Source: Phytoseiulus persimilis (lineage: Eukaryota > Arthropoda > Arachnida > Mesostigmata > Phytoseiidae). From it: DNA of 64,000 bases. Both the position numbers and the translations under genes were made by a program. Location: positions 124,001 to 188,000 of the forward strand of contig JAQZDE010000068.1 in assembly GCA_037576195.1 (NCBI GenBank), in the 5' to 3' direction. The notes below the pieces were generated by a model. It was given only the letters and a program-made list of their open reading frames with translations. It ran no database searches and had not been told where the DNA came from. Shown here piece after piece: positions 1-64,000 of this stretch; within the stretch, counting starts at the first letter, position 1; the number at the start of each line of letters is the position of its first letter.

Positions 1-1384
1 AACTGAGTCTGGAAAAAAGTTCAGAAACTGAACGTCACTCATCACGGAAACCAATGCCCTGAAAAACGACCGCTGAGTAAAGAGGATCGAGATACTGCTC
101 CCGCGGAGGTCTAAGGGGGACCAACCTGCGCATTGCCCAGTCCATTGACGTCCACTTCTTCTCGGCCCACTTTGGCATCTCGAGGTCGTTGAGTTTTTGA
201 GCGTAGAGAGCATCGATGATTGGCTCGTAGAACTTGGAGTCATTCGTTGAATACCCGGAAACCTCCTCGAGCCACTTCATGAAATCTAGAGGACGGCAGC
301 TGCGCTTTGTTATCGAGAACGATCGCGAGGGAAGTCTAGCAATCCATTCAGCCAACCAACCTCCGAAAGTTTCAAAGCCGTCCACTCGCAATTCCTGATG
401 GGTTTCGCTGAACATGTATCTAAGAGAACAATTCACGAAAACGTTATGCTTCTTGCCGAGTTCATAGGCGCGTATCTGTCCTCCCCCCCCCTTCGACGGG
501 CTCACTTGAAGTCTCCAGGAACCCCTGCTGTGCAAGATTCGATGAGGACATCGTTTCCGTCGGGAACCATTACGATGGGTATGGGTTGGACTGGGAAGCC
601 GAACATCCAGAAGCCTTTGGGTGGATACATGGTACCTGCTCATGACACGTTTCCGCTGAAGCCTTAGCAGTCCATGGATGACGCAAGCAGACGAACTATG
701 GAGGAGAACTCACTCAACAGGAGATACTCAGTCTCGAAGCATCGGGCATAGGTTGAACTTCGAGCCCAGACGTCATGAGGAGAATCACTGAGGAAGTTCC
801 TGTAGAACTCCCTGAAAACTTCCCCGGTTCGGAGTGATTCTTGTTTGCCTCGCTTCGTCAGATAACCGATGCCTGGAGGGTTCATGAACGATTTGGAAGA
901 TGTTCAACGATAATCGGAGAGATCCTCCTGCACTGCGCCTGGATGCCAGCGACCGATTGTCAAACAATGCTGGAACTGGTTATCCCAAACATAAAGTCTG
1001 ATACCCATTGGATAATCATCAGCTTTGCTCCAATTCGATAGGTGCACAGGAGCGCGGAGTCCATGACGATGCACGATTGTGACGTGCTCAAGTGTGAACC
1101 CTTCCGGATCTTGGTTGACCTGCGTGATAGATACGGTCCTGAGATAGAGTGGTTTTCGAGACAGAGAATGTAGCATGTCCCGCGGAGTCCGTTCTCCTGT
1201 ATGTTCACCTGTCCGTGCGCTTTGGAAGCCGGTCCGAGACTACCGATGGCCGCGAGGACACAGAACACGAAACCTGCAAGTTGCGATCAATCTGGTGATG
1301 AAGTGAGCTTATTTATCCCGTCGCGGCTTCACAAACCAACAGGATGCCGGAGAGTTTTTTTTTGTCCGAGGAAGTTGGCAGCAT
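1..1384 (-). CDS. Histidine acid phosphatase (lysosomal/prostatic type), 3' end off window
   Basis: A phosphomonoesterase of the histidine acid phosphatase family, expected to be secreted or lysosomal. I read exons 1384-1333, 1273-1209, 1119-1005, 872-714, 635-506, 407-46 and a last fragment 8-1 that leaves the window. All joins are GT-AG and keep frame, and about 294 residues are visible. The start gives a hydrophobic signal (LLVCFVFCVLAAIGSLGPA). The catalytic motif VHRHGLRAP (RHGxRxP, phosphohistidine nucleophile) follows, then LTKRGKQ and VWARSSTYARC, where the family has LTxxGxxQ and RSTxxxR. The HD proton-donor pair must lie beyond the edge. The first exon and its ATG rest on splice phase plus the signal-peptide match and are the least certain part. 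If the last donor (46|45) is not used, the protein would end at the stop at 37-35. Confidence 0.85.
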
Positions 1385-4100
1385 CGACGTTTTGCACGAT
1401 AAATAGAACCCCGTCCAGGATTCTGGTAGCTCCTTTCGATGGACGGACCGGAGACCTCTTCCACCCGACGGAGACCCGAGCCGGAGCTGTTCGTTTCGCA
1501 CGGCGCTCGATACTTGACTTGCGTATTCCTAATGAGCATCTCGCGCCCGTCGTTGCCATCGTAAACTCTCGCACAAACCGCTCCCAAGCTAATGGTTCCC
1601 AAGCACGAACCTGTTGTGACGATCGTTGTCGCCGGGATGATCCACAAGAGAAGACGCTTCCTGTTTGCGTGAGCCATGACCTCGGTACCTTATCCTCTGC
1701 CAGACAGGGCAGGACGAAGGCTTCCTGTCGTTGAGGAGAGAAAACATCAAGCAGATGGACAGTGGACAGAAACAAAGAACCGTCGGCACCACCCCTTGTT
1801 TGACTTCGACTTTTGCCACGCGTGTGACATAAGTCCGAGCTTCGAACGATTTCTGCACTCTGACTACCTCGAGTAAGATCCGTGAGCTCGGCTCAGAGTG
1901 TCGGCACGGCGTGTAGGCCGAGGAGAGTTTTTTCGTGGATGACTGCCAGAACCGAACTGAAGAAAATGTTGAACGCCGGGAAGACGTGTAAGCATCGGCA
2001 GGGCGGCGAAGTGATGGGACCGAAACAAATCGAAAGTCTTCTCATCCGCTCGGAATCCGCCCAAAGCCGTGCAGAGTTGGCCTCCTACCGAAACGCGTAT
2101 AATTTTCATTCGGTTCGAAGCTCCGACACTTGCCTCGTAACCGATAGAGCTGTATCGAGAGAGGGCGCATTTCAGCCGGCTTCGAGGGCTGCGTCCAGGG
2201 CATTAAGTGGAGCTTTAGATCAATCGAAGACAATTAAGATCCTGTGGCAAGAACCCGATACCACTTGCGATTGATTCACCTGCGATCTGGGAGGACGGAA
2301 ACGAATTGTTCTATTCCAATGATGTCCTCGAATTTCCCATCATGAGAGCTGATCGTGACGAGATGGATCGGGCCAACAGTTGCTCGACAGATTCATCCCG
2401 GGGTTTGCAAAAAAGGAAGGGCTGAGTCATCGGGGCGAGCATCCAAGGGAAGCGACCGATGTTGATCGGGAAAATACGGCGGGACGAGGTTTCGAGAATT
2501 TTTTCAACAAAGGATCACGGTTTTGAGCTTGCCGTGCTTTGCCGTCAGTTGCGTGCTTTCGTGCATGAGGCAGGGGCATCAAGTAACCGAATGGCAATGT
2601 GTGGGCTCGCACTCATAGAGGGTCGAGGCTAGGAATCATTCTCAAGATGGAAGCGTTGTTACTGAGTGCCCTGCCCAGGCGGCGGCGTCTCAAGGAGAGA
2701 CGCTATTCGACTTGTTCCTGCTGACCAGAAACCTTGATCCATGGCATTCGGCCACGTTATGCGAGCCTCGTGGGAGCTGATCGGATGGATGCACGCTGGA
2801 AGTACAGCGGGATAAATATCCACCTTCACGTCTTTCCGATGACATCGCGTGAACATTTCCATGCGAATCAAGTCGACCGTACTCGAGGAGGATCGGCATT
2901 CACGACAGTTCAGCAAAACTGAATGAACGAACGGTGACTGCGTCAGAAACATTCCGCTGCTAGGAGGAATTATCTTCGCTTATCAAGACACCTGGCTTAC
3001 GAAGCCTGCCGGAAGGTCTGACAATGACAATCAAGTTTTTGAGTTAGCATGCGAACGCGTTGACCTGCGGAGCTGTTTCACTCCGCCCCTCTTTGGCTCC
3101 AAGCGGGAGCTTCGCCGGCCGGCTTCTAACATTCTAAAATAATTTCCAAGCCCCAGAACCGACCGAATCGCATTGGAATACGGTTCGGAGATCTGATTTT
3201 CGCGCAGTTCCATCCAGGTGACGCGGCCGAACATCAAGGTCATCATGACTCTAGCGCCGCTGGTTCTTCGATCATGCCATACGTACATGCCGAAAAAAGT
3301 CATGAAGCCAGGACTCTCTCGTTGGATCACTTCGCACGCCTACAAGACGACTCCTCTACGCTTTTCGCCCGCGAAACTCAGCAATTCCGAGAGCGGTTTG
3401 ATTCTCCAAGGAACCAAGGGATTCTGCCTTGTAGCGCTGCTACTCACTCACAATGAACGAAATCGCTGCGTCAGATGGTCTCCTCGCGCATGTTAACAGA
3501 GCTATGCTGACGAGACCATCCCGCCGTTGTTCGTATTCCGCAGAGAGGACGGAAACGTTTAGAGTGGTATCGTGGTCTCCATCCATCGCGCGCTGATTCG
3601 CCGTAGGAACTCAGGATGCGTTCGGCAACAACACCCTCATGAATGTCGAAACGTTTCTAAAACGCGAGTTCAGCTTTCACATCAACACAAGTCACTAACA
3701 ATGGGAGCAACTCGGTTGCTGCTCTCTCACGCCATCCCAGAAAGAACGCCCAGACGTCCGGGCTGGAAAATGTGCCGTCGCTGACTCCCCATCGTGTTTC
3801 GGACGTCGAATGGCGCATCATTGAGCACTGCAGTGAAACTGCAGTTTTAGACGGAGATGTTCAGCTGGAGTTGAGATCCGGTAATTCAGAGGCTCTAAGG
3901 AGCGTTCGGCCGATGCCACCCGCGATTCGATTCGAGACGGCACAAACCTGACAAGTCCCAGGAATCTACTCTCAGAACGATTCTTATGGGCTCGAGGAAC
4001 GACTACAGCCGATTTCCCCATTTTCCTCGGGTGAGACTGTATTGCATCCGGCGGATTCAAGAAAAACGAGACAGATTCCCGGGAAAGGACGCGTTCAAGT
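1385..4100. other. Gene-free stretch
   Basis: I see no recognisable protein, RNA gene or repeat between the acid phosphatase start and the RpL22 polyadenylation signal. Open frames here are short and overlap each other on both strands, without homology I can name. The part next to 1385 should hold the acid phosphatase promoter. Confidence 0.5.
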
Positions 4101-4106
4101 TTTATT
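4101..4106 (-). terminator. RpL22 polyadenylation signal
   Basis: AATAAA on the minus strand, 12 nt after the RpL22 stop codon, so the 3' UTR is very short, as is common for ribosomal protein genes. Confidence 0.75.
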
Positions 4107-4118
4107 GAAACGAACACT

Positions 4119-6070
4119 TTACTCATTTCCCTCTTCTTCCTCAGCCTCGTCCTCGTTAGGCACCTTGTAATAGACGAGCTCGAATGCGTCCTTGGTCGTG
4201 GCCACGACACGGAGCCAGTCACGAACACCGGCCTTCTTGAGGTACTTCTTGGTGAGATACTTCAGGTACCTGGAACGCGAGTGGCATCTTCAGCTATGTT
4301 CTACCAAGTAAAATCTACTCTGCGCGAAGAACTTCATCGAGTCTGACTGTAGCAAACTTTTCGGCACCAGCCTTTCCAAGCTTGGCAGGCTGGCTTCCTA
4401 GAAAGCCTTTGTTTTTCTCCTGAATTTCGAAGATGGCAGTCTCTAGAACCAGTAGAGTCCTACGACCGTGGCACAGGAGTAATGAAATCCGATAGCGAAA
4501 GCTCTCAACTTTCCGGGTGTCGCTCGAGTATTCGGCACCGATCTTAGGTTGGTTCCTAAGGTAGGCTTCCTAAACAGCGTTTCTGTTCTCCCGCATTCGA
4601 CTAAGATGGCAGTCCCTAGGCCTGCTGAGCGCTAAGGACCGTGGCGAGGGAGGATCACGAATGAAAACGTTGGGTGTTGCTCGAGTATTCGGCACCGAAC
4701 TTGGGTTGACTCCTTAGTCAGGCTTCCTAGACAGCGTTTGTGTACTCCTTTGTTCAACATGAATGGCAGTCTCCAGGCCTGTTCAGCACTGGAGACCGTG
4801 GCGTAGGAGAATAGATGACCTCAGTGACACTCACATGCGGTGCGAACACGCTCTAATCGAACGACATTAAAAGTAGCTCGGTGATTCTCACCTCTTGGAG
4901 AAGGCGATGTTGGATGTAACGAGAATCTTGTTCTTCTCACGTGACACGACGATGTCCTTGCCGAGGTTCATGGTCTTGTTGTTAACCTTGATCCTGCTGT
5001 TCAGGAAGGACTCCTGAAAAAACATTTCCCTAATGTAGAGTACGCGATCCTTATCTCGGAGTAGCGAGCGAAACCGGCACTAAAAAACATGGACCGAAGA
5101 TTTGTCAGCCAAGCATGAAACCAAATGCAGACACTCGAGTCCGAATCGGCGATTAACTGGTATGTTTCTATAGGGCTTTGTGTTTTTCAATGGAGGTATT
5201 CCGATCTGGGGATCGGATACTCCAGCCAAAAGCCCGAAGGGAATACTGGGAGCACAGTCAACGCGCAGCTGAATTCAGAGACAAATACAACGTCGTGTAC
5301 CGGCTGTGAACATGGAGACGGTGGCCCGAGGAAAGACGCTGTCCGGGTCGTAGCCTTGAGTTAGGGAACCGGGCTACTCGGCCAGCATTCTCAGCTTCCG
5401 CGGGTATGGCCTCGCAAAGTCTGAGCTACTGAACTTTTGAGCAAACCACTTACGAAGTCGCTGACTTTCATGATCCCATCCTCAACGGGGTGAGCACAGT
5501 CAACATAGTACTTCAGTTGACCTTTTTTGCCTCCGATCTTCTTGCCGGTGGCGGAGACTCCCTTCTTGGCCTTCTTGCCGGTCTTCTTTGCGGGTTTCTG
5601 GAATGGAGACCATCGCTGTTAGGAGCCGATCCCCATAGCAGAACGTACGATGAACCAGGTTTTTCAGGCTATTTGCGCAAGCGCCGTTTGACACGAATTA
5701 ACCGGGTCCCACGGTGATGCCACGTGCTCACACACGAGAGTCCCGGAACTTCGCACGGAAACTCGCGATGGTTGCATATCAAACCCTATCAACACGGCTC
5801 CAGAGAGGGAGTAAATCCACGATCACGGTACTGCGTGGTTTGCAGCGCGAGCGCACTGAATATTCATGGAAGTGAGGTGCAAACGTGGTACACGGACGGC
5901 CCACGTGCGAAAGGTGGAACAGGGCACGGAAACGGCGAACTTCGCTTTCTCTGGAAAGTCGACCGACCTTTCCTCCAGGAGATTCACCCCCAGCGGTTCA
6001 GAACCGCGATGCACCCATGAAACAGCGGCTTCGAGTCAAAAAAGTGTCTCTTACTTACAGCGGCAGCCAT
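4119..6070 (-). CDS. RpL22: Large ribosomal subunit protein eL22 (RpL22)
   Basis: Structural protein of the cytosolic 60S subunit that binds 28S rRNA at the surface. Exons are 6070-6059 (only MAAA), 5597-5454, 5013-4892 and 4269-4119, giving 142 residues. All donors and acceptors are consensus and the phases agree. The lysine-rich N-terminus (KKTGKKAKK) is followed by the conserved core: [28 protein letters not shown], the segment [32 protein letters not shown] and RDWLRVVA. It ends in the acidic tail typical of eL22 ([11 protein letters not shown]). A TOP-like start lies 27 nt upstream of the ATG. Introns 2 and 3 are unusually long for this window and carry four H/ACA-like hairpin RNAs in the sense direction, a common arrangement in ribosomal protein hosts. 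Confidence 0.97.
4345..4481 (-). ncRNA. H/ACA snoRNA-like, copy A in RpL22 intron 3
   Basis: Sense-oriented 137-nt hairpin-hinge-hairpin-tail structure. Hairpin 1 is closed by CTCCTG/CAGGAG. The hinge AAAACA fits box H (ANANNA). Hairpin 2 has a strong upper stem CCAGCCT/AGGCTGG, and the RNA ends in ACA plus three nucleotides (4350-4345). The pocket strands GCCACGG and CTGCCAT in hairpin 1, and TCTAGGAAGCC and GGTGCCGAA in hairpin 2, are shared with copies B and C. This layout fits a pseudouridylation guide; the target is not known. Identification rests on boxes and folding done by eye. Confidence 0.75.
4515..4655 (-). ncRNA. H/ACA snoRNA-like, copy B in RpL22 intron 3
   Basis: Second member of the tandem family, about 141 nt. 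Hairpin 1 closes with CCTCCC/GGGAG and has an upper stem TCCTTAG/CTAGGGA (one G-T pair) between the conserved pocket strands GCCACGG and CTGCCAT. The hinge ACAGAA matches box H. Hairpin 2 holds CTTAG/CTAAG. ACA lies at 4520-4518, three nucleotides from the proposed 3' end. Stem bases differ from copies A and C while pairing is kept, which argues for selection on structure. Confidence 0.75.
4672..4813 (-). ncRNA. H/ACA snoRNA-like, copy C in RpL22 intron 3
   Basis: Third, 5'-most member in the host intron, about 142 nt. Hairpin 1 closes with CTCCT/AGGAG and has a perfect 7-bp upper stem TCTCCAG/CTGGAGA, flanked by the same pocket strands as copies A and B. The hinge ACACAA matches box H. Hairpin 2 contains TGACT/AGTCA and ends with ACA at 4677-4675 plus three nucleotides. 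The spacing of copies (about 160-170 nt) suggests tandem duplication within the intron. Confidence 0.75.
5100..5237 (-). ncRNA. H/ACA snoRNA-like RNA in RpL22 intron 2
   Basis: A separate 138-nt H/ACA-like unit, sense to RpL22. Hairpin 1 has a basal stem GGGCTTT/AAAGCCC and an upper stem containing CCGATC/GATCGG. The hinge ATAGAA matches box H. Hairpin 2 is closed by a short CCAG/TTGG stem with an inner CGGAC/GTCTG stem. The tail is ACA at 5105-5103 plus three nucleotides. Its pocket sequences differ from the intron 3 family, so it would guide another site. Hairpin 2 is the weaker half. Confidence 0.65.
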
Positions 6071-6090
6071 CACGCCTGAGCCCTCCAAAC

Positions 6091-6097
6091 GAAAAGG
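6091..6097 (-). promoter_or_regulatory. TOP-like transcription start of RpL22
   Basis: The minus strand reads CCTTTTC directly upstream of a 20-nt purine-rich leader and the ATG. A C followed by pyrimidines at the mRNA 5' end is the terminal oligopyrimidine signal of ribosomal protein genes, which couples translation to growth signalling. The start site is inferred from the motif only. Confidence 0.5.
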
Positions 6098-7595
6098 CTC
6101 GACGAAGCGCAGACGATGCACAAATAGCCGTCTGCGACTGCAGCGCCCCCATTTTTCACGCCGGCGGCAGTTCAAACCAGAGATCGGACTTTTCACGAAA
6201 ACCGCCCTGAGAAGGAGTTGCACCCAACTAGAAGACTATCTGGCGCGTGCTCATCGACTCTGGACAAGCCCTCGTCGTAACTCTAGGGAAACTGATCGCA
6301 AATGTACTTTTCTCACGGAACTGTCAGCTCATTGGTAAGCCAGTTGGGTGGCTGAGAACTACCACCAGCACCACCACACACTGACTCCAACGACGACGAA
6401 GACGACGGCAGCCGACGAACTGAGTGTGGTGCTGCGAGAGAAGAGGATCCTCTGCCACCATCTTGCGGGATAGCCAGTGACAGCTGAGGAAATATTTGAA
6501 ATGCTGTTTTAAAGTCAACGATTCCGCAAACATCAAGGTAATAATCAGCTTGGAGGTCAGGACCCGTTCCTCCGCAATGTGTGAATTACGGAGAAATTGT
6601 GGAAACTCGAGTACTGTGATGAGTCAATTGAACACCCTTCAGAAAAGGGGGCGGATGTCATAGTGTGCATCCTCTGGTTTTTCATTGTTCGATAATCCTC
6701 CTTGAAGTCGCGGAATCCCCATGGCGTCTCGAGCGAAGATCGAAGCGTTCTGGCGCTTCAGGTTGCTGGTCTCGACTGGAGAACAGCGTCAAAGTTTCAT
6801 CCCCCGGTTCTATGCTGATTCAGCATTTTAGACGTTCGAAAGGAATCGAGTCTTGAAGTTCTCCTAGAAACACAGTCGAATCATGAAATACGAGCCTCCT
6901 CAGAGTATCGAATGAGCTGGATCCAGCGACATTCTCTTTTCGTCGGAGCCACTCGGATTAACCTGGAGGGTCGAATCGGGAGCGATCAACGGGGGAGGTT
7001 CGAGCTGGCGCTTTCAGTGCGGGTCAGGCTCTCAAAATTGCTCTCTTCCGTGGAATCGGCCGTGTTCTAGGATTGAACGGAGTCGACAGAATTCATGTTC
7101 ACCATCCGAATCGAATCAATGTTGAGCGGGCGTGGTGGCCGCAGGCATGAATAGACGGAGAAGGCCCGAGCTCAACTGTCTCGTCGCTTCGTCCAAAAGT
7201 CGCGCGAGAAGAACAACCGTTCTCCGCGAATAGCCGTGGTTAATATTGTTGATCTATGAATAGTATTCAGAGAGCGAATGTCATTCCGAAATGAGAACAG
7301 AGGCTCTCAATGGCCTCATATGTCTGCCCCAAGTGCTCGTGAGCGCACCACGTTTGTTCAATGGCCCAAGTGTCTCTTACGGTTCCTCGCCGCATCGGCC
7401 GTTCAAGGTTGTCGATCGATTCCATCAAACTATTCTGAAAATATTCCCGATCAGGCCACACTGAACTCTAGATTAACGGTCGCGGCGATCGAGGGGCCGT
7501 TCCCGGCATGAGTTTCCAAGTTTGAAGGTGTTCGGCATTCTACCACATCGCACCGTGATTGCTTCTGAGCTCATCCGCTTCTTTATCGCTTCCAG
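6098..7595. other. Divergent upstream region of RpL22 and AP-2 mu
   Basis: No recognisable coding sequence. The AP-2 mu ATG sits directly after a good acceptor (ctttatcgcttccag), so a 5' UTR exon and intron of that gene should lie in this stretch; I could not place the exon. Confidence 0.5.
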
Positions 7596-9055
<1,460 letters not shown>

Positions 9056-10191
9056 CTCGGCTCTCGTGTCAGCTTGGAGGCTCAACCTCCCAACAAAGCA
9101 TCGTAACGTTGGAGATGATTTCGCGCTGACCCGAACTAGTGGTTTTGTGGTAGTGTTGCTTCGAGGTGGTTATCACTGCCGCGCCGTACCCGAGAGGATC
9201 ACGGTTGGTTGGTACGTTGGTTGGTTAGTCAGTCTGCCTGTCTGTCTATCAACTAGTTACTCTCGTAGTTGACCGTTAGCCACCCTATCTCATCGTATCT
9301 GCTACTACTCTAAATACGGAATATGTTGACGGAACTATCAGTTTTACTTGGAATCGTAACCTTCGTTTGAGGTTCAAGGCTGCAGCGAAGACATTTTTAG
9401 ATGGATCAAGCAAATCGGAAGTCAATCTCTGCATTAAATGACTTGATTCACGCACTCACTTCCCGAATAGCCTTACTTTCGAACTCTCAGCGGCGAACTC
9501 GTAAGGGACGAGGGTGATGTATTCCTTAGATTGAGTCATCGATCGATTGCTTGATTGTCGAACGGTATTCTTTCATGTTCTTGGTGCAGTGAGACTGATT
9601 GGTTGAAGATAAAAGGCAAAATAGTATTCAGTCACCCTATTACAGCGAATATTATGAACTCATCATTGAGAAAGACCACGAGAAACAAAGGATCAGGTGG
9701 AACGAAACGAATCTTCTCTTAAATAAGTTTCTTAGTTACTGTGAACGACGGAGAGAAAAATGCTGGCTGCGCAACTGATGCAATATCTACTTGACTGTTA
9801 GTTTGATGACTTCGAGATAAGTTGTAAATAGGTCGGAGCTCTACTCACTCCCATTCCACACCTCATGCACGGTTTTTGATTTAGTGGTACCTGATCAGAG
9901 ACTAGAGAGAGAATTTGCAACTTGACTTTGGTTGATATCTGTATGAGTAAATGATCATCGAGTCTTCTGAGGATCCTGGATACGAGGAGTGACACGGAAG
10001 CAAGTTGAAGAGGGGAAATGAACAAGAAAAACTCGGGGCGGATCAGTCACAGTAACATTATCATGTTTTTTCATTTATAGCTAATAAAGAAAAACACATT
10101 GCCCGTTCCATGCAGAAGTTGAAACCTACGATGAAAAGTTTTATGTTGTTTTTTTCTCGGTACAATGAGAGATCAATTGTTTCTGGAAATG

Positions 10192-10408
10192 TGATCACTG
10201 GAGCTTGGAAGTTCCGGCATTATTCATTGATCATCATCAATCAATCCACGGATTCGTGGGCTAATGAATGGATAGATCGATGAATTATGTCTTATTGCGA
10301 TGAAAACTGATGAACTAAGCCATCAAGCCTAATTTATTCGTCTCCTTATATGGATAGATTGGAGGCATAAGGAGATGAATGCCTGAACTTCCAAGCTCGA
10401 GTGATCAC
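10192..10408. mobile_element. MITE-like element with about 30-bp terminal inverted repeats
   Basis: The left end GTGATCACTGGAGCTTGG and the right end, read on the minus strand as GTGATCACTCGAGCTTGG, remain inverted matches for about 30 nt with three mismatches (through GGCATT). The interior has no coding capacity. Length is 217 bp. I see no convincing target-site duplication, so the family is open. Confidence 0.55.
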
Positions 10409-11085
10409 GCTTGGAGAGGCGTCATGCGCACTCATGTTTCGTGCAGAGTCCATTGTCTCGAGGTCCTCGACGAAGCCGAAAACTGTCGAAAGCAACTTGC
10501 GGAATGATTTAGGATCCATTGAAGGAGGATTCCGACTGGCTTGTCCGTATCGCTTCGAGCAGGATTCCCACTCCGAATGACAACTGATCTCTGGGGACCG
10601 CGATGTAGTGTTTCATGGATGCCAGGAGGCCTGCGGAAATCACGGTGGGGTGGATCAGTTCGGGGCGCCAAACGCTGGATATAACACTCGTACCCTGAAG
10701 AACGCGACGCTCCCTAGTTTGTTGCCGACTCAGTTCAACTCTCCCAATGCTCTCAGGCGCCGATGATTTTCTCTGCGATGCTGATGGAGGCCATGCGAGT
10801 GGGTCGGAAGGACTTCAAAGGTCCATGTAAACCAGTGACGGGCTGAGCGGACTCGGTCTGCATGCTCGGAAGCAAGAAGGAAAGACAACGAAGGAAGAAA
10901 ATCGACCCCCAAATCGGATGAATTCGAGAATGTGACGGGGACCGGATCACGGGAGTTGTTCGAGACTCCGAACCAGAATCAAATCGGGAACCGACTCGGT
11001 GAACCTATGTAGGAGTTGAGGGTGAAAAAGTAGAAAAGTAGATTTCGGTACAGCTGTTGCTCCACACAGTTGAGTCTCGGATGCG

Positions 11086-11127
11086 AGCTCAGGATGTATT
11101 CATCAACATAGTTCCGCATCCTGAGCT
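11086..11127. repeat. Perfect 11-bp inverted repeat (hairpin)
   Basis: AGCTCAGGATG at 11086-11096 and its exact complement at 11117-11127, with a 20-nt spacer. It lies in non-coding DNA; function unknown. Confidence 0.6.
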
Positions 11128-12172
11128 GTAATCAACGAATGAAGTTTCGGTCCGCAGGAATGTTCTCAGGATATTCCGTGTATATGTCTTAGTTCCCGTT
11201 TCCAGCTTGTCAAACATCGCCCTGAGGTCGGGAAGTATCTAAACCCGACAAATATCTTGGGTCCCCCTGCGGAAGTGGAGTCCATCTGATTCGAGTTCTC
11301 GCAGAGAATTGGCGTGCTGCTGAACAGGGCTTTGAAATATTGCACGAGTCGGAGCAATGAGCAGCAAATCTGGCCAGAAGGCCACAGCCATCAATCTCCT
11401 AACTCATCTCCCAGGACGACGTTGTCGCGAGCTCCACACGATCTGAACTCGACGACCTTCATCAGAACCTCAAGTGATAATTCAGAACAAGGCGATGAGA
11501 TTCGCAGAAGGTATATGTCGGACCCCATGAATATTTATTCAGGGAACGATCGAATCGCAGAATAGCACCCATGAGCTGTCGGAGATATGTGAATGCAGAT
11601 CCTGATTCTTTTCGTTAACGATTTCGCGACAAGCGTTTCAGCTTTGGCCGATCCAGGGTTTCCGGATTCATCGCGAGCGCGCCGCCACTTCTCCAGTCAG
11701 TTGTCTTTTGTTAGAGAATCAGTCAATAAGTTTCGCGGCTTAGTGAAAGTTATGTGGTTTGTTCAGGTGATCGGAAAGCAAACGTCTCCCCACCATATGC
11801 AACCATGTGAGAATTTGAATCGTACATTGCAACTACGAATTACCGTACCTCGTCTTCCTCCCTCGCACACGCGTCGGAAGTCGCATCTGATCACTCAGAA
11901 GGGAAGAGTTGAAATCCTCGGCGGTATCACAGAATTGTTTGTCAAAAATATATACAAGTCTCTGATTCGAATCGTACACAGTTGTTTCCACCAACGGACT
12001 AAACAATCAGTCCCACTCAAATCTAACGCTCATCAATCATAGTGAGAAGTTCAACTCGACTTTCGGCAGCCTGTATCACTGATGCACACGTGTCAGTCAT
12101 AGAACCTTTCATGACTTCTTCGCCTCGCGAGCTAGCTCCATAAATATTGCACTAGAGGCTTGCAGACGGTGC

Positions 12173-15048
12173 TCATGGAGAGAATTTTAAACATGGGAGG
12201 CCTTCTGCCAAGACGTTGGCCCAGAAATTCGCGCAGCTCGAATGGTACCCGTTGTCACCAAACAGAATCCGTGGCAGCCTGAAATTCAACGGAAGCAGGC
12301 AAATCGCGCAAGTGTCCTCGCCAGTTCGGATCGGGGAGCTCAGATGATCCGTGCAGACCACGCTCTGTGAAACAATTTCATTCCTTAGTTCGAGGACTCA
12401 ATCCACTCGGAGAGGTTTGGTGCCCATCTCTAGAGCTCGGATCAATCACGTGGAGTCGACAAGCCTTACCAAGCGGAGTCGAGTAGCGAGGTCGTCGAGT
12501 TTTCCTCGCCAAGTGTCGTCAACTTGCTGCAGCTGAGCACCCAAACCCTCGACCCCGTAGAGGTCTACCGACTTCTTCAACTGCTGAGTCACGTTATACA
12601 CTTCGAGGAGACTCCCGATATACGATTGGCCCCTCGGTGTAGAGAGGATTTCCCCCAACACCACAGGATCGTCCCCCAGGATTACGGATGCGCTCTCAAG
12701 GATGGCGGCGGCCTTGCTCAGGATTCGATACCAGCCATCAGCAACTTGTTGTCTGGTGGCCTTCTTCTTCTGGGTCTCGGGGAAGTTCTGCAAGTACAGT
12801 CCCGTGTTGAGGAGAACAGACGTTTTCTCCGAGTCTGTTGGGTCTGGAGGCGGGAACATCGGCGGCTGAGCCCAACAAAACTCATCTGAGCTTCTGCGCT
12901 GCTTCTTGGATGGCTCGTCAGGAACTTGAGGAGCATCTCCGCTCTCGATCGTCCACTCGAGCGTATCATCTTCGTCCACGATTTCATCATCGGGAGGGCT
13001 GCGAGAGTTCAGCTCCAACGACACGACGGATCCTTTTGTCGGCGAAGAGTAATTGCTCTCAGTACTCGGCCCCATCTCGAAACTGGACAGTGAAGCACAC
13101 TCCGCGTAGTTGCCTTTATTCGTGAAGATAGACAAACGATGCTCTCTGCCCCGCGATTCACCAACACTGTGGCCTGAAGCCGCCGACTTCGCTGGTGAAA
13201 CTTCAGCTGAGCTTGGATGTGAAGCAACAGGGCCGTCGATAACTGTGAAGCCGACGTCAAGATCCTGCAGCTCTAGGAGAGCTGATGTAGAGATTCCGTC
13301 GCCAACTTTGTTTTTGGAGCCCAACGAGAGCGAATCGAATTGCGACAAATCGTCATCAAATGTATTGACGAGCGGAGGAATGTTTTGAAGTTTGATGAGA
13401 GACAAGATATCCTTGGACCCCTCCCCAGGCATTTTGTTCGGGGGGATTATCGGCGCAGACGATTGATTCTGGAAAAGTAGCTCTTGGTCGCTTTCGTGAA
13501 AAGGACTGAGAGCCTGAGCGAGAGACTCGTCCGCATCTGGTGTTCCGCCAACAGCTTCGTTGTGAGAGTCAAGAAGTCGGAAGACGGAATATTTGTCTTG
13601 ATCCGGCGGGGGAACAGGACCTCTAACCCGCTCCGCCCCAGTTATCGATTCCGAATCCTGCTCGAGATTATCCACCGGAGCACTTTGGAAATCGTCGAAG
13701 TCATCGAATTCATCGTCAGTGATTTTCGTCACCGCTCCGCCGCCGTTATTCTCGATTGGGGGTGTCGTATTTTTCCCCGCTTCCGAAAAAGGGGCACAAG
13801 ATGACAGAACATCCTTCGAAGCTTTCCTTGCGACCTTTTTCGTAGGCTTCTCTCCCGGTCGCTCCAACGAAAAACCCAACCACGGATTGTTTTCACTTGG
13901 GGGTTGCACGTTTTCTGTTACTGGAACGGTGATCGAGTCGAACAGCGAAACCGAAGGCAGCAGCTTCGGTTGCTTTGGTGAACTCGCTACGATCGTCGAC
14001 TTCGGAGATTTCTGAGAGGTTGAACTTTGGATGATATGTGACGTTGAGACGGGGTGAAAAGTGTTCCCTTGGCCGTTAGCTACCGTTGGGTGTTGTGTGT
14101 GTGATATCAAAGATCCCCCAGCGACCGGCTTCATTGGAGAGAGTTCAGGTACCGAGATTCTATTGTTGATTGGAGCATTCACTGCACTCCGATGTGCTTC
14201 GGACGGAGCTGATTGGAAGTCGGCGAAATCGTCTTCATCTTCAGCAGGCGAATTCGGCGCAGAGTTCTGTTTGAAGAGAGCTTCTCCGGTTATTGGAACC
14301 GTGTTCGAAGCTGGTGCTTCTGGTTCGGACAGCCCCTGTTGAGCGGAACACGTTTTCGGATGTGGGTTAGGCCTGGACGCCAAGTCAGCGGGTTGATTAT
14401 CGACTCCGTGGCAGCTCTGAGGCTGCACAGCGGCGAGGAGGGGAAGAGGATATCCAGCTATTGCCAAATGGGGAATGGGAGCGTCCTGCAGAGTTGTCAG
14501 CAGCTGTAAGTTGGGTTGATTCCCCGCCTGCGGTAGAACAAGGATCTCACGAGTTAGTTTGGTATGGTGTTTCTGTGCGTCCTCATCCGTGAAGGTTCCG
14601 TCCATATTAGGGGCTAGCGATCCCTGTGAAATCACTCACCTGGCTCAGAGCCACCAAAGCAAGGGCCTGATAGAACTCGTGGGGAACTAATGAGCCAGGA
14701 ACTGATTTGGAGCATTGATCCCATATGGAGGCGAGACTTTGTTGTGGCAAGCCGGATGCTAGAAGGACCTGGTATACTTTGGCTGTATCGAGAGACCTTT
14801 GGGCTGGCTTCACGTCGGCGCCAATCGGGACGCTCACCAGGACCTCCAAATCCCGATAGATGCGTGGTATTCGAGATGGATCCAACCATGGGGGATCTAG
14901 GGGAAAGCCGCGGTCTTAGAACCTCGAAAAGCTGCGCGCAGGTCCAATAACAGACTCACTCTGCGGACTCACGATTTCGTTTCAACTTGGTGGTGTCTAT
15001 CAAGCTCCCCGAGAGGAGCTTCTTCTCAAACGATTTCAGTGGGTCCAT
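12173..15048 (-). CDS. SYNRG: Synergin gamma-like EH-domain protein
   Basis: Adaptor accessory protein that links AP-1/clathrin at the trans-Golgi and endosomes. Exons are 15048-14973, 14896-14640, 14527-12470 and 12364-12173; phases agree and give 860 residues. The ATG follows an in-frame TGA two codons upstream, which fixes the start. The EH domain covers about residues 30-111 (DTAKVYQVLLASGLPQQSL, then IWDQCSKSVPG). A long low-complexity middle carries two acidic DFxDF-type motifs, DDFADFQ (about 210) and DDFDDFQ (about 386), of the kind that bind the gamma-adaptin ear. The C-terminus has the conserved cysteine/histidine module (CAICLLPLNF, GYHSSCANFWANVL) seen in synergins. The first intron after the EH domain is 112 nt with a CTAAC branch site. 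Compared with the human protein, the region before the EH domain is much shorter. Confidence 0.9.
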
Positions 15049-15789
15049 CCTTCAATTCAGCAGCCTGGACGGAAATCGAATCGCAAGACTCAGTATCCAT
15101 GTGGTTAGATATTGTCGACTTGCCGCTTCAATGGAACGACGATTTAAATCGTGATCTCGGATAGAGCTCGAGGAAACAGCTCGTTTCGTCATTGTTGGGC
15201 GATCAACTCTCAGTTACACCGAGCTCCATCGTCATTCGTTCGGATGAGAAGTACAAACAATGGAATTTCTCCATCCTTTCAGATCCACTATGAGAAAGAC
15301 TCGATCACGGCGTTTCCAGCTGTCTACATCCAGCATGCGGGCAGTGAACAAGTTGAACGACCTCTTTTACACGGTCACCAATCCCCAGCTGGCGCGATCA
15401 TATGAGCCCGGAACTCAAGGCGGAAAATCAAGTTTACGAAACCAACACCAGCTGTCAAACTCACCGGAACGCTCCCAAAACGGCTGCTGGGGTATCGGAA
15501 CCACTGTCATGTCAAAGGGACTCCACCTGGAGACATTTCAGGGGAGCGCTGGATCGCTGGAACGCACCATTCATCTGGAGTTCTTTCCGAATTGTCGGGT
15601 AGGATTCTATAGAACAAGAAGAGGAAAGTGACGTTCCAGCGCAGTTTACCTCAGCCTTCTGCTCAACGGTATCTTAGCTCAACGGAGCTAGGGCCTTCTT
15701 CTTGGGGGACCGCGGAGGATAGAATCTGCGCTCTAGTTCAGGAAGACGACGAGAGGAGCAGCGAACGTAGAACAACAACAATAACAAAA
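15049..15789. promoter_or_regulatory. Shared upstream region of synergin (minus) and NDUFS4 (plus)
   Basis: Only 741 bp separate the two divergent start codons, so both promoters and 5' leaders must fit here unless further upstream exons exist. Open frames on the plus strand (such as 15260-15631) have no homology I recognise. A purine/AAC-rich leader (acaacaacaataacaaaa) directly precedes the NDUFS4 ATG. Confidence 0.5.
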
Positions 15790-16734
15790 ATGGCTGTGTC
15801 GTCCCTGCGACTGGTAGGTCAAATGGCGAAGAAACTCAGTGGGAAAGAATGGATGTAGAGCTTTCCGTTCTACCAAGGATCTCTGTGGATAATGAACAAC
15901 GTTTGCCACTCTGATTGAGGTTGATTCAGACCTCCTGATGGCGGAAGGCTGACTCTTCACTCCGATCACCTTGCTCTACACTCCTAGATTTTCGAATATT
16001 GAAGTTTTTCCTCCATGCAGAGCCGCCTGGCGTTGAGCCGCACTCCAACTCTCGGTGCTCGGCTTTTCGCCAGTGAGGGTGGTCAGAAACTCGACGAAGA
16101 TGCCCTTCTGACGAGAGAGTCCAAAGATTTGATCGATGCCGAGCCCAATGTTCCCATCCATAGTCTGTCAGGAGTTCCTGAGGAGCACATCAAGGGCCGG
16201 TGAGTCTTCTCGTCTTAGAAAGGAATCTTCTAATGTCCTTATGCTCCTCGAGACCCCCAATATCGACTGTTGAGTAACATTGTATACATAAAAAGTTGTA
16301 GCCATCTTTCATGCTACCATTTTTGTTCCGTCAGCATGGTCAGGATATTCGTGCCAACTAAGAACTGCATGCAGTCAGGAACGGCAGGTTCAAACCGTTG
16401 GACTATGTCTTTCGATAATCGGGAGAGGTGGGCCAACCCGCTGATGGGATGGGGCTCCACCGGCGATCCCTTGTCAAACTCGTAAGTTTATATCATTACG
16501 ACGATCAAGCAGCCTCCCGTCAGTTCAGTACTGCAGACTGGATGGAGCGGTTACTATTGCTGTCCCTTCATTCGTAGGAACCCCGAGTTCGCCTCGAAAG
16601 AGCAGGCAGTGGAATTTTGCGAAAAGAACGGCTGGAGCTACTTCATCGACGAACCGGCTCCTCGTCGCCTTCCCAAGAAGAGTTACGGTCAGAATTTCGC
16701 TTGGGATAAGCGGACTCGAACTGGATCGAAGTAG
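15790..16734 (+). CDS. NDUFS4: NADH dehydrogenase iron-sulfur protein 4 (complex I 18 kDa subunit)
   Basis: Accessory subunit of the peripheral arm of mitochondrial complex I. Exons are 15790-15813, 16021-16199, 16335-16481 and 16578-16734; phases agree and give 168 residues. The N-terminus ([19 protein letters not shown]) is rich in Arg, Leu and Ser without acids, a good mitochondrial presequence split by intron 1. The conserved body follows: [39 protein letters not shown], the segment [19 protein letters not shown], and the end [17 protein letters not shown]. In vertebrates the last stretch carries the RVSTK phosphorylation motif; here it reads RTGSK. All splice sites are GT-AG. Confidence 0.96.
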
Positions 16735-17978
16735 AGACCGAAGCAAAACTTACGGTGCTTAGTGAAATGTTAATGTTCAACCCTATCAAGATATGATGAA
16801 TACATGGAAAGCTGATGAAGGCGAATGCGTCATAACTACGATTGAGCATTAGGAAATTTTATTGCAAACTCACAAGTTTGTCCCTCTCAAGCTGTTTCGC
16901 CTCGATAAACATTATACAACATGCACATGATTACAGTATATACGACACTCAAGACCAAAACTGCGGCCTAAAATTCATAGGACGGAATTCTATAGGGACT
17001 TGGTCACTAACTATCTTCATTTCGAGCTGCTGATGGATATGACTAGAGATGAGACGTTTCAGCGATCAGGATATCTGCAACTTAGCCTTGAATGATTCAC
17101 CGACGAACACAAAAGTGTGATAAGAGTCCCGGGTAACGGAATATGAGATCAGGTTCGAGATGAAAACATCTCTGAGAATTAGCAAAATAGCAATCGTCCA
17201 GGACGGTGTTTCTCAAATACTCTTCGTCGTGGTTTCCGACTGAGATTCGTAAGCCCTGACGGATGGTCTCGATTCCCGGATTTTTGAAAGAGGAAGTGTT
17301 AATTAAAGCGGCAAAAGCAGGGCCGCCACAACGCATTTCGTTCGCGTGTCAGGCAAGCGTTCGTCCGAGGCTTGTTCCGAACGGAATCAATGGGCGCTTC
17401 CAGTTCTTATAGGATGAACCGCATTCGAGACTCCGTGCCAAAAAACAAACTGTCATGCACCTGAATCTGGGCGTCCCTACCATTTGAGAAACACTGGTCT
17501 GGAGCATCACTCATCTCCGGATTCAGACTCCAGGCATTGACTTAGATCTGGAACTCTTGACAAACCTGACTGCGCTTTAGGACGAGGGATATTCCTCGCA
17601 AACACGCCAAGAGCAATACACCACTTATTCCAAGAAAATGACTCGAACAGCTCTTAAAATAAATATCTGCAGCGCGAAGCCAGCCTTCTGAGTGCCATTC
17701 TATTATTGCACTGGATTGTACACATTCGAGTTGAGAGAACCGTCGCTCGACCTAGGCATGATGATCCTAATCTCACTAATCTATCGGACGAAGGATCACC
17801 GCGGAGGACATATTTGCACACACTGAACTACCTCTCAGACGTAGAGCTGATATGTTGAAGTCGTTGGTCTCCACTTCCGGAAACGCTCGCTCACCTGATC
17901 CGTGAAATTTTATGGATCGGTGCAACGTGGCCATCAACGGATGTGGGCCACCAACCTGGAACGGGGGAGCTCCGTGTC
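16735..17978. other. Gene-free stretch between convergent NDUFS4 and TYW5
   Basis: Both neighbours end toward this interval, so it holds two 3' flanks. I see no coding sequence or clear repeat. Short open frames on both strands look like chance. Confidence 0.5.
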
Positions 17979-19843
17979 TCAGTCGGGATCTGGCTCTTCG
18001 GGCAGTTTCTCGTTGATACGATTTATCATCATCCGATAGTAGAAGTGTCTGTAATCCTCTGGAAGGACGTCAAGCTGCTTGACAGCTTTATTGAGCATTT
18101 CCATTGCACGACTAGCTGCCATGGGATCCTTATGGTTCAATGGATCTTTCTTGTCGTAATGGTCCTTGTCCAGGTGTCGCCAGAGACAGGAAACAGCTAC
18201 GCCAAAATCTTTGCAGATCGAAGTATGGAACCACAGCGCGGGTATGAATAGTACATCACCGGGACTGGAAATGTCGCATTCCCATCGTTCCGCAGACGCG
18301 AATTTGGGATGTTTTTTGAGATCGGGGTGATCCACGTCCAGGATCAGAGACTTGTCTTCATGAAGATAGAGATTGGATGACTGATTCGGTGGGAATAATA
18401 CGATGCGTCGCGAACCTTGGACTTGGCAAAGAACTGTATCCATGACCTGGAAAACATTCTCAGTTGAGGAACAAACTTCCGCTGATCGTAGCCATGGTGC
18501 CCTTCCGAGCTTTGTTCTCCGCGAACGGAAGAGTTCATTGATCGTTCCCTCCACTAAATCCAGACCACGACCTGGAGGCTGCGGCCAGCATTCGTCGACG
18601 TTCCAACATCAAACGAAAGTAAAGTCACTGCTGCGCATGAATGTGAGGGTTTCTGCATCCAGCCCTCGAAAAAAGAAATCATTCCGAGACCGTTCCCTCG
18701 GTCACGATGGAGCACGGCCTCGCTGCTGGTGCTCTTACGAAAGTACCTTTTTCGAACAGTTCCTCGGTTCAAGACCCAGATCCCGACGAAATTGGTGGAA
18801 AGTCTATTCACTCACGTCGTACTGGATCCATGTGACGACATCCGGGCTGTTGACTTTCAGACTGGTGGAAACGAGCTTCTCCTTCGGGATGAGATTCGGC
18901 ATCTTGAAATCATCCTGAAGACCCTTGTGGTGCTTGAAGAAGTCTTCTCTCTTATCCTCTGATGACCGCAATGTATAATACTCCCTCTCAGATAGGAAAT
19001 GGTCTCCCGTGTGCTTGCCCATTCCCGAACATCGTTTCACCTGCGACCGATTGGTTTCGTTAGGGGTGTTGCTCAGAAAAGCTAGTGAGCCTCGTATACA
19101 GAAAAACTGTGATTGAGCGGCAAGTCGTCCATGAGTTTCTACGTGGAAAACATGATCTTCGTACTCCGGCGATGAGCCGGAACCTATCACGTACAAGTTC
19201 GTTGAACGGGAGCGTCCGGTTCAGAAAATTTTTGTTGACGAAGTCGAACCGAGAATGCGACGACACTAAAATGTTGACCGATTTCGAGCCGACGCTGTTC
19301 GATAAGTAGCGCGCGTTCCATTTGTAAACACAGGGACCGAGAGTGACATTTCGGAGTAGAGCTGGCTCCCGCTGTAAGGAAGTGTTACTCTGAGAATTTC
19401 GCTCGACACTTTCAAAACAACTTCCGAAACGATCCTCTGATCCGATTCGTTGGGGTTGGGTCGACTCAACGGATCGATTTGTCGTGACCGGAATCTAAGC
19501 AGCGGAATGTGATGGAAATCGAACCGAATTGCACGAATGTTTACAAGCTCCGCGGAGCATACGATTCCTAACCAAGAGCCAGTCCCATTGGAAGTTCTTT
19601 CTTGATTCTTCACCACTATCACCATCCAGCCTCAGACGTCTGCATCGAACTTCAGCGGCGAAGTTCATGAAAAAAGTGACTCTCGGTCACTCCACGCACC
19701 TTTTTGTAGATGACAGTGTAGAAACTTTCGCGATCAGCTCCTTCGTAGCAAGGAACTTGCTTGTAATCAAACACTCTGGAATGATCATCTTTCTGCCCTG
19801 ATTCTTCAGCAAAAGGGATTTTCTCATCTCGCTCTTCACTCAT
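17979..19843 (-). CDS. TYW5: TYW5-like JmjC protein (tRNA wybutosine hydroxylase family)
   Basis: TYW5 is a JmjC Fe(II)/2-oxoglutarate oxygenase that hydroxylates the wybutosine base in tRNA-Phe. Exons are 19843-19700, 19371-19195, 19040-18816 and 18446-17979, all phase 0, giving 337 residues (human about 315). Recognisable segments are QVPCYEGADRESFYTVIY, REPALLRNVTLGPCVYKW, the stretch DFVNKNFLNRTLPFNELV, WIQYDVMDTVLCQVQGSRR, LHEDKSLILDVDHPDLKKHP, SPGDVLFIPALWFHTSI and VSCLWRHL. The iron-binding HxD motif of the family (HYD in human) reads QYD here (codon CAG), while the Asp and the distal His (WFH) are kept. This puts hydroxylase activity in doubt. Introns fall at positions matching the protein alignment and the frame is open throughout. 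Confidence 0.9.
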
Positions 19844-21413
19844 AATCAATCGCGTTCGAAATCGGAACCGTCACAACTTTCACTGGCCATCTGATCCGGG
19901 CTGCGGCGAAAAACTGTCAAACCAGCTTTCCTCTCACCAAGTTAGCCGCCTCTCTATTGCTCGGAGAGAGTGAAGAAACGACTGAGCCGAGGATACCATT
20001 GAGCTATGGAGCGTCTTGGCGCTGGACTCGAAATTATAGTGGACGGAAAAGCGTTCTTCTTCGAAAGGGCTAACGCATAGTGAGATATCGGTCGACGAAG
20101 ACTTCGTTCGAAGAATTGATTTGCTTTCCGACCCACTATCTTGTAACCTTTCCGGGGCCTGCAGACCCCTTGCCATGGAGCCCAACGAGAAACAGCGGGA
20201 GCGCGCCCCCCATCGGCCGGCTGGGAATCTCCGGATCATGACAAATCAATGGAAGCCAATAAAGCGGAGCAGAACTCCAGAATCCAAATCATGAACACCA
20301 CGAGAAGGAAGCCGCACGCTGAAGGACGGCCAGCGGCTCCGGAATAAATCCGATTCTCGTCAATTTTCGGAGGGGGGAGGAGATATTCATCATTCAAATT
20401 CGACAGCAATGTCCTCCCGATATATGGCCTCCGTCGTAACAAGGCTTTGCAGCGTGCAATGGCAACGATGCATAGACCCTCATCAGCAGAATTGAGTTTT
20501 CCGGGACGTAGCTTTTAAAATGTCCATTCATGGAGCCAGCGGAGCTGTAAATGTTCGGGATGCCCCACCGTTGGAAGTTGTTGACTCTGTGGGATTACAA
20601 GGACCTGATGATGCACGCGTGAGGGGTACAGATCAGGATCGCCCGGTCCTTGAGGCCGTCATCCCATCACGGAGTTCTCAGAGCTGGCGAAGCTTGGGGT
20701 TCACGCGGAGAGTTTTTCTGAAAAATTTCGACCGGAAGGTATCATTTGACCTCTCTGTGATTGCTGCGATTCGATGCCTAGAGATTAAAGCTAGATTATG
20801 CGGACTCGTGATCTGTTCTGAAGTACCCAGAAATAAGCTGCCCGCGCTTCCCCGCCTACTTCCGCAGCCGTGCGCCTGAGCGGTCTGCCCTCTTGAAAGC
20901 ATAGCGACTAGCGACAATCACTACGGGACGAACCCGTGGACGGATCCCACGCAACCCCTTAGAACAGTGCCCCGGGTCAGTACTCCAGTAGAACCCTTGA
21001 ACGGTCAAAACTGTTCTCCCCGATGTTTCCGTGAGTACCTCACTGTGAGACTCGAGGCTCCAATACACGTCCATCCGTGTTCCTCTCACCGCCCGCAATA
21101 TTTTGGGTATCTAGTCAATACCAGCCCCCGCCTCTCTTCTGAGGCTCATCCGGGCAAGTCCCGCATCCAGTCGGCTCTCATCGGTGCCACTCGGTGGGAG
21201 AATTGGTAGGTTGCAGAGGGAAGAACGCGGAGACATACAGAGACGCAGAATCATTGTCGAGATCTATGCTCATTCGTGTTTGGACAGACAGAATCATCTA
21301 GTCGCAAGATACATCGGCTGATGGCACTCTTGGCGCGAAGGGTTGGCGCCTCGAAAAATCTACTGGCAGCTTCGAACATAACTGGAACTCAGCCGTAGAA
21401 GTCGTGCTGGTAA
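19844..21413. other. Gene-poor stretch upstream of TYW5 and RPA2
   Basis: Divergent upstream region of the two genes. It contains a minus-strand open frame at 20442-20236 whose end is strongly hydrophobic (CGFLLVVFMIWILEFCSALL), like a C-terminal membrane segment, but no splice partner or homology was found. A plus-strand frame at 20520-20879 overlaps nothing recognisable. Confidence 0.4.
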
Positions 21414-23245
21414 ATGATGGACGTGTACGCTGATGCTGGAGGGTTCGATATCGATTCATCGTTCAGTGACGGGGTGAGTGTGGATCTTCCCGGTTTCTCG
21501 TTAGCGGATCCACAGGAGGTGAACGAAGTGGCGGAACACGATGAAGCTCAGAACCTGGAATGACTAGAGTAGACTGGAATTTTCGTTCGTCACGTCTGGT
21601 TATCCGTATCTCGCGAACATCTGTCGTTCGTTCCCATCTACGGAAGACTAGTGACCCGGACGTATCACTGCAAGCTAGGGTTCTAGAGTCAATATTTGTC
21701 CCTTGCTGAAATTCGGGGCTTTCTGACGCGATTTTGTGAGATCTCTCACACAGGGAAATTTCCGCGGTATAAGCGGGCTCCAGGTAGGCTTGACCCTCGG
21801 TCTCGGAGGAGATTCCGGTCAGGCATCCGTGCTCAGAGCTTTCCGCGGTACAATGTCATGCTCGTTCGGCTGATTGATCAGCTGAATAATAGCTCGAGCC
21901 GCGGCAAGCGCCCCTCCAAGCGTTGCTGGTTGCGCATCGGGCGCGTCGTTGAGTTATCGGCCCTTGGTCATACACAAGTTTCAATCGAATATCAACGAAT
22001 TCCGCTCGATATCGAGTGTGATTGGATGGAATGTCGGATAACTGCCGATGACATGGCAGTACAGAAACTCCCGATCCAGTACTTTCGGCTCTACTAACGA
22101 GCGGACGAGCGCGGTCGTTCATCAAAACTCTGATTCTGAACGATGATTCCCTTGCAGCAGAAAAAAGACCGACAACGAGCCCCTCCGAACCTCACCCCGT
22201 TGACATGCGGTGATATCCGCTCCATGAGCGGAGAAAGATGGAGTTTTGGAAACCACGAAGCTGAAAAGGTAGTAGTCGATCTAAAAGCTCCCATAAAAAG
22301 ATCTGTTCCGGACGAATCCGGAATCTCTAGCGATGACAAGTTGGAGCCTATCACCTGTAGTTCAGAACTTACTAACGAGAATCATTGTTTCCTTCGCTGG
22401 ACCAGGTCTGCTTGGTCGGGGTAGTTCGCTCGATCGAGATATCCAGCCTGAAAGCAACGCTCTTGGTAGACGACAGAACTGGACCCCCAGTGATTTGTCA
22501 GTCGATGGATACTAACGATTCTGAACTGGAGCGCCTCAATGAAGGCATGTACATCAAGGTGAGTCATGAAGAGAACTCGTTTCCATGTTGCTCAGGAGTC
22601 ATCCGATAGAACCAGCTGCTTGCTCAGCGTGCTTCACAATTATACTTTCCAAAGGTCTTCGGCACGTTGAGGAAACAATCTGTCAACAGAGAAGAGGACA
22701 TGAAGACGATGATTAACATCATCAAGCTCCGGGCTGTGTCTTCTCTGAACGAAGTTTCGCTGCACATGATGGAATGTGTGCAAGCTAGAATCTATTACCT
22801 CACAGTGGAAAAGCGGCTGCAGGCCATTCTGGGAGAAAACGGTGCGACTCCTTCTCAGCCTGCCCCATCCTCAAGTGTCGCGTCCTCGACGACAAATGGC
22901 CACACTTTCGACGACAGTGGAGTTCCTGGTCTAAATAAGAAACAGCAGATGGTCTATCAAGCCATAAAAGAGTCAGGTCCAGACTCTCAAGGACTTCACA
23001 TCAACAAAGTGAGTGTCGCCCTCAATTCAATCCATCGAGAGCCGCTGTATTTCCAGGCCTACTTCACGCACGAATTCTCATTCCCCAACATCATGTGACG
23101 ATTTGATTTTCCGCAGCTGCTGTCGAAGCTCAGCATGCACGGGGTGACCGAACGAGAAACTCGAGACGCTTTAGAGTTTCTATCGAATGAAGGTCATGTG
23201 TACACCACAATCGACGAGGACACATACGCTTGCCTTGAAACCTGA
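21414..23245 (+). CDS. RPA2: Replication protein A 32 kDa subunit
   Basis: Middle subunit of the single-strand DNA-binding RPA heterotrimer, needed for replication and repair. Exons are 21414-21473, 22158-22268, 22406-22558, 22655-23008 and 23117-23245, all phase 0, giving 268 residues as in other animals. The acidic, Ser-containing N-terminus (MMDVYADAGGFDIDSSFSDG) corresponds to the phosphorylated tail. The OB fold runs from about VCLVGVVRSIEISSLKATLL through GMYIKVFGTLR to IINIIKLRAVSSLNEVSLHM. A linker leads to the C-terminal winged helix (LLSKLSMHGVTERETRDALE, LSNEGHVYTTIDEDTY). Introns are 96-684 nt; the third-exon acceptor is preceded by a clear ACTAAC branch site. The first exon is assigned by phase, composition and position. 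Confidence 0.94.
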
Positions 23246-23264
23246 ATACTTTCCTCGGAATGAT

Positions 23265-23270
23265 AATAAA
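23265..23270 (+). terminator. RPA2 polyadenylation signal
   Basis: AATAAA 19 nt after the RPA2 stop codon, followed by a T-rich stretch (gttttatttctcc). Confidence 0.7.
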
Positions 23271-23430
23271 TGGAGAACGAGTTTTATTTCTCCAATGTGT
23301 TTTCTCGTTCCCATGCATACTAGTGATCATCATTTGACCTGTCATTTATTACCACCGTCACCAGCGAGCCGTTCCGACTCCGAACCGAGGATAGGATTCC
23401 TCGGCTTTGAAAGCCATCTGTTCCTACTGA

Positions 23431-24482
23431 CAAGGGAACTATACGAACTATATAACACCCAGATTTGAATGAGAGGGTGCCCGTTTGGTAGTCTATGCTG
23501 AGCCACGTTCGGGCCCGCATTTGATCGTCTTGAATGGGTCCGTGGTTTCTTTCTCGGGAACCCCGGAATTCGGAAAAAAAAAAAATTTAATAAATACGTC
23601 CGGCCTTCCAGGGCCGATTTACTCCCCCATTTCGGATTAGTGACTAGAGTTCGACTCTGAATAAGTGACTGGGCTAGATAGTACACGGAGAGATCGAGTG
23701 AATCTTGTTTCACCTAACTCGGAGCGGAAAGCAATATCCTGGGTGACCTATGAGGCATAGTCTTCAACAGGTGTTTAGCCCATTTCATACCATGCCGCTC
23801 ACATATGCAAAGTTTCTCTTGGTGTCATCAATAAAACTTGGGAGAGAAATGCTACAGAATATGTTTGCATGTAATTGATTGTTTTTTTTTTTTGCTTCGT
23901 TTCTCTTGATAAGACCTGCTTCCGTCGTCTTCGGGACGTCTGAACCAATACTCATGAGACGTTCTTCGAACAAGACTAGTATCCTGTCTGGCCTCATAGT
24001 AGAGCCCCCAATTCGTAGCTAAATTCAAATCTCATGAAGTCTAATCCGGCAGCAAAGTTATGATCGTCTTTTATACTGAAGCAAGCTAACGCACGCGCAG
24101 TGGATGGTGCGCGATTCTATCACCAGGGAGTATTGAGGAGCTAGTCCACAATCATGACCGCAAGGAAGTGTCATATCGTGCTGCCGCTCGGTTGCAAACG
24201 TTCTAGGGGGAAGAAGTGAGTGCTTAGTCCGTCTCAATGCGTATTCCCCACATCAGTCACTAATTCAGGGTCGAAAACTCGAGTCACCAATCAAGAACAG
24301 GGGGGTCAATCCGCGCTGGAAAGCAGGAGAACCTCTTTTTTCGGAATTCCGGACCTCCCTAGGAAAAAACCACGGGCCCATTCAAGACGATCAACTGGGG
24401 GCCCGAACATGACCCACCATAGGCTACCAAATGGGCACCTTCTCATTCAAATCTGGCTGTTACCCTTCGTATAGTTCCCTTG
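23431..24482. mobile_element. DNA element with about 250-bp terminal inverted repeats
   Basis: The left arm begins CAAGGGAACTATACGAA and the right arm ends with its complement TTCGTATAGTTCCCTTG. The two arms stay recognisable as diverged inverted copies for about 250 nt (left to about 23690, right from about 24235), including a shared ACCACGGGCCCATTCAAGAC-like block. TGA flanks both ends (23428-23430 and 24483-24485), a possible 3-bp target-site duplication. The interior of about 550 bp encodes nothing recognisable. This is a non-autonomous fold-back or long-TIR DNA transposon; the superfamily is not assigned. Confidence 0.7.
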
Positions 24483-25368
24483 TGAGATGCGCCGGCGTCG
24501 CCCCATGTTTCGTGCGTTTCTCATAGAGATCGTTGCTTCTTAAGAGTTCGATCTCCCCTTCCCTTGTTGACGTTTCAGTGGAGAGCACTCTGAACTTTCG
24601 TGTACATTTCGTGGCTCAATTATAAGAAGCATCACAGGTTATGCCAATCGAACTTTCCTGACAATTTATTCTACCAACGGGAATATTACATGTGATGCAA
24701 CCCTATGATTTTTGACTACTGGCTTTGCTTACAGATCATTGAATGCAGGGTTGGTAGTGAGCGAGATCAAAAATAACGATAGCCTGTACAAGCTCGACAG
24801 GTCAAATGAAAAAGTCAATCATGAAGTTCGAAAACCGTGGAGGTATGTTTTTTCGCTCGGTATGAATGCTTTCCTTCACGCTGGAAGCGTGCATTCGAAC
24901 AGTCAAGATCAATCAGAAAGGAGAACGTCAAAGGAATGTCTGTTCGATGAACAATCATGCGAAGGGAATGAGGAAAACGGTTCCACTCATGCTCGGTCCC
25001 GTTTCACCTGCCTCCAAGAACTTCCTGTAGTTTTCGACGTTTGTCACAAAACCTCTGATTCCGCATTGGATTAGGAACGCATGTTGAGAAAAAAAAAGAC
25101 ATACGAGTTCGATACCGTGGAAATGAACTGAATCGCATCTCTACCAACGCCAGCAAAGTGATCAATTTAGCTTCGAATTACAAAACTACACAAGCATTTC
25201 CACATCGGTGGTTTCGCTCTGATTCCCTCCTTCTCCTGCACGTTACAAGAGTTTGCCGCTTCCAGATAACAGACACGAAAGCTTGCGCAATCGAGTCCCA
25301 CAGGCCAAATTTGAGATTCTGATGCGACCGCGAACGTGCGCTCCTGTGGGACTTTCATACTACGCTCT
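24483..25368. other. Gene-free stretch
   Basis: A plus-strand open frame at 24712-25074 (120 codons) has no homology or splice context I recognise. Nothing else is seen before the 3' end of the Rho-like gene. Confidence 0.45.
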
Positions 25369-26219
25369 TCACATCATTTGACACACACGTCGTCGAAGGG
25401 TTTCGGCGTAGTCTCCCTGGAGGGCAGCTTCGATAGCTGCGTTGAAAACCCTTTTCACGCCCTCCTGTTGAGAAGAAGTTTCGTCAGCGTACCCATCTCC
25501 TTCATAGACGATCCACATTTCAGATTGCGTTATCCAAACCAACGTTGGGACGATGGTGAACGCTGAAAGCTGTCGAAGGACATACCAGAGTTGTCGATGA
25601 GCATTCGAGGTATTTGCAGTTATGAATGAATGCTTTGCGTTTGGCTTCCCTCCTGGTAACGACCGCCTTTGACTCCAGTCGTAGCCTTTGTCTGTATTCG
25701 GGGTCTCTACGAAGGTCCGTGTGTGTCCCAACCAGCAAATATGGCGATTCTGGGGCGTAGTTTTTGATCTCACGAATCCAATTATCAGTTGCATTTTCGA
25801 ACTGCTCTCTGTCGACCACCGAGAAACACACCAGGAAAACGCCAGTGGGCTGGATGTACGACATACGTCGAAGGTTGTGAGTGTTCTCCTGACCTGAAAA
25901 TGTCGTCAGTGCAATGAAATCGAATCGGGAACGGACCAGGCAATCGAATCAGTGCAATGACATCGAATCGCGAACGACCTCTGCAGAACTCACCGGAGAA
26001 TCCTTTGAACACTAGTTTGTGATTTATGTCGTTGTAGAGCTTGCATGTTGAGTACTCCAAAAACACGGCCTGCTCTTTGTCGGAGTCGATTTTCTCGCAT
26101 GCCGCCAAGAGCTGGTTCTTGCCGGAGTGCGCATCACCAACCGCAATGCACCGAATGTCTTCCCTGCATGTTTTCTGCACCGGGGAGTCCGAAACGCAGA
26201 GAGGATTTCCTGCAGTCAT
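25369..26219 (-). CDS. Divergent Rho/Rac-family small GTPase-like protein
   Basis: Exons 26219-25994, 25893-25586 and 25464-25369 join in frame to 209 residues, the usual Rho length. The fold is recognisable: IRCIAVGDAHSGKNQLL (beta 1 and P-loop), PTGVFLVCFSVVDREQFENA, YLLVGTHTDLRRD, KYLECSSTTL, GVKRVFNAAIEAAL. It ends RRRVCQMM, a basic stretch plus a CAAX box predicting prenylation and membrane attachment. Key GTPase positions are altered. The P-loop ends GKN instead of GKT/S, the switch II motif DTAGQE reads GFSGQE without the Asp, and the G4 motif is THTD. I infer reduced or lost GTP hydrolysis, so it may be a pseudo-GTPase. All three exons remain open with good splice sites, which argues against a dead pseudogene. 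Intron 1 contains a short imperfect duplication (tcagtgcaatga...atcgaatcg twice). Confidence 0.85.
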
Positions 26220-28264
26220 TTCGCCGGTGCACAGCGTTGGATCGTTCAGTCACAATTTAGAGTAGCTGGAACGATACTGACAATTCTCGAACATCGTTAC
26301 CACGTCATAAGCGTTCGATGGAGACCTATTGAAATCCGAGTGGCAGATTGACTCCAGAAGGGTGCAGCACTGGTCTGCTCGTGAAATTCCCTGCACGGAT
26401 TCAAAGATCTGAATGTTCCAAACACCGTGCCCAGGGAAGGTACTCCTCGAGGTCATCGGAGCGGCTGACCTATGAGTGTCGCACAGCTCCGACAGACCGT
26501 CCTCATCGAGCGGACCGAGGAAAAGGTTCGCGGATCTACTCACTTCCCGAGGAGTCCGGCTCGGCGCCTGCACGAGAATGCCCCGGGAGAAGCACCACGT
26601 CCCTACCAGTATGGAAACAAATGTTTGAAACGCGCATGTGTCTCGATCGAGCTTCACCCGCGTTCATCGAAGCCCAGCGATCCATGGACAGCATGTGAGA
26701 TTGCGAAAGGGGAAATACGAAACGTACTGGAGCCATTCACCGTGACTTTTCGCAGTGACTATAACCATAACGTTATCGGGCAACAGGCTGGCGAAGTCTG
26801 TTCCCACGGAATCTCAGTACCACACCGTTTCCGCAAATATCGTTCATCACGTCTCACAGCTGCAGTGTTTGTAGCAGGAGCTGAGCTATGAGACCTCGAA
26901 CGACTCGGAGAGAAGTTTTACATGATTATCTGCCAAAAGAGAACAGCACGACTCTGATCTATCGTGAGAGTTGGTCGCCAGGAAACGAGCCTTTCGATTG
27001 AGGCTCGCCTCACCGCATCGAAAACAAGAGTAGCGAGGAACTCCTCACATGATAATAGAAAACAACATTTCGACTCGCTAGACATCGATCAATTCCTACA
27101 TTCAATTGAGCTCAAAAATGTTCTGCACAAAGCGAGGAATACGATCTTCTCCAAGTTTTGGGGGTTTCGCATACGCCGAAAATTATGTCGCAACCCCGAT
27201 TATCGTCCTGAGTATATAAGTGGGTGAACAAGATCTCGATAACTTCGACACCATAAATCCACCGGTTCGCTCTAGATGACGAGTATATCGAAACGGGACC
27301 ACATTAGAACTCTAATGAACAGGAAACAAGTCGTTTATTGGTGAACGGAAATGCAGGTACCGAGAACAGAAGCGATTCCACGAGGCCTGTTGGCATTTCC
27401 TTGAATGTGCTTCCATTCATCTACAAACATTAACAAAGCAATAGATCCTCACATTTTGTGATATCATTGATTATCGTTTGTTCTCACGATATGAGGCCCA
27501 GGGCATCCGCATATTTGGACCATCTCTCCAGTTCTCTTGGGTTGGTTGTATTCTCGGAGCCGATTGGGGCTTGGTCTGTGGTCGGAATATGGCAAGGAGC
27601 GGCATATCTGGTGCATTCGTTGACGTACATATCAAGCGCATGCTGTCCATGTCGATCTGCGTCGTTGGGAAGGGAGTCGAAAGATGGACTGACAGCTGCG
27701 GAGTCTCGTCGTCGATGATCGGGACGACCGGATTGTCACGGTCCATGCACACCCCACGCTTCTCTCTATCTACTATGGGACCTCGCGAACGATCGAAATT
27801 CCTCAAGCGTTAGCAAAGTTGCCAAAATAAGTACAACGCATTCGTTACATATTGAATCGAGCGCGTGGGAATAGCTCTCGTCCTCGCAAGGGGTGAAAGT
27901 ATCGGCGAACTCGGGCAAATCAGTTCAATCTACTACAGGAACAGTGAAAAGTATACAAACATCGACCTGATCAGTTTCGTCCTCGCTGATGAAATTGGCT
28001 TGAAGACGCCTCGCAACTTCAGCGTTGTCAAGATGTGAAGAAATAAAATCGGAGTTATTATTCACTCGAATCGGGCTTCAGATCCTGCGAAGAGCCGATA
28101 ATTTAATTGAAACTAAGCATTCGGGTCCCATGGCTCACTCGGCGGATGGAATCTAGGCTGGGGGGGAAGGCTTCCGCGTTTCGAAACCTTGACGTGAAAC
28201 CCCACTTCCCCGATTCGCGTGCGAACATTTGTCACTCGTCAGTGAGCTCTCATTCGTTGAACAT
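26220..28264. other. Gene-poor stretch
   Basis: Upstream flank of the Rho-like gene and 3' flank of IDI1. The minus-strand frame 26657-26250 and the minus-strand frame 27806-27471 (acid/proline mix, DNPVVPIIDDETPQLSVHLS) look somewhat protein-like but lack a start, splice context or family match. I do not call them genes. Confidence 0.4.
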
Positions 28265-29768
<1,504 letters not shown>

Positions 29769-30358
29769 ACTCGATCTGATAAATGAAGCGGTGAATCTAT
29801 GAGTTGCTTTGCCCTCTGACTGTGACGTCGCAACCGCAGGTCGCCGCCACCAACGCGACGTTCTTTGACCGCGGAATAATACCTGAGTGACCGAAGCATT
29901 CACAAATGGCAAGTGCTAACTCATTATGACGTGAAATAGTTGCGGCTTTGGATAACTCACCCTCTGGATGAGAAAGCTCGCGGCCCTTCCGATTCACTCC
30001 TCCGTAAGAACTGCCTCCGAACACCACTGGCAAGACGGCTGACAGCACGCATCACTGTAGAATAGCAGAACAAGATCGGTTAGAAGAATTCATCGCCACA
30101 GTATCCAGAACCGAACTACCCAGATGAGCTCCGCTCCCGTACGTGTTCCAGGAAGCGACCCATCGGGTGCGAGACGCACACAGGCAAACAGAAAACAGAC
30201 ATCTGCCACCGGAAACACGTTTTGCTGGAAGCATGGGTAGGTTAGAGGATGATAGTTGAGGTCGAGACTGTCTGAATCGATCGGGAGGCTGTTCGGTGGA
30301 TCGGTAGAGTCACTGGCGCGGTCGGCTCGCGGCGCCGGCGCCCGGTTTGCCCACTTAC
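29769..30358. other. Upstream region of IDI1
   Basis: No supported gene. It should hold the IDI1 promoter. An acceptor-like tgcttccag on the minus strand near 30226 could serve the unassigned exon at 30524-30359; the frame after it stays open to about 30052 but matches nothing I know. Confidence 0.4.
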
Positions 30359-30524
30359 GTCTGCGGTGGAAATTCGATCGGCTTTGATTTCTTCGTAAGC
30401 AGGGCAAACTGATTGCACCAGGGCTGGTCGGTGTCTGATCTGCGTTGGGAGCTTCGGCGGATTTATAAATCCGGGTCGAATGGGAGAGAATTTGGTCGGC
30501 CGGCTCATCATACAATAAAGGCAT
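30359..30524 (-). CDS. Unassigned first coding exon (partial gene model)
   Basis: I do not recognise this protein. An ATG at 30524 opens a frame starting MPLLYDEPADQILSHSTRIY, with balanced, hydrophilic composition (then KSAEAPNADQTPTSPGAISL), up to a perfect donor (GAC|GTAAGT at 30359|30358). A possible second exon starts near 30225 (phase-compatible, PKRVSGGRCLFSVCLCASR), but its quality is poor. The consensus donor and protein-like composition support a real exon; function unknown. Confidence 0.35.
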
Positions 30525-33079
30525 CTAGTATGCCGGACGCGAGCCGAAGACACTTGGTGTGCTGTTTCTTTCTTGACCACTTCCTTGCTCCGCGACGGGA
30601 AGCAGCAGGTGGATGCCTTGATCTCGATAATGACTCGCACCAGATAGCTCCTCTACCTCCAAACACAGTATCAGAGCATTGTCGCTCTAGCTCGCTGGAT
30701 TCCTGTCGTTGGAGCGGTTAAGCCTGGCCGCCTGACAAGTGATCGATTTCGGGGACTCCCGAGAATCTGCTTGTTTCTAACGAAGGATTGATATTTCATT
30801 GCTAATTCTGATTCGGGCAAGACACCATCCAGAGAAAAGTCGCACTGACTCACCTCGAGTCGGGGAAAATCCGGTAGAGATTCCTGATGGGTGAACATTC
30901 TCTCCCAGTGTGTTAGAGTCCTCCAACTGTTCGCTGTGAACAGGGCACGATCCGTTCCCCCTGACTTGGATCGCTGCTTCTCTTGGAGAAATCCTCTGTT
31001 ATGGGCGCGGCCATGTTGGATAGGGTGCACTGTGACGTCACCCATCAACTGGCGGCAATTTGAAATCGCTCCTAAACTCGAGTTGAAGGAGCGATCTTAT
31101 TTCTCTCGTTCCAATCTACCCACCACAAGCATGGAACCTTCAAGCTCTGCAGTTGGTGACCACGGCCTTACGGCTACTCTGTGATCAGGAAAACAACATT
31201 TCCAGTTTTTGTTTCTCATACTGCGGGGTGAGAGACGTTGCGGAACGAAACTCGGACTCGAGCTTAGGTCGCTGATTTTCTTTGGGATTGCGTCGTGCTG
31301 ACGCTGAGTTATCCTCAGCCTGCCCAGAATCGAGATCCAAATTTTTCCAATGCTGAACCTTGAGCGCTAGCAAGACCATATCAGATACCTTGAACCAGTA
31401 TCTTATTTGACTACAGTGCTCCATTTACATGACCAACGTATACCCTCCAATCGCCGGGAAGCCTCACGTTTCGGTTCCCTCTGCGATGACCGTGAATCGG
31501 GGGGAAGAGTATCCAGTACTTCAAGGGAATGTGATCAACGGAGGGCGAACCCGATCAGAGTGGGATTGCTATGCACAGACAACTTGAAAGAGCAGCGGCG
31601 GTTTCCAGACTTTGATGGAGACCCAGAGTGCTCACTTCTCAGGGCAACAGCTACGACATTGTTGGAGCAGAGTTTTGAGAGTGAGGAAGTCAAAAATAGC
31701 ATGCTCTGGCATGTCAAAGACGAGGGCCGGTACAAACTCCGGATCTCGCGGTATAACCACCTCATGCTTCTTGTACACCTGAGAGCCTAGAAGCCCCGAA
31801 ACTCCAAGTAGCTTGGCTGCGAGATCGGCTCCACGGCTACCGATGAGAGAACGCTGGCTGAGACCTGGGGTCAACCCTCGGAAAGAAAGGAGAAGGCTGG
31901 AAAAACTCATCAGTTCACACGAAGGCGCGGAATGTGGGTGGACATCTCCTGGGAAACATCGCGAAAAGATATGGTTTCAAATGATTACACTGCCGACAGC
32001 CTTGGTGATCAGCAAAGGAAGTGTTGTTGTCTCGAGGCTCCGCAAGTGACCATCCATTCCCAAAGCTCGTGAGCTTGGACGGAGCTACGGTGTCTCATTT
32101 GAGGAATAGACGGCCGCGGATTGTTTCCGGAAACGTCCGACTTGAACTTTTCGTGGGCTCTACAGCAGTTTTAGAGAGTCTCTTGCGAATCCATCGTTAT
32201 CTTCCGCTGCATCTTCTCTGTCCAGTTCTGAACCGAGTCGATTCATCCCTCGGGGTGAGGGAGGGGGAGCGAGGATATCTTCGAGCCGCTCGAGGGAGTG
32301 CAGTCCAATACCAATGCGCGCGAAAGAAGACCACATTATGGGCCCTGCACCACCATTCCAGCTATCGATCGCATCGGAGGAATTTCGAATCCGGCCGTTA
32401 ATCACGAAGTAGCGAGCAGTGGTGGGTGAAGGAATCGACTCATTTTGGCCACCATATTTAGCGGGGATCGAGGTACGATCGATCACGTGATCATTGACTC
32501 CAGACACAGATCCATCAGATCAGTAGGAGCGGACTCGTTGAATGGAGTGAGTCGAATGGAGAACCACGAGAGGGAACGGAGTTCGCGCTGCGTGCTGCGT
32601 ATATCAATGAGCTTTGCTTCAAACTGTGTCCAATCTAATTAGATGATTGAATGATAGAAAGAATGATATCAGGATCGCGAGACATCTCGATATGCACTCC
32701 ACTTTCTGTCTCGGGGCGACGGTTTCATAGAGCTTCCCTAATGAGGCCTCAGCCAGATGAAAGACACAGATAGACACTCGAGGGTCGTGAATATGAAGAG
32801 TGTCGTCGTGATTGAAAGGTCGAGTCTTTGGCTTCCATTCAGCCTACAACAAAGTCAAGAATTCCACAGGTGAAGGTCGCCCGTTTGCTCGGGTCTCCTG
32901 AGGCTTCGTGCACTATCGCATAATTCGGCTGTACCAATCGAAAACATATTCTTCACATCATAAAACTCATCACCCGCTCTTTGACGTACTCATCCAGCAA
33001 GGTTTTGCTTTTCGTCTTCACGCCTCTTTGACGAGCCATAACATGAAGGGAATCTCATGGTTCAAACGCTGTGACTTGA
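30525..33079. other. Gene-poor stretch upstream of IDI1 and behind the acyl-CoA synthetase
   Basis: Two minus-strand frames look protein-like but unassigned. The one at 31910-31632 begins MSFSSLLLSFRGLTPGLSQR (a mitochondrial-presequence-like start) and continues DPEFVPALVFDMPEHAIFDF. The one at 32507-32160 contains APPPSPRGMNRLGSELDRED. I could not join either to flanking exons. Confidence 0.35.
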
Positions 33080-35576
33080 TCACAGATCCTTCATGAGTCG
33101 CTTCAAATGCTTTCCCAGGACGCTCCGTGGAACTTCTTCAGCTTTCACGAACACCACGCCTCCAGTCAAGCATTTCCAGCTCTCAGCAATGACCACTGCA
33201 GGAGAGAAGCATTTCGAGCAACTATAGCTTCCCGTATTCTTAACCATAAGCTCGGTTTGGAGCAGCGATGGATCTTATGGGGTCTCAAGCGGTTTTTCCT
33301 GTCCAGTGGTGGACTTACACTTACTGTTGGTTCTGGTAATGATCTCCTTGCTCAGAGCTCGCTCGTCCGCTGGCCATGATACCGGAACGACGATCGCGCG
33401 AGGGCCATCACTGGATTGGATCACAGATACCTGAAATTACGGTTTGACTTTCTTTCCGGGCTCTCTGGTCAACGCATCGTCCGTCTCGAGTCAAAAAATC
33501 AGGATGAAACGTCACCTCAGACACGCTGGGATTCTGATACGCGATGGTGAGTTCGAGCTCTGTGGCGGAGATCATTCTGCCTGAGTGGTGGCGTATGAAT
33601 TCCTGAACGCGATCGAAAAAGAAGAAATTGAGATCTTCGTCGAAGTAGACAAGATCTCCAGTGTGTAGGAATCCTTCATCGTCGAAGGCGGACTCGTTCT
33701 TCTCGGGCGAGTTGTCGTAGCCCATCATTATTTGCGGTCCCCGAACACAGAATTCTCCAACTACTCTCGGATCGATGATGGGAGAGCCGTCCTCCAAGTT
33801 CACCAACTTTATCAAGGAACCAAGCTTAGCGGTACATCCATCAAAACTGCCGGTTGGATCTTCACGCGGAATCCGTTTTTCCTCTCCGCATTTTTGGAAT
33901 GTCATGCCGGTTTGATTCTGTCATCGCCTACCTTCACTTCGGTATTCGGGCAGAGGCAGCCTACTGACCCAGGTACGCTCGTAGAAGAGAACCCGCCTCC
34001 ACAGCATTCAGACATTGCGAGACGTTGATAAAGGTCTTTCAAACCGAGTTTCTGAAGAACGCCCTCTCTCATGTATGACATGAGGGGACCACCCACCACA
34101 ATACAGGTTTCCCACGAGGTCAGATCGTACTTCCCCAAGCCGGGGAACCTACATTGAGCAGAGCGGAATCATCAGTCCGTTTTTATAGGGAGGGAAAAGG
34201 GGGCAGGAGGGGGGGGGGGTAGATTCAACTCACCTCATCAGTGAGATCAGGGAAACCGGGACCATTGTCGTGACGTTGGCGCGGTACTTTTGGATCACAC
34301 ATATCTCGGGCGCGAGCTGGCGGGTCCATCAGGATCGAATACCCATTACGGAGCAATGAAGAAACGCGATAGAGAATCCCTGCCAAGTGGACCGTGGGGA
34401 AGGGACAGACGTGAACAAGCTCCTCGAGTTTCCTCCCGAAGGTCATTGATTTCCTACGGCGCGGCGTGAATCGAACAGGCTGAGTCTTGCTGTTCGTTGA
34501 ACCTAGGGAATTCAGGGATTCGAGGAGAAGTAGGAGAAAGGCGATCTGCATACCCGCTCATCTCATAGGCAAGAGTTGAAACGAGGTTCCTGTGCGTCAA
34601 CTGGATTGGTTTCGGGCTCCCTGAGGTTCCTCCAGTGAACGTCACGACGGCCAACACCTCCGTGGGTTCTCCATCGATTTTGAAATCCTGGAGCTCTGTG
34701 GCGTTCCTTTCCAGAATCTCATCGAACGAAAATCCACCGGTTGGCGCATCTCCAGATGAGCACCGATAGACAACGATATTGTTGAAACCCGCTGCGATTA
34801 GCTGGGGTAGCTTATCTCTTGAGGCAAACACGATTCGGGGAACCCCGACTGCTTCCCAGAACTCGATGTCGGCTGTCAATTGAGATTTCGTTTTTTTCGT
34901 GACACTTCGATTGCAGGCAATCATTCGTCGGTGAGTGGGCTCCCACTCTGAGCTCTCCGAAGAAAAATCCGATTTTATCAGCACAAAGGATACACACCTA
35001 TCATTTCCGGTCGGATGAAGGTGCAACTGGCTCCCACCCGCCATGTCGCAAGCACACATGGGCTGTACTCGATCATACTTTTACAATAGAACGCAACTCT
35101 ATCGCCTCGTTTGATTCCTTTCTCCAGTAGCCACCTTGCAACGCGGCGATAAGTATCCAGGAGCCATCCATACGTAGATGTTATGCCGGTTGCAAACTCG
35201 GTCTAGAGCAAGATTTTCAAGTTAGGTACAGAATGAGAGAGGTTCCTCGATTATTATCAGTAGGGGAATCTACCGAAGGTTATGAGGGGCGCCTCGTCTC
35301 AGCGAGCGCGAAGCGGAAAAGTACTTTCAATTTCCCGATCATTCAATCCCTGTATACAGCGTTCATCCGGGTTCGCCAGCATCGTCACACGTTGCCAAAA
35401 GGATCGGGAAAGCAGTGGATTGTCACAGCGAGCCGCAGATCACTGACCTCAAAACGCCGATCGGCGTTGAAGTCCTTCAAGACGTGGTGGAGGATGAAGT
35501 CATGAACGAATCCGCCAGGAATCACGATGTCATCTTCCTTCGAGGTACTGATGCCCGTCGCTCTATCGATGGGCAT
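33080..35576 (-). CDS. Acyl-CoA synthetase, 4-coumarate-CoA ligase/luciferase-like, with one frame break
   Basis: ANL-superfamily enzyme expected to activate a carboxylic acid with ATP and CoA. Exons are 35576-35448, 35202-34998, 34872-34554, 34432-34234, 34148-33932, 33806-33516, 33430-33325 and 33195-33080, about 526 residues. Family motifs in order: FVHDFILHHVLKDF at the N-terminus, the ATP-binding loop VTFTGGTSGSPKPIQLTHRN, VHVCPFPTVHLAGILYRVSS, the segment YRANVTTMVPVSLISLMR, YDLTSWETCIVVGGPLMS, GEFCVRGPQIMMGY, FLHTGDLVYFDED, and the C-terminal VPRSVLGKHLKRL with the catalytic Lys. All splice sites and phases work except inside exon 4. There, near 34310, one extra nucleotide shifts the frame between ILMDPPA and PEICVIQKYRAN. 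This is either a recent disabling mutation or a sequence error. The A5 motif is weak (AMSE for YGxTE). Confidence 0.85.
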
Positions 35577-38500
35577 TTCGGCTCGTTGCTCGACTCTGTA
35601 AAGAGCCGAAAAACTGGTGAGGAGCCCGGACACAATACGGCCGTCATCGCGGCATTAATATTGGATCCTACCAATTCAGCGGCTGCTCAAGAAATCTACA
35701 ACGACGTTGCTCTTGGGATGCGAGTCTTGGGAAACCAGACAAAGCAAGCAGAATTATTCCGGCACTCCAACCGCGGGAAACAATAACTACACTGGGACAT
35801 TCTGAGCCTGAATCACGAAGCAGTCAGCAAACTGTCGCGAATCCTTGTCAAATTAACGCAGAAAGCGCAGAGCGCTATTTTAGGTCTATTGGCGCCGCGA
35901 GCCACCGCTGCGGTCTCACGTTTACCCTGTGATCCAGATGAGGGGAACGCTGTGTGGATGTTGGCTTCCACGTCAACTTATTCTCAACAGTGCGGGAATC
36001 GAGATCGTCGAGACCGTCTTCCTTGTCCATCCGGGGCGAGGGACGATATCTGCGTTTTGAACTTGCCCGGAGATACTTTCCCACCTCCTCCTCCCTTGCT
36101 TGGGACCAACTTCATTGCGACATGAACAGAGCCCCGAGATCCCCATCCCGAAGAGAACGACCATTTCAGGTGACGTGTCCTTCATCCCGATCCGCGAATT
36201 AGTTTGCTCAGTTCAAACAAAGGGAGGTTCTGCTCTTCTCAAGGCTCAACCATCATCATCGCGAGAATATATGATAACAGTAGAGGATCCTCTTTGTTTG
36301 CCTCAGCGAGAGCTGGGATCCTCACAACAAAATGTCACGATGCTTTCGCCCTAGCCGCCCCAGACACATGCTGCGACCCATGTGGAGCTCACTGCAAAAC
36401 AGAGCCCCATGTGATCCCCGGATACAATTAGTTCTACTACACCAATGGAGACCTCACCTTTTGCCTCGGCCTGAGCAGTGAGCTGAACCATACATTGATG
36501 TACACGACAGAGCGACTTCTCATAGTATGTGAAGCCACAAACGAATGATCCGCTGGGCATGATCGCGCCTGAATTGAAAGTTTGATTTGTAAAAACGCGA
36601 ATCGGATCCAATAAACCATGATATCGTCCGTTCGAGCTTCCCTGTGCTTTAGGATAGCCTCCAACATGGAAGCATCTTCCGTCATCAACCGCTGAGACAC
36701 GATGCGCCGAGAACAATGGGGGAAGTACTGGGGCCTATTCGGGAGATGACGGAGAACATTGGGAACGAGGGGAAATGCGTGGAAACATGGTGGTCATGCT
36801 CAGCACATTGGCCGATCCGCCTTCAGGGCGTCTCCATTGAAGAATCCCTCGGACGTACCCGCTCAATTCACTGAGACCGAGCGAACGCGAAATCGAGAAT
36901 GTGGCGATGCACGGAAAGTGGTGGTGGCTCCGTTGAGCATCTGGATCGGAATTTTCATCCAGATCCTACTGCGGACGTGGTCAGTTGAAGGTTGACCCGG
37001 CGAGTTCTCTTCTTGTGGTGAATAGAATGATCTGATGGACCCACTGTCAACCTGGGGAGGAGGATGACATTTTAGGGTCGGAGATGGCGGGTTTGACCTA
37101 TCGGCGAGTTTGCGAAGGTGAAGAATGGAGCTACTCTTCGAAAATAATACCTTCCGATCCGGCAGTTTCTGGCCGCTCGCAGGATCGCTCGTGCCATCCG
37201 TCCGCAAACTCACGCTTCTGTCGCTTGTCCATTGGCACATCTTTCCATATTGAAACAGCTACGCCAAACGCTGCAGAGCCCGCAGTTGGATCTGTCTCGA
37301 TCAACCAAGGAGAAGAGCCAGATACGGAGCATTCGCACACCGACTCGACTACGAATTCAGCGATGATCAGGACGAACGGCTCATAGTTGGAGTATTTTGT
37401 GGCGCTCAGAGTCGACCTCAAGACAGCGATGTCTTTTCGCCCCGTGCGGTTCTCCCAGGGATCACTTCCCTTCTCAGATAATGGCTGCGAATAGATAGGG
37501 ATTTCATCTTACAGCAGTACACTGCTCTTGGATTTTGGGATGATGAAATCCGTGTTGCTCAAACGATTATTGTAAGTGACTGGTTTCCGTGGAGTGTAAC
37601 GAAGTGCCGCAGTTAACTCTCCAGGATGAAGCGCATCTGGCACGAGATGAATTGAAGATGTGAAATAGGTGAATTGAGACGCTTTCGTCGATCTCTCCAT
37701 CGCGGATGCGCTTGTTCGTAGCACAGCTTAGACCTGATAGGGTAAAATAATTGCGCGTTCGCGAATCGCTGTGAAGGTGACCAGCTTTCATTATTATTCC
37801 GTTGATCATGCACGGTCGCGATACTCGATCGCTGGGTGCGGGTGTCTCGGTGATCATCAACAAAAATAATTTATCGTGATGAAATTATTATTATGGGTAA
37901 TCATTAACGGAACTTGCAATCGGATGCTAGATTCCCTGCTCAAGCGAAAAGCTCTCATAGGCACCAGTGAGACTCATCAACAAATAATTCCTCTAGTTAC
38001 GAATAGGTCCGTGGTTTTTAACTCGATTCGGTTGATGATTTTTTCGGGAAGGAATCAAGTTGGGTGAAAATGATTCCACCGCGGATGCGATTTTCACTCC
38101 TCTGGCATGAGTCAACACCGCACGCGACATCCTGAATGTCCGATTTCAACTCCAGTCGCGATCGAAAGCGGGCCTTTCATGCTGGAGAGCGGCGTTCAAA
38201 CCTGGTGAGCGGGTGCGTATCCGGAATCCCGACTACTTCTCCCCCTCCAGTCGAGCTTTGGTTAAAGTCAACGAGACTTCTTCGCTCAGCGACGAGTCCG
38301 AGAGAGGACTCTGGACGTACGAGAAGCACTGAGAAACTGTGGAGGTCGCGAATAAAAGCCCTGACGGGACTTCACATCCTTGACTCCATTGCAGTCTATT
38401 CGGGTCGACTCGAACGGCAGTAGTTCCCGTATCCCGATATTGAGTGATTAGGTTCCGAAGGAATCAACGATATCGGTGTCGAGTCGACATCTCATTCTAG

Positions 38501-38700
38501 AGATGTGATGGCTCATTCGTCAGCTCCAGATCGCCCACTCGATGGATCCTTGTGTACAATTGGGGCTTACAAGCGTTGCGGAAACCTGACAGGGACGAGC
38601 TCAAACTTTGCAACAATGAGCTTGGGAGTTGCTCTCTTTCTGGAAGTTACTTTAGATGAGCACCGCATCGCGCCTCTGTGAGTCCCATCCGTGGCTTCCA
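35577..38700. other. Stretch with one candidate exon but no recognised gene
   Basis: Upstream of the acyl-CoA synthetase. On the minus strand, 36568-36458 is bounded by a good acceptor (actttcaattcag) and donor (gcaaaag|gtgagg) and reads GAIMPSGSFVCGFTYYEKSL then CRVHQCMVQLTAQAEAK. It resembles a real exon, but I cannot name a family or find firm partners. The minus-strand frame 37421-37131 also looks protein-like. The rest shows nothing. Confidence 0.35.
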
Positions 38701-38714
38701 TGATCTCCTCTAGA

Positions 38715-38945
38715 ACTTAGCTTCTCCTCATACTTCGCAAGTCCGGTCCCGGATTCTGCGTACCGGCTCCGAACTCTGCGAACCGGTTCCAGATTTCAAG
38801 AATCGGTTCAGAGCGACTCTGAATCGGTTCCGGGATCGGTTCTGAGCCCAGAACTGGCTTTCTTCGATCGTTTCTGAATGGTTCGCCGGATCGATTTTCC
38901 ACCTCCCTAGTCTTCTGTGAGGAGTTCTAAGCCCGAGCTGATCCA
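38715..38945 (-). repeat. Dispersed repeat, left copy of an inverted pair
   Basis: On the minus strand it starts with AGCTCGGGCTTAGAACTCC, continues past ATCGATCCGGCGA, and ends in several GAACCGGTTCC-like units spaced about 25-30 nt. The same order recurs on the plus strand at 40545-40800. Non-coding, probably a piece of a transposable element or satellite family. Confidence 0.55.
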
Positions 38946-40544
38946 TAATTCCGAGTTCGCAGAGTGCACTTTCCGATTTCACTATATTTTTCGATTCTGT
39001 GATCAAGAAGAGAACTCAGGGGGTCACAATGACCGGTCTAGGGGATTCTGTCTTCGGACATTTTGGCTCCGGTCGTTTCGGCCTTTGAGACATTTCGGCC
39101 TGGGAGGGATCTTTGCTCGGGACATTCTGGCAACGGGGAGTTTGGCGTGGACCATTCCGGCAAGTTATATTCCATATCTTGAGTCTTTAACCGATGCTTG
39201 CGTAACTTATTCGCTGTTCTGATGACCTGCGCTGATGCTGATCTAGGCCCGCGCGGATCCGGGTCCGTTTTCAAGGTCAGATTTCGAGTGGGACCACGAC
39301 ACGGTTGACGTCACCTGACAAGAGCTCGATTGCAGGATCGATGCTATACAAGTGGGGTTAAAAGGGAGCTCTGCCCCGACTGACACACTCCAGGAGTAAT
39401 TTCTGGGTTCTGACCACAGAGCCGGCGGCAGTAGCGTACGCAGAATGAGGATGGCAAGGCTACAGCCCCCTCCCTGAAGCCTCAAGCCTCGAGGCGCATA
39501 CCATCCAAGTGGAGTTCGAGCTGGTTTGCGATCTCTCACCTACTCTTTGAGCCGCTGAAGCGTTCAAATACTTTTCAGATCGCTCTCTTTGTCTTTTCCG
39601 CGGATCCCGGACGAGAATCCACTTTATTGATCGAAACTATCATGCACAAAATCAGCGGAGACACGTGCTAGCGAGTTACTCTCGTGCGTTCGAATATCAA
39701 TAGCGGGGGTGAATCAAGACTGTTGCAGCAGTAAATTGGCACAAAGTGGGAGGAGTGGGTATCAAGAGTTGGAATCTCGCGGAATCCTCTACGTGCTTGT
39801 CGATGAGAAGCTATGAAGGAATATACATTGAATGAGTTGAGCCAAGTTGGGACAGGCTCAGACTTGGCCTCGATCCGCACGCAACCGGACATTGTTGTCA
39901 CCGCTCATGAAGTGCTTGACATGCTTGCATTGGATCCAAGGAGGCTGGATCCGGTGTTTTGGAATGCGTCATAGAATCACCTGAGAATATAGGAAGTTGC
40001 CCTCAGACAAATCAATGGTAGATTTCTAGCAAGTAACCCATCGCTGCTCATATCAGATAAGTTGTGAATCATTTGGCTGCGCCACAGAGGCCTCTGAGGA
40101 AAAGAGGAGGAAGTTAACCCTCCCCCTCCCTTCTGGCTAGCGGTGCAAATACTGACCGATTATGCTCCGAGGAGTTCAAAGGCCGAACGTGAGCATCTAC
40201 GACAATACCGCAGGTGATCCAACGGTAATACAAGCTACGAGGTGTTATGATTTTATGATCCTCCGTGGAAATATTGAATACTACGGGAGACGAAGGCGGG
40301 ATAGTCATAAATTGGGAACGATGCACAATCGTTCACGCCATGGCGGTTTCTGATGAGTGTCTTCAGGTCTGATGTGCGGATTATAGACCTTCAGACCTTT
40401 GAGATATCACTCTGCAGTTCCACCGGAGCAGGGATTGTGACCCTCTGTTTTCTCAATCATACACAAAAAGGGTCTGGATGGGTTTGTGTGATCTCCTAAG
40501 CAAGCCGGGCTCAAATGTATCCGAGCGTAAACTGCGAGGGCAGA
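38946..40544. other. Spacer between inverted repeat copies
   Basis: No gene recognised. Around 39058-39165 the plus strand has loosely repeated ACATTYYGGC-type units. If the flanking copies are arms of one element, this is its interior, but it encodes nothing identifiable. Confidence 0.4.
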
Positions 40545-40800
40545 AGTCGAGACCAGCTCGGGCGTGGAACTCCCCAGAGGGGACTCAGGAGTAGAAAGGT
40601 CGATCCGGCGATTCTTTCTGAAGAGATCGGAAAAAGCTGCGATTAAGTTCGAAACTATCGGAACCGCTTCCAGGTCGCCCGGGTCGAAAATGCCCAGAAT
40701 CAGTTCTCAGAATTGGGAACCGCTTCCGGATTACTCACAACCGGTTCCGAAAATCTAGAACCGATTCCAGGCTGTTGAGAACCGGTTCCGGTGCCCTACT
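40545..40800 (+). repeat. Dispersed repeat, right copy of an inverted pair
   Basis: Plus-strand counterpart of 38715-38945. It starts AGCTCGGGCGTGGAACTCC, holds GTCGATCCGGCGA, and ends in several GAACCGGTTCCG-like units. Divergence between the copies is substantial, suggesting age. Confidence 0.55.
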
Positions 40801-40870
40801 CAAAACCACAGCTCCGAGCGTAGCTTGAGCTTTTGGAAATCCGGTCGCAGCTGAAATTCCGAGGAAGAGG

Positions 40871-41117
40871 CAGTGGCGTATTCAGGAATCGCGGATAGGG
40901 GTGGCGGAGTCTTCATTGGATGAGGTCGGACCCTGTCAGGTATTCATCCTGATGATTCGATTGGTGTCGATTGAGGGCGTGCAAAGCGGAAGAAGATTAC
41001 CAACTTGAAACTCAGTCGTCATCGAGGGGTGGCAGCCTCGGATACGAAGTCGGAAAGTTCGACGGAAAATTCATGGGGAGGGGGGGAGGAATCGCCCCCT
41101 TTCTGTATTCGCCACTG
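40871..41117. mobile_element. hAT-type MITE
   Basis: Ends are CAGTGGCGTATTCAG on the left and, on the minus strand from the right end, CAGTGGCGAATACAG. A CAGTGGCG start is typical of some hAT elements. Flanks GGAAGAGG (40863-40870) and GGGAGAGG (41118-41125) match at seven of eight positions, as expected for the 8-bp hAT target-site duplication. The interior of 247 bp lacks a transposase. This is a non-autonomous copy mobilised by a hAT transposase. Confidence 0.75.
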
Positions 41118-41582
41118 GGGAGAGGGCACCGCAAATATAGCCGGCAAATTCCTTATCTGATAATTCCAATGTCTAGCTTGGTCGACCTCTCTCGGAAGTT
41201 CAGTTCTGGTGACCCAGAAACGATGAATTCGCATTTCAAGACAACTCGTCGCGGGGCCGTCGCCTGCTGACCACTGAGCCTTGGAGGTTTCAGTATCTAT
41301 CCATAGTGAAGAATAGAGGTTTCAGCATCTTCCTATCTTTCGCTTCACGTCGCTCAGGAAGTTGAACCGACCACTGAAATACTGAATATCTTTCGACGTA
41401 GCATTCAAGATGACGTCGCACAGTGGCCAAAATTGTTCTAGGCGAACAAAGATATTTGAGACCCATTGCCGACTCTCTGAGCTCCCGGGCTCATGTACGA
41501 CGTCGAAAATCAAGTTTGAGTGCTTCTTTCGCGCTCGCGGAAAATTTACAAACCTCCGTCTTGATCAGTTATCTTAGTTAGT

Positions 41583-41880
41583 GTCAGCATATATGGATAT
41601 GGCTTTCGACTTCGAGGGGGAGAGAATATATTCCCGCAAACCTCCGCAACCAAATGACGGTGGGGTGGGAAGCCGCACAGGATGGGCCAACAGGTGGCCT
41701 CAACCACAAGCTCGGCAAGCGCTCGACGAAAATTTCCGACTCTCCGTCGAAATCAGCAATCTTGAACAGTGTCAACATCCATGGATATGGGCTCCGAATT
41801 CAAGGGGGGGGGAACTATATCGCCGCCATTCTTCCGCGACCAGGTGCTGGTGGGGTTTGAAGCCGGACGGATAGGCTAAT
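41583..41880. repeat. Diverged tandem duplication, unit about 195 bp
   Basis: Two blocks beginning TGTCAGCATATATGGATATGG (41582 on) and TGTCAACATCCATGGATATGG (about 41778 on) share a G-run, an ACTATAT/AATATAT block and a GGTGGGGTNNGAAGCC block in the same order. No coding capacity is seen. Confidence 0.6.
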
Positions 41881-42109
41881 ACCTAACACCGACCCCGTGC
41901 CCTGCAAATGACGAAAAAACATGGTTCCACAAAAGATTGATGATTCGCGCACCAAACTCGATGTTCGAGAGACACCTCAGCCAAATCCATCGCAAATCGA
42001 ATCATAGAGTCCCTTGAAGAGTCAGCCGGCAATAAACCGTTGAACAATATGCGTCAAGTTCCTCGGCCGTAGGAGCCGTTATCATAAGGTATCAAAGAAC
42101 TAAGCACCT

Positions 42110-42430
42110 ATTGGTCTGGGCCGAATGAAGCTGCATGCGGCCCACTCGGCAGGTCCCCAGCATGCAAGGACTGAACCCAGTACGGTTTGTCAAATAGAAT
42201 GCATTTTCGTCGCTTCGTTTGACTCTTTTTCCCGGAGCTGCGATGCAAGTCGTCGGTGAGTATCTAGAAGCTATGCGTAGGTTGATGCGCCGTGGGAAAC
42301 TCGGCCTGGAATGTTTCCAAATCTGGGGTGAACAATCTTGAATGGCCGAAAGCTCTCCTTACTTCCGCTTCAGACCGCCTCATTTGATTCTCACGCAGTG
42401 TCGAATATCACCGACCTCAAGAGCACGTGT
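42110..42430 (-). pseudogene. Decayed copy of acyl-CoA synthetase exons 1-2
   Basis: On the minus strand, 42310-42190 aligns with exon 2 of the acyl-CoA synthetase at 35202-34998. GAGTTTCCCACGGCGCATCA matches GAGTTTGCAACCGGCATAAC, followed by matching CTACGCATAGCTTCTAGATAC and a Lys/Arg-rich part. The segment at about 42403-42423 matches the end of exon 1 and its donor (plus strand atcaccgacctcaagagc versus atcactgacctcaaaacg). Stops and frame shifts break it, and the intron between the two exons is shorter. It lies about 7 kb from its likely parent in the same orientation, which fits a segmental duplication rather than a processed copy, since exon and intron edges persist. Confidence 0.6.
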
Positions 42431-43288
42431 CGGACTACTGAGTTACAGAATGACGGCCAGTTTCCGCGCGAGGCCAAATCCCGCACGAGGCCGATTCCCG
42501 CACGAAGCCAATTTCAGCGCAGAGAAAGGCTGCCCCCGTATCCAGACCATAGTTGAGTATAATCAAAATCATGATAATGATCATCTCTATACAGGGTGTG
42601 TCCTGTAAGCTGCAACATTTTCGTGGCCTTCTTGTTTTGAGCTGTATTTCGGTCAAATTGGTATCTGGGATTTTCTTTTTCGATCGGAGGCTCTTGAAGA
42701 GACGCATCTTTTCGCATTTTCATTTCTGAGGACCAGATCAGTGTCACGTTTCCCAGAGCTTGTCGTATTTTTCCTCAATTCAATCCATGGCCCCTACAAG
42801 AACCTACCAGAGAATCGCCGATTGTCAACCAATTTCGGAGAATAACAAACAGAAAGATTCCTCCCGATCCCAGCTACAGAACGCTCGCGAGGACGCGCAG
42901 ATCGATGGCGAACCGGAGAAACGGTATTCAATACGAGATACCCCGAAATTGAGCCATCCAGACTCCCTGCCGACCTCTCCCGTGAAGTACCGCCCGTAAC
43001 TCCTCAGGGAAGCCGATTTCGAAAATTTCACTGATGGCGAAAGTTTCTTATTTCGAGCCAAACTACCCGAAAACGAAGCAACCGGGTCGATCTGATAACT
43101 TTTTTTTCACCTCTCAAGTCACCGGACGCTCATCTCATGCCCCTCACTGAAAACGCGCCGAGAACTCGGAAGGGGTCAGGACGGCTTTGACGAGTAACAG
43201 CTCGGAAGAGGAGCATGGAATCAAAGTTTTCTTGTTCGAACCAGGAGCCGTTTGCCGCGATGACTTACTCCAACCTGCTGCGGGGTTC

Positions 43289-43312
43289 CACGTGTCTTTT
43301 CACAGACACGTG
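43289..43312. repeat. Short perfect hairpin
   Basis: CACGTGTC and its exact complement GACACGTG are separated by 8 nt (TTTTCACA). In non-coding DNA; possibly a terminator-like remnant of a mobile element, but this is not established. Confidence 0.5.
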
Positions 43313-43725
43313 AAAAACGTCTCTTCCACAAAATGAGGCCGTCGACAACTACAACAAGGGAGTCGGATCACCAAGATGTTACTCGACTGTCATTGATAAT
43401 TACATTGGTCGTCGGGAACAATAGCAACTGATGGGTGCACGGACAGAAGTTCATCAGATGAAATGTACAAGAAGTGGGAATCTACCTTACGCTCTACCCC
43501 CCTCTCTCGGTTCGCCGTACATGATAACATGTAATATGGATGGATGGATGGATATTTGTTGATCATCTCTCTATCTTTACTTTCCAAGTATATTGGAGGA
43601 GACCCTAGCTAAGAGGCAGTGGTGTGGCTGATCTTTGTGGCATTACTTCCGTTGTGTTCGTTGTTCTGGCGGTTGACGCTCTCCCATTCCTCCAGTGCTT
43701 CCTTTGTGTCTAGTATCATCTCGGA

Positions 43726-44240
43726 GTGCTGTCATTGTTGAGTCCAAGCCTCTTCCGGGTCTCCTCCTCTACGTTGATCGGTTCAGAGATCGACGACGGT
43801 ATCGTCAATGGCGCCCTCGGGTTTTTGCGTCACGTTGGTTTCGAGGAAAGGTACACAATAGGAACCGACGAGATTCATGTTGCTTTGTCGAGGGTGGGAA
43901 CGGTCGAAGGCTTATCCTTGACTCCAACTGACCATGGTCCCGATAAATTCCAATTCCATTATTTGAAAAAGTAACGGCGCCTCAAATGGTACAACTTCGA
44001 ACAGAGCTACGACGTTTGAATAATCACCGATTCGAACCTCGAGATCATCAATTATTAGAGAAAATGGATTCTGCTAACACGATCCTAATGTCTTTCAACG
44101 TTCGAAGTTTGCCAACACACGAATTGGGAGGTCGGAGCGCGTCAACTCGGCCCGGGCGTCAACCGGACTTCCGAGAACCGAACCATTGGGAACCGAGTAA
44201 GCGGAGCGAATTCATCTTTAGTTCTGTATCAGAAACGTGA
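43726..44240 (+). mobile_element. Helitron (Helentron-type) remnant: helicase tail and start of endonuclease
   Basis: The frame 43726-43974 carries IDDGIVNGALGFLRHVGFEE and VALSRVGTVEGLSL, which match the last motifs of the Helitron/PIF1-like SF1 helicase (xxGLVNGAxG and YVALSRVxxxxGL). The block between them is much shorter than in a whole helicase. A second frame at 43986-44240 continues with LRRLNNHRFEPRDHQLLEKM and ILMSFNVRSLPTH, the start of the apurinic-type endonuclease that Helentrons carry after the helicase. The part after 44240 (NRSPMEGIALLSND near 44435-44480) may be more of the endonuclease. The element is truncated and broken; no Rep domain is present. Confidence 0.65.
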
Positions 44241-44636
44241 CGGAAAAACACACGGGTTGGACCTCATATTTCCTGGGGTCTTTGTCGGCCGCAAACAGAT
44301 GCTGACTCGGGGAACGAGAAACTTATGGGGAGACCATCTCACCCCCGTGTTCTCAAGCATGAGGACATTGGCTCTCAGCGCCCATGTTTTTTTTCGATAT
44401 TTTAGACACCTGATTCTCCCACTTTTTCAGTGGAACTTCTCCAATCGGAGTCCAATGGAGGGGATAGCTCTCCTGTCAAATGATTTGACGAGAAAGAAAG
44501 TTATGTTTGTAATCTCGATAATAAACCCAGTGGCTGTCGCGCTTCATCTACCAGCTTTGCAAAAGAAGCCTCAACGTACGCCTGCTCGTTCGGGTGCCAG
44601 TCACCTGAATCCCAGCCAATCCGGAGCGCGACATAT

Positions 44637-44731
44637 GGGCGCCGGAGTCGATTGGGCGCTGGCGTCGGTTGGGCACTGAAGTCAAGTGGGCTCCGGAGTC
44701 GATTGGGCGCCGGCGTCAATTGGGCTCCGCC
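44637..44731 (+). repeat. 17-bp tandem array, left
   Basis: Five full units and a partial of the form GGGCGCCGGMGTCRATT, starting at 44637, 44654, 44671, 44688, 44705 and 44722. The same unit recurs inverted at 45359-45443. Confidence 0.8.
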
Positions 44732-44764
44732 TCGAAGGTGGACTCGAGCTTGGGAATATGGTGG

Positions 44765-44957
44765 GAATATTCATCGCGTTCGAAATTTGATGAATGTACA
44801 AGAATATTCATCGCGTTCGAAATTTGATGAATGTACAAGAATATTCATCGCGTTCGAAATTTGATGAATGTACAAGAATATTCATCGCGTTCGAAATTTG
44901 ATGAATGTACAAGAATATTCATCGCGTTCGAAATTTGATGAATGTACAAGAATATCC
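44765..44957. repeat. 37-bp minisatellite, five copies
   Basis: Unit GAATATTCATCGCGTTCG followed by AAATTTGATGAATGTACAA, beginning at 44765, 44802, 44839, 44876 and 44913, with a partial sixth from 44950. The five full copies are identical by eye, implying recent expansion or homogenisation. No spacers, so it is not a CRISPR. Confidence 0.9.
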
Positions 44958-45358
44958 ACGGGAGGGAGATGATTCACAAGAATTTAGATTTCAACATCAT
45001 CAACGCATCGAAAGCGGAAAAGGATCGTACACTGCAATCAATGAGTGAAATTGTTTGGAAATGATCTCCGTGGTTCCCGTATTGAGCGGACGTATATTCG
45101 AAGCCATGCTCAACGGGCGTTTTCTCTCCATTCGCGAACTTCCGATGAGGGGTCCATTCCTTCCGCGGAACCCTCCAGCCAGCTGAGACCATCGACGCAT
45201 TTTCAGCGAATCCCCATGTTTGACGAAGCCGAGAGATCGTCACTTCAATGACCTGGAAGGACACGCTCCCACATTGTATGAGTGGGCTCTCCGCGGACGC
45301 AGCTGAGTGTATTGTGGGTGTGATGAAAGCACACAGGGACGACCCTGCGCTGGGGCTA

Positions 45359-45443
45359 AATTGACGCTGGAGCCCAACTGACGGCGGAGCCCAATTGACG
45401 CCAGTGATCAACCGACGCCGGCGCCCAATTGACGTGCACCGCA
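45359..45443 (-). repeat. 17-bp tandem array, right (inverted)
   Basis: Units AATTGACGCTGGAGCCC, AACTGACGGCGGAGCCC, AATTGACGCCAGTGATC and AACCGACGCCGGCGCCC, then a decaying copy. These are complements of the unit at 44637-44731. The two arrays bracket about 630 bp that includes the 37-bp minisatellite and an unrecognised minus-strand open frame (45411-44974). Confidence 0.8.
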
Positions 45444-46988
45444 GCCAATCGACTTCCAGTCACCCGACCCCGAATTGCCCCTCTCACCGTTAAATCCTCA
45501 TGCTCTGGAGCTCCAGGCGCATGACGATTCGCGTACTGATAGAACTTCCAGAATTCAAGTCAGTCAAGACTACCTCTCCCTCTTGCTCCTCCGTGAAGCT
45601 TTCAACAAGGTCGGAGCTGACGCGGCTCCGAACCAGATACCGATGCTAACCGGGAGGAGATTCCGTCACGACGAGGACCTCGTCCGCAACGAGTATTTCG
45701 GGCCGTTTGCGTGGGAAGTCTCGCCCGATTCCTTCTCTCTTTGACGCTCAGCGTGAGTCCCACTGAACGTCATCTAACGCGAAGGGCTGACCCGACAGGT
45801 GATATGAAACCCATTGCCCGTCGAGAACGACGAATTGAACTGCTGGAAGATGTGGCTGAAGAGTGATAGGGGAACGCTCGTGTTCTCCATGTCAGTCCAA
45901 TCGTTACCAAAGATTTCAAGTCTCCGATCCAGCTTCTCTTCAATATTCCTTCTCAAGATAAAGTTTTCAATATTCCCTCCAGGACTCTGGAAGTCCTCCT
46001 TCACAATGAGGTATTGCTTTCATTATTTCTGTCTTGATGCTCTTCCGTTAATTTACCCGGTGGTTTAGGATTGAATGCCACTAAGTGGACTTAGTGGATG
46101 AGGGTTATCTCTCGGGACTCGTACTGTCCTGTGAATGTGATGTTGTCATTGATGCTCTCGCATTCGCGGTCCGGCGTTCCTGCCCTAATTTGTAGGGATA
46201 TGTAATGACTCTAGTCTCTAATGGTGGGAGAGGGCAATTTGACTCGAACAAGTGGGATTCGGGTAGCTGGGATTCGACTAACTGGGATTCGGTCAACTGG
46301 GACAGGATAATTTACTCTCTCGTGAGGGCTTTCATGAACTTGAACTCTCATTCTTCGCCGTCTCGAGCTCTTCGGAACACCGACCACGCCGTCGCATTCC
46401 TCTGGAATGGCAGGCGACCCCCTCTTGAGGTGAAAACCTATGATCGCAACCGATATTTGTAGCATTTCGAGTCCACATTGTCTTCTCGAACTACACCGCA
46501 CTGCGTCGGCTCACTTGGCCGCCGAAAAATCCGAAGTTGTATTCGGCGACAATCCGCATATGACGCCAATGACCGGAAGCGAGAGACGGAGAGTAGGGAA
46601 TGGAAGGGTTGTTCGATGTTCGCAGAAAGCGTGAAGGAAGTGTGTTGAGTGTATGGCGACGCATATTCATTGACAAGTGACGTTTCTCATCTGAGAGAGC
46701 AGGTCATACAACACCGGAATCATTCTAACAGTATTCTTGTTGACGTCTCCAATCGCTGTTCTCTTAATGTGCCTGAGGAAGGACTTTCGCACAAGACACC
46801 GTCGTCTGAATCGAGCAATCGTTTACCGTGTTCTCACAAATAATTCGAGAGGGCAGCAGAATAACAAGCTTTTTAAGCAGAGCCATCAATGACGACTCTC
46901 GGGGTTCCGTTTCCGACACAGTGCAGTTCTTTGTCGTGATGGTATCTCTTAAGCGCACCTGAGAGACGACTACATTGCAACTATCTGG
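45444..46988. other. Repeat-rich stretch without a recognised gene
   Basis: The minus-strand frame 46004-45774 is protein-like (NIENFILRRNIEEKLDRRLE, then SLFSHIFQQFNSSFSTG) but unassigned. The plus-strand frame 45475-45744 likewise. A 15-bp tandem repeat lies at 46253-46312. Nothing else supported. Confidence 0.4.
46253..46312. repeat. 15-bp tandem repeat, four units
   Basis: TGGGATTCGGGTAGC, TGGGATTCGACTAAC, TGGGATTCGGTCAAC and a diverged fourth copy TGGGACAGGATAATT. Confidence 0.7.
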
Positions 46989-48185
46989 ATGATTTTGATT
47001 GAATATTCGTCATCCCCTTGCGAACGAGAAATAAAACTTGCTAGCTTTCCGAAAGAGAAGAAACAAGCTCAGCCGAGCGGGAGCCACAACAATGAGAGAA
47101 AAGAGACGAGCGACGCGGAACAGAAGAAGAGGACGAGCATCGTGAGGAGATTCGTACGATTGAGGAACGAAAGGTCTTCAATCAGTTCGAATGAGAGTCC
47201 AAAATCATTTGCTGCTCCTGAGAATGAGACCGCACAACTGCCACACGATTCCCGGGAGGCAGTTCATGGAAAGAGCATGATTGAAATTGCGACATTCCAT
47301 CCCTGAACCGATTGAAGACTCTCCCTACCTTACGTCTGCTGCCGAGCCAGAGAGCGACGATGAGGGAGCTCCCGCTTCGAAGCGGGAGCGTGGAGGACGC
47401 GCGTCGTTGGCCTGTGAAAATATTTCATGATCTCCGGCTCCTTCTGGCCACCTCGGCCTCTGGAATTCTATTCTGAAGGAAGTCGACGATGCCCACATGT
47501 ACCTAAAAACCGATGGTCTTGACGTTGAAAAAGGCGCCGCAAAGATCAGCGCTCTTGACAGGTGCCTGACAGAGAATGCGCTCAGCTATGGAGAACTACT
47601 TTGTGTTCAGGTCTCGATTGACATGCAGCCAATGCAATCGAGGTCACCCGGAACGATCATTCCACATCTCTGGATGAAGCTGTCTCTCATGAGAGGGACT
47701 TGAGGAGCGACATACGGCGATCACTTAAGATAATTGTGGAGGATATAGAGACAAGATTCGAGCAGTTTCAGGAAATCATTAGCAGATTCGCTTCCCTCAC
47801 CCCGTCCAAGCTCTTGAACCCGTCTCGCCGTTGCAATTCAGTCAATGTTGCAGAAGAGATCGACCCCGTCGAATTTCTGATCGAGAGGCAACATTCAATC
47901 CATTTTGTTTCTGCCTCCGATCAGGAAACGACCCTAATGAGGGGTGGGCTCCTGGAGCTGCTCAAGTTCATCGATCGATCTAGCCTGAATATCTCAGTTC
48001 CAAACATTGTGATAATGCCCCGGCTCTTTCCAACTCTCGGCATAAGTGTCGCCGCATGCGAGCGTAGCTTTCCAGAACCGAAACTCATGGAGGATCATTC
48101 ACGCTCCGTCATGTCACAAACAAGATTGTCAAACCTTACCATCCTCTCTATCGAGCAATCCGTCATGAATGAGTCAGACTCCTAG
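46989..48185 (+). mobile_element. hAT transposase remnant (ZMYM1-like group)
   Basis: The frame 47700-48185 ends in the hAT C-terminal dimerisation region: LFPTLGISVAACERSFPEPK and SVMSQTRLSNLTILSIEQS, where intact members read SVASCERSFSKLKLIK and MSQxRLxxLAxLSIE. Before it, IETRFEQFQEIISRFASL fits the preceding helical part. Frame 47497-47703 (AHMYLKTDGLDVEKGAAKIS) and frame 46989-47306 (KEKKQAQPSGSHNNERKE) resemble more N-terminal pieces of the same protein group. The total is about 1.2 kb, much shorter than a full element, and it is spread over several frames, so it is internally deleted and dead. A TCCGCCCC-type sequence near 48450 may be its decayed terminus. Confidence 0.7.
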
Positions 48186-51100
48186 GAGTCCATTAGAGAG
48201 ATTTCAGCTCTTGAGGCGGGGAGAACCACATTTTGAGAGGAAGGAATCCAGTTGTTCATCAAGTGATCAAACGCAAACCACGAGCAATTTTCATCTGCGT
48301 TAACTTGCGCGAGCTGTCTTCGGTTTTCTGAAGATCTTGTTGGAATTCCATTCCAGGTCATCCGAGTTACCACTCACGGCGCTTCAGGCGCATTCCTCTC
48401 GTTGAACCACCAGAATGGTGGAGGGGGCGGGTGGGCATCAAATCGTGGGTCCGCCCCGGGCATCATGGAGCCTCGCTACGCACCTGGACAGGAGCTTCAC
48501 GGAATTCCTGCTTTAGAGGGTTTCGGTTGATGTCCAGGGAAAAAATGTTGCGGCTGTCAACGATTCCCTGCTTAAGCGGCCAGAGTTAGCCAGAATCGGC
48601 TGCCCATCTTCGCTGTATAGTCAGGAGTCACATGTATACACGGGTAAATGCTGTTCAGTCCGACCATGCTCATCGGTAGATCTCGGAAGTTTAGGGAGAA
48701 TGAGGCATTATCGGCGCCCGAGCCAAAATAGAATTTTGGTTAAATCTGGGCGTTTCAGGTTAAACCTAGGTCTGGATGGGATGGACCGGCCCATGCTGGA
48801 GATGAGGTCGTATGGGCTTCCCCGTGGGAGGTGGAATCATCGCGGGGGACACCGCCACGTTCTCAAACTCATCCCTCGGCGTCACTGGTCAGCAGAAAGT
48901 CGAGGAAATCTCGCCGGAAGGTCATAAGTCAGCGGATGTCGGCCCCCTCTGGAGAAATGTCGAAAAAGACGGCCAGGGGGGAAATCATAAGAAGTGGTCA
49001 TTGTCATACAGCCTAAACGCCCTACGTGGGCGGGAATGAATACTCTGCTCTCCAAATAAAAGGGTAAACCTTACTAGAATCTAGGCGTTCTAGGTGAACT
49101 CTATGACAAGCCTTGGCGATCAAGAAGAGGCCAAATACGGGTCGACTCTGTGTAGACGAGCTTGAAATGTTCTAGTTTGCGGGGCAATTGATGAATCGTT
49201 TTATATAACGTGTCTCTGAATCACGCTCAGTCTGATTCCTTGTCAAGCACGGCCGATGAATTTTGAGGGAAGTTCGGGGAGTTCCGGAAGGGCTTTCCAC
49301 CAGCACATTCTCGAGGATGCAGAGGAACATGGTGAATCAGACGAAAAGACAGCCAGAGGATGGGGAATCTGGAATTTTCAGGTGGAATCCAGGTGAGTTT
49401 AGGCGTTTGGCTGAAATCGAGGCGTTTCAGGCAACCCCTGTGTGTCTTGAGAGCTCAGGCGAAACCTAGATTTTTCCTTTTGGGCGATTCATATGTACCG
49501 CCTCAACTTCCAAGGTCTACGTATCGGTCATATATACTCAGAGGCTTGAGCAGAAAGGGTGCGGGAGTCGAAAAACTTCCCTGGGTTTCGCCTGAGGCAT
49601 CTCTAGACTGGAGAGTAGTTCGACCAGGAAAGCAGTTCTCTACGGTCAAAATACCTCCTGACGTATGCCGCCTCAGGCAGAATCAATAATCGTCAGCATC
49701 GTTCGGCCTGAATATCTGAATCGAGGTCGATTCTGTTGTACAGAAAACATTCATGTTATCAAGTGACGTTCCGCGCCTGACTCGCAGACTTTCATCGTGG
49801 TATAAGTATGGCTTTGCAATGAGATCTATTCCGCCGGGAAGGGTGGGGAAACCTGAATTTCCGGGAAACAAAGCACTCCTACTGCACCCGACCCTGCCAG
49901 ATGTGCTCTCTCCGTCAGTTGAGAATACAAGGGAATCAGCACCTAGCTCCGGAGCCACTCAGAGTCCTATTCGTGGTGATATTCATTGGGGCTCTTAAAC
50001 CTTTCTTAGACTTTTGAGTGCGCGGGTCAGATGCTCCACGGAAACTTTTTTATGAACAGCGTAGCCTTGCGACTTTCCCGAGCTTTTTCATTTTTGAGGA
50101 GCTCACAGTGGCGCAACATGGGCCTGTAGGGCCCGGGGCGGTCAACAGAAATGCCCCCCCCCCCCTCTAACCGAGTCACATGAATGGCAACATCAAATAG
50201 ACTGGTGGCGACGGTCAGAGGGAGGCGGAGCAAATGACGGTGTTTGAAACGCCGAAGTCGTTTCACTATATAACGCCCTCTATACGGCAACTCTCGTTAC
50301 CCCTTTGTCCGAAACACATTTTTTCAATTGGACTAGCTTCGCATAGCTGAGCCGCCCCAACTTGAGGGACAATGACGGAATCTGTCCCCGTCTACTATGG
50401 CCCAAGTTCCTGGTTTTAGCTCATTCATTGCTGAGGAAAGCATCAGAAGCCCTAAGAGTTTTCTAGGGACGCTACACGGGGACGCAAAGAAAGCCGATTC
50501 ATAAATAAGAAGCATATCCCTTCGCAGTGTGGTAACGTCCTAATCGGAGAGGTTCGTGGAACCCAATGACATACTTGTGATGTATCTGACGGCACGTTGC
50601 ATTGGAAACGATGCGATGACACGTAGAGGATTCGTAACTATTTGATCTCAGTGGGGGGCGCAGATGTGCGGCGCAAACAGAGAGGGCGGAGGTGTTCAGC
50701 TCACTATTAGATATCTCGGCTCGTGGAATATTCTATTCACCAAGACTATCGTACCGGACAAGGATCGGGTCCACACCGTTGAAGTTGCCCAACTGGGCTC
50801 GATCCGGGCCAGACAGAAATCTGGAACAGTCGGAAAAGGATCAAGGTCGTGTGGCACGTAGCGGTTCGAATACAATCTTATTCTGCATAATTCAACGCTC
50901 TGTCGATAACTTAGGAGAAAAACACACGACTTGGCGCTACTGATGATTTTGCCATGTTGAAGCGGACAGTAGCAGATTCGACAGGAGAATCACGAACTTG
51001 TCACTCACCAGATTCTTCGTTGTACCACTGCAAACAAGCGTCTTGCATTCCGGAAGTCGCAAATCTCCCCACCTTTCATAACTCGGTTATTGACAGTCAC

Positions 51101-54100
51101 GTGGTAGATTCGTCACACTTGGTGGGTCGACCTACAAGAAATTTGAGCAGCAACCACTTGGATGGGCCTCTCCGAATCGTCTTCAAAATTGAGCTACGGC
51201 CAGCACAAAGGCCCGCGCGGCATGTGTGCGGGGCGGCCGAAGTGAGCGGGTCCCGATTTCGGCCTCGATTCCCGGGGGCCATTGCACGGGTTCCTGTGGA
51301 TGGGGTGTCCAGAAAAATGCAATGCGTGAATGTTCTCCGTTGGCTGTGAGAGACAATGTGTGCTGCGGGATCGGGCTACACAGGGAATATGATGTCCTCT
51401 TGCTGCCGTCTGATGGACATCGAGTCAAGGTCGGGGTACACAGCTCGTAGCGGGCCACACAACCGTTGCCTCCATGTACGGGAGTCTAAGGGCAGGGGGC
51501 CCTATACGTAATTCACAGTGACACGATCGCAGGAAAGTGGTGTTGGGAAGAAGTGAGCCTGATCAATTCTCAGTCCAGGGGAGACTTGAGATATCATCCT
51601 TGAATGCGATGACTCCAAGCTGCCCTTCATTCAGTCATCCTGAGTTTCGTCAATGAAACATCCGCGATGCGTGCGGTCATGCAGTAGGTACGTTCGTGTT
51701 CGTCGCTAACTTCATTTCAGCTGAACTGCGAAAACCGATGTGAGTCATGAGCAGCTTCGTGCTGAGGAGATTTCCTCGAAGACACATTGATGGCAATAAA
51801 CAAAGTCCCAGAGCAGCTATCAGTTCGACGCTGTACTGAATAAAGCTCTCTATCAGAGACGAGAACCGATCGTCCACAATCCCTCCTGTCAAGCAAATCA
51901 TGTGAGCGAAGGCTCGTCAGACTTCCGCCAACTTCCGGAATGAACTCCCCTGTCGACGTCTCCATCTGGCAGCGGACGAATCAGGCTATAGGTCCAAACA
52001 ATCGCTCCATCATTAAGAGCGGATTACTCGTCGATGGTGTGAGATCTCCACGCGGTCATGGGCCTCAGCCGCTTGAGTCATCCGGAGTACACTGCAACAT
52101 GAGGAGACCGCGGCCCCGATGCAACGATCACACCACAAGCTGCCGCCCAGCGTACGCCCAGGCTGAAGAATCGTATTCAAGTCGGAAGTCGCTGCTTGGA
52201 AATCGCTGTGAGTAAGCGGTCTAAGTGCGGAGCTAGTCATCGGTTTCGAGGAACGTAACGATATCGGATGAACATGAACTAGTTTTGAGATGGTTGACAT
52301 TGAAAAAGTTGAGAACAGAGGAGTTCGCCAACCGCCTACCAGAATGAGTCCATTGAGTTCAACCTTCGTGTTTCGGACTCCAAACATCAGGGAAAATAGT
52401 GAGCGAAAATTTAGTTTAAACAAAATTAAGAAAATACCAAATTTTATTCGCTTAAATTTAAGTTACTGTTTCATCATCGTCACCATGGCGTCTCATCTTA
52501 TGGATGAGATGTAATAATAGCAATATGTGTGGTTGTTGTAGCTTTTAAATACAGCTTTCTTTGCTCATTTAGTTTTCATTCTGTCTCACAAGATTTCTTA
52601 TTCGCTTGCCTCTCTTCAGGTCTATTACATATTCGTCATGTTCCCCTCGATGACCATCGTGTCCGAGGTCGTTACTATAGTCATCAGCATTGGTACCATC
52701 AAACATGTTCGGGATCATCTTCGCACAATCTCCATGATTGATGATTAGTCAGAGCGCTCAGAGCGGTACAAGGCTGCGACCTTAACAAATGATATCCCTC
52801 CGTTCGTTTGTCCGGCATCATCGATTATTTTTGTGGCGAGTGTAAATGTTCGATAACTTGTAGTTGTTCCTTTGTTGCAGACAATGATAGAATATTAAGG
52901 CAATGTTGCACAAGTGTACATGTCACTGATTTTGCTGTTTCCTTGTTACGACTCCAGCAGCTCTGAGAGAGAAAGCTTCAATTGCCAGCACCAAAACCCC
53001 ATTCAGCTTCCGTCGTTTTGTAGTTGAAATCGCCGTGGTAGGTAGTTGTGATGGTAGGTCGAGTGCATAGGATATGTCGATGCAGTTTTCTTGACGTCTC
53101 CGTTCCTCCTCGTTCTTAACGTCTCGGTAAAGTAGAGGAACAGCTGACGACGCGTCAGTTGGGATTCAGCCCTTGCAAATCTTAGGTAAACTGTGGGAAA
53201 TACGTAGGTAGGTAGGGTTTGCAGGTAGAATGGATGATTGTTGATTGAGAAGGCGGGCGGGTGGTTGGGTGGGCGGGCAGATGGGTGGTAGGTCAGTTGG
53301 TAGCAAGGAAGACACTTGGGAGTTGACATGAGATCACATCGCCGTGCTACTACTCGCTTAGAATGGAGGCTTCTGGGTTCGGCGAGATCCTTCCTGTGCA
53401 TTTAACAGTCCTGATTCGAGTTTCTTCCGATTCATGACGTCCCGAGTGATGGATCCAACGTAGCTCGGGATGGAGCCGATTTCCGCTCTTCTATTGTCGT
53501 CCAATAATGAGGATTCCGAGAATCGGAAATCGGTTCCACCCTCATCTGATCGGGTTCACGCCAAAACACAGTCGTTGTTCGGTGCAGTTTTTGATTCCTG
53601 AGCCTGAAAAATTCTCAGCCGGATTTCCGAGAAGGCAGTGATGTCACCCGTGGAGATTTTTTATTTTCCTCATCATCCTGTTCGATCCCGTTGTTCGGTG
53701 TGAGACACAGCGACTGATTTGATTCGGTCGTTGTTCTGATTCAACCTTCCCATTATTTCCTACAATAGTTTTCACCGCCGAGAGTTTGTGGCGCAGACGT
53801 CAAAGTGGTCGATTCATCGATTCGTCTGTATATCACACAATATTTGGTAAGCTTGACGGGTTTTGGCACACAGCATAAACTCTTGCTCGTCCCATATCAC
53901 AATATGATACAGTTCACACCACACGCTCAGGTGTGACAACAGCGACGACGACGATGACGGCGACGAGAGGCTTGTGAGCCTGGTGGAGCCACCACGCAGC
54001 GTGGGTCCTGGTTCAGGAGTGTTCCCGAGGCGAGTAATTCCAGATCGGAGTATTGATGTGAGATACGTGGTCTTCCTAAGTACTCAACTTTGGTAGAGAA

Positions 54101-54750
54101 AGGCAAGTGGTTTCGATTCTTCGACTTTGATTCGCGAACTGGGTTGTCAGCGCCGATTGTGGCGGACCGAGCCAAGGCTCCCGCAAAAGACAATACACCA
54201 ATTGATTATCGTTTTTAAGTAGACTGTCCCCTCATTAAGTATGGCCATAACCGATATCGACCGCGTTCGAGTAGTTTCGAGATGAACGAGTGAAGTTCCC
54301 ATCAAGAAGTTGAAGAGTTAGTCTACGGAGCTTGTTGAGAAGTCATTGAGTGCTCGATGAGTGAGAAACTTGTACGACTCACGGACGCTGATCTCCGAAA
54401 TTCACAGTTCATACCGATGCCCCCAGTCTTCGTCGTCGCCGTCAACACGGTCATCGTCGCTTTGCTTTAAGGCAGGCGTTTCTTCTCCACTGGTGTACCT
54501 AATTGCATTTGCTACAAACTATATCTTCGCTCTGTCTGTTCGAGTGTTTGTATGTACGTCTGTCATCGCGTCTCTCGTAGGTCTTGTTGGTTGGTTTGTT
54601 TTCTCGCTTCTTTATATTTACAGCAACATCAACAATATATTACACGGGGAAGAATTAACACGCGAATGGTGCCTGCATGGTTGCTAACTCGCTTGCTTAC
54701 AAGGGCTGACTGCTACACTGAAGTGTGTCAGTTGGAGCCCGCAGTAGTAG
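48186..54750. other. Long gene-free stretch
   Basis: I find no gene. Between about 48720 and 49620 there are several degenerate copies, in both orientations, of a CTAGGCGTTTCAGGT-like segment. A C-run lies at about 50155-50164. Segments near 53200-53300 are GGGTGGKYGGG-rich. Open frames (for example 50954-51349 plus and 52423-52013 minus) have no homology I can name. Confidence 0.45.
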
Positions 54751-57700
54751 TCACGACTCGAGCGAAGCGATCAGGCTGTGGTAGACCACAGAGTCCAGCA
54801 CCGAAACGCTATCTTCCAACCGTCGGAACTGGCTCGCACAGGTGACCGACGATTGTTCTTTAGAGTCCCGAGAGGCGCTCTGACAGTTGAAGCCGTCCGA
54901 ATTATGGAGCATCTGTTCGGCGCTCTCGTCTTCGCTTTCGCTGCTCGACGAAGAGGACGATGACGAGGAAACGCTGGCAGGTTTCGGAACCGACACACGC
55001 ACCACGTCCGAGCTCACACCGAATATTTCCTCATCCGACGATTCTTGACGCGATTCTTCGACTTCTGTATCTCTTCTTCGTTTGCTTGGGGGCTCCATGG
55101 TTTCCAAACAGGTCTCTTCCGCGACAGGCCGCCACGAATTCCGGACGTCATAGAATCTTTGGGAGGATCTCTCGTCGCGGATTTCCTTCTGTAGCTTCTT
55201 CAGGGTGTTATTCACTAATACGGATCGTCGGAGGAATACTTCGGGGTCGTCGATCAACCTCAATTTCGAGATCGAGATCTTCAGCACCTTGCGACGCTCG
55301 TCTTTGCCTGAATGGTTTAGGAGAGAGGTATGTTAGAGCAATTGGGAAAAAGCAAGAAAAGGTCTCACAAAGTTGGACAGAGTACTCTATGTTTAGAGTC
55401 CCATCGAGCAAAAAACTTCAGCAACCGGAGAACAACACTCCGTAACGGGTGAAGAATCCACGGGGATAGAATGGGGAGGAATTCGGAGGCTCACCTCTAA
55501 GTCGGGGATTCCACATGAGTAACGATCGTCGGCGCGTAGGAGGCGAGGGAATGATAATGTCCTCGGGCAACGTTTGCGTGACCTGTTGGTGAGCAACCGG
55601 AGGCGTTTGCATCAACGAAGGAACCAAAGACGGGAACTGGTTTTCTTGAGATTCGGAGAATTCTTGAGTGTCTGACAGCATCCTGTTCCTTTTGCAGTCA
55701 CCAGCTACAGCCGCTGGAAGATCGTCGAGCGGTCGTCGTTTCTTGCTCGTTGGCTGTTGTTGTTGCAACTGTTGTTGCTGTTGTGGTTGTTGATGGTGCT
55801 GGAGCTGCAAATGTTGCAGCTGCATTTGTTGCTGGAGTTGTAACTGTTGTTGTTGTTGTTGCAATTGCAGCTGTTGTTGTGATGGGAGCTGTTCTTGAGG
55901 AGATTGCAGTTGTTGTTGAACGTTCAGAGGAGGCTCCCCGCCTGGAATCAGAGGTTTATCCGTTAGTTTCAGTGTGGGAATCAATCTTCCATAGGGAAAA
56001 ACCTTCGAGAAACTCGTTCTGAAGAAATACATGGCCCTGCCAAACCCAACGCCCACTCCCTCTAACTGCATCCTGCCACCTGCCGTTCGGTCGCGCATAA
56101 GACCCGGCGGAATCGGCTGTCAAGTTCAAAGGAGTTTCCGATTTCCTGACCTCATCAGTTCGAGGCGAGGCTTTGCCCCTAGCCGGGTAGAGAAGAGGTT
56201 TAAACAAGATGGGAGCGGGAAGAAATGCCATGGGGAATACAGAAGAACTCTCTCGATAACGGCGAACTCAATCAGGCTTCGCGGCAAGAGAATCAAGTCG
56301 AGTGGAGTCGATTCCGTCCGAGAGTCCTTACGGTGTTGCCGTTTTCGTACTGGTGATCGTTGTCGTAGTCGACACAGAAACCTCGCAGGTCCTTACAATG
56401 ATTCGCTCTGATGACGCCGATCACACGGTTTGGAAGTGACGGAAAAAGTCCTCGCGCTCACTGCCGAGCGTGACAAGACTTTCGACAGTCACTCCGGATT
56501 GGTGGATGAGCCCACAAGCTCCCCAATAAAGAGGACGGGTAAAGGAGCAGGGGAAACGAGGCAAGCTCGACAAGGGGTTGTCGACAGAGGAACCGGGAGA
56601 GCTGCAGGAAATGCAGGAACAGCAACTGTCCTAGCAAGACTCGGAGATCGCGTCAAAGAGATGATACACCTGCTCCGCGGAGCGCAACCACGCTCGATTT
56701 AGTGTCAAAAATGGAAGTGAGTGCCACGTCGACGTCAGGGTACGTTATGACGAAACAGAACAAGTGGCAAACATGGTTCGATGAAAACTCTCTTCCCGTC
56801 GTGGTTTTCTATTCTTTCTCGCAGTCATGGTTGTTTATTTACCATTCCTCTCCCAGCAGTCAATCAAAACTCGTCACACAGGGGTAACACCGGCACGTCG
56901 TTTTGCGGGATACGCCGTCTGCTGATCAGATTCATCGTTTTTCTCCCATCCCGCCTCTCCCTCTTTTTTGCCCGTACCTCTCGATTCCGGACGCGAGCCG
57001 CGGAAGCCCCACCCGAAAAGAGTTTGCTTTCTGATAGTTATTTTTTTCCCACCTCCTCCACATCTACTACGCGCTGGGTTCCGGACCAGAGTGGACCCAC
57101 CACACCCTCTCGTCGAAGCTTGCATCCGTATTTCTTTCCGTTCCCTCCCATCCTCCGGTCGAGGATGTCAGGCAGCCACGGACGTCTCCGAGTGCGGGGC
57201 AAGCGAGAGCGTTGCACGAGAAAGTTCGTTGGCTCCAAAGCGAAAATACAAATTCGTCTTTTTCCGGCACCAGATTGCTTCGCATCGTTTCTCCACTCTC
57301 TTTTCCAGTCGTCGTCCTCCCATACAGTCCTTCGGCTGCGCTCCCTCAGCTCTGATTCGCCTCCCTTCCACCAAAGCTGCAACACGCCTGTAGGGGCTTC
57401 GGTTGTCTCCCCCGCGCGGGTCTCGCGCCTTCTCGTCGCCTGAAACCCATCGCCACGTTGTTTCAAGACGACGCAACTACGTTCCTCTTTCTTGCTCTCG
57501 AGTCGCAAGGAGAGGCACAACTTTGAGAGAATCGAAGCCGGGCTCGGAGTCGCATTCATCCGAAGCGAACCCTCTCGAAGCCCAAAAGGCGTCCACGGAA
57601 ACTGACCGAGGCTTCCGACTCTCATGCTGAAGTCCTCCGAAAGCGATGAGATTCATTCCATCCGTATGATCACAAGACCTGAGCCGACGACCTCTCGGCG

Positions 57701-60700
57701 TTGAGAGAATCTCGTGTCCTTAAATGGCTCACCACCTTTCTTCGCCCGATCCAATGTAGTATTCTCCCCTCTCTCATCTTGTGACTGGGCGCGTGTGTTC
57801 TGTGGGTAGTGTGTGCGTGCCCGCGTTCGCTACCCTTGAGAAGGACGGCGTCCCTAGAGCGCGTCTCCAGAATTCACATGGCCCATCTGGTGGTTGCGGC
57901 ACTGTGCTCACTTGAACCGGATTCTCACCGGAACCCACTCTGCGCTCTCTGCACACGAAGAGGCCTGCCCGCCTGACTCGCTGTTCGGCAATGATCCAAC
58001 CATGCTCTGCTTCTAACGTAGGTTCGTCGGCCTGCCGGCCGATCAGGCAGCCGGCCGCCGGCGCAAGAACGAGCGAGCGAGCGGGCTAACGAACGGCCGT
58101 GCGGTCGACAGCCAACCCCAGAACAGACGACTGTTGATCTGACGACACATCTACTTGCTAACACGGAGCCAACTCACTCAGCGGGTTCCGTCTTTCCATG
58201 ATTCTCTAGATGATACTCTTAGGCTCAACGGTTCTATGCTCAAATCGTGCATCGGCGACCAACTTCTCGCTTCGAATAGAGCCAGGCGAATTGGGATTCG
58301 AGTTTGGATTCACTTGCAGACGAGTCGACGAGTACCGAGTAGTAGCCACGAGACAAAGTGATATGCTCCGTAGCAAACTCCGCCCACCCTCAGATCTTCG
58401 AATAATTGATTGAGGTAATCGCTGTAGATATGTTGCCTCCTCTCGTATTGCGCAATACATCTGATACATGACCCGTGCACGTTTCCAGCTATTTTTCTCG
58501 CTTCGCGTCACTCCAATACATGATACGTCCTGATTTTATTTTTGATGAAGAGGCGTCTGGGTATTGCTTTCTGAAACTGATGAACTTCTCTCTGGACCAG
58601 TCCTGTCTGCAAGGTCGTATTCAATTTGTTGCTCAGCAATCGTACGTTGTCCATAATGGAGTGCTCCAAGACTGGTTGTGACAACGCACGCAGCCTGCAC
58701 TCTTTCCCCGAACCCGCTACCAAACCCCCCCCCACCCCCTTCAGAAGTTTGCCTGCAACCCCTATCTGTCCGCCGTCCTCTCTTCAAATGGCCTGTTTCT
58801 CCCTCTTCTGACCCCCTAGGCTATGATGATGACGGCGACTACGTTGAGTATCTCCCAACAACAGTGTTAGACGAATTCAGCAGCGAGCAGCAGACCGACT
58901 GCTGGCTTGCTCGATTCGGTGGCTCAGTGGCTGACCGCCGACAGTCATTAAGTACGGTCTTGGCCGCCAGGGCGCGCTACTTTGGCTTTGGCCCGGCAAA
59001 AGTTTTGTCAATCGCGGGAACATATTTGGAACCTTTTGCTGAATACCCACATCGCCACACGAGAAAGTTATAAGCGATCGCGGGCGATAATTTCCACAGA
59101 GTACGCGACGGCTCGGATCGCTTTCTGGCGCATTATTATCGTTCGAGCTTGTTACGAGGTAGGCCGAGTATGATTTTGCGAACCGATTGATCCACAGGCT
59201 ATACCCTATCCACGGATCACACGGAGGAGAAACATCTCCCTGTCACAGAAGCGTACAGAACACATTGTAAGTGTCCAATGTTGGAAGGATGTGAAATGCA
59301 TCACTTCCGTCTTGACTCGAATGGAACAACTAGGCGTCGCGGCATCGTCACGGCTCGCACATATACATGTCTTGTGAGACGCGATTGCGAAACTGCGATT
59401 GCGAAATCGAGTTGCTTCTGCAAAGATTCTAGACGCCGATTTAGGCCAGCCTGGAACGAGTCGAAGCAAATCGATACGCTACTGAGGCCAGCGGACCAGC
59501 GAAAACCGTTGTCATGATCATAGATAGCTCCAAAAAAAACTCTCGCCCGCAATCGGCGGGAAGCCGCGTCTCGTCCTGCGATTCACCCCGAACAACGCGA
59601 ACCGCCGCGTCGCCGGACAAGGGTTACAGCGCCGATCGCTTGAAGCGCAGGATCAAGCGACGTACCCGATCTTGATTCAGTTGATAAGATTCCGGCATGC
59701 GATGGGGAACATCCATGCGGAGGAGCAACTCGCCCAAACGGTTCCAAAGTTATCAGCGCAACGACAAGCACTCGGCCCTTCGGCAGAATGATTTTCGAAT
59801 CGATCCGAATTGTGTAATCTACGTGAAAACAATACGGCGTCAACTTCAATAGCGCTCTTTACCGCAGTGAAATGCAACACGATGATGTAGGCGCAACGAT
59901 TTGCTAACAGAAAATTATTCTGAAACGGTGTCACTCGCACGTAGACCAGACAAACGAGGCCTTGACCAGAGCAGCGCCTCAAGGCCTACAGCCGATGTTG
60001 TCGTTGTCGATGCCGTTGTTGAAGTTGTTGCAGACGTCGGCGGCGGCCGCCGAGTCGTTCTCACTGCCTATTAAACAAGGGGATTCAAACGCATTCTGCT
60101 CGAACAATGATCGCCATTTAATTCGAGCCCAATCACGCACCACCACCTTCGAAATTTATGGCCGGCACTATAAGATATCGCGTCTCAGATAATCATCTCC
60201 GAAACGACAACGATTCCTGCGCGTGCAACACCTCCACTTCGGGCGGCGATTTCCTTTTTCCAAAGCTCACGAATATCCGAGAATATTGTTTCGTCAATGA
60301 GACCAACGCAAACACCCCGAAGCCAACAGCACTCAATCAGCAACGCACGCATATCCGGAAGTTATCCGAAAGTTTCGCCCGGAGCGATCGGAGCGCCATA
60401 TGAACATGGTTCCCTCCTCGGAGTTCAGAATCCGAGCCACGGTTCCAGTTGGAGAAAACTCCACTCGAATAGCACGAACCGTCACCGAAAAACCGGCTCG
60501 CGAACTCCGAGAGCACCGATCAGCTGATCGGAATGCGGCATCAGCAGCAGCGGCGGCAGCTGCTATCACGAACCAGCGGTGTACGCAACTGGGGAGACGG
60601 GCCGGAAAGGTTTCGATTCCATGACCAGTGGTTCGCTCGTGGATGAGTTTGGAGTCGATCTAGTGAACTCACCTTCGTTGTTGGTTTTCACACACATGTC

Positions 60701-60706
60701 AATCAT
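54751..60706 (-). CDS. SERTA-domain transcriptional regulator, taranis-like
   Basis: SERTA proteins (taranis in flies, SERTAD/CDCA4 in vertebrates) are nuclear cofactors that connect chromatin and cell-cycle control. Exon 55307-54751 holds the SERTA domain (KISISKLRLIDDPEVFLRRS then VLVNNTLKKLQKEI), followed by a basic stretch (PPSKRRRD), a Ser run and an acidic SESEDE patch. Exon 55941-55495 is Gln-rich (about residues 15-80) and has a likely nuclear signal with RxL-like motif (SKKRRPLDDL). These two join in phase 1. The upstream exon must end in phase 1; 60706-60673 (MIDMCVKTNNEG, donor GAAG|GTGAGT) fits, making 345 residues and a 4.7 kb intron. The domain assignment is firm; the first exon is inference from phase, donor and position. 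An alternative start inside the frame above 55941 is possible. Confidence 0.75.
55942..60672 (-). other. Proposed long intron 1 of the SERTA gene
   Basis: Apart from the proposed role as intron, I see no gene in it. Long open frames at 56781-57630 on both strands overlap each other, are Arg/Ser/Pro-rich, and look like products of GC-rich sequence. A C-rich run lies near 58720-58740 and a palindromic GC-rich patch (gccggccg units) at about 58028-58066. Confidence 0.45.
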
Positions 60707-63700
60707 TAATCCGTCTGTCAATCCGTTTGCACAAGAGCTGCTACTGCTGGCGGCGATGAACCGATGATGATCCCGACGAAGAAGTGCACGAGTGGCGGGC
60801 TGGTGGTGGCGGCAGCGACACAGCAAGCAGCGCGATGACGAAAACGAATCCAGATCACAGTCACAATGGAGAAATTCGAATAGAGTTTCAGCGCGCAACA
60901 AGTTTTCACAGGAGTTGAGAAACACCACAGTCACTTCGGCACCGCACTGTCAACTGTCGTCGTCTTGACAAACTCTTAGCACGTCCGATGTCTCTGTTGT
61001 CAATGTCGCTGTCAACTCATTAAACACAGCTTGTAATCCGAGAGAGTGGTGGCGGCGGCAGCAGCAGTAGCAGATAAAGTTGTTGGCAAAGTTGTCAACG
61101 TTGTTGTTGAACTTGTCAACGTTGTCGGTGACGAACAAGTTTTTTGGCGGTCGTCGGTGGAAACAACAACTGGCAAGGAAGTTATGAAGTCGTCCGCGTT
61201 AGTGTAACAAACCGCTTGCTTCCGAACGAACAAAGTTCAAGGGGAGGATTAATCGGCGGCTGTTAGAAAGCGCCCGATGGAGCAGCTCTGAGGAGTGAGT
61301 AGCGGCAGCGGCAGCAGCAGCAGCGGCAGCAGCAACGGCATGACCGTCCCGGAGCAACTCTACTTTCACAATGACGAAGGCTCGCTTGCTCGCCGCCGCC
61401 GTCAGCCAGCTCGCTGCTTGACTGGATTCCTGCTCGCCTGCCTGCCTGGATGGCTGCGTGCTCGCTCACTCACTCACCCGCTCGCTCGCCCGCCCGCCCG
61501 CCTGCCTGCTCGCCTGCTCGACGAAAGGGGGAGGGAGAAAGCAGGATAGGGAGCGAGCTTCCACGGCGGCCGCGGTGGGCGAGCGGAGCGCTGTAAGCGG
61601 TGGATGTGTGCCCGTCTGGGAGAGTGTGGCTGGATGTGTGTTTGTGCGTGAGTCCGCGTGTGTACGCTTGTGTCTCTGGCTGTGCGTGGCTGCGAGTGTG
61701 CGAGCCAGCTAGCTAGCTAGCCAGCCAGCCGGCCAGCAAGCGACCGAGTGCCATGTCTCGCTGTGTGTGAGCAACCCGCCATCGCGCGAGCGAGCAAGCT
61801 TGTTCGGTGGCTGGCGGCCCGCTTGCCTGGTGCCATCCTCTGCTTGCTTGCCTGCCTGCTTGCCACTCTGTCCGCTTGACTTAAGAACAAGGATCTGCTT
61901 CTCGCCGCCGCCGCCGACGTGGCTGCCCTTCTTGAGGCCAACGGCGGCAACAGTATCTCCGAAGACACAAGGATGAATTGACGCCGATTGAACGCGGTCA
62001 GACAGACAGACAGATGCGAATGGGAAACCCGCGGGACGATTCGCTCGCCAGTCGCTAAACCAACTGGGTAGCGGTTCCGTTCACACTCACCCTCTTGCCC
62101 GCACGGAGGCAAGCCAGCCGGCCAGCAGTCAAGCGGTCGGACAGGCATTGCACACCCACACTCTCTCTCTCTCGTCCACCCGCCGATCCGCGGACGGGCA
62201 GAGGGAGCCGCAGCTTCAATGACATTTATTGGGAGCAATGGTCACTTTTGAGTCAATTGGAGCATTTATTGAAACACGACAGTTCTCGCGACGGTCCTCG
62301 TTGTCGCGTCGTTCGAGTGAACAAGTGGGAGGGGTTTGAGATAATCTTCCAGCTGAAGATGATGCAGGGTATGGCGCTGATGACTGCGATAAAAGATTAT
62401 GTCCGTACTAAAGATAACGATGATTGTCGCAGCATTTTTTCACGGATTCATCAATGTCGTCCCTGTCGACGCTTCTGCGACCCTTGTTTTCCATGGAGGG
62501 AGAATAGAGGTGGAAGGGATGATGATGATGGTGGTAGCGGCGGCGGTAGTCGTTGGTGGCGGTGGCGGCGCTTGGCGGTCGTGTTGTAATATTCCGTTAA
62601 ACGCGAGAGCGAAGGAGCGGATTACACTCGACTTACGAGCCGACAATCTCATCGGCGCGGCACCTAGCTGTATTATATTGCGAGAAATTCGACGGAAACG
62701 ATCAAGGGTTCTAGAAGGATATCATGTTTCAAAAGCACACGGCAGTTACAGCGTGCGAAGCTCTATCCAACCTGACGAACTGTACTACCGATTAATGCAT
62801 TGATTATCTAATTGATTGATTGTTGGCTCTTATCCAGATATTATCCAGATTATTGTTCCGATGGAGTACGCGGTTGACTGACAGAGAGGCGCGGTAGGCA
62901 GATCGTTGGAAAAAGAACATTCGCTTAACCGGCCGCTTCAAATCGTCCCACCGAATCCTAGAATGCGTCGCGACCGAACGATCAATCGAACACAGCGGTC
63001 GGTAATCAAAATGTGATAGCTGCACACCTCGACGCGACACTCCGCTTGGAACAACTTCAACGGTCTCTCGATGCGTTATTTTGCACCTGATGGAGCCCAG
63101 CTTTCGCTTCTGACTCTTGTCGTCTGAGGATCAGACGAGCCCATCGAGACGAGTTTCGCGGGTCGGGAAGCCACGAACAAGAATTGGTTCGAGATCCCGC
63201 GGCAGCGCGGGAAGCCCGTCGGATCAACGAATATTCGTATGTTGGAATTCCGCCTCCAATCATCGGGTTGCTCTGAGGTCGCACCGAGGCGAGCCACAAC
63301 GTGCAGAAACACCGAGGTGAGGCGCCCCGCACAATCGGCTCTAATCGAAGCGCGAGGTTCGGATGACCAAAGGACGAAGTCGTCGTTCGATCGATACGGT
63401 TGGGGAAAGCACATGGTCCATTTTGGCTCAGTTTATCGTTCCGAGAACTAACCCCGGGCCGGGGCTGAAGTCCGAGTCCGATCGTCGTGCATGGATGCAG
63501 GTGAAGTGCACCACCTTCCTGAAGAGCCCCAACGGATCTACGTGAATGAGCTCAACGCGTTCGGAATCATTCGTTCACCGTTCGCAACGGAAACAGCAGA
63601 TGACACACTCGATGCCGAGTGGCTTCATTCGAGAAGAGAGACCGACCGATGGACCGACCGATCGTTGATTGAAAACTGTGAGATTATTTATTCGCATTCG

Positions 63701-64000
63701 CAATGCGATCCGGCCGACGAGCGAACTGGGAAGCTAAGCAGAGCAAACGAAGAAAAAATGAGGGACCAAGCTGCAGCTAACACACAGTTCTACATTTGAG
63801 CTAACGGTCCCCTTTCGGAAGAAGATTTCGGGGACAAGTTGTGCTTTTGTGCTCTGGCAGCAGAAGCGGCTCCGAAGCGTCTTCCCATTCTTCGTCATTC
63901 CAATTCGAAAAGCACCACCAGTCGTCTTCGACGGCAGTCGCCAACAACAACAGCATCGCCAGTCGTCGTCTTGAGCAGCGAAAGAAGACGAGCGCCGGGG
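60707..64000. promoter_or_regulatory. GC- and trinucleotide-repeat-rich upstream region of the SERTA gene
   Basis: If the first exon at 60706 is right, this is its 5' leader and promoter. It is full of simple repeats: CAG/CGG runs (61297-61340), GTTGTCAAC-like runs (61080-61140), GCTC/CGCC tetranucleotides (61465-61520) and AGCT/AGCC units (61704-61740). Long open frames here are low-complexity by-products. A plus-strand frame at 63491-63799 (VHHLPEEPQRIYVNELNAFG) is more protein-like but unassigned. Confidence 0.4.
61704..61740. repeat. Tetranucleotide microsatellite
   Basis: AGCT units followed by AGCC units (gccagctagctagctagcc then agccagccggccagc). Confidence 0.75.

What the first reader, a model, noticed from the sequence alone, without database searches (positions are those of the whole stretch)
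4345..4813. Tandem family of three H/ACA snoRNA-like genes inside one RpL22 intron
Three sense-strand units of 137-142 nt each show hairpin, ANANNA hinge, hairpin, ACA plus three nucleotides. The proposed guide pockets (GCCACGG with CTGCCAT; TCTAGGAAGCC with GGTGCCGAA) are the same in all three, while the upper stems differ in sequence but still pair (TCTCCAG/CTGGAGA versus TCCTTAG/CTAGGGA). Kept pockets with changing but paired stems is what selection on a guide RNA predicts. Ribosomal protein introns are known snoRNA hosts; three copies with one predicted target in one intron would be a dosage array or an early stage of guide divergence.
Basis: partly seen in the sequence, partly recalled or inferred. 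Interest (0 to 1): 0.72.

Follow-up and report, generated by a model that had tools for sequence, protein, structure and literature searches.

The report
Three tandem U65-type H/ACA guide RNA genes
One intron of a ribosomal-protein gene carries three copies of what looks like a well-known small guide RNA that marks two sites in the ribosome's catalytic core; the RNA type is ordinary, and the local triplication is a modest variation on a known pattern.

Summary
Three related units lie on the minus strand (A 4672-4813, B 4515-4656, C 4345-4483) in the last intron of a ribosomal protein eL22 gene (Pfam E 2e-43). Each has an ANANNA box and ACA plus three bases. All 20 guide-pocket columns tested are identical in the three units, against 52-74% identity elsewhere; hairpin 1 has compensated base changes.

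With corrected edges, both pockets fit the two known U65/snR34 (SNORA65) sites, 54 nt apart at the peptidyl transferase centre: yeast Psi2826 and Psi2880. Pairing is 5+4 or 6+4 (hairpin 1) and 6+5 (hairpin 2). SNORA65 is the best snoRNA match of each unit (31.7, 18 and 17.6 bits); only C is significant, and none reaches the 70-bit cut-off.

So this is a diverged U65-type guide, triplicated in one intron. RP-intron hosts and duplicated snoRNAs are known. No expression data were available, and no intact 28S of the species was found. The canonical hairpin 2 is the lowest-energy shape only in C; in A and B it costs 3.5 and 2.4 kcal/mol. Interest is low.

The parts
4270..4891 (-). Last intron of the ribosomal protein eL22 (RpL22) gene, gtgag...cag, 622 nt, host of the three units
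   Evidence: Splice edges read from sequence; joined exons match Pfam PF01776 with E 2e-43
4672..4813 (-). Unit A, H/ACA guide RNA gene of U65/snR34 type (hairpin 2 weak)
   Evidence: SNORA65 17.6 bits, E 0.32 when searched alone, not listed in the search of the whole intron
4515..4656 (-). Unit B, H/ACA guide RNA gene of U65/snR34 type
   Evidence: SNORA65 18 bits, E 1.1
4345..4483 (-). Unit C, H/ACA guide RNA gene of U65/snR34 type, best match to SNORA65
   Evidence: SNORA65 31.7 bits, E 0.00078, full model 1-127
4798..4802 (-). Unit A hairpin 1 pocket, 5' guide GCCAC (B 4641-4645, C 4468-4472)
   Evidence: pairs with GUGGC of 28S
4764..4767 (-). Unit A hairpin 1 pocket, 3' guide GCCA (B 4607-4610, C 4434-4437)
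   Evidence: pairs with UGGC before the target U
4724..4729 (-). Unit A hairpin 2 pocket, 5' guide TAGGAA (B 4567-4572, C 4395-4400)
   Evidence: pairs with UUCCUA of 28S
4689..4693 (-). Unit A hairpin 2 pocket, 3' guide GCCGA (B 4532-4536, C 4361-4365)
   Evidence: pairs with UCGGC before the target U
4738..4743 (-). Unit A H box ACACAA (B ACAGAA 4581-4586, C AAACAA 4409-4414)
   Evidence: Read from the alignment
4675..4677 (-). Unit A ACA box, three bases before the unit end (B 4518-4520, C 4348-4350)
   Evidence: Read from the alignment

Best explanation
The three units are paralogous box H/ACA guide RNA genes of the U65/snR34 type, made by local tandem duplication inside the last RpL22 intron. 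Shown: homology of the units, H and ACA boxes, invariant pockets that fit the two known U65/snR34 sites, and compensated stem changes in hairpin 1. Inferred: they are transcribed with RpL22 pre-mRNA, cut out after splicing and trimmed to snoRNAs of about 139-142 nt. Hairpin 1 then guides pseudouridylation at the equivalent of yeast Psi2826 (UGGC-Psi-U-GUGGC) and hairpin 2 at the equivalent of Psi2880 (UCGGC-Psi-C-UUCCUA). Three copies probably raise dosage or are redundant; nothing suggests a new target.
For: cmscan of the intron gives SNORA65 as best match of C over the whole model (31.7 bits, E 0.00078) and as best match of B (18 bits, E 1.1). A, searched alone, gives SNORA65 as its best snoRNA match (17.6 bits, E 0.32), below a non-snoRNA chance match. 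Hairpin 2 pairs 6+5 with the second U65 site in 4 of 4 eukaryotic 28S sequences, its best site in each; hairpin 1 pairs 5+4 or 6+4 exactly 54 nt upstream (the hairpin 1 site was part of the pattern that fetched these sequences, so its presence in them is by construction). In the one full LSU+SSU set (L012), with its group I intron masked, the U65 site is the only uridine that passes the 3+3 minimum for hairpin 1 in all three units, and the top one for hairpin 2. Shuffled hairpin 2 guides do as well in 17, 13 and 15 of 1500. Shuffled hairpin 1 guides score 9 or more at the site 54 nt upstream in 49, 31 and 48 of 200000. Chicken U65 has 6+5 pairs at 28S-3912 and a second site at 28S-3858, also 54 apart (PMC2653536 passages). 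snR34 directs Psi2826, and Psi2880 is among the marks missing in a yeast strain lacking snR34, snR52 and snR67 (PMC11121408 passages). The 20 pocket columns are invariant. RP genes are usual hosts: chicken U65 lies in RPL12 intron 4, and 27 Drosophila RP genes host snoRNAs (PMC2246290 passages).
Against: No unit reaches the Rfam cut-off of 70 bits, and the default cmscan of the window found nothing. The SNORA65 search of the own genome found no match, though its 14 controls were empty too. Hairpin 1 guides alone are weak evidence: shuffled guides reach its best score somewhere in the L012 rRNAs in 157, 152 and 238 of 1500 with the group I intron masked; unmasked, a uridine inside that intron scored higher than the U65 site. 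Hairpin 1 pairing (5+4 or 6+4) differs from the 7+3 printed for chicken U65. The distance from the hairpin 1 pocket to the H box is 23-24 nt, longer than the 14-16 nt I recall as usual. Hairpin 2 of A folds no better than shuffles, and the canonical hairpin 2 is not the lowest-energy shape in A or B. No intact 28S of the species was found, and no expression data were available.
Confidence: 0.88

Rival explanations
1. Only one or two copies (C, perhaps B) are working guides; A, or A and B, are decaying snoRNA pseudogenes carried in the intron.
For: C alone scores significantly against SNORA65 and has strong hairpin 2 folding (z -4.19), while hairpin 2 of A is at z -0.22 and of B at -1.38.
Against: A and B keep all 20 pocket positions tested and the hairpin 1 stem through double changes, and the H and ACA boxes. 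The canonical hairpin 2 is reachable in A and B at a cost no greater than in C (3.5, 2.4 and 3.5 kcal/mol). Unconstrained decay at 74% identity elsewhere would not be expected to spare the pockets.
Confidence: 0.3
2. The array is not fully separated: trimming from the ends of the spliced intron leaves a composite RNA capped by H/ACA units at both ends (sno-lncRNA-like), perhaps as the main product.
For: Three units lie in one intron with only 15 and 31 nt between them. Two snoRNAs in one intron can give snoRNA-ended composite RNAs (PMC11028025 passages).
Against: No reads to test it; internal cutting could release single units. The invariant pockets of the middle unit suggest it works as a guide.
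Confidence: 0.1
3. A tandem DNA repeat in an intron with chance hairpins, not an RNA gene.
For: Global folding energy is only mildly low (z -0.9 to -1.9).
Against: A significant match of C to SNORA65, pockets fitting both U65 sites 54 nt apart, invariant pockets and compensated pairs.
Confidence: 0.02

Closest known systems
SNORA65 / U65 (Rfam RF00302); chicken copy in RPL12 intron 4
   Same: Two-hairpin H/ACA layout, hairpin 2 blocks UAGGAA and GUGCCGAA, two 28S sites 54 nt apart, 6+5 pairing for hairpin 2, RP-gene intron host
   Different: Scores below the family cut-off; hairpin 1 differs and pairs 5+4 or 6+4 rather than the printed 7+3; host is RpL22, not RPL12; three copies in one intron
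snR34 of yeast
   Same: Target residue Psi2826, with Psi2880 among the marks lost when snR34, snR52 and snR67 are deleted (PMC11121408 passages)
   Different: Its sequence was not compared here
Intronic clusters of H/ACA snoRNAs in Drosophila (Huang et al. 2004 and 2005; only the titles seen, in the reference list of PMC2246290)
   Same: By title, multiple H/ACA snoRNA genes clustered in introns
   Different: Targets and number per intron could not be read; the 2005 paper is not held
Cis-duplicated snoRNAs in RP genes of sponges (PMC3412847 passages)
   Same: An H/ACA snoRNA of RPL13A duplicated within its host gene, with essential elements and target sites kept despite low identity between species
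   Different: There the copies lie in neighbouring introns, not in one

Membership tests
Box H/ACA guide RNA (class) | H box ANANNA between the hairpins and ACA three bases from the 3' end (motifs recalled) | tested here: met
   Present in 3 of 3 units
Box H/ACA guide RNA (class) | Two hairpins, each with an internal pocket | tested here: inconclusive
   C folds into both. Hairpin 1 with outer and upper stem forms in A and B when folded alone. Hairpin 2 in the canonical shape is not the lowest-energy fold of A or B but is reachable at 3.5 and 2.4 kcal/mol, as in C at 3.5 with the pocket open
Box H/ACA guide RNA (class) | Pockets complementary to a substrate uridine on both sides | tested here: met
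   Hairpin 2 6+5 in all three units; hairpin 1 5+4 or 6+4; hairpin 1 alone is weak against shuffles
Box H/ACA guide RNA (class) | About 14-16 nt from pocket to box (recalled) | tested here: inconclusive
   Hairpin 2 15-16 nt in all three; hairpin 1 23-24 nt, counted; in A part of this stretch folds into a small extra hairpin
Box H/ACA guide RNA (class) | Expressed small RNA bound to dyskerin/Cbf5, Nop10, Nhp2, Gar1 | not testable with these tools
   No reads or binding data available
U65/snR34 guides | Complementary to the two 28S sites 54 nt apart (yeast Psi2826 and Psi2880) | tested here: met
   4 of 4 eukaryotic 28S sequences, the hairpin 1 site being there by construction of the search; the species' own intact 28S was not found
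Rfam RF00302 SNORA65 | Score at or above the gathering cut-off of 70 bits | tested here: not met
   31.7, 18.0 and 17.6 bits
RP-gene intronic snoRNA | Sense orientation inside an RP intron | tested here: met
   Minus strand in the RpL22 last intron 4270-4891

The most novel reading that the evidence does not exclude
One intron encodes a selected dosage array of a peptidyl-transferase-centre guide, with three units released from a single intron by internal cutting, or kept as a composite H/ACA-capped RNA, so that RpL22 output and modification of two catalytic-centre uridines are tied together.
Probability: 0.12. Interest if true: 0.4.

Novelty: new member of a known kind. Interest (0 to 1): 0.22.

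Why it matters
It identifies a diverged U65/snR34-type guide that a default Rfam scan of the window misses, and gives its likely targets. The within-intron triplication, with frozen pockets and drifting but paired stems, is a natural example of selection on a guide RNA and a test case for how several H/ACA units are freed from one intron. It does not change the general picture of snoRNA biology.

Tried and rejected
The whole string was absent from the 7 loci scanned (L012-L018, both strands); only its 7-mers occurred, 9 times, scattered. Rejected: the htlv_FSE and mir-1537 matches on the + strand over the A stem; they score below their cut-offs and lie on the self-complementary stem. C also has weaker below-cut-off matches to two other H/ACA families, TtnuHACA28 (21.5 bits) and TB9Cs1H1 (15.1 bits). 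Rejected: chance tandem repeat. Rejected: a competing hairpin 1 site in L012, because it lies inside the group I intron found there.

Led nowhere: a 7-mer pattern over the genome, too common to inform; the SNORA65 family search of the own genome, whose controls were also empty; a search for further close copies, which returned only B itself and A and was too insensitive to list C; Rfam scan of 4890-6130, the rest of the gene, with 0 matches at E up to 2; a 28S pattern in viral contigs, 0 matches.

The own genome's rDNA on C2 gives a diverged SSU and an LSU that stops after ATGACTCTCTTATGG. No target region was found in it or in the next about 17 kb, so the target in the species' own 28S could not be tested. 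Eukaryotic 28S from contaminating contigs in four bacterial MAGs was used instead. L014 holds only part of the LSU and L015 two parts.

Corrected on the way: a first alignment ended unit C two bases early, and a first pocket count missed the hairpin 1 3' guide (16 columns, P 8.6e-6); the corrected figures are those. The folds gave C without its last 10 bases, and those without its last 2; one search used the full unit for hairpin 2.

Papers: searches; of the rows listed, none has a title or shown abstract describing U65 copies in an RpL22 intron. This is not a claim that none exists. Only passages were read, in PMC11121408, PMC2246290, PMC8096250, PMC1821038, PMC3412847, PMC2653536, PMC13228274 and PMC11028025.

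Full report
What was checked. The gene lies on the minus strand. Its exons, read and joined from the window, match Ribosomal_L22e with E 2e-43, and eL22 chains of solved ribosomes. The last intron runs from 4891 down to 4270, with gtgag at its start and cag at its end. The three units lie in it in the same direction: A 4813-4672, B 4656-4515, C 4483-4345.

Anatomy. With ends set at ACA plus three bases the units are 142, 142 and 139 nt. Each has an H box that fits ANANNA (ACACAA, ACAGAA, AAACAA) and an ACA box. In hairpin 1 the outer stem CTCCT/AGGAG (CTCCC/GGGAG in B) and the base of the upper stem GGTC/GACT are kept in all. Between A and B, 3 of 17 hairpin 1 pairs change on both sides and remain paired, 1 changes on one side and none breaks. 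In C, 4 of the 17 are not standard pairs in this alignment; C folds its own upper stem. Of 6 hairpin 2 pairs tested, none varies between A and B and 1 is broken in C. The 20 pocket columns tested (GCCAC, GCCA, TAGGAA, GCCGA) are identical in all three units, against 77 of 143 columns overall. The hypergeometric P is 1.1e-6, indicative only, as the columns were chosen with the target known. Outside them identity is 91, 64 and 67 of 123 columns. Just outside, B reads TTTAGGAA where A and C read TCTAGGAA.

Folding, told fully. Whole-unit folds are modestly better than dinucleotide shuffles on the sense strand: z -1.19, -0.93 and -1.87, with 26, 42 and 6 of 200 shuffles as good (C was given without its last 10 bases). 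The opposite strand gives -0.28, 0.93 and -0.13. Hairpin by hairpin, against mononucleotide shuffles: A hairpin 1 -3.05, A hairpin 2 -0.22, B -0.79 and -1.38, C -1.18 and -4.19 (C without its last 2 bases). The canonical hairpin 2 is the lowest-energy fold only in C. With the pocket held open and the GCC/GGU stem held, it is reachable at a cost of 3.5 (A), 2.4 (B) and 3.5 (C) kcal/mol. Folding energy alone would not carry the claim.

Identity. A default cmscan of the window found nothing. On the intron alone, with permissive filters, C matches SNORA65 over its whole model with 31.7 bits, E 0.00078, and B with 18 bits, E 1.1. A was not listed in that search; searched alone it matches SNORA65 with 17.6 bits, E 0.32. 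Only the first is significant by itself, and none reaches the 70-bit cut-off. The shared blocks are UAGGAA and GUGCCGAA in hairpin 2.

Targets. No intact 28S of the species was found: a conserved 28S pattern and a 188-base 28S query gave nothing, and the rDNA found is a truncated, diverged LSU. I therefore used eukaryotic rRNA in four contigs found by a conserved 28S pattern and confirmed as eukaryotic LSU by cmscan. That pattern contains the hairpin 1 site, so its presence in them is by construction; the hairpin 2 site is not in the pattern and is present in 4 of 4. Hairpin 2 of all three units has its best match at UCGGC-U-C-UUCCUA with 6+5 pairs. Hairpin 1 pairs 5+4, or 6+4 for C in three of the four, with UGGC-U-U-GUGGC, exactly 54 nt upstream. 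In L012 another uridine scored higher for hairpin 1 (10.5 against 9.0 for A, 9.5 against 9.0 for B and C), but it lies at 5468, inside the group I intron at 5392-5807. With that intron masked, the U65 site is the only uridine in the L012 LSU and SSU that passes the 3+3 minimum for hairpin 1, in each of the three units.

Controls. With the intron masked, shuffled hairpin 2 guides reach the observed score in 17, 13 and 15 of 1500, and shuffled hairpin 1 guides reach theirs somewhere in 157, 152 and 238 of 1500. Unmasked the figures were 18, 24 and 22 of 2000 for hairpin 2, and 43, 130 and 205 of 2000 for hairpin 1. So hairpin 1 alone is weak evidence. Its strength is in position: shuffled hairpin 1 guides reach 9 at the site 54 nt upstream of the hairpin 2 site in only 49, 31 and 48 of 200000.

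Comparison. In chicken, U65 in RPL12 intron 4 guides 28S-3858 (7+3) and 28S-3912 (6+5), the latter also assigned to yeast snR34 (PMC2653536 passages). The separation of 54 and the 6+5 figure agree with the units here; the 7+3 does not. Yeast snR34 directs Psi2826, equivalent to E. coli Psi2457, near the peptidyl transferase centre; Psi2880 is among the marks lost in the strain lacking snR34, snR52 and snR67 (PMC11121408 passages). RP genes commonly host snoRNAs: 27 in Drosophila (PMC2246290 passages). Copies of snoRNAs arise in cis within one host gene (PMC2653536; PMC3412847; passages). Animals mostly keep one snoRNA per intron, with exceptions, and two in one intron may yield composite RNAs (PMC11028025 passages).

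Conclusion. The best reading is a U65/snR34-type H/ACA guide, triplicated inside one RpL22 intron, with both target complementarities retained by all three copies. Rfam's own membership criterion for SNORA65 is not met, so I call it U65-type by targets and pocket blocks, not a formal RF00302 member. Whether all three copies are expressed, and how three are released from one intron, is open.

Noticed in passing
L016:7184-9714 (own genome C2, minus strand), L017:282-2027: The rDNA found is a diverged unit (5.8S 58 bits, SSU 989.5 bits) whose LSU stops after ATGACTCTCTTATGG, which from memory is close to the insertion site of R2-type retrotransposons; no 3' LSU was found in the next about 17 kb. 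It may be an old inserted rDNA pseudogene.
   Followed up: partly
window 4694-4723 (unit A hairpin 2): The upper stem of hairpin 2 of A has two mismatched positions where B pairs CUUAGG with CCUAAG, although its pocket is intact; this may mark early decay of one copy.
   Followed up: partly
window 4738-4767 (and B, C equivalents): Hairpin 1 has 23-24 nt between pocket and H box in all three units, longer than I recall as usual; in A part of it can form a four-pair hairpin.
   Followed up: partly
window about 7597 onwards, plus strand: Coding sequence that reads by eye like the mu subunit of an AP-2 adaptor complex (recognised from memory, no call).
   Followed up: no
L012:5392-5807: Group I intron (Rfam RF00028, 95.8 bits) in a eukaryotic LSU carried in a contig filed as a Chloroflexota MAG, one of four eukaryotic rDNA contaminants of bacterial bins (L012-L015).
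   Followed up: partly
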